A stretch of DNA of 38,433 nt, taken from positions 1 through 38,433 of the forward strand of contig JACIYF010000014.1 in the NCBI GenBank assembly GCA_014360065.1, given 5' to 3'. Positions 1 through 38,433 of this stretch are shown piece after piece. The notes beneath the pieces were generated by a model. The model had not been told where the DNA came from. It searched no databases and saw only the letters and a list, made by a program, of their open reading frames with translations. The translations under genes were made by a program, and so were the position numbers. The stretch comes from Clostridia bacterium. GTDB lineage: Bacteria; Bacillota; DSM-521; Neomoorellales; JACIYF01. Every line of letters starts with the position of its first letter. The stretch's first letter is position 1.

Positions 1-807
1 ATCAAGCAGCACTGTCCCTCCTGAGGCCACCTCTAAAAGCCCTACTTTTCCTTGGCGTCGCGCACCAGAAAATGCCCCTTCTTCATACCCGAATAGCTCA
101 CTCTCTAGAAGACTCTGCGGAATCGCTGAACAATTAACCTGAATAAAGGGACCTTTGCCTCGGGTGCCATATTCATGAATAAATCTTGCAAGCACATTTT
201 TGCCAACACCACTTTCCCCGGTAATCAACACAGTAGCATCTACAAGAGACGCTCGGATCGCTCGTTCCACAACCTTGTCCATCTCAGGGCTACGGGCCAC
301 AATGTGCGTAGAGTAGCTATTACGCGCGCGCAATTCCAGTGTCTCTCTCTCATAACGGTTACTACGCAATTGATAGCGTAAGCTTTCTTCTTTGAGACGG
401 TTTAGATCCGTTATATCCCGGAGGTTGTCAATGATCACTACCACGTTACCGGTCTCGTCAAGTAAGGGGCTAGCCGTGACCAATAAGTCTGCGCCAGAAG
501 GCGCTTTTTGGAAAAAAGAGCAAGGTTTTTTAGTAGCCAGAACTTCCAGCGATGGCGCCCTTCGCCATTTGCCTTGCTTTACCAATTCATCAGCACGCTT
601 GTAAAGAACCTCTTCCTTTTTTAATCCCACAATGCGTTCATAGTTCTGGTTCACGTAAATGATACGAGGCTCGCTATTTAGTAAGGCAACAGCATCATAC
701 TCCGTATCTAGAATTCTGGCGAAGAGGTCTGCAACTCGTGGCGGTAAAACTGTTTCCAACCCGGCCATTTTCATGGCTTCGGCCAGCTCCCGCCCGCTGT
801 CTAGCAT
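1..807 (-). CDS. PAS-domain sigma-54-dependent transcriptional activator (partial, C-terminus off the window)
   Basis: Reads in from the left edge of the window on the minus strand, 269 codons without a stop. Start ATG at 807 is preceded by GGGGAGG at 820-826. About residues 15-125 form a PAS sensor fold, with NSEPRIIYVNQNYERIVG near residues 37-54, followed by a linker helix. The AAA+ domain follows, with Walker A GESGVGK, then NCSAIP and LLESELFG and the sigma-54 contact loop GAFSGA (canonical GAFTGA, so Thr to Ser). The Walker B and HTH parts lie outside the window. Such proteins open sigma-54 promoters on receipt of a small-molecule signal by the PAS domain. It is divergent from a lyase/MFS operon with a -24/-12 promoter at 977-992, which is its obvious target. 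The effector is unknown. Confidence 0.9.
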   Translation of the reverse strand, partial: MLDSGRELAEAMKMAGLETVLPPRVADLFARILDTEYDAVALLNSEPRIIYVNQNYERIVGLKKEEVLYKRADELVKQGKWRRAPSLEVLATKKPCSFFQKAPSGADLLVTASPLLDETGNVVVIIDNLRDITDLNRLKEESLRYQLRSNRYERETLELRARNSYSTHIVARSPEMDKVVERAIRASLVDATVLITGESGVGKNVLARFIHEYGTRGKGPFIQVNCSAIPQSLLESELFGYEEGAFSGARRQGKVGLLEVASGGTVLLD

Positions 808-976
808 TAACCTCAGCTCCCTCCCCAGCGTATAGGTACTTTCTCTCGTAACTTGGAAAATACATTAACACTTATCAACCATGGATGGTAATTCGCTTTT
901 CATCTATGTTGTGTTTGTTAAGTATATTAGCTCTTTGTTTTGAATGTCCTGCCAGAATTCATAGATCTGGAGGACT

Positions 977-992
977 TTGGCACAATTATTGC
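977..992 (+). promoter_or_regulatory. Sigma-54 (RpoN) -24/-12 promoter of the lyase-MFS operon
   Basis: TTGGCAC, five bases, then TTGC: the -24 element TGGCAC is at 978-983 and the -12 element TTGC is at 989-992. The GG (979-980) and GC (991-992) dinucleotides are exactly 12 bp apart. Transcription would start near 1003. It lies between the divergent sigma-54 activator gene and the DapA-like gene. I found no convincing inverted repeat for the activator's upstream site in 810-970. Confidence 0.85.
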
Positions 993-1002
993 GGTAGTAG
1001 AC

Positions 1003-1132
1003 GATGAACACCTGAAACCAAGCCAAGGAGGTGGAAACTGCAGCGAACAAGGCCGGCGGAAATAGGGCTTAAGCCGCAGCTGGTATTTTGGCGGCTTGTG
1101 CCAATATTTAGCATGAGAAGGGGGTATGTTTT
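1003..1132 (+). promoter_or_regulatory. 5' leader of the lyase gene with a small stem
   Basis: A leader of about 130 nt is predicted between the sigma-54 start site and the ATG. It contains the inverted repeat AAGCCGC (1071-1077) / GCGGCTT (1091-1097). An AAGGAGG-like ribosome site near 1024-1031 has only a possible 14-codon GTG ORF behind it. The SD used for the lyase gene is GAAGGGGG at 1117-1124. A regulatory role for the stem is speculative. Confidence 0.3.
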
Positions 1133-2149
1133 ATGCCGGCGCAGGATTACGGAACCCAGTATGACCGTCTTTATGTCGCAGTGGTCACTCCTTACAAAAA
1201 AGATAGCTTCGAAGTAGATGAATCTGCCTTGCGAAAGCTACTGCGTTACTTTATGCAGCCCAAGTTTCGAGATGCTGGTGGCGGCATTATCATCAACCCT
1301 GAAGCCGGTGAGGTTTTCTACCTCACCCGTGAAGAAAAGCGCCGCAACGTGGAAATTGCCGTAGAAGAATGCGGGGGCAAGGTGCCGGTATTTGCCGGGG
1401 TAATAGCACTGACCACCGATGAGGCAGTGCAAGTAGCGGTAGATGCCAAAAAGGTGGGGGCGGACGGTCTTTTCCTCTGCCCTCCTATTGGCGCCATGGA
1501 TGTAACTACTTCCTGGAACGCCGAGAGGTATCCTGAGGTTTGGGTAGACATGGCAAAGGCCATTGTTGACGCGGCGGATCTGCCGGCTATTGCCCACCCA
1601 GTAGCCAGCCCCACACCGACCTTCGGCATCGGCTTGCCGTTGTCAGCCACCTTAAAGATGGTGAACGAAGTTCCCAATTTTGTGGGGTGGAAGATGACGT
1701 ATAGTTATGAAGGTTACCGGATCATCGCCCGAGCCTTGCGATCTCTAAACAGACATGTAGGTGTCTTTGGTGCGCCAGCCGTATACTTCCACGAAGCCTT
1801 GGCTACCGGTCAGTTTGATGGCACGGTTACCGGCTCCTTCTGTTATGCCATGGAACCAATGATCGACCATATTGAGGCGTGGCGGCGATCGGACGTGCAG
1901 ACAGCGCGGAAGATTTGGGATGCTGGGCTAGCCGAACTACAAGAATATGTTTACTCGGAGTACGCCCGGTTGCATGTTCGGTACAAGACTGCAACTTGGT
2001 TGCGCGGGCTTATTCCGCACCCACTTATGCGGCCACCCCTCCCGAGGCCGAAGAAAGAAGAAATACTAACTCTCAAGAAGTTACTGGCAGGGGCGGGCCT
2101 AAGCGTCATTCCCGACTTCGAGGTAGAGAAGGTTCTTGGCCAGTTATAA
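1133..2149 (+). CDS. DHDPS/DapA-superfamily class I lyase, atypical active site
   Basis: 338 aa, a (beta/alpha)8 protein of the dihydrodipicolinate synthase / N-acetylneuraminate lyase superfamily. The Schiff-base lysine is K187 in VGWKMTY. The glycine-rich substrate loop is NPEAGE (55-60) in place of the usual GTTGE. The family's catalytic Tyr (in YNxP) is replaced by His-Pro at 155-156, so canonical dihydrodipicolinate synthesis is unlikely. The C-terminus is about 40 residues longer than in DapA. It is 338 versus 337 aa, and clearly paralogous, to the product at 11027-12040, which has the same substitutions. It is first gene of a sigma-54-driven pair with an MFS carrier, suggesting breakdown of an imported oxo-acid or related substrate. 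The substrate cannot be read from sequence. ATG at 1133 has SD GAAGGGGG 8 nt upstream. Confidence 0.85.
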   Translation: MPAQDYGTQYDRLYVAVVTPYKKDSFEVDESALRKLLRYFMQPKFRDAGGGIIINPEAGEVFYLTREEKRRNVEIAVEECGGKVPVFAGVIALTTDEAVQVAVDAKKVGADGLFLCPPIGAMDVTTSWNAERYPEVWVDMAKAIVDAADLPAIAHPVASPTPTFGIGLPLSATLKMVNEVPNFVGWKMTYSYEGYRIIARALRSLNRHVGVFGAPAVYFHEALATGQFDGTVTGSFCYAMEPMIDHIEAWRRSDVQTARKIWDAGLAELQEYVYSEYARLHVRYKTATWLRGLIPHPLMRPPLPRPKKEEILTLKKLLAGAGLSVIPDFEVEKVLGQL

Positions 2150-2311
2150 TCTGCGCTCGTCACGGTGGGTGGCTCTGGAGCTTTTGGGTCGCCACCAAAA
2201 CACTAAGACAATGCAAATGATGGTTGAATGGTGAACCGAAGTTTAGATACAGAACTCGCATAGGGAGTTCCCAAAGTTTAACCTTCGACCTCCAATTGTT
2301 GCACTTGTTAC

Positions 2312-2364
2312 GGCAGTCTGGGGGGCGGGATTCAAACAACATCCAGCTACCCCCAGACACTGCC
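2312..2364 (+). other. Strong hairpin between lyase and transporter genes
   Basis: GTCTGGGGG (2316-2324) pairs with CCCCCAGAC (2350-2358). The outer GGCAG (2312-2316) can alternatively pair with CTGCC (2360-2364). It lies in the 263-bp gap between the lyase and MFS genes, about 50 nt before the MFS start, and has no U-tract. It is more likely an mRNA processing or stability element, or a translation-modulating structure, than a terminator. The rest of the gap (2150-2311) shows nothing clear. Confidence 0.5.
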
Positions 2365-2412
2365 ACACTGTTGCTAAAGCCTATGAGGAAAACCGGAAGG
2401 AGTTGAGGCCCC

Positions 2413-3777
2413 TTGTCTAACCAAGCACTAGCCCGGCAACAGAATATCGTTGCCCGCCTCGAGCGCTTGCCGTTTACTTCTTGGCACGTGAAAATGCGCT
2501 TGATTGTGGGCATTGCTACCTTCTTTGACGCTTTCGATGCAGTAAGCATCGCCTACGTATTACCGGTAATTATCCCCCTGTGGAAGATAGCCCCCACGCA
2601 CGTCGGCCTTTTAATATCCGTTGGTTACGTAGGTCAGATCCTTGGCGCATTCTTCTTTGGCTGGTTTGCGGAAAGATCTGGGCGTCTCAAGTCCCTCACT
2701 CTTTCAGTAGCAATACTGGGCATTATGTCCTTTCTCTGTGCTGTATCCTGGAACTATGTTTCCCTCCTTGTCTTCAGATTTATCCAGGGGTTCGGCCTCG
2801 GTGGAGAAGTGCCGGTGGCCGCAGCTTATATCAACGAATTGAGTAAGGCCAAGGGCCGTGGTAAGTTTGTTCTTCTGTATGAGCTCATCTTTGTTGTTGG
2901 TCTAGTAATGGCGGCACTGCTCGGCTATTGGGTAGTCCCTCACCTAGGCTGGCACTATATGTTCTTGATTGGCGGTGCTCCTGCCCTGGTGATCCCCCTT
3001 TTCCTTCGTTTTCTCCCAGAATCGCCACGTTGGCTGGCTAACCATGGTCGTATTGACGAAGCGGAAAAACTAGTTACGGATCTCGAACGTATTATGAGCC
3101 GAAACGGTCAGGTCGAGCTACCCCCCGTACAAGAGGCTACCGTAACGCTGGCAGAAAAACCTACGAGCTGGAGAGAGCTTTTTCAAGGTATCTATCTGCG
3201 TAGAACCCTGACCGTTTGGGTGATTTGGTTTGGCGCTTATTTCGTCACCTACGGCCTAACCACTTGGTTACCCGCGCTTTATTCTTCAGTCTTCAAACTG
3301 CCCTTACAGCAATCTCTGCTTTACAGCCTGATCACTAGCGTCGCAGGCTTCATTGGAGCATTTATCTGCGCCCTGCTAATTGATACCGTAGGACGCAAAG
3401 CATGGTTTACTATGGCCTTCCTGGGCGGTGCCCTCTTTATGTTTGCTCTCTGGCAGACGGGGGCTCGCACCCCGCAGATTGTGGTGACCTATGCCTCTTT
3501 AAGCTATCTGTTCATTTCTTCAATTTCGCTGGCTCTATATCTGTACAGCCCGGAGATTTATCCTACCCGCATGCGGGCCTTGGGTAGCAGCATCGGCAGC
3601 GCTTGGTTGCGCGTCGCTTCAGCTATCGGCCCCTACGTGGTAGGCGTTGTTGTCTCGAGTTACTCGTTATCTTTAGCGTTTGCCATCTTCGGTCTAGTGG
3701 CCTTAATTGCCGCCGTAATTACAGGCATGTTCGCCGTGGAGACAAAGGGTAAGGTTCTAGAGGAAATATCCCCTTAG
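2413..3777 (+). CDS. MFS transporter (sugar porter / aromatic-acid:H+ symporter-like)
   Basis: 454 aa with about 12 hydrophobic segments, an inner-membrane secondary carrier. Family marks are the loop 2-3 motif GWFAERSGRLKS (about 83-94), RFIQGFGLGGEVPVAAAYINEL split around TM4-5, PESPRWL after TM6, a hydrophilic central loop (about 205-255) and PEIYPTRMRALGSS near TM10-11. The acidic pair in TM1 (DAFDAVS) resembles aromatic-acid symporters. The start is TTG at 2413 with GGAAGGAG about 10 nt upstream. It is very similar along its length to the broken copy at 8117-9487. Its position behind the lyase gene suggests it imports that enzyme's substrate. Confidence 0.88.
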   Translation: MSNQALARQQNIVARLERLPFTSWHVKMRLIVGIATFFDAFDAVSIAYVLPVIIPLWKIAPTHVGLLISVGYVGQILGAFFFGWFAERSGRLKSLTLSVAILGIMSFLCAVSWNYVSLLVFRFIQGFGLGGEVPVAAAYINELSKAKGRGKFVLLYELIFVVGLVMAALLGYWVVPHLGWHYMFLIGGAPALVIPLFLRFLPESPRWLANHGRIDEAEKLVTDLERIMSRNGQVELPPVQEATVTLAEKPTSWRELFQGIYLRRTLTVWVIWFGAYFVTYGLTTWLPALYSSVFKLPLQQSLLYSLITSVAGFIGAFICALLIDTVGRKAWFTMAFLGGALFMFALWQTGARTPQIVVTYASLSYLFISSISLALYLYSPEIYPTRMRALGSSIGSAWLRVASAIGPYVVGVVVSSYSLSLAFAIFGLVALIAAVITGMFAVETKGKVLEEISP

Positions 3778-3797
3778 TACCAAATCGGAGTATTGGG

Positions 3798-3830
3798 AGA
3801 GGCCGGGTCGCTAGCCCGGCCTCTATCTTG
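3798..3830 (+). terminator. Rho-independent-type terminator after the MFS gene
   Basis: Perfect 10-bp stem AGAGGCCGGG (3798-3807) / CCCGGCCTCT (3815-3824) with a 7-nt loop, 20 bp after the MFS stop codon. It is followed by a short, impure T run (atcttg). The stem is convincing, the T-tract weak. Confidence 0.7.
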
Positions 3831-4348
3831 TGCACCTGGCCCATGACCAGAACCTTGGCAAGACCATAGCCAAAAGGCTTAAAGGCGAGAACCGCAAGGG
3901 CATAGGAAAGGCCCTGGATGATTCCATAAAGGCTGGTCGCCGCCCTGTAAGGAAGAAGCTCCTATCCAAAGAGTATCCACTAGAAAACTGAGAATGGACC
4001 GCTTGTGAGTTGCCAAAAAGGGGAGTGGAGGTCTTCGAAGGCCAGTTCAGACCCGCCATGGCCCGGAGAATAAAAAGAAACCAGGCCCCGGTGGACCCTG
4101 GCGGAACCAACCGGCTTTTAAGCGCCAAGGCCAACGGCGAGCTCCACAGCTATCTACCCTGCCCTAAATTCATAAACAGCGCTGTTACAGCCAGCTCAAC
4201 GAGAAAAAGAGCAGTCGAATGTTCCAAAAAGTACTACGCAGAAGATGCGGGAGCATGGCTTAGGGCGCACATGCTGGCCCTGGATACTCCCTATCTCACA
4301 GGCTACCTGCTCAGGCAGGTAACCGAGGTTGTGTCTTTGGCTGGGTAG
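3828..4348 (+). pseudogene. Decayed coding remnants, family not recognised
   Basis: In one plus-strand frame 3828-3991 reads as a lysine-rich, protein-like stretch (HLAHDQNLGKTIAKRLKGEN and onward to KEYPLEN) that ends at a TGA without a credible start. Then 4010-4348 is open in another frame and ends with TGYLLRQVTEVVSLAG. The pieces look like fragments of one or more mobile or accessory genes left after deletion. I cannot assign a family. A shared motif with the IS256 remnant at 6.75 kb lies just downstream (GGCTT-ACTACCTGTT at 4386-4403), hinting at past transposon activity. Confidence 0.3.
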
Positions 4349-4401
4349 CACATAAAGTAGCCATAACCAAGTTTAATCTACGGGGCTTGGCTTACTACCT
4401 G

Positions 4402-4455
4402 TTGACACTAACGCTTCACCTACTAAGTCTTGACACTAACGCGTCCAATGTCAAG
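4402..4455. repeat. Short direct and inverted repeats
   Basis: TTGACACTAACGC occurs twice (4402-4414 and 4430-4442). The second copy also forms an inverted repeat CTTGACA (4429-4435) / TGTCAAG (4449-4455). The preceding GGCTTACTACCTGTT (about 4388-4403) reappears with one extra T at 6766-6780, at the left end of the IS256-type remnant. These may be old insertion-sequence ends. Confidence 0.45.
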
Positions 4456-4474
4456 CTTTCCTGTGGTGAAGGAG

Positions 4475-5497
4475 TCATAAAAGGGGCTTGCCCCACAGAT
4501 TAAAGCGGTACTGATCCAACACCCACTGCTCGTTGGGTTCCAGTAAACCTCTCACGGCAGAGTAGATTTCCTCCTGGAGGATATCAAGGTCGAAGCCGGT
4601 GACTTGGGCGTATTCGTGGGCGGCTTGCAGGCAGCGGGGATAGAGCGGGACGGGAAAACCGTTCACGGCGTCGGCCAGCAGGTACCCGAATATCTCGCTG
4701 GCCCGGGAACTCTGGGATGACAGGATATCAACTGTCCATATCGGGTCACCGACTCGGGGACCGAATCGCACAAAGTACATGTCCCCCGCAACGAACTTTG
4801 GCGCTTCCCCCTCTCCCTCGGTCTCCACCCCGCGCGCATACTCTGGCCAGATGTAGGCCTTGGCTTCCATTTCTCTGGGTACTTTCACGTAACAAGGGTT
4901 GCCCGCAGGCATGATATTCTCGAGCATCAGGGCTAGGTTGTATCTTGTCAGCACTTTGCTTCTCTTAGCGATGCCCACCAAGTATACCCGTCCCTTGTCC
5001 TCGCGCTCAATCCGGTCAATCGCCTCTTCGACCTTCTGGCGCCAGGCGGTAAATCTGTCTCCCCTGAAGATCTTGCTCCGAAGAAGACCATCCCGGACGA
5101 TCAACGTATCCGAAGCGAAGGTCTGTCTGCAGATGCGATCATACAATACAGCCCATTCACACAGATCGCGGTAGACGGGCACCCGCGAGAGGGAAACCCT
5201 CTCGGGCTCTGTGCGCACCGTTTCGCCCCTTGGAATCATATGGCTCAGTTCGGAGAGGGTGGCAGCTGCCAAGTCATGCATCATCTTGCCCAGAAGGGTA
5301 GCCGGGTTTCCGTCTGCATCGAACTGCCTCCGACTGAGCACATCCGTGTCTGTCGTTGACAAAACCGCGTCGATGCAGAATTCCTTTCCATAGGAGTCTA
5401 CCACCCGCACGAATTGAATGGTGAATGGGTCCAACAGGAGGCGGTTATTGCCGCCATCGCTGGCCACCAGAGAGACTGCCGTCGTTGAGCGAGGCAT
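4475..5497 (-). CDS. NurA-domain-like nuclease protein
   Basis: 340 aa soluble protein with the layout of NurA 5'-3' nucleases, which normally pair with the HerA translocase in DNA end processing. There is an acidic DGG near the N-terminus (D14) where NurA has its first catalytic Asp, LIVRDGLLRSK (D136) matching the second Asp-Gly motif, and VYLVGIAKRSK (171-181) matching the conserved lysine strand. The C-terminus ends in a compact DQYRFNLWGKPLL-like segment, as in NurA relatives. No herA-like gene is in the window, so the partner is elsewhere or absent. ATG at 5497 has a weak AAGGAT site. The assignment is by eye. It could be another RNase-H-fold nuclease. Confidence 0.5.
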   Translation of the reverse strand: MPRSTTAVSLVASDGGNNRLLLDPFTIQFVRVVDSYGKEFCIDAVLSTTDTDVLSRRQFDADGNPATLLGKMMHDLAAATLSELSHMIPRGETVRTEPERVSLSRVPVYRDLCEWAVLYDRICRQTFASDTLIVRDGLLRSKIFRGDRFTAWRQKVEEAIDRIEREDKGRVYLVGIAKRSKVLTRYNLALMLENIMPAGNPCYVKVPREMEAKAYIWPEYARGVETEGEGEAPKFVAGDMYFVRFGPRVGDPIWTVDILSSQSSRASEIFGYLLADAVNGFPVPLYPRCLQAAHEYAQVTGFDLDILQEEIYSAVRGLLEPNEQWVLDQYRFNLWGKPLL

Positions 5498-5768
5498 TAT
5501 GATCCTTACAGCCCTGCGAAAGATAGGACGGCTTACCCTTGTTTACGGGGCCGGGGAGAATCCCCAGCATTACGCGTCTCAAAGCCTGTCGTGCAGGACT
5601 TCTACAATCTTCAAGCAACACCTCGCGGATCAGGCAGATCTCCCGAATGGTTTCATGGTGGTAACAGAGATTCCAAGACGTTCCTGTCGGTATGCCCCGC
5701 GGCTCAGCGCCTGAACAGAGTATTCTAGTACATTCTTTTATGATCTGGTCCGGACCGACATCCGCCAT
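5445..5768 (-). CDS. Small hypothetical ORF overlapping the NurA-like gene
   Basis: An open frame of 107 codons that overlaps the start of the following gene by 53 bp in another frame. The first 70 residues (MADVGPDQIIKECTRILCSG and onward) have a plausible composition, while the tail is low-quality. It may be a real small gene or the remains of an upstream gene fused by frameshift to the NurA-like ORF. No family recognised. Nothing else is seen in 5769-5940. Confidence 0.25.
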   Translation of the reverse strand: MADVGPDQIIKECTRILCSGAEPRGIPTGTSWNLCYHHETIREICLIREVLLEDCRSPARQALRRVMLGILPGPVNKGKPSYLSQGCKDHNASLNDGSLSGGQRWRQ

Positions 5769-5940
5769 TTGGGCTTCAGTTATAGCAACCGCAACAGGGT
5801 TACAGCTATCATTTTAATTGGAAATCCACGTTTTTAAGGCTAATCGGCACTAGCCCTTTTCAACCGGTGTCTTTTTTCGGTTATGTTGAGGTCACCGCTT
5901 TTAATGATATTTCTTAAATGGTCTAATTCTGGGCCCAAAA

Positions 5941-6609
5941 CTACTGTAAGTAGTTCATTAGCTCATCCATCCTATAAATAATCCACGGTTTTGGCATGGT
6001 TCTAATAATACCCCTGTCAACCAGAGATGACAGCTGCTTTGCGGCGGTAACCCTTGTCGTTCCTGCGTACCTGGCTAATTCATCCTGGGTCAGATTTACC
6101 TTCAATTCAATTCCGTTTTTTGTGCTATAACCAAACTGCCGACAGAGGTTGATAATACTTTTGACAATTCGCTGTTCTGCCGTGAGATAGTTATCTTCAA
6201 TCATTTGTGCCGTACTGCAAAGCTTTTTTGCAATATCCTCATATAGATACCAAAGAATTTCCGGTTCCTGTGATATCAACTGTTTGACATACCTCTTATT
6301 TATTTCCAAGTTCACGGCCGGTTCCAGAACTTCAACTGTCATCGTATGGACATAGTCTTCCACTAACGTGATATTGCCGTAAATATCATTCGGCCGAAAA
6401 AACTGCAATATTCTTTGTTGACCATTTTCGGATGTGCGATATGCCATCAAGACACCGCTCAAAAGTATATAAATATGATTTCCTATTGTCCCCTCTCTAA
6501 AAACGATATCTTTCTTACGATACTTAACAATTTTAGCAAACTGATAAATTTGTGGATGATTAAGGAGTAATTTATTACCATGCTTTAACGTCACGGCATT
6601 GTTAATCAA
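5941..6609 (-). CDS. Crp/Fnr-family transcriptional regulator
   Basis: 222 aa when started at TTG 6609, which sits 8 nt after the strong SD AAAGGAG. The alternative ATG at 6627 lies upstream of that SD and has none of its own. Residues about 20-110 form the cyclic-nucleotide-binding-like beta barrel (VFREGTIGNHIYILLSGVL, then RILQFFRPNDIYGN), followed by the dimer helix and a Crp-type winged helix, with NLTQDELARYAGTTRVTAAK around 172-191. No N-terminal Fe-S cysteine cluster is present, so it is not a classic Fnr; the nearest named relatives are CprK/PrfA-like sensors. The codon use is AT-richer than most of the window, suggesting separate ancestry. The effector is unknown. It could regulate either flanking lyase/transport cluster. 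Confidence 0.85.
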   Translation of the reverse strand: MINNAVTLKHGNKLLLNHPQIYQFAKIVKYRKKDIVFREGTIGNHIYILLSGVLMAYRTSENGQQRILQFFRPNDIYGNITLVEDYVHTMTVEVLEPAVNLEINKRYVKQLISQEPEILWYLYEDIAKKLCSTAQMIEDNYLTAEQRIVKSIINLCRQFGYSTKNGIELKVNLTQDELARYAGTTRVTAAKQLSSLVDRGIIRTMPKPWIIYRMDELMNYLQ

Positions 6610-6657
6610 GTCGAATTCTCCTTTCATCCATTTAATTACCAGTGTTTTCCATGAGCT

Positions 6658-6682
6658 ATTCTATCGGTACCGGGCATAGAAT
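6658..6682. promoter_or_regulatory. Inverted repeat upstream of the Crp-like gene
   Basis: ATTCTAT (6658-6664) / ATAGAAT (6676-6682), a perfect 7-bp repeat spaced by 11 nt with a CGGTACCG palindrome inside the spacer. It lies 50-75 bp upstream of the Crp-like start and could be an operator. No direct evidence of binding. Confidence 0.35.
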
Positions 6683-6746
6683 TCGCCATCATACGATTGC
6701 TAGGGAGTATATCCCAGTTGCAACATTGGGCAAGAATTGAACAAGA

Positions 6747-8034
6747 ATAAGAAAAGGGTGGGTAGGCTTTACTACCTGTTAGCGTCTCATCAAGCCGCCT
6801 CTAGCTCTGCCTTTCTCGTCGGTATTGCCTCACCTTCTTCCTGCGCCTTCATCCATGCCCAGTACTCCGCCATGTCCAGATAATGGTGGCCGGGTTGCCC
6901 AGGCCTCGTCCATCTCTATCAGCAACGCACCGATGAGGCTTAGCTCCGCCTCCTGGTTGGGAAAGATCCCTATCATCCTCTCCCGCCCGAATCTCCCCGG
7001 TTCAGCCATTCAACGGCGCAGCCAGCCGCCGCCTGATCGGTTCCGGTAACGCCATTATCTGCACGACTAGTTCCTTTAGGCGCTCGGCCGTCTCTAAATC
7101 CGAAGCATCAAACATGTGTCACAGGCAAGCATGTAGTTTTCGCTGTAACGACTTGGGATACATTTCTAACACGTTACGGACGAAATGCGTCTGGTACCGC
7201 GGCTAGCTCGCTCCATGGAAGCAGGCCATAACAGCGTTGACAAGCACGCCATGGTGTCCGATACACCAGGTCAACGCCTTTTAAGCCGCGCCTCTTCAGC
7301 CAGCCGAAAAACTCCGACCAGCTACCCTCAGATTCGCTATCCCCGATCGTCAGTCTCAAAACCTCCCGGTAGCCTTCCCGGTTGATCCTAGCGGCTGTAA
7401 GCACGCTATGTGTCCGCAGCCCCGCTTTTCTTCACCTTGATTGCCAGGGCGTCCACCAGAAGAAAGGGATGCTCCCGTTTGCTTAAGTCTTGCTCATTCC
7501 ATGCCCGCACAATCGGATAAAGGCGGTTGCACAGCTCTGATACGGTCGGTTTTCAAAACTCCGCCCCGCACAGCTCTTCAACAACCGCCCCAACTTTCCG
7601 CGTTGATACCCCGTTGATGACCATCTCCGTAAGGGCAAGCAGGAGCGCCTGCTCGCTCCGGTGGTGACGCTCAAACGTGTCTGTGAAAACTCGTCGGATC
7701 TGGTGCAGGGAACCTCCGAGACCAGGTACCCAATCCGGGTTGGCAGGCGGCTTCTCCGAGTGGCGGTTACGGTACCCTCGCCTCCCCTGGGTACGCTCGC
7801 AAGGCTCAGCTTTGGCCTGCTCCGTGACCCGGGCCTTGAGAATCCGCTTCAGAACCTGCTCAACCAGCCGGACCAGACCGTTGTCCTAGGAAAATAATCA
7901 CTTCAGAACCTCGCCGTCTACGGTAACCTGGTAACGGGCCATCCTTCGTCCCTCTGGTGATGTTCGGTTTTCTCACTTCTTCATCTACCAGAGGGAGGGT
8001 GGTTTTCCTGCTGCTAGCCCCACCTTTTTTACAC
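6747..8034 (-). mobile_element. Degenerate IS256-family insertion sequence
   Basis: Contains a broken IS256/Mutator-type transposase gene on the minus strand. Possible imperfect terminal repeats are AATAAGAAAAGGGTGGGTAGG starting at about 6746 and, on the other strand, GTGTAAAAAAGGTGGGGCTAG at about 8034-8014, which share AAAAxGGTGGG. It has many stops and frameshifts and is certainly inactive. It separates the Crp-like gene from the broken MFS copy. Confidence 0.7.
6790..7942 (-). pseudogene. IS256-family transposase, multiply broken
   Basis: Starts at ATG 7942 (MARYQVTVDGEVLK, then stop) and continues across several frames. Readable pieces include ALLLALTEMVINGVSTRKVG, VVEELCGAEF, ELCNRLYPIVRAWNEQDLSK, HPFLLVDALAIKVKKSG, INREGYREVLRLTIGDSESE, WSEFFGWLKRRGLKGVDLV, HMFDASDLETAERLKELV, IGIFPNQEAELSLIGALLIE and a C-terminal MAEYWAWMKAQEEGEAIPTR. 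These match the order of IS256/Mutator transposases, including the VDA (first DDE Asp) and the GDSESE segment. At least three internal stops and several frameshifts are present. Confidence 0.85.
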
Positions 8035-8116
8035 ACGATACTGGATACTATTCGGCATCCTCGACTCTGCTAAAGTCAACCCTTCATATCACTTACTGAT
8101 CAATCTATGTCTATCA

Positions 8117-9487
8117 TCATGGGGATACCTGTTCGAGTACCTTACCCCTTGTTTCTACTGCAAACAAGCCCGTAATAACGGCGCCGACCAATGCTATTAT
8201 TCCGAACATGGCGAAGACCACGCTGATGGAAGCATACTGACCCACTATGAATCCAACGATGGAAGGTCCGATGGCCGAAGCGATCCGCAACCATGCACTG
8301 CCAACACTGCTACCAAGAGCCCTCATGCGAGTCGGATATATCTCGGGGCTGTAAAGGTAAAGCGCCAGAGAAATTGAACTGATAAAAAAATAGCTGATAG
8401 AAGCGAAAAGTAGTACTGTGCCGGGAGATCCTGCACCTTTAAGCCAGATAATCAACATGAAAATCCCACCGCCTATAAACGCCCCCGTGAACCATGTCTT
8501 GCGGCCCATGGCGTCGATTAGCAAAGCACAGACCAGAGTCCCCAACAACCCGGCGCAACTGGTAATCAGACCGAATAACAGGGACTTTTGCAACGGGAGC
8601 TTAAAGATACTGGAGTAAAGTGTTGGAAGCCAGGTCGTCAATCCATAGTTAACGAAATATCCACAAAACCAAATCACCCACACTGTCAGTGTTCTTCTCA
8701 GGTAAATTCCCTGGAACAGTTCTCGCCAATTGGTAGGCTTATTTTCCTTGATAGCCACTTTGGTCGCATCATAGGCAGGCAAATCAATACGACCGTTGTC
8801 GCTGATGATCCTCTCGAGCTCAGATACAACCTTCTCTGCTTCATCAAATCTGTTGTGGCTGGCCAACCAGCGGGGAGATTCGGGAAGATGGCGCATAAAG
8901 ACCGGTATTATCAGTGCAGGAAGAGCCCCAATCAGGAACATGTAGCGCCATCCGAAATGGGGGACAATCCAGAACCCAAGCAGCGCAGCGCAGACAAGCC
9001 CTACCGCAAAGATCATCTCATAGAGGAGGACAAACCTGCCACGCCCCTGAGCTTTACAAAGTTCGTTAATATATGTCGCGGCTACAGGCACCTCACCTCC
9101 CAGGCCAAATCCCTGAATCAGGCGGAAGATGAACAATGACATGTAATTTCACGAGAATGCACAAGCTAACGACATTACGGCAAGTATTGAAACACTGAGG
9201 ATGAGGGAATTGACACGCCCTTTCTTTTCTGCCAGCATGCCAAAGAAGAAGGCCCCAAGTAACTGTCCTAAATAACCAATGGAAATCAGTAAGCCGATTC
9301 TAGTTGGATCTATCTTCCAAAGAGGAATCAGAACCGGCATGATATATGCAATCGAAACCGCATCCAAAGCATCAAAAAATGTTGCAACACCCACGATAAC
9401 ACGCATTTTAACATGCCACATATGAAATGGCAGTCGCTCAATCCGTGCGATTATATTCTGCTGTCTCAAAGTTGCCTCATTTGCCAC
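8117..9487 (-). pseudogene. MFS transporter paralogue interrupted by one in-frame TGA
   Basis: From GTG 9487 (SD AGGAGGTTG, 7 nt upstream) to 8117 the frame is continuous for 456 codons, except for a single TGA at 9149-9151 (codon 113). The two halves (112 aa, and 341 aa from the next ATG) stay in the same frame and align from end to end with the intact carrier at 2413-3777, where the equivalent residue is Trp113 (SWNYVSL). A TGG-to-TGA transition explains it. The 3' part keeps the PESPRWL and PEIYPTRMRALGSS motifs, so decay is recent or the stop is a sequencing error. It is last of three minus-strand genes after the lyase and CynX-like genes. Confidence 0.85.
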
Positions 9488-9588
9488 GCAAGCAACCTCC
9501 TCTCAAATATCTGCTCTGATACTCAAACTTGGGTTTAAAGCAAAAAGTAAGGTTGAGTGGAATCACCCCCCGTAGCCAGACATTTAGG

Positions 9589-9602
9589 ATCCTGATCAGG
9601 AT
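9589..9602. promoter_or_regulatory. Perfect 14-bp palindrome upstream of the MFS copy
   Basis: ATCCTGATCAGGAT, fully self-complementary, in the 178-bp gap between the CynX-like gene and the MFS pseudogene and about 100 bp before the latter's start. It shares the TGATC core with the palindrome at 12075-12086 upstream of the cluster. Possibly an operator. Confidence 0.35.
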
Positions 9603-9665
9603 ATTTGTGCACGATATTATTGTCTAGCAGGCTTCTATTCAATTTCTGTATCAGAGAATACATAT

Positions 9666-10871
9666 TTACATATTTCTATAACGTGTTTTCTTACCAAGAT
9701 CCGGTAGCAAGAGTACCAATACAGCAAAAACAACAAACCCAGCACAACTGTATAGGAAAATACGGTTGACGTTATATCCCGCCAACGGAGTCACTATGTA
9801 AGACGGAATCAAAAATGCCCCACCCATCTGAAGAGTGCTGATTATCCCCCCGGCACTTCCGGCATAGACACGGCCGATATCGGGCAACAGCAACGGAATC
9901 GACAGCAAAATCGGGAATGCAGTTCCGACAAGGAGGCCGGAGATCATTAGCAGGAGCCAGGTTGCAGTACCGAAAGGCGCTGACCAGGCAAGGTAAAGTC
10001 CCGCGGCCGCCAAAACAGTGGCTAATGCAAAGGGTTTTAGGCCCGCAAGTTTATTGAATATGATCGGCCCCAAGACATATCCGGCTCCCATGGCAACCGG
10101 CATTATGGAAGCGATCAGGCCGGCCTGAATCGGGTTGGCACCTTTGACGCTCTGGAGGGCACTGGGGAGGAAACCTAAAAAGGTAATTTTAGCACCCATA
10201 TAGCACATTACGGCAACAGCGGCGATCCATAAATTCTTACTTTTTGCCGCCACTCCGATATATTTGAGGATCGGCTGCGGCGCCGCCTCCTGCGTCCCTT
10301 CCGGTTTGGCCTTTACAAGTAGGACCCACAAAATAAGGATCGCCAGCGAAGTAATCACATCTACAATAATGGCGCTTCTGAAAGACTTGAACAGCGCCGA
10401 GGTAGCCAGTGCCACCATCATGCCGACACTGGCGCTGGAAACAAAAATACCCATAGCGGTCGACATCTGGCGGCGAGGGAACCAAGCACCCAAAAGTTTG
10501 GCCCCGACAGCATTGAGAAAGCTCTGCCCCGTTCCTAACAACAGCATCAGGGCGAACATGGGCAGGAAACTGTGGACATAGATCCGGCAAAAGCCGCTGA
10601 TTACGGTGATCAGCAAACCCAAGGAGATAGTATTCTTCTCGCCAAAACGGTCTGCCAACGCCCCGGCCGGAATCCCAAGGATGGCACATGTCAACATCGG
10701 CGCCGTTAAAACCATAGCGAACTGCTCAGAGTTGAAATGAAAGGCGGGGATGATAACGTGGGCTAGACCTGCTATCTGGAACTGCATCACCTCGAGGTTC
10801 AACAACGCCAACGATGAAATCAAAAGGATAATCCAACGGTAAGAGGATTTGTCCTCGACTGGCTTATTCAA
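9666..10871 (-). CDS. MFS transporter, CynX/NarK-like
   Basis: 401 aa with 12 predicted membrane segments. The loop 2-3 motif is GALADRFGEKNTISLG (GxxaDRfG) and the C-half repeats the fold (GLKPFALATVLAAAGLYLAW and onward). The overall pattern (a short N-terminus, then LNLEVMQFQIAGLAHVIIPA) resembles the cyanate/nitrate-nitrite/oxalate-type MFS carriers rather than the sugar-porter-like carrier next to it. The start is TTG at 10871 with a weak SD. It sits between a DapA-like lyase gene and the interrupted MFS gene, all on the minus strand. The substrate is unknown, probably an organic anion related to the lyase reaction. Confidence 0.85.
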   Translation of the reverse strand: MNKPVEDKSSYRWIILLISSLALLNLEVMQFQIAGLAHVIIPAFHFNSEQFAMVLTAPMLTCAILGIPAGALADRFGEKNTISLGLLITVISGFCRIYVHSFLPMFALMLLLGTGQSFLNAVGAKLLGAWFPRRQMSTAMGIFVSSASVGMMVALATSALFKSFRSAIIVDVITSLAILILWVLLVKAKPEGTQEAAPQPILKYIGVAAKSKNLWIAAVAVMCYMGAKITFLGFLPSALQSVKGANPIQAGLIASIMPVAMGAGYVLGPIIFNKLAGLKPFALATVLAAAGLYLAWSAPFGTATWLLLMISGLLVGTAFPILLSIPLLLPDIGRVYAGSAGGIISTLQMGGAFLIPSYIVTPLAGYNVNRIFLYSCAGFVVFAVLVLLLPDLGKKTRYRNM

Positions 10872-10909
10872 TTACAAACACCATCTTTCACGCATATCTT
10901 GGTATAAAA

Positions 10910-10992
10910 GGGCATCCATTCCTTTTTATGTCTAATATGAGTTACTGCGGTGTTTCGTAAGAAAGTAAGCCACTAAAAAGGAATAGATGCCC
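10910..10992. repeat. 19-bp inverted repeat between lyase and transporter genes
   Basis: GGGCATCCATTCCTTTTTA (10910-10928) and TAAAAAGGAATAGATGCCC (10974-10992) are complementary with one mismatch, enclosing a 45-nt loop. It occupies the gap between the lyase stop and the start of the CynX-like gene. On the minus-strand mRNA it would form a long stem just before the transporter start. It could be a MITE-like remnant or an mRNA stability/attenuation element. Confidence 0.55.
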
Positions 10993-11026
10993 GCAATACA
11001 GCTGTGTCAAATGAAGTTCATCTGCT

Positions 11027-12040
11027 TTAAATTTGGGCAAGCACCTTTTCAAATTCCTGATCGGAAATCACGTCAACACCTGTGGCTTTCAGCAGCTTCC
11101 TCATTTTAGTAACCTCTTCCGCCTTCGGTTTCGGCTGTGGCGGACGCATGAATGGAGTTGGCACTAAGCCGCGCAGCCATGCCCCGATCTTATACCTTAT
11201 GTGCAGCCGGGAATAATCACCGTAAACGAAATCATTTAGAGCCCCCAAGCCAGATTCCCAAATTCTACAGGCTTCTTTAATGTCATTTTGCTTCCAGGCC
11301 TGAATGTGGTCGATCATCGGTTCCATGGCATAGCAGAGCCCACCGTTAACAGCACCATCAAATTGCTTGTTAAGGAGATTTACATGGTACAGGTCTGCAG
11401 GAGCGGCCAGGACTGCTACATGATGTTCCAAAGAGCGAAGGGCCTCGGCAACGAGCTTGTATCCCTGATAGGAATAGGTCATTTTCCAACCAACAATATT
11501 CGGAACCGCATTGCAGATCTTTACGGTCGGTCCCACCGGAAGCCCGACGCCAAAAAAGGGCGACACGCCACAGGTCGGATGCACGATGATCGGCAGATCA
11601 ACGGCCTCGTCGATAGCCTTCAGCATGTCGATCCAGACTTCGGGATACCTCTCGGGGTTCCAGGCATAGGTTACATCTCCGGAACCCATCGGCGGAAGAA
11701 AGAAGATGCCGTCCACCCCCAATTCCTTGGCTATCTTTGCGTCCCTGACTATACCTTCGGTGGTCACATCGATAGCTCCAGAGAAAATCGGGAGTTTTCC
11801 ACCGGCCTCTTCAACAGCGATTTTTACAATGTTCTTCTTCTCTTCGCTGGTCAGGTAGAAAGCCTCACCAGCTTCCGGGTTGACAATGAGGCCGCCGCCA
11901 GCGTCAACAAATTTGGGCTGCAAGAAGTAGCGAATTAACTTGCGGTAGGCTTCGTAGTCAATTTCATAGCTACCTTCCTTATAAGGGACGACAACAGCAA
12001 CATAGATACGATCCCACTTGGTACCATGGTCTTTTGCCAT
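11027..12040 (-). CDS. DHDPS/DapA-superfamily class I lyase, atypical active site (second copy)
   Basis: 337 aa, clearly a paralogue of the product at 1133-2149 and colinear with it throughout. Schiff-base lysine K186 in VGWKMTY. The substrate loop is NPEAGE. His-Pro (154-155) stands in place of the usual catalytic Tyr-Asn. It has the same long C-terminal helix ending FEKVLAQI. ATG at 12040 has the SD AAAGGAG about 10 nt upstream. It heads a minus-strand cluster with two MFS genes. No sigma-54 promoter was found upstream; palindromes at 12075-12086 and 12158-12172 suggest control by a repressor or Crp-like protein instead. Reaction unknown; aldol cleavage or dehydration of a 2-oxo acid is the family default. 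Confidence 0.85.
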   Translation of the reverse strand: MAKDHGTKWDRIYVAVVVPYKEGSYEIDYEAYRKLIRYFLQPKFVDAGGGLIVNPEAGEAFYLTSEEKKNIVKIAVEEAGGKLPIFSGAIDVTTEGIVRDAKIAKELGVDGIFFLPPMGSGDVTYAWNPERYPEVWIDMLKAIDEAVDLPIIVHPTCGVSPFFGVGLPVGPTVKICNAVPNIVGWKMTYSYQGYKLVAEALRSLEHHVAVLAAPADLYHVNLLNKQFDGAVNGGLCYAMEPMIDHIQAWKQNDIKEACRIWESGLGALNDFVYGDYSRLHIRYKIGAWLRGLVPTPFMRPPQPKPKAEEVTKMRKLLKATGVDVISDQEFEKVLAQI

Positions 12041-12074
12041 CCAATTCCCGCTCCTTTACTTAATTGTTAGTCCC

Positions 12075-12086
12075 TGATCCGGATCA
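12075..12086. promoter_or_regulatory. Perfect palindrome in the second lyase promoter region
   Basis: TGATCCGGATCA, 35-46 bp upstream of the lyase start codon. It has a GATC-centred symmetry like the 9589-9602 site. A candidate operator overlapping the likely transcript start. Confidence 0.4.
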
Positions 12087-12127
12087 CCGGGCACAATATA
12101 ATTGTCCGCAAAATGTATTTGAGAATC

Positions 12128-12172
12128 TGTATTACTCACTACAAAAAGTGAAATATCTCTGTAATCTACAGA
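12128..12172. promoter_or_regulatory. Two TGTA/TACA dyads upstream of the second lyase
   Basis: TCTGTA-ATC-TACAGA is a perfect dyad at 12158-12172, and TGTA-N8-TACA lies at 12128-12143. They sit 88-132 bp upstream of the lyase start. Two similar half-site pairs in one promoter region suggest binding by a dimeric regulator. The Crp-like protein at 5941-6609 is one candidate, not demonstrated. Confidence 0.4.
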
Positions 12173-12229
12173 TCTGGCCACTGGTAATGTCCTAGGCTAC
12201 TGCAAAATTTATCAGGGACGGTTTGAAAG

Positions 12230-12856
12230 TCATCCGTTTCGGCCGATCTGTTTTTGATCCCGCCAGGAATTTAAGGATTCGCCGCAGATGTTGGCGACGT
12301 GGGCGTGGTGGAGTTAGTAGCTCCTTTCTGTAAGAGGCCGTGGCGGAGGAGTTTGGCTATCCAAAGCCCCCAGGTCACACTCCATTCCCGGGCTTTATGC
12401 ACCAGTGATGAGCCGACCTTGTCAGCAGCAGTCGTTGGTCCAAGTTTAGCAAACCAAATCCAGCCAGGCTGCCTTTCCATTACCTAGTTGTGCGGCTTGC
12501 CGCATGGGGCACTCTTCCGAAAAAACCATTTACTTCCAGCCAAGCCGCCCAGGACTCAGACGTAAAGCGACTACGACTCCCTAGCAGCGTTCCCGGGTTG
12601 AGTGCCGGGTCGCTTTTGGAAAGCGCCCGGCATCCTCCCCTTGGTTTCACATACCTGGCTGTGCAGCTAGCAGCAGTGTTCACCTTCACCCTAGCGCTTG
12701 CAGCCAGCAGCGTCTTCTGTTTTTGTTGTGATTGCTTTTCTCATGTCGCAGTTTTGATGGGAGCGGTGAAAAGTAGGCTCAAACTGGAGGGAAATAGCTC
12801 CGGCGATACCCGAAATCGGGCAAGCCCCGGGGGTAATTGATGGATGGAGCACCTGC
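12230..12856. other. Gene-poor stretch with strong hairpins
   Basis: No open frame here has convincing protein character on either strand. On the minus strand 12230-12310 reads HAHVANICGESLNSWRDQKQ before a stop, which could be the end of a decayed transposase. Structure is notable: TGCGGC-TT-GCCGCA at 12491-12504, and a 13-bp stem with one bulge at 12603-12632. CCCGAAATCGGG also occurs near 12810. Could be an insertion remnant or hold a structured RNA; I cannot decide. Confidence 0.4.
12603..12632. other. Stable hairpin, function unknown
   Basis: TGCCGGG-T-CGCTTT (12603-12616) pairs with AAAGCG-CCCGGCA (12620-12632) around a 3-nt loop, with one bulged T. There is no T-tract on either strand, so it is not a typical terminator. 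Confidence 0.5.
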
Positions 12857-14104
12857 TTAGGATCGGGCTTCCTTGCCCATCAGCACCCTGGCCCGGTGCA
12901 GCACTCCTTTCCCGTAACGAACCCGCAGGCTATCGCTTATGGCGGCTAGAGTTTCCTCTCGGCTCCGGGCCGAGCGCCCACCTTGAGCTACCGGGCCAGT
13001 CAGGCTGGCTGGTTGCTCCACCAGGCGGTTTCCAGTTCCGGTGCCAAACCCGTCCTCAGGAAACAAAGTTTCTTGCTTCCATTCCTGTTCTACCAAGTTG
13101 CTAGCCTGGATGCCCAATAGCCGCCAGGGCGGGGGATAGGCATGGGTCCAAAAAAGCTCCTCGGCTACCTTGTAAATGGCCATATCGGTATTTACGCTGG
13201 CAGGCAAAGTTCGGGAGCGGGTGAAGGTGGAGAAATCGGGCCGGCGGTACTTCAAAGTAATGGTGCGAGCCCGAAGGCCCTTCCTCCGCAAGCGAAATCC
13301 CACCTCTTCGGCCAGAAGCATGAGTTGAGCCAAAGCCGCCTCCGGGTCAGCGATGTCTTGAGCAAAGGTGGTTTCCTCGCCGATGGATTTGACCGGCCGC
13401 TCCCTTTCCAGGGTTCGCTGGTCAATGCCTAGGGCATAGAGGCGTAGCTCCTTTCCCCAACTTCCTAGTGCCCGCTCGAGTACCTCCTCCGGGTAAGCAG
13501 CCAGATCCCCGACCGTGTGAATACCCAGGCGGGAAAGCTTTTTCACGGTTTTGGGCCCCGCCCCCGGCAGCACCTCTACCGGCAGTGGCCAGAGCACGGC
13601 CCGGACCTCGGAGCGCCTAAGCTCCCTTAGCCCATCCGGCTTGGCTAGGCTACAACCAATCTTGGCCAGGAGCTTGTTTTCCGAAACTCCAATGCTGAGG
13701 GGTAGCTGCAGCTCCTGCCGGACCGATCGACGGATGGCCTCCCCTACCTCTACCCCGTCCCCGGCCGGCACCGCCAGGTAGGCTTCGTCAATGGAGACTT
13801 GCTCGATGTCAGGGGTAAACCGCTCATAAATGGAGATCGCCTGTTGGGAAACCTCCCGGTAGCGGCGTAGATCAGGCGGGAGCAGGACAGCCTGGGGACA
13901 CAGCCGAACTGCCGTTTTCATGGGCATGGCGGAGCGGACGCCAAAGGTCCGAGCTTCGTAGGAACAGGTGGAAACCACCCCACGCCCGTCCGGGTCGCCG
14001 CCCACTATCACCGGCTTACCCCGGTACTCTGGGTGATCGCGCTGTTCCACTGAAGCAAAAAAAGCATCTAGATCGCACAGCAAGATGTCAACCGCGCTGC
14101 CCAC
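12857..14104 (-). CDS. dinB: DNA polymerase IV (Y-family translesion polymerase)
   Basis: 415 aa, somewhat longer than the usual 350-400 aa. N-terminal catalytic motif DLDAFFASVE (D11; steric-gate F16), NYEAR-like motif SYEARTFGVRSAMP (48-61), SIDEAYL with D106/E107, and the HhH thumb region PGAGPKTVKKLSRLGI (180-195). The little-finger domain follows to about residue 335. Near the C-terminus QETLF (344-348) matches the beta-clamp-binding motif QxxLF, followed by about 65 Gly/Ser/Arg-rich residues that are probably disordered. GTG start at 14104 is preceded by an AAGGGGG site. It performs error-prone bypass of DNA lesions. It is separated from both neighbours, so is probably monocistronic. 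Confidence 0.95.
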   Translation of the reverse strand: MGSAVDILLCDLDAFFASVEQRDHPEYRGKPVIVGGDPDGRGVVSTCSYEARTFGVRSAMPMKTAVRLCPQAVLLPPDLRRYREVSQQAISIYERFTPDIEQVSIDEAYLAVPAGDGVEVGEAIRRSVRQELQLPLSIGVSENKLLAKIGCSLAKPDGLRELRRSEVRAVLWPLPVEVLPGAGPKTVKKLSRLGIHTVGDLAAYPEEVLERALGSWGKELRLYALGIDQRTLERERPVKSIGEETTFAQDIADPEAALAQLMLLAEEVGFRLRRKGLRARTITLKYRRPDFSTFTRSRTLPASVNTDMAIYKVAEELFWTHAYPPPWRLLGIQASNLVEQEWKQETLFPEDGFGTGTGNRLVEQPASLTGPVAQGGRSARSREETLAAISDSLRVRYGKGVLHRARVLMGKEARS

Positions 14105-14214
14105 TGGGTTTCGCCCCCTTGCCAGGCTCTCCGGGCAGCCTACCCTAGCATTTCTAAGCGCTTAAACCGCGCTGCCGCCTGCCGGTTGAGTGGTGGGCCG
14201 CTTCCGGACCGGTA

Positions 14215-14919
14215 TCATTTCCGGGGCCGCAAGCGCAGGGCTTCGATGCCAACTACCTTATCGCCCAGCTGAGGCACAGCCAGGTTCAGCCGACCAGCAA
14301 TCTGTTCCAGGGTTTCACCGAAAGGATGCCCCTGGAAAGCAGGGAACATCATGTTGAAGATCTGTTGAGCCCGTCTCCGTTCCCCCCGGTGAGAATAAAT
14401 GATCGCCAAAAATAGCTCCCGCTGATGGGCATAGATGCCCAACTTGTCAATACTACCCCTCTCCAGGATATGCACCACTGAGTCCATGGAGTTAAACTGA
14501 TTTAGATAAGGAATCCCATAGTCCAGGATGGCCATGCCCACACTCTCCGCCAAAACCACTGGGTCGGAAGCCGAGTTGACCTCCCACCACACGTCCCTGG
14601 GACCTTGCCCCCGGATACCATCCATTACAAACCCAATCCGCTCCCGGATCATGCAAGCAGTCTCCCGGGGATGGCCAGGCGCCTTGACCCCAAACCAAGT
14701 CTCATAAACATAAGGGACAAATACTCCCAGGTTGACAGTAAAGCGTCCGGAATTGCCTTCGTTATAGCGCCAGCTTTGGATGTTGATGACGTGAGCCAAG
14801 CTGTCCTCCAAAAAACGGGCAAAAGTGCGGCCGTTCTTCTTGAATCCCAGTTCGCGCAAGGGCGCTTTTAACCCAATGCGGATGATTTCATCGATTTTCT
14901 GGCTAATAACTGACCCCAA
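14215..14919 (-). CDS. DUF4304-domain protein
   Basis: 234 aa, cytosolic. The N-terminal half has the DUF4304 pattern: an amphipathic helix, then LKAPLRELGFKKNGRTFARF (18-37), then HVINIQSWRYN with a Gln-Ser-x-Trp motif, then RFTVNLGVFVP. The C-terminal half (from about 140) is helical (HAHQREL-type segment HQRELFLAIIYSHRGERRRA). The family is uncharacterised and often found near accessory or defence genes. The start is TTG at 14919 with the SD GGGGGAGAG about 6 nt upstream. Divergent from the ABC operon that starts at 15129. Confidence 0.6.
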   Translation of the reverse strand: MGSVISQKIDEIIRIGLKAPLRELGFKKNGRTFARFLEDSLAHVINIQSWRYNEGNSGRFTVNLGVFVPYVYETWFGVKAPGHPRETACMIRERIGFVMDGIRGQGPRDVWWEVNSASDPVVLAESVGMAILDYGIPYLNQFNSMDSVVHILERGSIDKLGIYAHQRELFLAIIYSHRGERRRAQQIFNMMFPAFQGHPFGETLEQIAGRLNLAVPQLGDKVVGIEALRLRPRK

Positions 14920-15128
14920 AAATCTCTCCCCCTATGGCCCCGCCCAATACGCCGGGGCCGGCCAGACCTAGACGAATATATTCCCATGAGGTAGCCTAAA
15001 TTCCTGCCAGAAGGAAAACTTTTGTGCTGAACCATCAGGCTCATACCTCGTCTTTATTAGTGGTGAAGGATCCTGAGCCCAACTAGGTCATGTAACTATT
15101 AATTCGGCAACAAAAGGAGAGACTTGAC

Positions 15129-16088
15129 GTGCCCGAGGCCATAAGCATTAGTTTACAGGGAGTGACTAAAGCCTTTCGCCACGGGGTCAGGGCTTTGGAT
15201 GGGATAAATCTAGACATTTCCGGAGGCGTATTTGGGCTATTGGGCCCCAACGGGGCCGGCAAAAGCACCCTGATGAAGATTTTGGCCACCTTGATAGCTC
15301 CCTCCCAAGGCCAGGTTCGCATCGGACCCTGGAGGCTACCTAGCGACCAACACCAAGTACGGACCATCCTCGGTTACCTTCCTCAGGAATACGGCCTGTT
15401 TGAAAACCTGACCGCCGAGGAATTTCTCACCTACGTGGCCATCATGAAAGGAATCGAGAATGGCCGGGGGGTCGCAAGCTCGGTGCAGCAAGAACTGGAG
15501 AGGGTGGGCCTTGGTGATGCCCGCCGGCGCCGCATAGCCACCCTCTCCGGCGGCATGAGACAGCGGCTGGGCATTGCCCAGGCCATGCTAGGCCACCCCA
15601 AGCTTCTGATCCTAGATGAGCCTACCGCCGGGCTGGATCCCGAGGAGCGAGTGCGCTTCCGCAACCGCATTACCGAGGTAGCCAACCACGCCACAGTCAT
15701 CCTCTCCACCCATATCGTCTCCGACATCCAGGCTGTCTGTGAAAACGTAGCCGTCCTCAACCGCGGCCGTTTGGCCTTCTGCGGGAAGCTTGCGGCCCTA
15801 GCCGCCCAGGCCCAAGGATTGGTATGGGAAATAAAGGCTGGGCGGGAGCACCCCTCCCTAACCAGCTCTCAAGCAGTGGTAATCAGTTCCCGCCGGGAGG
15901 AGGAGGGAATCCAGATGCGGGTACTGGCAAAAGCTCCGCCTCATCCCCAAGCGGTACCCGCCACCCCTACGGTGGAGGACGGCTACATGGCCCTAATCTC
16001 GGGGATAGCTACACCCACCCGACCTTTTCATCTGCAGGATGGGGGCATACCTCCAGTTAACCCCAACGGCCAAGGGGGTGGGCAATAA
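15129..16088 (+). CDS. ABC transporter ATP-binding protein (ABC-2 type exporter)
   Basis: 319 aa. Walker A LLGPNGAGKSTLM (about 38-50), Q-loop in GYLPQEYGLFE, signature LSGGMRQRLGIAQ (about 140-152), Walker B LLILDEPTAGLDP (about 160-172), H-loop STHIV. The ATPase domain fills residues 1-225. The remainder is a C-terminal extension ending in a Pro/Gly-rich tail. It resembles the DrrA/CcmA-like group that pairs with ABC-2 permeases. GTG start at 15129 has the SD AAAGGAGAG 7 nt upstream. It abuts the next gene (TAA then GTG with no gap), so the two are cotranscribed and the 788-aa permease is its partner. Confidence 0.92.
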   Translation: MPEAISISLQGVTKAFRHGVRALDGINLDISGGVFGLLGPNGAGKSTLMKILATLIAPSQGQVRIGPWRLPSDQHQVRTILGYLPQEYGLFENLTAEEFLTYVAIMKGIENGRGVASSVQQELERVGLGDARRRRIATLSGGMRQRLGIAQAMLGHPKLLILDEPTAGLDPEERVRFRNRITEVANHATVILSTHIVSDIQAVCENVAVLNRGRLAFCGKLAALAAQAQGLVWEIKAGREHPSLTSSQAVVISSRREEEGIQMRVLAKAPPHPQAVPATPTVEDGYMALISGIATPTRPFHLQDGGIPPVNPNGQGGGQ

Positions 16089-18455
16089 GTGTCACTTGGA
16101 AAGGAAATCCGCACCCTAGCTTGCTACCAGTGGCAGCGCGCTCGCCGGCACTGGGCTTTGCCGGTAGCAGGCCTCCTAGCCCTGGGGGCCGGCCTGCTCT
16201 GCTTGGCCGACTTCCGGAATAACCTCTCCATAGAGATTCTCATGATGAGCCTGAGCCTGGTGCCCCTGGTCCAGGTGGTGGTCTTGGTAGCGGCCAGCCT
16301 CCTGGCCGGGCGGGAATTGACTGAAGGCAGCGCCGACCTCCTTTGGGTCACCCCCTTGAGCAACTCCGGTATCATTTGCGGGAAGTTGCTGGGACTCGCC
16401 CCCTTGTGGCTTCTGACCACCTTGGCTTATTGCCTGGTACCCGCTGCCGCCATGACTATGAAATGGCTGCCTCAAGGCCTGGAGCCCGGGTATCTGGGCC
16501 TGGAACTTAGTACCTTGTTTCTGAGCGTAGGTGCCAGCTTGGCCTTTGCCGTGACCTTGGGAGCCATACTGGGCCTGGTGCTCCGGGGTATAGCCCTATT
16601 TGCCACCCTGGCCGCCACCTGGGGAATCTCGGTCTTGGGGGCGGTAGCCGGGCTGGCTTACTTCCACCGGCCCATCTGGACTCTCTTCAACTCCACTCCC
16701 CTCCCCATGGCCATCTTTATGAATAACATACTCGATGCCTATGCTTTTCTCCCCTACCAGGGCTTCTTTAGAGCCCACGCCCTCACTTACCTGGCGGTTG
16801 CCGTCGCCTTGGTCCTGGTGCCGGCTTTGATCATCAGGGGTAGGCGGTCCCGGGGCCAAAAGATGCTCGCCACCCGGCTCGCAGCCCTGGCCAGCCTGGT
16901 AGCGGTGGTGGCAGCCGGCCTGAGCTTTTACCTCCCTTACCGGCAGCCCTATGTAATCTCCGAACAAGAGGCCGCCTACTATTATCAAAACGCCCTCCAG
17001 TTGGGGGCTAAGGATCCCTATGGTCCGAGCTATCCCCCGGGATCCGGCCCGGTCAATCCGGCAGCCAGGGCCGCTGGGACAGCTAACCCTGATGAAATAG
17101 CCCGGGCGGTGGAAGTCTTCAACCCGCCCCTGCATATAACCAGTTATGATCTCCATGTCGATCTCTCGGCTCCACCCCAAGTCGAGGTCCAGGCTATCCT
17201 GAAGCTGGAAAACCGGGGATCTAAGGAGCTCACCCGCCCCTGGCTGGCCCTCAATCACAACTTCCGGGTGACCCAAGCCAAGTGGTCCCAAGGCAGTCCC
17301 ATTTCCGTCCGGTATGACCCAGCCCGGGCGGACGGTTTCTATCTGGAAGGCTTAACCCTGGCCCCGGGCGAAGGTGGCTATTTAGAGCTGACCTATCAAG
17401 GTCAGGCGAATATGTGGTGGCTGGGCGCCTCGGCCTCGCCTCCGCAACTGGTGTACTACAACCACCCCCGCACCTTTTACCTGGCCCCGGAATACGGCTG
17501 GTACCCGTTGCCGCACCCGGTGAAGTTTGCCCTGGTGAGTACCGACCAGCGCGGCCAACATTATATAGAAGCACCGGGCAGTACCGCGCCCCGCAGGGAA
17601 TGGCTGGCCCTGGCACCCCCAACGGGGCTCCCGGGTCGAGCCCATGCTCTGGCCAAGCAAGCTGGCCAAACCACCGATATCTGGACCCGGACCGCTCACT
17701 TTCAGGTGGAAGTGACCCTGGCCCCCGCCCAGTCCGGTCCCGGCTTCATGGTGTTGAGCAACCTGGGAGCCGCTACCCCGGCGGAGCCGACGCCCCCCGC
17801 CGGGCCTGGCCGCACCGTCAGCTTGGCCGGTGATTCCGCCTACCTGTACCTGATGGGATCGCCCGGCATGAAAGCCTATCCTGGTCCAGGGGGTACCGTC
17901 TACGCTGCTTCCGAAATGCAGGTGGAGAAGTTTGTGGCCGGCGGCTTTAGGGCCATAGAATTCATGCAGCAGGCTTGGGACTTGTTTGGAGTTTCACCCC
18001 GCTCCTGCCGGGTGATTGCCTGGCCCGCCCCGCGGGTTAATATCGGCAATTTCGGAGGCGACATGATGGACAGCATCGAAGGGTTTTACCTGGGCAATTG
18101 GGTCTATTTGGTTGAGCAGAGATCAGATGTTCGCCTGGCCATCTGCGCCATGGATGTGCTGGTGGGCAGGCGCCTGCCCTCCGGTGCGGAAAGCCGCCTT
18201 ATCGAGGGCCTCCTGGAAAGTCAAAGCCAACAAAAAAAGATCGTTACCACTGAGGGCCACTATCCGGTACCCTGGGAAGATGAGCAAACCCCGCCGGAAA
18301 GCCCCGCCCTGCCCACGCCAGCAGATATCGCCAAGTGGATCCAAGGCCATGACCCTGAGACGGTCAAGGCTACCATGCACCGGCTTTACCTCACCGCCCG
18401 AAAGCGCCCCCTTGAACCCCAGGATCTGGCCCCGTTTAAAGGAGGGCAAGGTTGA
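16089..18455 (+). CDS. ABC-2-type permease fused to a degenerate M1-peptidase-like domain
   Basis: 788 aa. Residues 1-285 hold about seven hydrophobic helices, including VPLVQVVVLVAASLLAGREL, which precedes the ABC-2-type cytoplasmic segment. From about residue 335 an extracellular region follows, with a beta-sandwich like that of M1 aminopeptidases (HITSYDLHVDLSAPPQVEVQ, LALNHNFRV, LELTYQG), then a catalytic-domain-like part. The exopeptidase loop reads GGDMMDSIEGF in place of GAMEN, and no HExxH zinc motif is visible, so peptidase activity is probably lost. Permease/M1 fusions are known in Bacteroidetes and Firmicutes. GTG start immediately after the ATPase gene. Possibly a substrate-binding or sensing ectodomain for an exporter. 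Confidence 0.8.
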   Translation: MSLGKEIRTLACYQWQRARRHWALPVAGLLALGAGLLCLADFRNNLSIEILMMSLSLVPLVQVVVLVAASLLAGRELTEGSADLLWVTPLSNSGIICGKLLGLAPLWLLTTLAYCLVPAAAMTMKWLPQGLEPGYLGLELSTLFLSVGASLAFAVTLGAILGLVLRGIALFATLAATWGISVLGAVAGLAYFHRPIWTLFNSTPLPMAIFMNNILDAYAFLPYQGFFRAHALTYLAVAVALVLVPALIIRGRRSRGQKMLATRLAALASLVAVVAAGLSFYLPYRQPYVISEQEAAYYYQNALQLGAKDPYGPSYPPGSGPVNPAARAAGTANPDEIARAVEVFNPPLHITSYDLHVDLSAPPQVEVQAILKLENRGSKELTRPWLALNHNFRVTQAKWSQGSPISVRYDPARADGFYLEGLTLAPGEGGYLELTYQGQANMWWLGASASPPQLVYYNHPRTFYLAPEYGWYPLPHPVKFALVSTDQRGQHYIEAPGSTAPRREWLALAPPTGLPGRAHALAKQAGQTTDIWTRTAHFQVEVTLAPAQSGPGFMVLSNLGAATPAEPTPPAGPGRTVSLAGDSAYLYLMGSPGMKAYPGPGGTVYAASEMQVEKFVAGGFRAIEFMQQAWDLFGVSPRSCRVIAWPAPRVNIGNFGGDMMDSIEGFYLGNWVYLVEQRSDVRLAICAMDVLVGRRLPSGAESRLIEGLLESQSQQKKIVTTEGHYPVPWEDEQTPPESPALPTPADIAKWIQGHDPETVKATMHRLYLTARKRPLEPQDLAPFKGGQG

Positions 18456-19219
18456 TGGGACACAATCACATGGGAGCCCCGATGGGGCTTAATCTAGGAG
18501 CCCAATCTCCAACCTGGTGGACCGCAATCGCCGGCATCGCCAGGCGTTCAGCGGCCCAGCTCCGCCTTTTGAAGTCGAGCTTGCCCTTGGCTCTGGGAGT
18601 AACCGTCCTGGCCTGGGTACTCCTTCGGTATTACCAGGAACTCACCGGCAACCCAGTCGACCTTTCCCAAGTCCAATCAGTGTTGGAAAAATACCTGGTC
18701 TTGGGGGTGGTACCGGCCTCTTTGGCGCTTTGGTCGGACCTGGATGGCAAACGGCCGGGCCTGTTTTTAACCCTGCCGGTATCCAGGCTGGAAATGGTGG
18801 TGGTCCGGACCCTCATCCCCACCCTGCTCTGGGCGCTGCTGGCCACCTTGACCCTGGCCTATGTTGACGGTTTTGTGCTAGAGTTAGGGCAGGATCAGGC
18901 CTTACCTATGCTGGGCCGGAGTTGGCCGGTAGCAGTCTTTTTGCTAAGCCTGACTAGCTTCCTCAGCACCATGGCTAGGAGTCCGGTGGCCGGCGCCGGC
19001 GGGGTCTTGCTCTACTGGCTCCTCCATCATTTACTGGGCCCCTCCAAAATTGGTGCCCGTTTCTACCTGTTTCAGGGCAGCCTGACCATGCAGTCAGCCG
19101 GCCGCCCGGGGCAGGAGCTGGCCACCAATCGGGAGGTTTTAATAGCCGCCTCGATCATTATGGCGCTGGCCAGTTGGCTCCTTTTGAGGTCAACCCAGCG
19201 GTTTTTGGGAAAGAATTAA
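18455..19219 (+). CDS. ABC-2-type membrane protein (second permease)
   Basis: 254 aa from ATG 18455, which overlaps the upstream stop (TGATG) and has GGAGG at 18441-18445. TTG 18452 is an alternative start adding one residue. About six hydrophobic segments: LKSSLPLALGVTVLAWVLL, LVLGVVPASLALW, LIPTLLWALLATLTLAYVDG, WPVAVFLLSLTSFLSTMA, VAGAGGVLLYWLLHHLL and VLIAASIIMALASWLLL. No catalytic motif. Probably the second membrane subunit of the exporter encoded by this operon. Confidence 0.75.
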   Translation: MGHNHMGAPMGLNLGAQSPTWWTAIAGIARRSAAQLRLLKSSLPLALGVTVLAWVLLRYYQELTGNPVDLSQVQSVLEKYLVLGVVPASLALWSDLDGKRPGLFLTLPVSRLEMVVVRTLIPTLLWALLATLTLAYVDGFVLELGQDQALPMLGRSWPVAVFLLSLTSFLSTMARSPVAGAGGVLLYWLLHHLLGPSKIGARFYLFQGSLTMQSAGRPGQELATNREVLIAASIIMALASWLLLRSTQRFLGKN

Positions 19220-19240
19220 TATGGGAAAGCTGAAGGGACT

Positions 19241-19855
19241 ATGCCATTGACCGACCAAGAGCTATTGGAACTCATCGCTCAAGGCGACCAAGCCGCTATG
19301 GAAGTGCTAGTCTACCGTTACCATGCGGAGATCTATCGCTACCTCTATCGCAGTACCAATAGGGAAAAGTTGGCGGAAGACCTGGCTCAGGAGACCTTTT
19401 TGCGGGTGGTAAGATACCTGGGTCAGGGGAAATACCCGGCCCAGTTTCGCCCTTGGGTTTACCGCATCGCCACCAACTTGTTGCGGGACACGTTTAAGAG
19501 TGCTGGTTACCAGAGACAAGTCCCCGCCAGCCAGGAAGAAGTGGCCCAGCTAAGCGAGGAAGGGCCGAAGGGTCGAGCTGAGTCAAACCTCATTGACATC
19601 GTCCTCAAGCAAGAACTACGTAAGCAGGTGGTGGAAGCTATCCAGGCCTTGCCTAGGGAGCTCCGCCAGGTGATAATCATGCGTTTCTATCAAGAGTTAA
19701 AGATCAAAGATATAGCTCAGGCCCTGGGGATGCCCGAGGGCACTATCAAGTCCCGCCTTCACCGGGCCTATTTACAGCTATCCGAGACTCTGGGGGATTA
19801 TGTGGATGATTCCCAGGCCCAAGGGAATCGCAGGTTCAAGACAGCCAAGGAGTGA
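19241..19855 (+). CDS. ECF-type RNA polymerase sigma factor
   Basis: 204 aa. Region 2 spans about 10-85: the YHAEIYRYLYRS helix, EDLAQETFLRVVRYL (region 2.2 binding core) and FRPWVYRIATNLLRD (2.3-2.4, -10 recognition). A linker of about 40 residues follows. Region 4 lies at about 130-185 with ALPRELRQVIIMRFYQELK and KDIAQALGMPEGTIKSRLHR as the -35-reading helix-turn-helix. ATG at 19241 has GAAGGG only 3 nt away, so translation may depend on coupling to the upstream gene (21-bp gap). No zf-HC2 anti-sigma gene follows, which is unusual. The next membrane protein may take that role. It probably drives its own operon. Confidence 0.9.
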   Translation: MPLTDQELLELIAQGDQAAMEVLVYRYHAEIYRYLYRSTNREKLAEDLAQETFLRVVRYLGQGKYPAQFRPWVYRIATNLLRDTFKSAGYQRQVPASQEEVAQLSEEGPKGRAESNLIDIVLKQELRKQVVEAIQALPRELRQVIIMRFYQELKIKDIAQALGMPEGTIKSRLHRAYLQLSETLGDYVDDSQAQGNRRFKTAKE

Positions 19856-19856
19856 G

Positions 19857-19946
19857 ATGGGGGCGCATCGAAACAAGTATGAAAATGCCGGCAGTGCTGG
19901 GCAACCCGGTGGAGGGGATGTTTCGGAAGCATCCAAAGATGGGTAA
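19857..19946 (+). CDS. Possible 29-residue small ORF
   Basis: ATG at 19857 lies 1 nt after the sigma factor stop, with AAGGAG ending about 6 nt upstream inside the sigma gene. Encodes MGAHRNKYENAGSAGQPGGG and nine further residues, hydrophilic and Gly-rich. It may be a translated coupler or peptide, or only a leader for the next gene. There is no homology to judge by. Confidence 0.3.
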   Translation: MGAHRNKYENAGSAGQPGGGDVSEASKDG

Positions 19947-19960
19947 GGTGGTGAGAAGGT

Positions 19961-20893
19961 ATGTCTGACTCAACTGAACTGGATCAGGAAATCGCTCGGG
20001 AAGCCAACCTTTCTCTCGAGGCCATTGCCGCTGTTAACGGTAAGCTGCGGACTTATACCGTCCCTGATCCCACCCTCGGGCAAACGCAGGCCTTGATCCA
20101 AGTGCTGGCGGCAGAAATGAAGGCGCAGGGACCGGCCCAAGCGGCCCAAGAGCAGGTACAGGCCCCAGCGCGGGCGCAGGCCCAAGCACCCACCCCGGGT
20201 TTTGCGGGCTTATACCCGGACTCCGGGCTCCAGCCTCAGGACCTAGCCGGCGATATCGGCTTCCGGGATGTGGTAGCGGCGGTTTTGGCGCAAATCAAGT
20301 TCTATCCGGCCTACGTTTGGTTGGTAGCCGGGGCCTTGCTGTTCTTGGGAGCAGCGGCCACCGCCTTCTTTGCCCCTTACCAGATTCACCTCCTGGTGGC
20401 GCTGGTGCCCTGGATCGGCAACCTCATTACCTTCTATGGCATCCACCAGACCAAAAGCGTGTGGGCGGACTTGGAGGCCTGCTGCCCCATCTCCCCCGAA
20501 GTGCTGGTGCTGGGCCGGTGGCTGGCGGCAGTGATCTTGGATATCTTGGTGGCCACCGCTGTAAGTGCGGCCACAGTCCAGCTGGGCTGGGAGGCCAGCT
20601 TGGGGCAGCTGCTCTGGGGTTGGCTGGCGCCCTTGATGTTCAGCTCTGCCTTGGCCTTATTCCTGACTCTAAAGATGGGCATGCCTCAGGCTCTGGTAGC
20701 GCTCACTTCCTTCTGGGCCCTGGAGGTGTTGGCCCGAGAGCACCTGGGGCCTTTTAACCTTTTGGCCGTACCCGGGCAATCACCGGGGCTGCTCAGCCAA
20801 GCCTCGGCCCTCGCCCTGGCAGCGGTCTTGGTAGCGGGCTCATTGAGGACCTTAAAATACGTGCGAGGAAACCCACCGCCCTATGCAGATTGA
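19961..20893 (+). CDS. Membrane protein with soluble N-terminal domain; ABC permease or anti-sigma candidate
   Basis: 310 aa. Residues 1-65 are a charged helical segment (LDQEIAREANLSLEAIAAVN). An Ala/Gln/Pro-rich linker covers 65-85. From about 120 come six hydrophobic helices (FYPAYVWLVAGALLFLGAAA, HLLVALVPWIGNLITFYGIH, WLAAVILDILVATAVSAATV and others). It overlaps the following ABC ATPase gene by 11 nt, so it is likely that ATPase's permease. Its position right after the ECF sigma gene and its N-terminal cytoplasmic helix also fit a membrane anti-sigma. No zinc-binding HxxxCxxC motif is present. SD GGTGGTGAGAAGG upstream of ATG 19961. Confidence 0.65.
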   Translation: MSDSTELDQEIAREANLSLEAIAAVNGKLRTYTVPDPTLGQTQALIQVLAAEMKAQGPAQAAQEQVQAPARAQAQAPTPGFAGLYPDSGLQPQDLAGDIGFRDVVAAVLAQIKFYPAYVWLVAGALLFLGAAATAFFAPYQIHLLVALVPWIGNLITFYGIHQTKSVWADLEACCPISPEVLVLGRWLAAVILDILVATAVSAATVQLGWEASLGQLLWGWLAPLMFSSALALFLTLKMGMPQALVALTSFWALEVLAREHLGPFNLLAVPGQSPGLLSQASALALAAVLVAGSLRTLKYVRGNPPPYAD

Positions 20894-21584
20894 CTTGGTC
20901 CAAGTAGAAAAAACTTTTCCTGATCCCAGCCGGCTGGGCAACAACGTTGCCCCGGGCCGGGCTCCCCGGCCCGGGGGCCAGGCCACCGTGGGGTTGAAAG
21001 GCATCACCTACAGCTTCAGCTCCGGGGTCTACGCCGTAGTAGGTCCCAATGGAGCCGGAAAAACCTTGCTCTTGCGGACTATCTGCGGGCTGGAAACCCC
21101 TGCCTCCGGCCAGGTCCTGGTCAACGGCCAGGACCTGGCCGCTGCCTCCACCAAACGCTGGCTGGCGGCCCGCTTGGGCTATGTCCCCCAGAATGTTAGC
21201 TTGCCGGTCACTTTGAGCGTTGAAGAGGCTTTGCATTACTTTGCCATCCTGCGGGGCCGACCCGCCCATGCCCGGGTAGATGTCCTTCTCCGCCAATTTG
21301 AGCTGGGCCACCTGGCCCGGCGGCGTCTGGCCAGCCTCTCCCCCGGAGAGCGGCGCCGCTTTCTCATCGCCCAGAGCCTCCTTACCGATCCCTGGCTATG
21401 GGTTTTGGATGAACCCACCTCCGGCTTGGACGGGCCTGGCCGACAAATGCTCCTGCAGCTGATCAACCGTATGGCTTTGTCCCCACAGCGCACCATAATC
21501 ATGGCCACCAATCTCTGGGAAGATGCCGAAGCCTGCGCCGACCAGGTTCTAACCCTCAGAAGCGGCCGGATCCTGACTCCCTAG
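20883..21584 (+). CDS. ABC transporter ATP-binding protein
   Basis: 233 aa. Walker A VVGPNGAGKTLLL (about 53-65), Q-loop GYVPQNVSLP, signature LSPGERRRFLIAQ (Pro for Gly at the second position, Glu for Gln), Walker B LWVLDEPTSGLDG, and an H-loop replaced by ATNLWED (Asn where His is usual). The missing switch His could reduce ATP turnover. A disordered GRAPRPGGQA stretch precedes Walker A. The start ATG at 20883 lies inside the upstream membrane gene. Last gene of the plus-strand operon that begins at 15129. Confidence 0.88.
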   Translation: MQIDLVQVEKTFPDPSRLGNNVAPGRAPRPGGQATVGLKGITYSFSSGVYAVVGPNGAGKTLLLRTICGLETPASGQVLVNGQDLAAASTKRWLAARLGYVPQNVSLPVTLSVEEALHYFAILRGRPAHARVDVLLRQFELGHLARRRLASLSPGERRRFLIAQSLLTDPWLWVLDEPTSGLDGPGRQMLLQLINRMALSPQRTIIMATNLWEDAEACADQVLTLRSGRILTP

Positions 21585-21594
21585 CTTGGGGCGC

Positions 21595-21658
21595 GCTTGG
21601 CCTGAGCCACCGTATTGCTGGGGCTCTCCTGCTTGCCTGTTCTCTAGCTAGGCCAAGC
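21595..21658. other. Inverted repeat at the end of the ABC/sigma operon
   Basis: GCTTGGCCT (21595-21603) / AGGCCAAGC (21650-21658), a perfect 9-bp repeat with a 46-nt spacer, between convergent genes. It could serve as a bidirectional end structure, but there is no T-tract. Confidence 0.35.
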
Positions 21659-21671
21659 CTGACAGGCGAGC

Positions 21672-22153
21672 TCAAGCTCCGTTGCCCACATACTTAAAGC
21701 CATAAAGATGGTATTGGTCATCCTTTTGACCGCAGACGATCAGCATCCTCGGGGTCTGAATCACAGAGGTGATTTCGCTGCCAATTCGCACCGGCAGCTT
21801 CATCACCGGAACCCATTTGCCCATGGGCTTTAAGTAGTCAGCCAACCCACCGCCGAGGTGCTCTATATTCGTTTCTTCACCTCTGAGGTATAGAGAGGCT
21901 AGGCCCGGTAGAAAATAGGGTTCGACTGGTGCTGGCCCCTTGGCCCGAACCAAGATGTCTTCCCCAAGGGTTCGCGGGCCGCGGTCCAAACTCCTATTCC
22001 CCATACCGAGTTTAACAGCGCCTGGCGGGAATTGATGTGGTCAGGGAGACAAAAAGTGCCAACGACCGCCCAAACTACCTGCGCCAGTACCAGTACCCCA
22101 AGAAGCACACCCGTCACTTGGTCCAGCCGGCTGCGAAACAATCTCTTGCCCAT
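21672..22153 (-). pseudogene. Membrane-anchored hypothetical protein, frameshifted
   Basis: ATG 22153 (SD GAGAGGTG) opens MGKRLFRSRLDQVTGVLLGV with a clear N-terminal membrane helix (VLLGVLVLAQVVWAVVGTF). The frame then runs out, while another frame continues from about 21965 as LGEDILVRAKGPAPVEPYFL to VGNGA and its stop at 21672. One indel in the CCCTTGGGG tract near 21962-21970 joins them into a protein of about 160 aa with an extracytoplasmic domain. It may be a recent pseudogene or a sequencing error. Family not recognised. Confidence 0.55.
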
Positions 22154-22224
22154 CTTGGCACCTCTCAGTGATAGTGTACAGATTAGGGCCCAACGGCATT
22201 CTAGCAAAGGTAAGCATTTTCGAC

Positions 22225-22683
22225 TTAGCTGGACCTGCCGGAGCAGACTGTCGAAAGGAAGCCTTCCAAGAACTCTTTCGTATCTTTAACAGGTATGGGG
22301 AACCCCTGCTTAACCTTCTCGGCAAGGATGTGCTGTTTATCCAGGGTTACCAAAAAGCCCGCGGCTGCCTTATATGCCCCTGCCAGCACGTGGCAATCCT
22401 TCTCAGCTACCAGGTCCCGCCACCGGTCTTTTTCCTCCGGGGTAGGCCCGTCCGCCAGCTCGACCTCCGTTGTTCCCAGCTCCTGGTAGAACCGCAGCAG
22501 GGCACCCTTGCTCATCTTCGCCTTTATGTTGCGTTCAGCCTCCAAAAGCACCTGCCTGGTAGCTGCAATCTGTAGGTATCCCGCCCGGGCCAGCTTAAGG
22601 ATCATTGCCGATCCTCCGCCAGGAGATCCGGCGGCTGCTATCCAGCAACTCGCATCTAAGAAAACCTTAACCTTTTCGCTCAT
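22225..22683 (-). CDS. PIN-domain toxin (VapC-like ribonuclease)
   Basis: 152 aa. The N-terminus KVFLDASCWIAAAGSPGGGS carries the first catalytic Asp (D10). A central acidic cluster follows, then DCHVLAGAYKAAAGFLVTLD, matching the PIN order of D/E, then Asp-x-x-His/Val-Leu, then the LVTLDKQH core with a late Asp. PIN toxins cleave RNA with a Mg2+ site. It overlaps the upstream HTH gene by ATGA (22680-22683), the usual antitoxin-first layout of VapBC modules. The antitoxin here is an excisionase-like HTH protein rather than VapB. Confidence 0.75.
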   Translation of the reverse strand: MSEKVKVFLDASCWIAAAGSPGGGSAMILKLARAGYLQIAATRQVLLEAERNIKAKMSKGALLRFYQELGTTEVELADGPTPEEKDRWRDLVAEKDCHVLAGAYKAAAGFLVTLDKQHILAEKVKQGFPIPVKDTKEFLEGFLSTVCSGRSS

Positions 22684-22964
22684 GGGTTAAGCAGGCGCTC
22701 GACGTTGCGGGCAACTTCCGGGCTGATTCTATCGGCCTCCAAGAACTCACGAATCTCCTGGCGGGTATAGTCCCTCGACGGCAAGGTTTCTCCAGGTTTC
22801 CTTTCCTCCCCCAAAAACGTCTCCAGGTCACACTCCCTTATTCTCCATAGCTTACCCGTTTTTATTCCCTTGAGCTTACCTTCCCTCAACCAATCCCGGA
22901 TGGTTTTAGGGCTTACAATCAGCCGATCGGCTACCTCTTCGGGGGTCAGAAGTCTTTCGGCCAT
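22680..22964 (-). CDS. HTH (excisionase/MerR-like) antitoxin
   Basis: 94 aa from ATG 22964, chosen because AAGGAGG lies 8-9 nt upstream and the promoter at 22990-23018 excludes the longer frame. LLTPEEVADRLIVSPKTIRD and WLREGKLKGIKTGKLWRIRE are a typical helix-17/excisionase DNA-binding domain. The C-terminal half (TRQEIREFLEADRISPEVAR) is acidic-helical and would bind the PIN toxin. Probably represses its own promoter. Confidence 0.75.
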   Translation of the reverse strand: MAERLLTPEEVADRLIVSPKTIRDWLREGKLKGIKTGKLWRIRECDLETFLGEERKPGETLPSRDYTRQEIREFLEADRISPEVARNVERLLNP

Positions 22965-22989
22965 TTGTACCACCTCCTTATCATCACCT

Positions 22990-23018
22990 ACTATAGCGGC
23001 CTCATCCACAGCTGTCAA
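22990..23018 (-). promoter_or_regulatory. Sigma-A promoter of the PIN/HTH toxin-antitoxin pair
   Basis: On the minus strand TTGACA (23018-23013), a 17-nt spacer, then TATAGT (22995-22990). A near-perfect vegetative promoter, with the start site near 22983 and the SD directly after it. Confidence 0.85.
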
Positions 23019-23162
23019 TACTTTTCCGTACTTTTCGCTCCTTAACTTTCCCCCTTCGCCTTGATCTCAGACAACTAACAAGCTACATCGGGTGTGGGCT
23101 TTGATTCAGAGAAGGAAGTCGTTCGTAAAGAGGACAATGGATTAGCGTCGTCCGAAACCGAC

Positions 23163-26015
23163 TTAAGCGAAGTGCTCATGACCATCCGAGGCTTGATGAA
23201 GAGTTGAAGGGCCGATGGCAAAGCGTTTGCCGGGTAGGTCCTGGTAGCGGTCCGGGTCGCAGGTGAGGATGATAAATTGGAGCCGGGACGTGGCTTGCTT
23301 AAGCACCTCCAGCACCCGGCGGCAGCGCTCCGGGTCGGTATTGATCAGGGGATCGTCCAGGACCACCAGCTGCCTTTCCCCCTGAGCTAAAAATAGCCCT
23401 AGAGCCAGCCGCATGGCCAGCCCCAGCTGCTCCTGGGTCCCACCGGAGAAGACTTCAGGCGAAACTACCTCGCCCGTACCAATTCGAACCCCAGCCAGGG
23501 AAAGATCTGAGGTAGACAATTCCACCTCCCGACCGCCGGCGGCTGGGGTTAAGGTTGCCCCCGATGCCGCTGCCCGGGCTCCGGGCTGGTTGCTTGCTTG
23601 GCCACTGGCGCCAGCCCCAGCCACCTCGCCGGTCATGGCCCAAAACAGCCGGTTGACTTCCTGGCTCACCGGAGCCGCCATTTCCTGCATCATCTGCTGG
23701 CGCCGGGCGCTCACCAGCTGGTGGAGCAACTTGATTACTCGGGCCTTTTGCCTCTCTTTCTCGGCTTCCCGCCGGGCTAGCTCGCACTTTTCTTCCAAAA
23801 TTGCTACCTGGGAGTAGGGACCCTCCGCTCCCAGAGTCTCAAGCTGGCCCCGGATCCGGCCCAGCTCCTCCCCGGCCCGCCTGGCCTCTTCCTGTACCTG
23901 GTTCAATTGCTCCCTTAGCCTTTGGGCCCTGATCTCAGGATTCTGGTCTTCGGGGGGCAGCTTGGCTTTTAGGCGGTCACAGATTACCTTTTGTTCCTCT
24001 CGCTTCCCCACCGCCTCCTGCCAAGCCCTCTCAAGCCTCATAAGTTCACCGCCATAGGCAGCCAGCTTCTTTTCCAGCCCTTCCTGGGCGGTCTTCTTCT
24101 GTCCTTCCAGTCCAGCCATCAGGCTCTGGAGCTTGGCCATTTCCTGATTAGACCGGCTTAGTTGCTCGCGGAGCTGGCTAAGCTTTTGGTTAAGCCCCTC
24201 CCGCTCCTGCTCCAGCCGGCCAACCTCCTGGCGCAAGCTCGCGAGCCACCCCGCATCGGGAGCGCCAGCCGATACATCGGGCCTGCCCCCGTTCTCCCAT
24301 TTACTCTCCCAGTCCCTCTGCCTTTGCTCCAGCCAGGCCCGGTAATCGGCTAGGTTGGTCACCTGGGGTGGGGCCGAGCGCAGGGCCTCTTCCTGCTGGC
24401 GGCCCAGCTCCTGGGCCCGCTGCTTAAGGGCCAATCCCCGCTGCTCCTTCTGTCGAAGCTCCTCTAAATCTTTGGCCCGGTATTGAGCCAGGCAAGCCTC
24501 CAGCTCGCCCGCTATCCTTCCTCGCTCGGCAATCAGCTTTTGCAAGTCCTTGGCCCCCGAGCGGATGCAGATCCGCCCTAAGCCAGGCAGAGCTAACATC
24601 GCCTGATCGGCAAACTCGAAGCTTACCGGCTCCCCCGGCACCACCAGCTGGCTGCCCTGGCTAGAAGGAGTCTGCCAACTTACCTCCACCTGGCGCTCAA
24701 AATCCAGCTCCACCTTGAGCCCGGCGGCCCGGATCTCGGCCTCCAGGCCGTCCAGCTGCCGCTGCCAGCCTTCAGCCCGGCGAACTACCTCGGCCTGGGG
24801 AAAGGGTTCCCGATCAAGCTCCGCCTGAATTTGCTTTAGCTCCTGGGCTTGGCCCTCTAAAGTCATAAGCCGCTTAAACTCATCTTCCAGCTGGCTTCGC
24901 TCCGCTACCAGCTCTTTTACCAGCAAGGCTTGATCCAATTCCTGGCGCCTTGACTTAGCCAGCTCTTCAACTTGGCGCTGCCTTGCTTCGCTGGCGGAAA
25001 GCTCAAGCTGTAATTGCCCAACCCTGGCCATGAGCGCCTCCGCTGCCCCCTGCTGCTCCTTGATCTCAGCCTCAAGATCTCTTATCTGATCCCGAAGCTG
25101 ATTGGCTTCCGACCGCTCCTGGGTGAGCCTCGCCGCCTCCTGGGCCAGTGCCTGGTATTTTTTCTCGGCCTCATGGAACTGCTGGAGGTGGTCCCGATAC
25201 TGCTTGACTTCTTCCTCGAGCTTCCGCTCTTCCTCTACCAGCCTTTGGCTTTGGGCCTGAAGCGCAGCTAGCTTGTCTTGCCAATGCTCCATCTCCTGGC
25301 GCCTCGCCTCGGCCTGGGAGAGAGTTTCTTTTGCCGCCTTCAGCTTTTCTTCCCAACCGGCCAGCTCCCTTTCCGCCAGATCCAAGGCTGAGCCGACCTG
25401 TACGTCCCCCCGCTTAGGGGTAAAAATCTGCTGGTAGGCTTGACTGAGGTTTTGGATCAAGCGCCGGTCGGCCGGACCCAGCACCGCTGAGCCCAAAGTC
25501 CGCCGCAACCGGTCCCGAACTTCTTCGCTGGTACCTGGCCAAGAATAATGCTCCCGCCCCTGCAGCATCCAGAGCGAGCGGGCCAGCCCCCAGTTTTCCC
25601 TCGGCGTCAACCCTCGGGTAGAGCGCTGGGGAAAGCGGGCCTGCATGATCCGGTAAACCTCTTCATCCGCCTCATCGCCTTCGGCTAAGAGCACAAACTC
25701 CCGGCCGTTCCACTCATAAAGGGAGCTATGGGCCTGATTTAGAAACCGTTTCTCCAGGCGATAGCGGCGCCCACCCGATTCCCATTCCAGGCCCACCTCC
25801 GGGTAGAGCCTAGTCCCCCAAGGGCAAAGCTCCCGTATTTCCTGACCTTGGGCCCGATAACGGTTAAAGAGAGCCAGGCTGATGGCCATTACCAAAGTGG
25901 ACTTACCAGCTTCATTGGAACCATGAATGATATTGACGGCTGGATCCATCTCGGCAAGCTGGATCCGGTTACGAAAGCAGCGGATCCCTTGAGCGGAAAG
26001 GGCACGCAGGATCAA
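23163..26015 (-). CDS. SbcC/Rad50-like (YhaN-like) SMC-type ATPase
   Basis: 950 aa. Walker A GSNEAGKST (32-40). Two long coiled coils (about 190-390 and 490-790) rich in Gln, Glu, Arg and Ala. A small globular segment lies between them, with no CxxC zinc hook, unlike true SbcC/Rad50. The C-terminal half-ATPase has the signature FSGGTQEQLG (856-865) and Walker B QLVVLDDPLINTDPE with the D-loop. A Gly/Ala-rich disordered insert lies near 800-820. It starts at 26015 inside the stop of the SbcD-like gene (ATGA overlap), so the two proteins form a complex: an ATP-gated DNA-end nuclease. Length and missing hook fit YhaN better than SbcC. Confidence 0.85.
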   Translation of the reverse strand: MILRALSAQGIRCFRNRIQLAEMDPAVNIIHGSNEAGKSTLVMAISLALFNRYRAQGQEIRELCPWGTRLYPEVGLEWESGGRRYRLEKRFLNQAHSSLYEWNGREFVLLAEGDEADEEVYRIMQARFPQRSTRGLTPRENWGLARSLWMLQGREHYSWPGTSEEVRDRLRRTLGSAVLGPADRRLIQNLSQAYQQIFTPKRGDVQVGSALDLAERELAGWEEKLKAAKETLSQAEARRQEMEHWQDKLAALQAQSQRLVEEERKLEEEVKQYRDHLQQFHEAEKKYQALAQEAARLTQERSEANQLRDQIRDLEAEIKEQQGAAEALMARVGQLQLELSASEARQRQVEELAKSRRQELDQALLVKELVAERSQLEDEFKRLMTLEGQAQELKQIQAELDREPFPQAEVVRRAEGWQRQLDGLEAEIRAAGLKVELDFERQVEVSWQTPSSQGSQLVVPGEPVSFEFADQAMLALPGLGRICIRSGAKDLQKLIAERGRIAGELEACLAQYRAKDLEELRQKEQRGLALKQRAQELGRQQEEALRSAPPQVTNLADYRAWLEQRQRDWESKWENGGRPDVSAGAPDAGWLASLRQEVGRLEQEREGLNQKLSQLREQLSRSNQEMAKLQSLMAGLEGQKKTAQEGLEKKLAAYGGELMRLERAWQEAVGKREEQKVICDRLKAKLPPEDQNPEIRAQRLREQLNQVQEEARRAGEELGRIRGQLETLGAEGPYSQVAILEEKCELARREAEKERQKARVIKLLHQLVSARRQQMMQEMAAPVSQEVNRLFWAMTGEVAGAGASGQASNQPGARAAASGATLTPAAGGREVELSTSDLSLAGVRIGTGEVVSPEVFSGGTQEQLGLAMRLALGLFLAQGERQLVVLDDPLINTDPERCRRVLEVLKQATSRLQFIILTCDPDRYQDLPGKRFAIGPSTLHQASDGHEHFA

Positions 26016-27316
26016 CTAGACCCACCCCCTGCCAACTGCTTAAGCCAGCGCAAGGCTTCCACCCGGTCCTCGGGCTTAAATACCCCTAAGCGGTCACCGG
26101 CACCCGAAAAACCTACATCTCGGTCCCAAGCGCGCTGCAAGTCCTCTAGCACCCCGGCCAGCAAGGGGTTGTCCCGGGTCAGCTCATCAAGGGCGAGGCC
26201 GGTGGGTTTGGCCTCCAGCCCCGACCTATCTAGTTCAAAGTAGAGCACCCGCTCCTTGGCCCAGGCCTCTAGATCCTCTAAAGCTCCCAGGTCACCGGCG
26301 GCCAAGAAGCCCCGGAGCCGCACCTGGACCAAGGTGCGCCGGGGCTCAGGGAGAGACTCCAGGTACTCGGCCAAGCGCTGCTTGAAAGCCACCACAGGGT
26401 CTTGAACTGGAGCCGAAGCCTGCCCATGGGAATCCTGCACATCCCAGTCCAGGGTTACCCACCGTAACACCGACAAGGGTAAGCGCTCGATTTGGGGATG
26501 GCTTCCCGGACCAGCAATTGTCACCAGCACCGCTCCACCCGCCCCTTGGCCGGCACCGCCGCTTGCCTCGTCGCCTTGGCCAGCTTCCTCAAAGGATCCC
26601 GGCTCAAGCGTCCCGGGGTAAACCGTCCGGTCCCCGTAAACAAGAAATGAATGCCAGTGGCCCAAGGCCAAATAATCCAATCCTAGAGCCGAGGCGGTAT
26701 CCAAGGCGATCGGGTGATCGTCAGGGGAGTATTTGCCCTCGATGGCGAGGGAGCCATGGGCCACACCAATGAGGACTGCCCCCGCACCCGCCCCAGCCCC
26801 TGCGGCCGCAGGCCCCGATCCCCCATCGGCTCCCCCAGCTAGACTCGTTCCCTTTGCCCACCTGACAGCCTCGATCTCTTTCTTCCATTCGGCCATGGGG
26901 TCTTGAAATGAGCGCTTGGCCCGCACCGGCGAGGGGAGAAGCAAGGCCTGCCCCACCGACACCGGCTGGCGCTCCCGCAGGATATGTACATTGGGCGGAC
27001 AAAAGCTGGTAAAGGCAGGGCTATTATAGATGGAGTCGGCCGTCAAGGGATCGTGGTTTCCGGGAAGCACGTAGACGCCAATAGGCGAAGCTCCTTCTAG
27101 AATCTGGGCCACGCGGTGGGCTAGGGACTTGTCCACCAGATTATCTTCAAAGATGTCCCCGGCCACCAGGATGAAGTCAACCGCCCTCTGGCGGGCAACC
27201 TCCACCAGCTGCCGGGCCGCTTCCAGCCGGGCCTCGCGCACCGCCTCGGCCGCCTGCGCTACCCGGTAGGCCCGCATGCCGATCTGCCAGTCCGCCGTAT
27301 GTATAAACCGAACCAT
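26012..27316 (-). CDS. SbcD/Mre11-like (YhaO-like) metallophosphoesterase nuclease
   Basis: 434 aa from ATG 27316, which has the SD GGGAGGG; the frame is open 51 nt further but that extension lacks an SD. Calcineurin-like motifs in order: HTADWQIG (D9; Gln11 where His is usual), VAGDIFED (GDxxD), LPGNHDPL (GNHD), GVAHGS (His) and LALGHWHSF (GHxH). A Gly/Ala-rich loop between motifs III and IV (GGADGGSGPAAAGAGAGAGA) looks like a disordered insertion. The C-terminal capping/DNA-binding part runs to the end. It forms an operon with the following SMC-like gene. Role: Mn2+-dependent processing of DNA ends and hairpins. Confidence 0.88.
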   Translation of the reverse strand: MVRFIHTADWQIGMRAYRVAQAAEAVREARLEAARQLVEVARQRAVDFILVAGDIFEDNLVDKSLAHRVAQILEGASPIGVYVLPGNHDPLTADSIYNSPAFTSFCPPNVHILRERQPVSVGQALLLPSPVRAKRSFQDPMAEWKKEIEAVRWAKGTSLAGGADGGSGPAAAGAGAGAGAVLIGVAHGSLAIEGKYSPDDHPIALDTASALGLDYLALGHWHSFLVYGDRTVYPGTLEPGSFEEAGQGDEASGGAGQGAGGAVLVTIAGPGSHPQIERLPLSVLRWVTLDWDVQDSHGQASAPVQDPVVAFKQRLAEYLESLPEPRRTLVQVRLRGFLAAGDLGALEDLEAWAKERVLYFELDRSGLEAKPTGLALDELTRDNPLLAGVLEDLQRAWDRDVGFSGAGDRLGVFKPEDRVEALRWLKQLAGGGSS

Positions 27317-27382
27317 GCTTTCCCTCCCTGGCCCCTCGCTCCGCCAGCACTCCACCGTTAGCGGCACGACTTGGTTGGAGCC

Positions 27383-27760
27383 TTAGTGCATCATCACGCA
27401 GGTATTGTAGACGCACTTGAGGCCGTTTTCCTGGCAAAACTTAATGGCGGCCTCGCTTTCCGCCCCCGGCTGCAGCCAGATGCGCTGGATTCCCAACTCC
27501 TTGGCTTCCTTTATTACTTCCTCGGCGCTCTTTGGCGGGACTACAATGTCCACCACATCCACCTTGACAGGAATGGCGGCTAGGTTGGGATAGCACTTGG
27601 TACCATCTAGCTGCTCCAGCTTAGGATTGACTGGGTAAACCTCATAGCCCCGGCGGCGAAGATTGTGGAAAATCTTGTTCCCGTACTTTTCGGGGTTGTC
27701 GGTAGCGCCCACCACTGCAAACCGCTTTTGGGCCATAAATTCCTTGATGAGATCTTCCAT
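27383..27760 (-). CDS. CoA-binding domain protein (CoA_binding_2)
   Basis: 125 aa from ATG 27760, with GGAGGGTG about 5 nt upstream. Rossmann fold: FAVVGATDNPEKYGNKIFHN, YPVNPKLEQLDGTKCYPNLA, VDIVVPPKSAEEVIKEAKEL, IWLQPGAESEAAIKFCQENG, ending VYNTCVMMH. This is the full length of the YccU/CoA_binding_2 family, which binds CoA through the N-terminal Gly-rich loop. The physiological role is unknown. It sits 66 bp upstream of the SbcD-like gene on the same strand and may share its transcript. Confidence 0.88.
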   Translation of the reverse strand: MEDLIKEFMAQKRFAVVGATDNPEKYGNKIFHNLRRRGYEVYPVNPKLEQLDGTKCYPNLAAIPVKVDVVDIVVPPKSAEEVIKEAKELGIQRIWLQPGAESEAAIKFCQENGLKCVYNTCVMMH

Positions 27761-27943
27761 CCCGCACCCTCCATTCTGGGGTCGTCGCCATTCTGTGAAG
27801 AGATTATACCATACACATTTGAGGAAGGCCTTGACATTCTTCTCGGCCAATGATTATACCACGCAAGATCATGGAGCCATGTACAGCCAAACGGTTAGAC
27901 TTGCCCCGGGAAGAAGCAAAGTACAGAATGGGCGTGGAAGGTG

Positions 27944-28327
27944 CTATTGCTCTCCGGCCTCCCGAGCCGACACCCCTCGTAGCCGCGGCCCGTAGGTGAC
28001 ATTGTCCAACACCGTCCCCGGAAACAAGGTGGGCAGCTGCCACACCATGCCCACCCGCCGCCGCAGGGCAAATACGCCCATGTCCCGTATATCCTGGCCG
28101 TCCAAAAGAATCCGGCCAGCGCTAGGATCTTCCAGGCGATTGAGCAGCCGAAGCAAGCTCGACTTGCCAGCCCCGGAAGGCCCCAAGACGGCAGTAATCT
28201 CTCCCTCCGGAAAGGCAATTGTTATATCTTTAAGGATAACGCCCATCGATGCTGCATCAGGTGGGCCGGAGAGGGAATGGTTGCGCATTAGGGTAACCTT
28301 ATCGAGTTCCAGTTTAGCTCCAGCCAT
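27944..28327 (-). pseudogene. ABC ATPase truncated after the Q-loop (PstB-like N-terminal half)
   Basis: 127 codons. LELDKVTLMRN, Walker A VLGPSGAGKSSLLRLL and the Q-loop VGMVWQLPTLFPGTVLDNVT are intact. The frame then ends at AGEQ-stop before any signature motif, Walker B or H-loop. The following bases (27890-27943) have no continuation in other frames. The N-terminal half resembles PstB and the YbbL/FetA-type ATPases. Cannot hydrolyse ATP alone. Remnant of a deletion or rearrangement. Confidence 0.75.
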
Positions 28328-28559
28328 CTTCTCACCAGTCCATAACTGTAACTAAGCATTCTATAATTACCAGCCCCGCGTGCGGCCGCAATTATTATAC
28401 CACTCCCGCGCACCCAGCCGGTTTTCTTGGGCTTTCTTCCTCCCAGCTCTCCTTTGCGCTTTTGCTTTGAATCTAACTTTCCGGCTAGCAGGAATCTCCC
28501 AACCGGCTCGCGAAGTCATAGAGTCGAATTAATTACCAACTAAGGTAAGGACTGAGAAC
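28328..28559. other. Intergenic region between divergent genes
   Basis: Separates the truncated ATPase (minus) from the SEC-C gene (plus). I see a TAAGG ribosome site at about 28546-28550 and no strong promoter match or repeat. Confidence 0.3.
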
Positions 28560-29951
28560 ATGCGAGTATATCAAGCTGAAAGAAATGATCCTTGCCCCTG
28601 CGGAAGCGGTCGCAAGTACAAGAAATGTTGCCAGGCAGAAGTGGAACATCAAACCCGCCTAATCAGCCAAGCAGTAGGTCCTGGAGTCACTGCTCACGGC
28701 CGCGAAGTAATTGAGACGCTGGGTTTTATGATCGGCCTAAAGCAACCAGAAGGCCACCCACCCGATGCCACTTTACTGGGGCAGCTCCTGCGTGAGGTCT
28801 GGGAGAAGGAAGAGGAAGAGCTGGGTAAAGGTAAAGCAGACTTTGAGCAAATCCTTGAGGGATTCGCGGAGCTAATGCAAAATAAGCCGAATCTCCGTTA
28901 TTTGCGCATACCCGGCCCCGTGTGGTTCGCAGCCACTGAGTTCGCCAAGGAGGAACTGGGGGAGGAAGAGAAAGAAAGTGATCTCGACGAAAAATACTTA
29001 GATGCCATCCTGGACTATACGGCGGAGGAGCTTGGGACAGACTGGATCGTAGACGGGATAGAACAGATGGCCTTGTCCTTGCAATACGATAGTTACAACA
29101 ACGACGAGCTGAAGACCCTACTGACGGTGCTGGGGTGGTGGCTGGATCCGAGCAAAAATGAGATCTTATTGACACTGCTCCTGAGCGTTACTGCCGCCGA
29201 CCTGGCAGCCGGCCAAAGCGAGCTCAAATCTATCTTAGAAAGCTCAGATGATGACTCGATGCAGATGCAAAAGGCGCGCCAGCTGTTCATACGCTATCCG
29301 GTTCTCGAGGAAGTACACTCTGCCCGCTTAGTAGAAGAAGTGGAACTAGCCTACCGGCAAATCATGGATGGGTCTCTGAATCTGGATGTCCCCTTTTATG
29401 CCATCTCAGGAGGCACCTTTGCAGCCTTGGCCAGTACCATCGATTTACTTGAGAAAATGGATTTAAAGAAGCTCATATTGGCAGCAGATCTGCCAGCCCG
29501 AGAGCTCCTGGGGCCGGCCCTCTGGGAAGAGGGAGAGGTCAGGTTCTTCCTGCACGAAGTGCTCAAGCTTCTGAAACAAGAGCAGGAAAAGAATCCAGAT
29601 AGTCCCCTTGGTCGTTCTCTGGAAAGCCTTATGGTGGCCTTGGCTGCTGTAGTAACGGTTTTTCAGGTACAGCTAGTAGAAACGCTGTATATCCGCTGCA
29701 TTGCGCGCCTCCACCAACGCTTCCCCCTGCATCTTCCAGGAGTGGATACCCTGGTTGAAGGGCCTGTCGAACTGCTGGATCCTGCTATCATTGAAGAGTA
29801 CGCTGCCTACTTGGAGTCCCAGGACCAAAAGGAGGAGGCCAACCATCTGCGCCGCCAGTATCAAGCCTATGGTGCCGGTGTCAAGGAAAAACTGGCGGTC
29901 CTCCCTGAGCTTTGGGTGGAAAAGCTCTTGCACATGAACTCCTCCAGCTGA
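28560..29951 (+). CDS. SEC-C zinc-motif protein of unknown function
   Basis: 463 aa. The N-terminal SEC-C motif CPCGSGRKYKKCC (12-24) carries the four zinc ligands (C12, C14, C23, C24), as at the tail of SecA and in many phage- or defence-linked proteins. The rest is mainly alpha-helical and acidic with repeated Leu-rich helices, and no membrane segment. Family not recognised beyond the motif. The last residues (MNSSS) and the stop codon lie within a 78-bp stretch (29936-30013) that is 91% identical by eye to part of the ParE toxin gene at 33851-33928, so the native C-terminus has been replaced or trimmed by a recombination event. Confidence 0.75.
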   Translation: MRVYQAERNDPCPCGSGRKYKKCCQAEVEHQTRLISQAVGPGVTAHGREVIETLGFMIGLKQPEGHPPDATLLGQLLREVWEKEEEELGKGKADFEQILEGFAELMQNKPNLRYLRIPGPVWFAATEFAKEELGEEEKESDLDEKYLDAILDYTAEELGTDWIVDGIEQMALSLQYDSYNNDELKTLLTVLGWWLDPSKNEILLTLLLSVTAADLAAGQSELKSILESSDDDSMQMQKARQLFIRYPVLEEVHSARLVEEVELAYRQIMDGSLNLDVPFYAISGGTFAALASTIDLLEKMDLKKLILAADLPARELLGPALWEEGEVRFFLHEVLKLLKQEQEKNPDSPLGRSLESLMVALAAVVTVFQVQLVETLYIRCIARLHQRFPLHLPGVDTLVEGPVELLDPAIIEEYAAYLESQDQKEEANHLRRQYQAYGAGVKEKLAVLPELWVEKLLHMNSSS

Positions 29952-30013
29952 GAAATGGCTTTATCTGGCCTGTCGATAAGTTCGGTTGCGGCTTGCGGCG
30001 CATCGAGCCGGCC
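29936..30013 (-). repeat. 78-bp remnant of a ParE/RelE-type toxin gene
   Basis: Matches 33851-33928 with 7 differences in 78 bp (my count). In the toxin frame on the minus strand it reads APQAATELIDRPDKAISQLE. It is an orphan fragment, with the rest of the toxin and its antitoxin missing here. Confidence 0.85.
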
Positions 30014-30054
30014 TTGGTACCCTCAGTGTGACGTGTGTCGACGTGTTCTCGGCC

Positions 30055-30494
30055 ATGGCCCGTACTGCTACCTTGCGAAGAGGTTGGCTTGATGAGTGCA
30101 TTGAGTCCATTGCCTTGTGGCTGAGGTATTCTCGCCACTTCGCTTCTAGTAAACAGGTCTACCTCAAGCCGGGCTCAAAAAGGTACTACAAAGATGCCGA
30201 GGTATCCGAGTGGGCATCCCGCCTGGGCGAAGCATTCGGTTATCTCGAGATGCAGAGAAGGGGATATATTTTTATAGACCATTTCGAGAAAGCAGTATCT
30301 TGGAGCTTAATTTATCCGGAGAAAACCATCATGAGAACCACTATATGGATCCTTTGGTGCATGTTTTCCCGGATGGAGCAATATCTGTAGGTAAGCTTCG
30401 GGACTTAGAGCTGGAGCCCTGGAGGCCTAGAATGTCCGTGGAAAAGCAAACCGACGGGCACAGAAGGCAGTGGTTATTTTTCATTTCCGCCTAG
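30055..30494 (+). pseudogene. Hypothetical gene with a frameshift
   Basis: One frame reads MARTATLRRGWLDECIESIA from ATG 30055, continues through KQVYLKPGSKRYYKDAEVSE and degrades after about 30290. Another frame then continues RESSILELNLSGENHHENHY and DPLVHVFPDGAISVGKLRDL to QWLFFISA-stop at 30494. Joined, they give a protein of about 145 aa with good composition. Family unknown. It may have been damaged together with the toxin fragment just upstream. Confidence 0.35.
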
Positions 30495-30848
30495 GCCGGC
30501 GAATCTTGCGTATGCGGAGACGCTTAGGTGTAATAACCGAAAAGGCCCCTCAAGCTCGGCCAGATGCAGCTCTGTAACACTGGCAACGAGCGATCCTTTT
30601 AACCCTTGGGGTATACCAGCCAGCCGAATAAGGATTACACCCTTGATTACGCAGTGCTGGCGAAACACGATTTCTCCAAAATCCTTGTCCGCCGTAACCA
30701 GTATGGCTCACTGCTTGTTTGCTAGATCAAAAACTGCATCGTCGGTAATTCCAGGTTCCATTTCGGCCACGTAAGTAACCTTATAGCCATGCGCCCGCAA
30801 GGCAACCACAATGTCTCTATCGACACTTTCATCAGCCAGGAAATTCAT
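30474..30848 (-). pseudogene. DUF5615 (PIN-like) toxin interrupted by in-frame TGA
   Basis: ATG 30848 opens MNFLADESVDRDIVVALRAH, continues GYKVTYVAEMEPGITDDAVF, reaches TGA at 30708-30710 (codon 47), and goes on in the same frame as AILVTADKDFGEIVFRQHCV and further to TAA at 30474. The DES and TADKDFGE motifs are those of the DUF5615/Mut7-C PIN-like nucleases. A CGA-to-TGA change is the simplest cause. It overlaps the DUF433 gene by ATGA. Without readthrough only 46 residues are made, leaving the pair without a working toxin. Confidence 0.8.
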
Positions 30849-31150
30849 TGAACTTCCTCTTGGACAGGATAGACCACATCAGCCCGAATAGCTTCTGCCG
30901 CAAAAGCAAGTGCGGCCCGGATTGCCTCCTCAGTCAACCGCGGGTGCGCTTGAATAATCTGCTCCACAGTCTCCCCTTGAGCAAGCTTCTCCAGGATTAA
31001 GTCTACCGGGATCCTAGTTCCCGCAATGATTGGCTTGCCCATCAAAAATTTCGGGTCTGATTTAATCAGGTCGGTTTCCACCGGCTGTACACCCCCAATG
31101 TTCCCATTAACATACGTACCATATCTGCCTCCCTTTGGCCTACGAGGCAT
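30845..31150 (-). CDS. DUF433 antitoxin
   Basis: 101 aa. SDPKFLMGKPIIAGTRIPVD and LILEKLAQGETVEQIIQAHP form the DUF433 HTH-type domain; the C-terminus is acidic (YPVQEEVQ). DUF433 proteins are the antitoxins of DUF5615 toxins, and the ATGA overlap with the downstream toxin gene fits. The N-terminal 20 residues are not typical and the SD before ATG 31150 is poor, so the start is uncertain. Confidence 0.75.
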   Translation of the reverse strand: MPRRPKGGRYGTYVNGNIGGVQPVETDLIKSDPKFLMGKPIIAGTRIPVDLILEKLAQGETVEQIIQAHPRLTEEAIRAALAFAAEAIRADVVYPVQEEVQ

Positions 31151-31342
31151 CCTACAATGTTGTCAAAATGACTGGATTAATAGCTGCCATCCTGATTTTG
31201 GTGCCGGCAGGTAAGGGATATCCTACCCTCAGTATATCATGAACTTGCTACCCCAACAACGAACCGCTCCGGCTCCGGCCTTGCATCTTGATGGTTTAAC
31301 CGCAGGCAGAATTCTAAATGGAACCCAGATCCCTAAAGCTAG

Positions 31343-31771
31343 CTACTCTTCCGCAAAGTACCTCTTCACCATTGCCGCTATGAACGGTTTGAAGTCACCC
31401 AGATGATTCTGGATTATATCCCAGACTTCATCGGCATCAACCTGGTCGTAAAGGTGCACCACCCGATTGCGAAACCGAACCATGGCTTTATAGGTTTCTT
31501 TCATTTCCGCCGGCACTAGCCCGTGTTGAGCTGCAACTTCAATGGTTTCAGCATAAGTTTTGGGTAGCCCCCATCCCTCTCGGGCCACCACGTGGGTGCA
31601 GGCATCCAGCAAAGCCTCTATTGCCACCTGGAGCATCCGGGTAGCCGCAGCCTCATAAATAGAGTCAGATTTAAACTGGTCCCGGCCCATGCGCCGAAAC
31701 CTTTCTAGCTCCCTCAGCTCCTGACGCATAAACTGCAGCTTCTGCCGGAGCTTTTCTTTGTCGACTGTCAT
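31343..31771 (-). CDS. hepT: HepT-like (DUF86) RNase toxin
   Basis: 142 aa, all helical. The catalytic motif RNRVVHLYD (Arg-x4-His-x-Tyr) lies at about 100-108, the signature of HEPN-type HepT toxins. The Tyr is the residue AMPylated by the MntA partner. ATGA overlap with the upstream nucleotidyltransferase gene (31768-31771). A complete, apparently intact MntA-HepT pair. Confidence 0.85.
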   Translation of the reverse strand: MTVDKEKLRQKLQFMRQELRELERFRRMGRDQFKSDSIYEAAATRMLQVAIEALLDACTHVVAREGWGLPKTYAETIEVAAQHGLVPAEMKETYKAMVRFRNRVVHLYDQVDADEVWDIIQNHLGDFKPFIAAMVKRYFAEE

Positions 31772-32217
31772 AGAAACTCCTCCCGCAACCCCGCGTCGAA
31801 ATCAGCGTACAATTGACGTAGGTCAGGCTGGAAATCACAATACCAGCGGATAACGCTTTCCTTAAAGTCGGCCAACATAACTTCATCCCTAAGATACAAG
31901 AGCCGGCCGGATTCCAGCACCCGCATCTGCAGAGTCACCGGTACTCGTCTCAGGTTTATCAGGTTAACATCATCGTTTCTAACGATGCCAAGTAGATCCG
32001 AAAGCAGCTCTATCTCCCGCTCCAAGTCCCAGGAGCTTCCCGGCACCGGCAAGACCGCTAAATCTAGATCGGATAGCACCGTCTGCAGCTCGGTGCCATA
32101 GGAACCGTGAAGGTAGAGAGCGCCAATGTCACTTTGGCTCTGGGCCAGGGTCTTTAAAGCTGTGAACTGTTCTGGAGAGAGACTCAGCTTTTCCAGCCTT
32201 CGACTCAACCGTACCAC
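31768..32217 (-). CDS. mntA: MntA-like nucleotidyltransferase antitoxin
   Basis: 149 aa. The polymerase-beta-like MNT motif is HGSYGTELQTVLSDLDLAVL: G38-S39, then D50 and D52 as the metal-binding pair. The rest (REIELLSDLLGIVRNDDVNL, LESGRLLYLRD) follows the MntA plan. Inactivates HepT by adding AMP to its active-site Tyr. First gene of the pair, with the toxin gene overlapping its stop. Confidence 0.85.
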   Translation of the reverse strand: MVRLSRRLEKLSLSPEQFTALKTLAQSQSDIGALYLHGSYGTELQTVLSDLDLAVLPVPGSSWDLEREIELLSDLLGIVRNDDVNLINLRRVPVTLQMRVLESGRLLYLRDEVMLADFKESVIRWYCDFQPDLRQLYADFDAGLREEFL

Positions 32218-33670
<1,453 letters not shown>

Positions 33671-33685
33671 GCCCGGCGGGACACC

Positions 33686-34003
33686 TTAAAGTAATCTCTC
33701 ATAATTACGCTTTCCATATATAATGCGGCGAATTTCCACGATGCCCTCGTTCTCCTGTACGGTATAGAAAACAAGATAGTTTTCGACAACCAGTATCCGA
33801 TACTCATCCTCAAGCGTACGTTTAGCCTGATAGGGACGGCCGGAAAATGGGAACTCCTCCAGCTGAGAAATGGCTTTATCCAGCTTGTCGATAAGCTCGG
33901 TTGCGGCTTGTGGCGCATGGAGCTGGCCGCTGATATAGCTGACCATATCTAACAAGTCGGATTGCGCCAGCTTTAAATAACGCAGCCTATACTTCTTTTC
34001 CAT
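33686..34003 (-). CDS. ParE/RelE-family toxin
   Basis: 105 aa from ATG 34003 (the open frame extends further but overlaps the antitoxin gene). RYLKLAQSDLLDMVSYISGQ, ATELIDKLDKAISQLEEFPF, YRILVVENYLVFYTVQENEG and VEIRRIIYGKRNYERLL match the ParE/RelE beta-sheet with the C-terminal RRIIYGKRN motif. It poisons gyrase or ribosome-bound mRNA depending on subtype; ParE is more likely from the R-rich C-terminus. Overlaps the antitoxin by 17 nt. A 78-bp piece of a close relative lies at 29936-30013. Confidence 0.8.
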   Translation of the reverse strand: MEKKYRLRYLKLAQSDLLDMVSYISGQLHAPQAATELIDKLDKAISQLEEFPFSGRPYQAKRTLEDEYRILVVENYLVFYTVQENEGIVEIRRIIYGKRNYERLL

Positions 34004-34265
34004 TGGCAAGTTGCTTCCTTGCTTTCCCGAAAACCTCCGCGTGGCCATACCTAACATCGCTGGTACGGGCTTCCAGTTCTGCTTCTTTGAGCTTAATGAA
34101 AATCTCGTTTTCAAGCTGCATTTTCTCGTATAGTTCAATACTCATAACAACCATATCGCCGTAGCCGTTTTTTGTAAGGAACACCGGTTCACGGCCTTCA
34201 TGGACAATTTTCGAGATCTCAGCAAAATTATTGCGCAGATCCGATATCGGCCTAATTTGTGGCAT
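33987..34265 (-). CDS. Phd/YefM-family antitoxin
   Basis: 92 aa from ATG 34265, chosen for the SD AAGGGGG; the GTG at 34274 lies inside that SD. The N-terminus MPQIRPISDLRNNFAEISKI with EPVFLTKNGYGDMVVMSIEL is the Phd/YefM DNA-binding fold. The C-terminal half (LENEIFIKLKEAELEARTSD and on) binds the toxin. The operator lies 18 bp upstream. Confidence 0.82.
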   Translation of the reverse strand: MPQIRPISDLRNNFAEISKIVHEGREPVFLTKNGYGDMVVMSIELYEKMQLENEIFIKLKEAELEARTSDVRYGHAEVFGKARKQLANGKEV

Positions 34266-34282
34266 AAAAGGCACCCCCTTGT

Positions 34283-34309
34283 TATCATAACTTTATCACA
34301 GTTATGATA
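34283..34309. promoter_or_regulatory. Operator palindrome of the Phd/ParE module
   Basis: TATCATAACT (34283-34292) / AGTTATGATA (34300-34309), a perfect 10-bp inverted repeat with a 7-nt centre, immediately upstream of the antitoxin SD. The expected autoregulation site of Phd/YefM-type complexes. Confidence 0.8.
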
Positions 34310-34356
34310 CCACATCAAGCAAGAAATTGCATTCCTCAAACCGCTGAAGCCGGCTA

Positions 34357-34397
34357 GTGCGCTATGTCCCCAGGCACCCTGACACAACTAAGCCCGT
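34357..34397 (+). repeat. Degenerate fragment of the galE 3' end
   Basis: 34357-34378 matches galE sequence encoding the VRHVPRR region with 2 differences in 22, and 34384-34397 matches the galE end (CAACTAAGCCCG and then TT as in the 38-kb copy). About 120 bp in between is deleted. It borders the stop codon of the DprA-like gene. Confidence 0.7.
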
Positions 34398-35674
34398 TAA
34401 GATTTAATACCCTCGAACAGCGCTAGCTGACCCCCTTTCTTCGGATCTAGAGCGCTAACGTACCTTACTGGTCTGGCAGTCTTTTGTACTCTACCCAACT
34501 CCTGCGCCTTCTTGAGCCAGTCTTGCATTTGCCCCCGGCGAACCCTCAGCTTTTCCGCCAGCTCTTCCTCGGTCTTAGGGCTATCAAGCTCCCTCTCTAT
34601 ATAAGGCCAAACAATGTCAAATAAGCCGCGCTCATTAGCCAGTTGGGAATCCCGAACTTTTGCTCTAGCCAACGAGGGATTGTTTGTCTCCGCCGGTTGG
34701 GCGTATCCAGCTTCTGCACCATAAGATTCCAACACAGCTCGTAGCCCCCCTTCACCGCCCAGTAGCTCAGGTTCTAGAGGAATTCCGCCTTTCTCAATCA
34801 AGCGCCGGTTACCTTCGGGTATGTTTTCCCCGCCACGTACGAAAAGAGGTACCCACCCGTGCTTAAGATTTTCCACCGCCCCTGCCCAGGTACCACCCTT
34901 GTTCAAGGAAGCAGAAACAACCACAGCGTATCTTGATAGGGCATAAATGTACTTGTTCCGGCACATGGCAGCGCCAACAGTAAAGCGGGCGGCAGGATGA
35001 GATGAGGATAGCAATACGAGACAACCCGATAAGACAGCTTCCCTCACCTGTCGCTGGCGGAGCCGCGCTTCCAGGCTGTCCGCAAGTATACTTACCGCTT
35101 TACCTCCGGCAGCAAGGGCCGAGTCCTGGGCAATCTTATCGACTCCGCGCGCCCCGCCGGAAATAACGATGAGCCCTTCATCTACACATCTTTCCGCTAG
35201 GCGAGCCGCAAAGCCAGCCCCTAGCGCATCAACATCGCGTGCCCCTGCTACCGCCACTCCCTCAACCTGAAGAAGGCCGGGTTCCCCCGCCCCAAAAAGA
35301 ACCAACGGTGCTTGCTGTTTAAGCAGGGATTTCAGGCGAGAAGGGTAAAAAGGATCCGCCCTGGTTACTACCCAGACACCTAGACTTTCCAGTCTTTCCA
35401 ACTCTATGGCCAATTGGCCGCTCCGCGACAAAAGCTTGGCAATGCGATCTGCTTCCTTTCTTGAGAGCCCTAAATGCTCCTGCCATTCTTCGGGATCTGT
35501 GCGGAAAAACGCCTCGGGGGATTTAAGCACTGAAGCAGCTAATTTTCTAGCGATTACATTCCACTCCGGCAGTGTAAAAGGAATCAGATTCTCTTCACTT
35601 TTTTCGCCCTTTCTTGGGATGGCCAAACTGGAACATAGAAGGATTATCGCCTGGCTATCACGGGAGATATTCAT
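34397..35674 (-). CDS. DprA/Smf-like protein of a putative PRTase-linked defence module
   Basis: 425 aa, cytosolic. DprA-type Rossmann core at about 105-310: VAVAGARDVDALGAGFAARL (140-159), ISGGARGVDKIAQDSALAAG (171-190; AQ where AH is common), CRNKYIYALSRYAVVVSASL (238-257), and NKGGTWAGAVENLKHGW in place of the SGTLxTA motif. About residues 340-415 form a winged-helix tail with TEEELAEKLRVRRGQMQDWL. Competence DprA loads RecA on single strands, but this variant, coupled by ATGA overlap to a RecQ-PRTase gene, fits the DprA-like antitoxin/partner of ShosTA-type systems. AGGAGGTGAT SD lies 6 nt before ATG 35674, inside the upstream gene. Confidence 0.82.
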   Translation of the reverse strand: MNISRDSQAIILLCSSLAIPRKGEKSEENLIPFTLPEWNVIARKLAASVLKSPEAFFRTDPEEWQEHLGLSRKEADRIAKLLSRSGQLAIELERLESLGVWVVTRADPFYPSRLKSLLKQQAPLVLFGAGEPGLLQVEGVAVAGARDVDALGAGFAARLAERCVDEGLIVISGGARGVDKIAQDSALAAGGKAVSILADSLEARLRQRQVREAVLSGCLVLLSSSHPAARFTVGAAMCRNKYIYALSRYAVVVSASLNKGGTWAGAVENLKHGWVPLFVRGGENIPEGNRRLIEKGGIPLEPELLGGEGGLRAVLESYGAEAGYAQPAETNNPSLARAKVRDSQLANERGLFDIVWPYIERELDSPKTEEELAEKLRVRRGQMQDWLKKAQELGRVQKTARPVRYVSALDPKKGGQLALFEGIKS

Positions 35675-37806
35675 TCGAAATCACCTCCTCCAGCAGCAGT
35701 TGCCAGCACAAACGGGTGAACGGGACCGCTACCGGCTTCTCGGAGAAGAGTGCCACAGACAGTAAGGGTCCAGCGGGAATCGACCATATCATCTACCAGC
35801 AAGACGGGTCCACCAGGACAGGAACCTTTCACTTGAAAAGCATCTGCCACATTAAGGGCCTGCTGCGTGCTGTTTTGCATGGTCTTTTGCTCAGGCGTAT
35901 TACCAACCTTAACTAGGACAGGATGAAACGGCAAACCGAGGCTGTTCGCCAGCCTTTGAGCAAAATCCCGTACCAGCTCTGGCCGCCGCAGAGAAGGAAC
36001 GGCAGTGACCCATAATGGAGGCGGCTGCGGCTGCCATCGGTTTTTGATCAAATCCACGGCTGCGGACACAAGTTCGTCACTAAACCGGTTGTTCTGATAC
36101 TTATCGATCGCAACCTGGCGGCCCCAGCCGGCATCACCATAAATACACAGACACCTGCCTTCTTCGTTTCGTAAATTATCCCTAATACGCCCTTGCCATC
36201 TTCCAATGCCACCAGCGGGCCATTGTTTCCTCGGTTCGATTATCTGGTAATCACTGCGCAGAAACTGGATGGCCTTTGATACTAGATCACGATTCAAGCT
36301 ACTGGTAAACAGTGGGGATTGGCAGTTTGCGCATTTACCACAGGGGCCAGCATACGGATCATCTAAGTCGCGAGCAATAAACTCCATCAGACATTCCTTC
36401 GTGGCGACAAATTCCTTTATCCTCTCCAGTTCCTGGTAGCGAAGCCGCGTAACCTTCTCAGCTCTTTCTGAGTCAAAAACCCAGGGCTTTGCGGTCCGAA
36501 AATAAGTGCCGCCATTACGAGCAACTGCTCCCTCTACTTGTAGCAACTTTAAACACTTTTCAATCCTCCCCTTAGGGATATTTATACCGGACAGCAACGC
36601 TGGTATTGTCAACCCACCCTCTGATTGTTCGATAGCCTTCAGTACTTCGAGCGTTTCTATAGGACCGGGAAAGGCTGTCCTTATAAAGTAATCCTGGATT
36701 TCATCATCTTCTCGCCCGTTTAAGAGAATGGCAAAAGCATTATCTACGGCGCGCCCTGCCCGACCTACCTGTTGATAATACGAAACCAATGACCCCGGCC
36801 GCTGATAATGGATAACAAACCCCAAATCTGGCTTGTCGAAACCCATTCCTAGAGCTACAGTTGCGACCAGCGCCTTGACTTGATTCCGTAGAAGCTTTTG
36901 TTCCCGTGCTTGTCTTTCTCCATTATGAAGTTTAGCGTGATATTCCCACGCTTCGATGTTTTGCTGACGCAACCATCCGGCCACTCTTTTACAATCTGCT
37001 ATTGTTAAGCAATAAATAATCCCGGAACCGGGCAACCTTGGAAGAGTCTCCGCAAGCCAAGCTAATCTTTCCGCTTGGTTGTTTAGCCTAATATTTTCTA
37101 GCCGTAAAGAGTCCCGTGCCAGTGGGCCTCGCAAAACGAGGAGATCCGGACCAAGCTGCTCCTGGATGTCGTTTACAACCCGCTGGTTTGCCGTTGCCGT
37201 GGTAGCAAGAACCGGGACATTTGGCGGCAGGTTTTTAACGATACGGACAATGCGCCGGTAGTCAGGGCGGAAATCATGTCCCCAATCGGAGATACAGTGC
37301 GCTTCGTCGACCACGAACAACCCGATACCGCCCTTTATCGCCACCAAGGTCTCGGATAAAAAGCGTGGATTGGCCAGCCGCTCCGGCGAAACAAGGAGCA
37401 CGTCACAGGTGCCTTTTTGAAGCTTCTCTTCGACATCTGTCCACTCCTCTTCGTTTGCGCTGTTGATAGATTCGGCCTGGATGCCAATTCTGGCAGCCAT
37501 TTCAATCTGATTGCGCATGAGCGACAATAAAGGACTGATCAGCACGGTAGGACCAGAGCCTTGGTTTCTCAGCATTCTGGTGGCGACAAAGTAAACGACA
37601 CTCTTCCCCCAACCTGTGCGTTGAACCACCAACATTTTCTTCCTCTGGAAAGCAATGAGCTCGATGGCTTCCCATTGCCCATCTCGAAAACTAGCTTGCG
37701 GCCCAAGCATTTTCTTTAGTAATTGTTCTGCCTGTCGTTTTCCTATGCCTGTTTTTATTATGACCACTCCCGGTAAGAACCCTGCCGACAACGGTCCCGG
37801 AACCAA
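35671..37806 (-). CDS. RecQ-family helicase fused to a phosphoribosyltransferase domain
   Basis: 711 aa. Superfamily 2 helicase core: QRTGWGKS (Walker A, 62-69), VVDEAHCISDWGHDFRPDY (DEAH 167-170), ATTATA (201-206), VALGMGFDKPDLGFVIHY (317-334) and QQVGRAGR (345-352). RecQ zinc ligands C472, C489, C492, C495. There is no HRDC domain; instead about 560-711 is a type I PRTase fold with VLLVDDMVDSRWTLT (668-682), the PRPP loop of ComF-like proteins but with Ser-Arg where Thr/Ser-Gly is usual. TTG start at 37806 is the only in-frame choice near the promoter. Relatives with this fusion are frequent in Actinobacteria. Overlaps the DprA-like gene by 4 nt. Helicase-guided PRTase effector is an inference. 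Confidence 0.85.
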   Translation of the reverse strand: MVPGPLSAGFLPGVVIIKTGIGKRQAEQLLKKMLGPQASFRDGQWEAIELIAFQRKKMLVVQRTGWGKSVVYFVATRMLRNQGSGPTVLISPLLSLMRNQIEMAARIGIQAESINSANEEEWTDVEEKLQKGTCDVLLVSPERLANPRFLSETLVAIKGGIGLFVVDEAHCISDWGHDFRPDYRRIVRIVKNLPPNVPVLATTATANQRVVNDIQEQLGPDLLVLRGPLARDSLRLENIRLNNQAERLAWLAETLPRLPGSGIIYCLTIADCKRVAGWLRQQNIEAWEYHAKLHNGERQAREQKLLRNQVKALVATVALGMGFDKPDLGFVIHYQRPGSLVSYYQQVGRAGRAVDNAFAILLNGREDDEIQDYFIRTAFPGPIETLEVLKAIEQSEGGLTIPALLSGINIPKGRIEKCLKLLQVEGAVARNGGTYFRTAKPWVFDSERAEKVTRLRYQELERIKEFVATKECLMEFIARDLDDPYAGPCGKCANCQSPLFTSSLNRDLVSKAIQFLRSDYQIIEPRKQWPAGGIGRWQGRIRDNLRNEEGRCLCIYGDAGWGRQVAIDKYQNNRFSDELVSAAVDLIKNRWQPQPPPLWVTAVPSLRRPELVRDFAQRLANSLGLPFHPVLVKVGNTPEQKTMQNSTQQALNVADAFQVKGSCPGGPVLLVDDMVDSRWTLTVCGTLLREAGSGPVHPFVLATAAGGGDFE

Positions 37807-37842
37807 TCAGGAGCATCAGCGTCCTTTTCTGCCTCTGCAGAC

Positions 37843-37871
37843 ATTATACAATATTATCCAAACGGTTGGAA
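37843..37871 (-). promoter_or_regulatory. Promoter of the RecQ-PRTase/DprA-like operon
   Basis: Minus-strand TATAAT (37848-37843) with TTCCAA (37871-37866) at 17 nt, giving a transcript start near 37836 and a leader of about 30 nt. The -35 box is weak. It lies at the edge of the duplicated galE tail. Confidence 0.55.
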
Positions 37872-38111
37872 TTGTAGCTACGGCAAAGGTTATTCGGTAC
37901 TGGAAGTAGTAGAGAGCACTAAGAAGGTGACCGGGGTTGATTTCCCGGTGCGCCATGTCCCCAGGCGCCCCGGCGATCCTCCGGCTCTGGTAGCTGACGC
38001 CACCAAGATCCGGCGCGAGCTGGGCTGGCAACCCCGCTACGACGATCTAGACTTTATCCTCCAGACCGCCTGGAACTGGGAGAAAAGTCAACATCATCGC
38101 AACTAAGCCCG
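37870..38111 (+). repeat. Second copy of the galE 3' end (242 bp)
   Basis: Colinear with 33434-33675 without gaps; about 15 differences by eye (94%), most of them silent except near the C-terminus. Encodes the last 79 residues of GalE ([20 protein letters not shown] and onward to QHHRN) with no start, so it is not expressed as a protein. Confidence 0.92.
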
Positions 38112-38112
38112 T

Positions 38113-38140
38113 TTGCCGCCTTATCTTCACGTGTTATAAT
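38113..38140 (+). promoter_or_regulatory. Promoter of the gene at the right edge
   Basis: TTGCCG (38113-38118), 16-nt spacer, TATAAT (38135-38140), followed by GGAGGAG at 38163-38169. Confidence 0.6.
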
Positions 38141-38177
38141 CTTACCAGAGCCAACAGTATATGGAGGAGAAACGCAT

Positions 38178-38433
38178 TTGCCATCTCAACTAATCGATCG
38201 CAGCCTTAAGGTACTAGCGAAGGAGTATCCTAGCATCTTCATTCGGTTAGCACTCGGCCAAGTCGGGATCAATGAGGAGAACTGGGAATACCAAGCGATA
38301 GAAAACCCCGAGATCAATATTCCGGAGAAACGTCCTTTGCTACCTATGCTCACCGATAAAAGGGATACGAGTGTCCTTGAGCAAACCAGGGAGCTGGTAC
38401 TTAAAGAGGAAAATCCTAAGCTCCGGGCCGATA
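38178..38433 (+). CDS. Hypothetical protein (partial, N-terminus only)
   Basis: TTG at 38178 with the SD GGAGGAG about 8 nt upstream opens MPSQLIDRSLKVLAKEYPSI and stays open to the window edge (85 codons). The pattern of an early Asp-x-x-x-Lys helix, RLALG, then PEINIPEKRPLLPML recalls Rpn/PD-(D/E)XK-type putative transposase nucleases, but the match is weak. It immediately follows the duplicated galE tail. Confidence 0.6.
   Translation, partial: MPSQLIDRSLKVLAKEYPSIFIRLALGQVGINEENWEYQAIENPEINIPEKRPLLPMLTDKRDTSVLEQTRELVLKEENPKLRAD

Follow-up and report, generated by a model that had tools for sequence, protein, structure and literature searches.

Two adjacent genes in the analyzed window (the whole 38,433-nt stretch) constitute, with a probability that we put at about 0.9, a PsyrTA (RqlH-RqlI) toxin-antitoxin module that was acquired horizontally, was inserted beside galE and presumably acts against phages or other invaders. 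The product of the first gene matches the PADLOC model PsyrT with an E value of 4e-294 (positions 5-685 of 689) and that of the second the PADLOC model PsyrA with an E value of 7.6e-117 (positions 1-395 of 398), the latter protein scoring 389 bits on the PsyrA model versus 80 on ShosA in PADLOC-DB. These near full-length matches, together with the score gap, identify the pair as PsyrTA. Full-length profile matches and the occurrence of relatives in many phyla also rule out chance ORFs. In addition, the locus shows a RecQ-PRTase fusion of about 700 aa, a DprA-like gene immediately downstream on the same strand, conservation of the residues required in RqlH, and an accessory and mobile occurrence, with defence genes nearby in some relatives, all of them features of PsyrTA/RqlHI.

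Table 1. Features of the PsyrTA locus and its flanks (positions in the window).
Feature	Coordinates	Strand	Description
galE-like epimerase gene	32495..33670	+	Intact; the repeats correspond to its 3' end
ParE-like toxin and Phd/YefM-like antitoxin genes	33686..34274	-	Between galE and the PsyrTA module
galE 3'-end remnant	34357..34398	+	Short, internally deleted; abuts the psyrA stop codon
psyrA (rqlI)	34397..35674	-	DprA/Smf-like antitoxin
ATGA	35671..35674	-	4-nt overlap of the psyrT stop and the psyrA start
SD AGGAGGTGA	just upstream of the 35671..35674 ATGA overlap	-	Within psyrT
psyrT (rqlH)	35671..37806	-	RecQ-family helicase (about residues 23-500) and PRTase domain (about 501-711)
TATAAT	37848-37843	-	Perfect match upstream of psyrT; possible -10 box
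galE 3'-end copy	37870..38113	+	244 nt; upstream flank of the module; 94% identical to 33434-33675 over 242 nt
ORF start	38178..38433	+	Cut by the contig end; last 83 nt match an end of contig C129 (96%)

Both reading frames are intact, psyrT spanning 711 codons from TTG to stop and psyrA 425 codons from ATG. The genes are co-directional; the initial annotation had called the DprA gene "divergent", which is accurate for its sequence and not for its orientation. The ATGA overlap and the strong Shine-Dalgarno sequence of psyrA inside the 3' end of psyrT (GGAGGAGGTGATTTCGAATGA), both pointed out there, are present and fit, together with the gene order, an RqlHI-type operon (PMC4670107). The start that yields 711 aa (TTG, 37806) is insecure, since homology to the relatives begins near residue 18-21, and translation may instead start at GTG 37767 or ATG 37710. 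A single promoter shared by both genes is plausible, and the TATAAT listed in Table 1 was not scored as a promoter in a scan of the region upstream of psyrT.

The helicase part of PsyrT carries the RecQ core (Pfam DEAD 1e-24, Helicase_C 6e-17) and the zinc cysteines C472, C489, C492 and C495, while RecQ_Zn_bind, at 24.9 bits, just misses its cut-off of 25. The Walker A lysine K68 and the DEAH aspartate D167 align with K49 and D148, numbered identically in RqlH and in the homologue from an E. coli plasmid. Near the C-terminus, the motif VLLVDDMVDSRWTLT at residues 668-682 resembles a PRPP loop, and within it DMVD 673-676 aligns with the DIVD663 block of RqlH. The coordinates, Pfam domains and cysteines thus agree with the earlier description of a 711-aa RecQ-PRTase protein with a motif at this position.

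That the C-terminal domain has the fold of a PRTase was confirmed by structure prediction and a PDB fold search, the check proposed when the domain was initially called. The AlphaFold model of the last 211 residues, built with 76 relatives, has a mean pLDDT of 94.5 and a pTM of 0.91, and its best PDB matches are phosphoribosyltransferases, namely APRTs, ComF of H. pylori (TMq 0.54), PurF and PRPP synthetases. ShosT is matched as well (8zvd, TMq 0.54; 8zvb, rmsd 2.6). By sequence, the PRTase-domain profile recovers PRPP synthetases, HPRT and PurF; Pfam Pribosyltran is detected in 50 of 82 members. A domain of another kind is ruled out by the fold model, the PDB matches, the profile search and the Pfam hits taken together. 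The usual PRPP loop is DDxxxTGxT. By comparison, DDxVDSxWTxT is a form specific to this family, with Trp679 invariant in all 91 sequences that have a residue there and preceded by Arg in 50 and by Gly in 31 of them.

PsyrA comprises a helical N-terminus, a DprA Rossmann domain (about 95-300) and a winged-helix-like C-terminal domain (about 350-407). Its structure model (pLDDT 91.4) matches the DprA proteins of S. pneumoniae, H. pylori and R. palustris as well as ShosA (8zva) in the PDB fold search. DprA proteins bear two ssDNA motifs, G-S/T/A-R and F/L/Y-x-x-R-N/D (PMC9769556). The first is G144-A145-R146 in PsyrA, its Gly and Arg occurring in 44/44 sequences. From the second, R239-N240 is conserved in 44/44 sequences, and so is Ala236 at the aromatic position; ssDNA sensing by PsyrA is therefore uncertain. 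In 25 of 69 linked relatives, a few of them possibly truncated by contig ends, the profile match stops before position 330, and these antitoxins appear from their sequences to lack the winged helix. Such a loss agrees with the dispensable helix-turn-helix of RqlI, which remains functional when this C-terminal element is removed (PMC4670107). Against the dprA equivalog model TIGR00732, PsyrA scores 86.5 bits, below the cut-off of 191, and a separate, stronger DprA is encoded on contig C52 of the same genome.

The 80 closest relatives were collected by a scan of genome contigs; they come from many bacterial phyla and from haloarchaea. In 69 of the 76 whose contigs extend 1.2 kb or more downstream, a DprA-like gene directly follows the helicase-PRTase gene, a proportion that overstates the linkage across the whole family, since these are the best-scoring relatives and the query set was rich in paired genes; many unpartnered RqlH genes, above all from Gram-positives, are on record (PMC4670107). 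The gap between linked genes is nearly always within about 45 nt. Because the RecQ-PRTase fusion and its coupled DprA-like gene are the defining architecture of PsyrTA/RqlHI, their combination is unremarkable: the fusion was rightly taken to be known from other bacteria, whereas the suggestion that the combination itself deserves attention does not hold, and the supposed new system has to be struck off as a textbook PsyrTA.

Nearest-neighbour genes of the relatives include those for type I specificity subunits, SoFic, WYL, BrxL, JetD and PIN-domain proteins, a neighbourhood that, counted without a background control, is suggestive of defence. Also, an E. coli plasmid carries one copy inside a type I RM operon, between hsdS and hsdR, and another copy, on an Acinetobacter plasmid, is flanked by pglX and pglZ within a BREX operon. 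Of 5,426 E. coli genomes, 53 have a near-identical E. coli copy. Within the phylum, the antitoxin occurs at E<=1e-40 in 9 of 300 genomes, and the pair is absent from 21 genomes of the same order, ruling out a core gene; a core-genome distribution was among the conditions that the initial annotation had named as speaking against it. A close copy was found in only one of 60 relatives, a member of another family of the phylum (85% protein identity). The 80% nucleotide identity between both copies is limited to 34402-37770, so that only the two genes are shared and the flanks are unrelated, although the second copy likewise sits among small toxin-antitoxin genes. This rarity and the unrelated flanks indicate that the pair is accessory and has moved horizontally. 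A phage-encoded origin was also considered and rejected, as 50,697 phage records contain no full-length match and IMG/VR only two near-full-length ones.

The module is embedded in a patchwork of repeats. The 3' end of galE recurs around the modules in such a way that the ParE/Phd-like pair, PsyrTA and a third, truncated ORF are separated by galE pieces (Table 1). The latter is probably an Rpn-like gene, as suggested by its GREEGRQEG-type tail, and its partial sequence has no Pfam match. Contig C129 also carries 90 nt of the galE 3' end (94% identity), and, since its end overlaps that of contig C14 at 96% rather than 100%, the two contigs may be different copies and hence were not joined. This arrangement probably arose through repeated insertion at the galE 3' end or through recombination with it. 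No recombinase gene was found in this stretch, and no unoccupied galE site turned up for this species, the nearest genomes belonging to other families with galE about 70% identical.

Two genomes of one genus of the phylum (G310 and G217) hold a BREX operon that contains PsyrA together with a PRTase devoid of helicase. Gene order in G310 is brxA, brxB, brxC, a 148-aa ORF, PsyrA, pglX and pglZ; G217 shows the same core (brxC-end, PRTase, PsyrA, pglX-start). The 148-aa ORF matches PsyrT positions 540-686 (1e-54) and, weakly, ShosT (3e-6), and is by its predicted product a PRTase without the RecQ part; it may be a functional variant or the remnant of a deleted PsyrT. The BREX-embedded PRTase plus PsyrA is a form between ShosTA and PsyrTA. 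A search of the same class for helicase-less PRTases yielded no genomes beyond these two, and none was found on plasmids. We consider it doubtful, though conceivable, that the PRTase and the DprA-like protein make up a portable effector-regulator unit with an interchangeable DNA-reading partner, be it a RecQ motor or a BREX operon, that the fused form doubles here as the only RecQ helicase of the genome, and that the cassette inserts at repeated galE 3' ends.

Genetic dissection of RqlH-RqlI in extraintestinal E. coli by Russell and Mulvey (2015; PMC4670107) revealed that RqlH without RqlI induces SOS and filamentation, that mutation of the DIVD663 block or D663A abolishes its toxicity, that the helicase mutants K49A and D148A remain harmful, that the PRTase domain by itself is non-toxic, and that RqlI binds and counteracts RqlH. 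By analogy with RqlH, for which toxicity was demonstrated, PsyrT would be a PRTase-bearing toxin. PsyrA, presumably produced by translational coupling from the mRNA that it shares with PsyrT, would bind PsyrT and hold the PRTase inactive, as RqlI does with RqlH in E. coli. The RecQ part would load on, or move along, DNA, where unusual or single-stranded DNA, for example phage replication intermediates, could engage the helicase and/or the DprA fold of PsyrA. Once restraint is lost, the PRTase may modify a nucleotide or DNA, leading to DNA damage and growth stop. The defence role is probable rather than proven, since in a native E. coli host the assay detected no protection against phage by PsyrTA (PMC12409345).

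Two other readings of the locus were weighed. PsyrT could be a repair helicase of the RecQ type, encoded in the chromosome and equipped with a PRTase of its own, and the DprA-like protein a repair cofactor, comparable to the solo RqlH of Actinobacteria. In fact the genome, which is 99% complete, encodes no other RecQ-family protein above cut-off, and PsyrT may for this reason also serve housekeeping repair; besides, some relatives lack a DprA neighbour and lie amid housekeeping genes (e.g. beside secDF in Tsukamurella), and mycobacterial RqlH is known to act as a helicase, as cited in PMC4670107. However, the DprA-like gene is present here and overlaps psyrT, both proteins match the PsyrTA models almost end to end, and the pair occurs in few genomes of the phylum and has moved between sites, all of which makes a plain repair function very unlikely. 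Even less credence is due to a ShosTA-family member whose free PRTase toxin gained a helicase, an extremely unlikely origin even though the PRTase model matches ShosT (8zvd, 8zvb), PsyrA matches ShosA and a free PRTase accompanies PsyrA in the BREX operon. The gap between the PsyrA and ShosA scores favours a separate sister family, the PRTase profile misses ShosT by sequence at E<=1, and the fusion is the norm in the set, which was retrieved with helicase patterns.

With PsyrTA as the preferred reading, the less ordinary aspects of this locus are the galE 3'-end copies flanking the pair, the fact that PsyrT is the only RecQ-family protein above cut-off in the genome, and the helicase-less BREX form in relatives. 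The sequence set is useful for two questions about the family, the target of the PRTase and the trigger that frees it, and the DDxVDSxWTxT loop with its invariant Trp, the DprA ssDNA site half kept in the antitoxin, the apparently wingless antitoxins and the BREX form make the role of the helicase testable.

PsyrTA of Pseudomonas syringae (PADLOC PDLC03928/PDLC03927) shares the full-length RecQ-PRTase and its DprA-like partner, the gene order, the short gap or overlap and the end-to-end model matches with the pair described here, and differs in host, in the galE-repeat patchwork and in that no other RecQ above cut-off exists in the present genome. Its toxin-antitoxin nature was reportedly demonstrated by Sberro et al. 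in 2013. The system is catalogued in both PADLOC and DefenseFinder. ShosTA (PDB 8zva, 8zvb, 8zvd, 9vzo), which is said to go back to Kimelman 2012, likewise combines a PRTase toxin and a DprA-like antitoxin of matching folds in phage defence; unlike PsyrT, ShosT is without a RecQ helicase, and the sequence relation is remote. Rousset et al. (2022; PMC9122126) grouped shosTA, PsyrTA/syrTA and rqlHI as systems with a DprA homolog as antitoxin. Judging from this grouping and from the sequence comparison, in which PsyrT carries a helicase and PsyrA is closer to the PsyrA model than to ShosA, PsyrTA is a sister of ShosTA; the toxin-antitoxin idea and the ShosTA kinship proposed at the outset thus stand, and a newly helicase-armed ShosTA does not. 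RqlH-RqlI of E. coli is the ortholog pair, with the same domains and with the catalytic Lys, the Asp and the PRPP-loop block conserved. Solo RqlH of Actinobacteria (e.g. Mycobacterium smegmatis) shares the RecQ-PRTase fusion and lacks the DprA-like partner, and in nearly all Gram-positive genomes (99.6%) RqlH occurs without a partner (PMC4670107). Finally, a ComF-like PRTase fold and a DprA fold are common to this pair and to ComF and canonical DprA of natural transformation, yet PsyrT scores only 17 bits on the ComF model TIGR00201, far below its cut-off of 233.6.

The small modules downstream of galE lie one after another, set apart by copies or remnants of the 3' end of this epimerase gene, three of which were recognized in addition to the original (Table). 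Since these copies separate successive modules, the galE 3' end appears to be a site of repeated insertion. No recombinase gene was seen among the galE-repeat modules.

Toxin-antitoxin modules are numerous in this region, and one such pair lies just upstream of galE. Part of the ParE-like toxin gene recurs downstream of the SEC-C gene as a 78-nt stretch (91% identity), probably the remnant of a second ParE copy. At the contig end, a truncated gene, probably Rpn-like, overlaps the end of C129, another contig of this genome, with 96% identity, which implies that this sequence is present in two or more copies or varies between strains. Elsewhere, an MFS transporter resembling an intact one in the window is split into two frames, and represents either a pseudogene or a frameshift error.

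Features and coordinates
Feature	Location	Coordinates
Intact MFS transporter	window	2413-3777
Split MFS transporter (-)	window	8117-9487 (9149-9487, 8117-9142)
HTH/PIN pair	window	22225-23018
78-nt ParE-like stretch	window	29936-30013
DUF433 protein and HepT-MntA (HEPN/nucleotidyltransferase) toxin-antitoxin pair	window	30845-32217
galE 3' end	window	33434-33675
Matching stretch in ParE-like toxin gene	window	33851-33928
galE 3'-end copies/remnants	window	34357-34398; 37870-38113
	C129	5832-5921
Truncated gene	window	38178-38433
	C129	6423-6505
Solitary PsyrA-like genes	L131 (G070)	1405-2784
	L130 (G250)	1366-2622
BREX-embedded PRTase and PsyrA	L134 (G310, contig C1)	8811-10301
	L136 (G217, contig C19)	

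Apart from PsyrT, no RecQ-family helicase in this 99%-complete genome exceeds the family cut-off, so PsyrT may also act as the housekeeping RecQ. In two other genomes, second PsyrA-like genes stand alone, with no PsyrT upstream; in that of G070 the SGGARGVD motif has diverged and reads TGGASGLE. Also, in two same-genus genomes of the phylum a BREX operon holds, between brxC and pglX, a PsyrT-type PRTase of 148 aa lacking the helicase, together with PsyrA. This arrangement either falls between ShosTA and PsyrTA or arose by decay of a PsyrTA.
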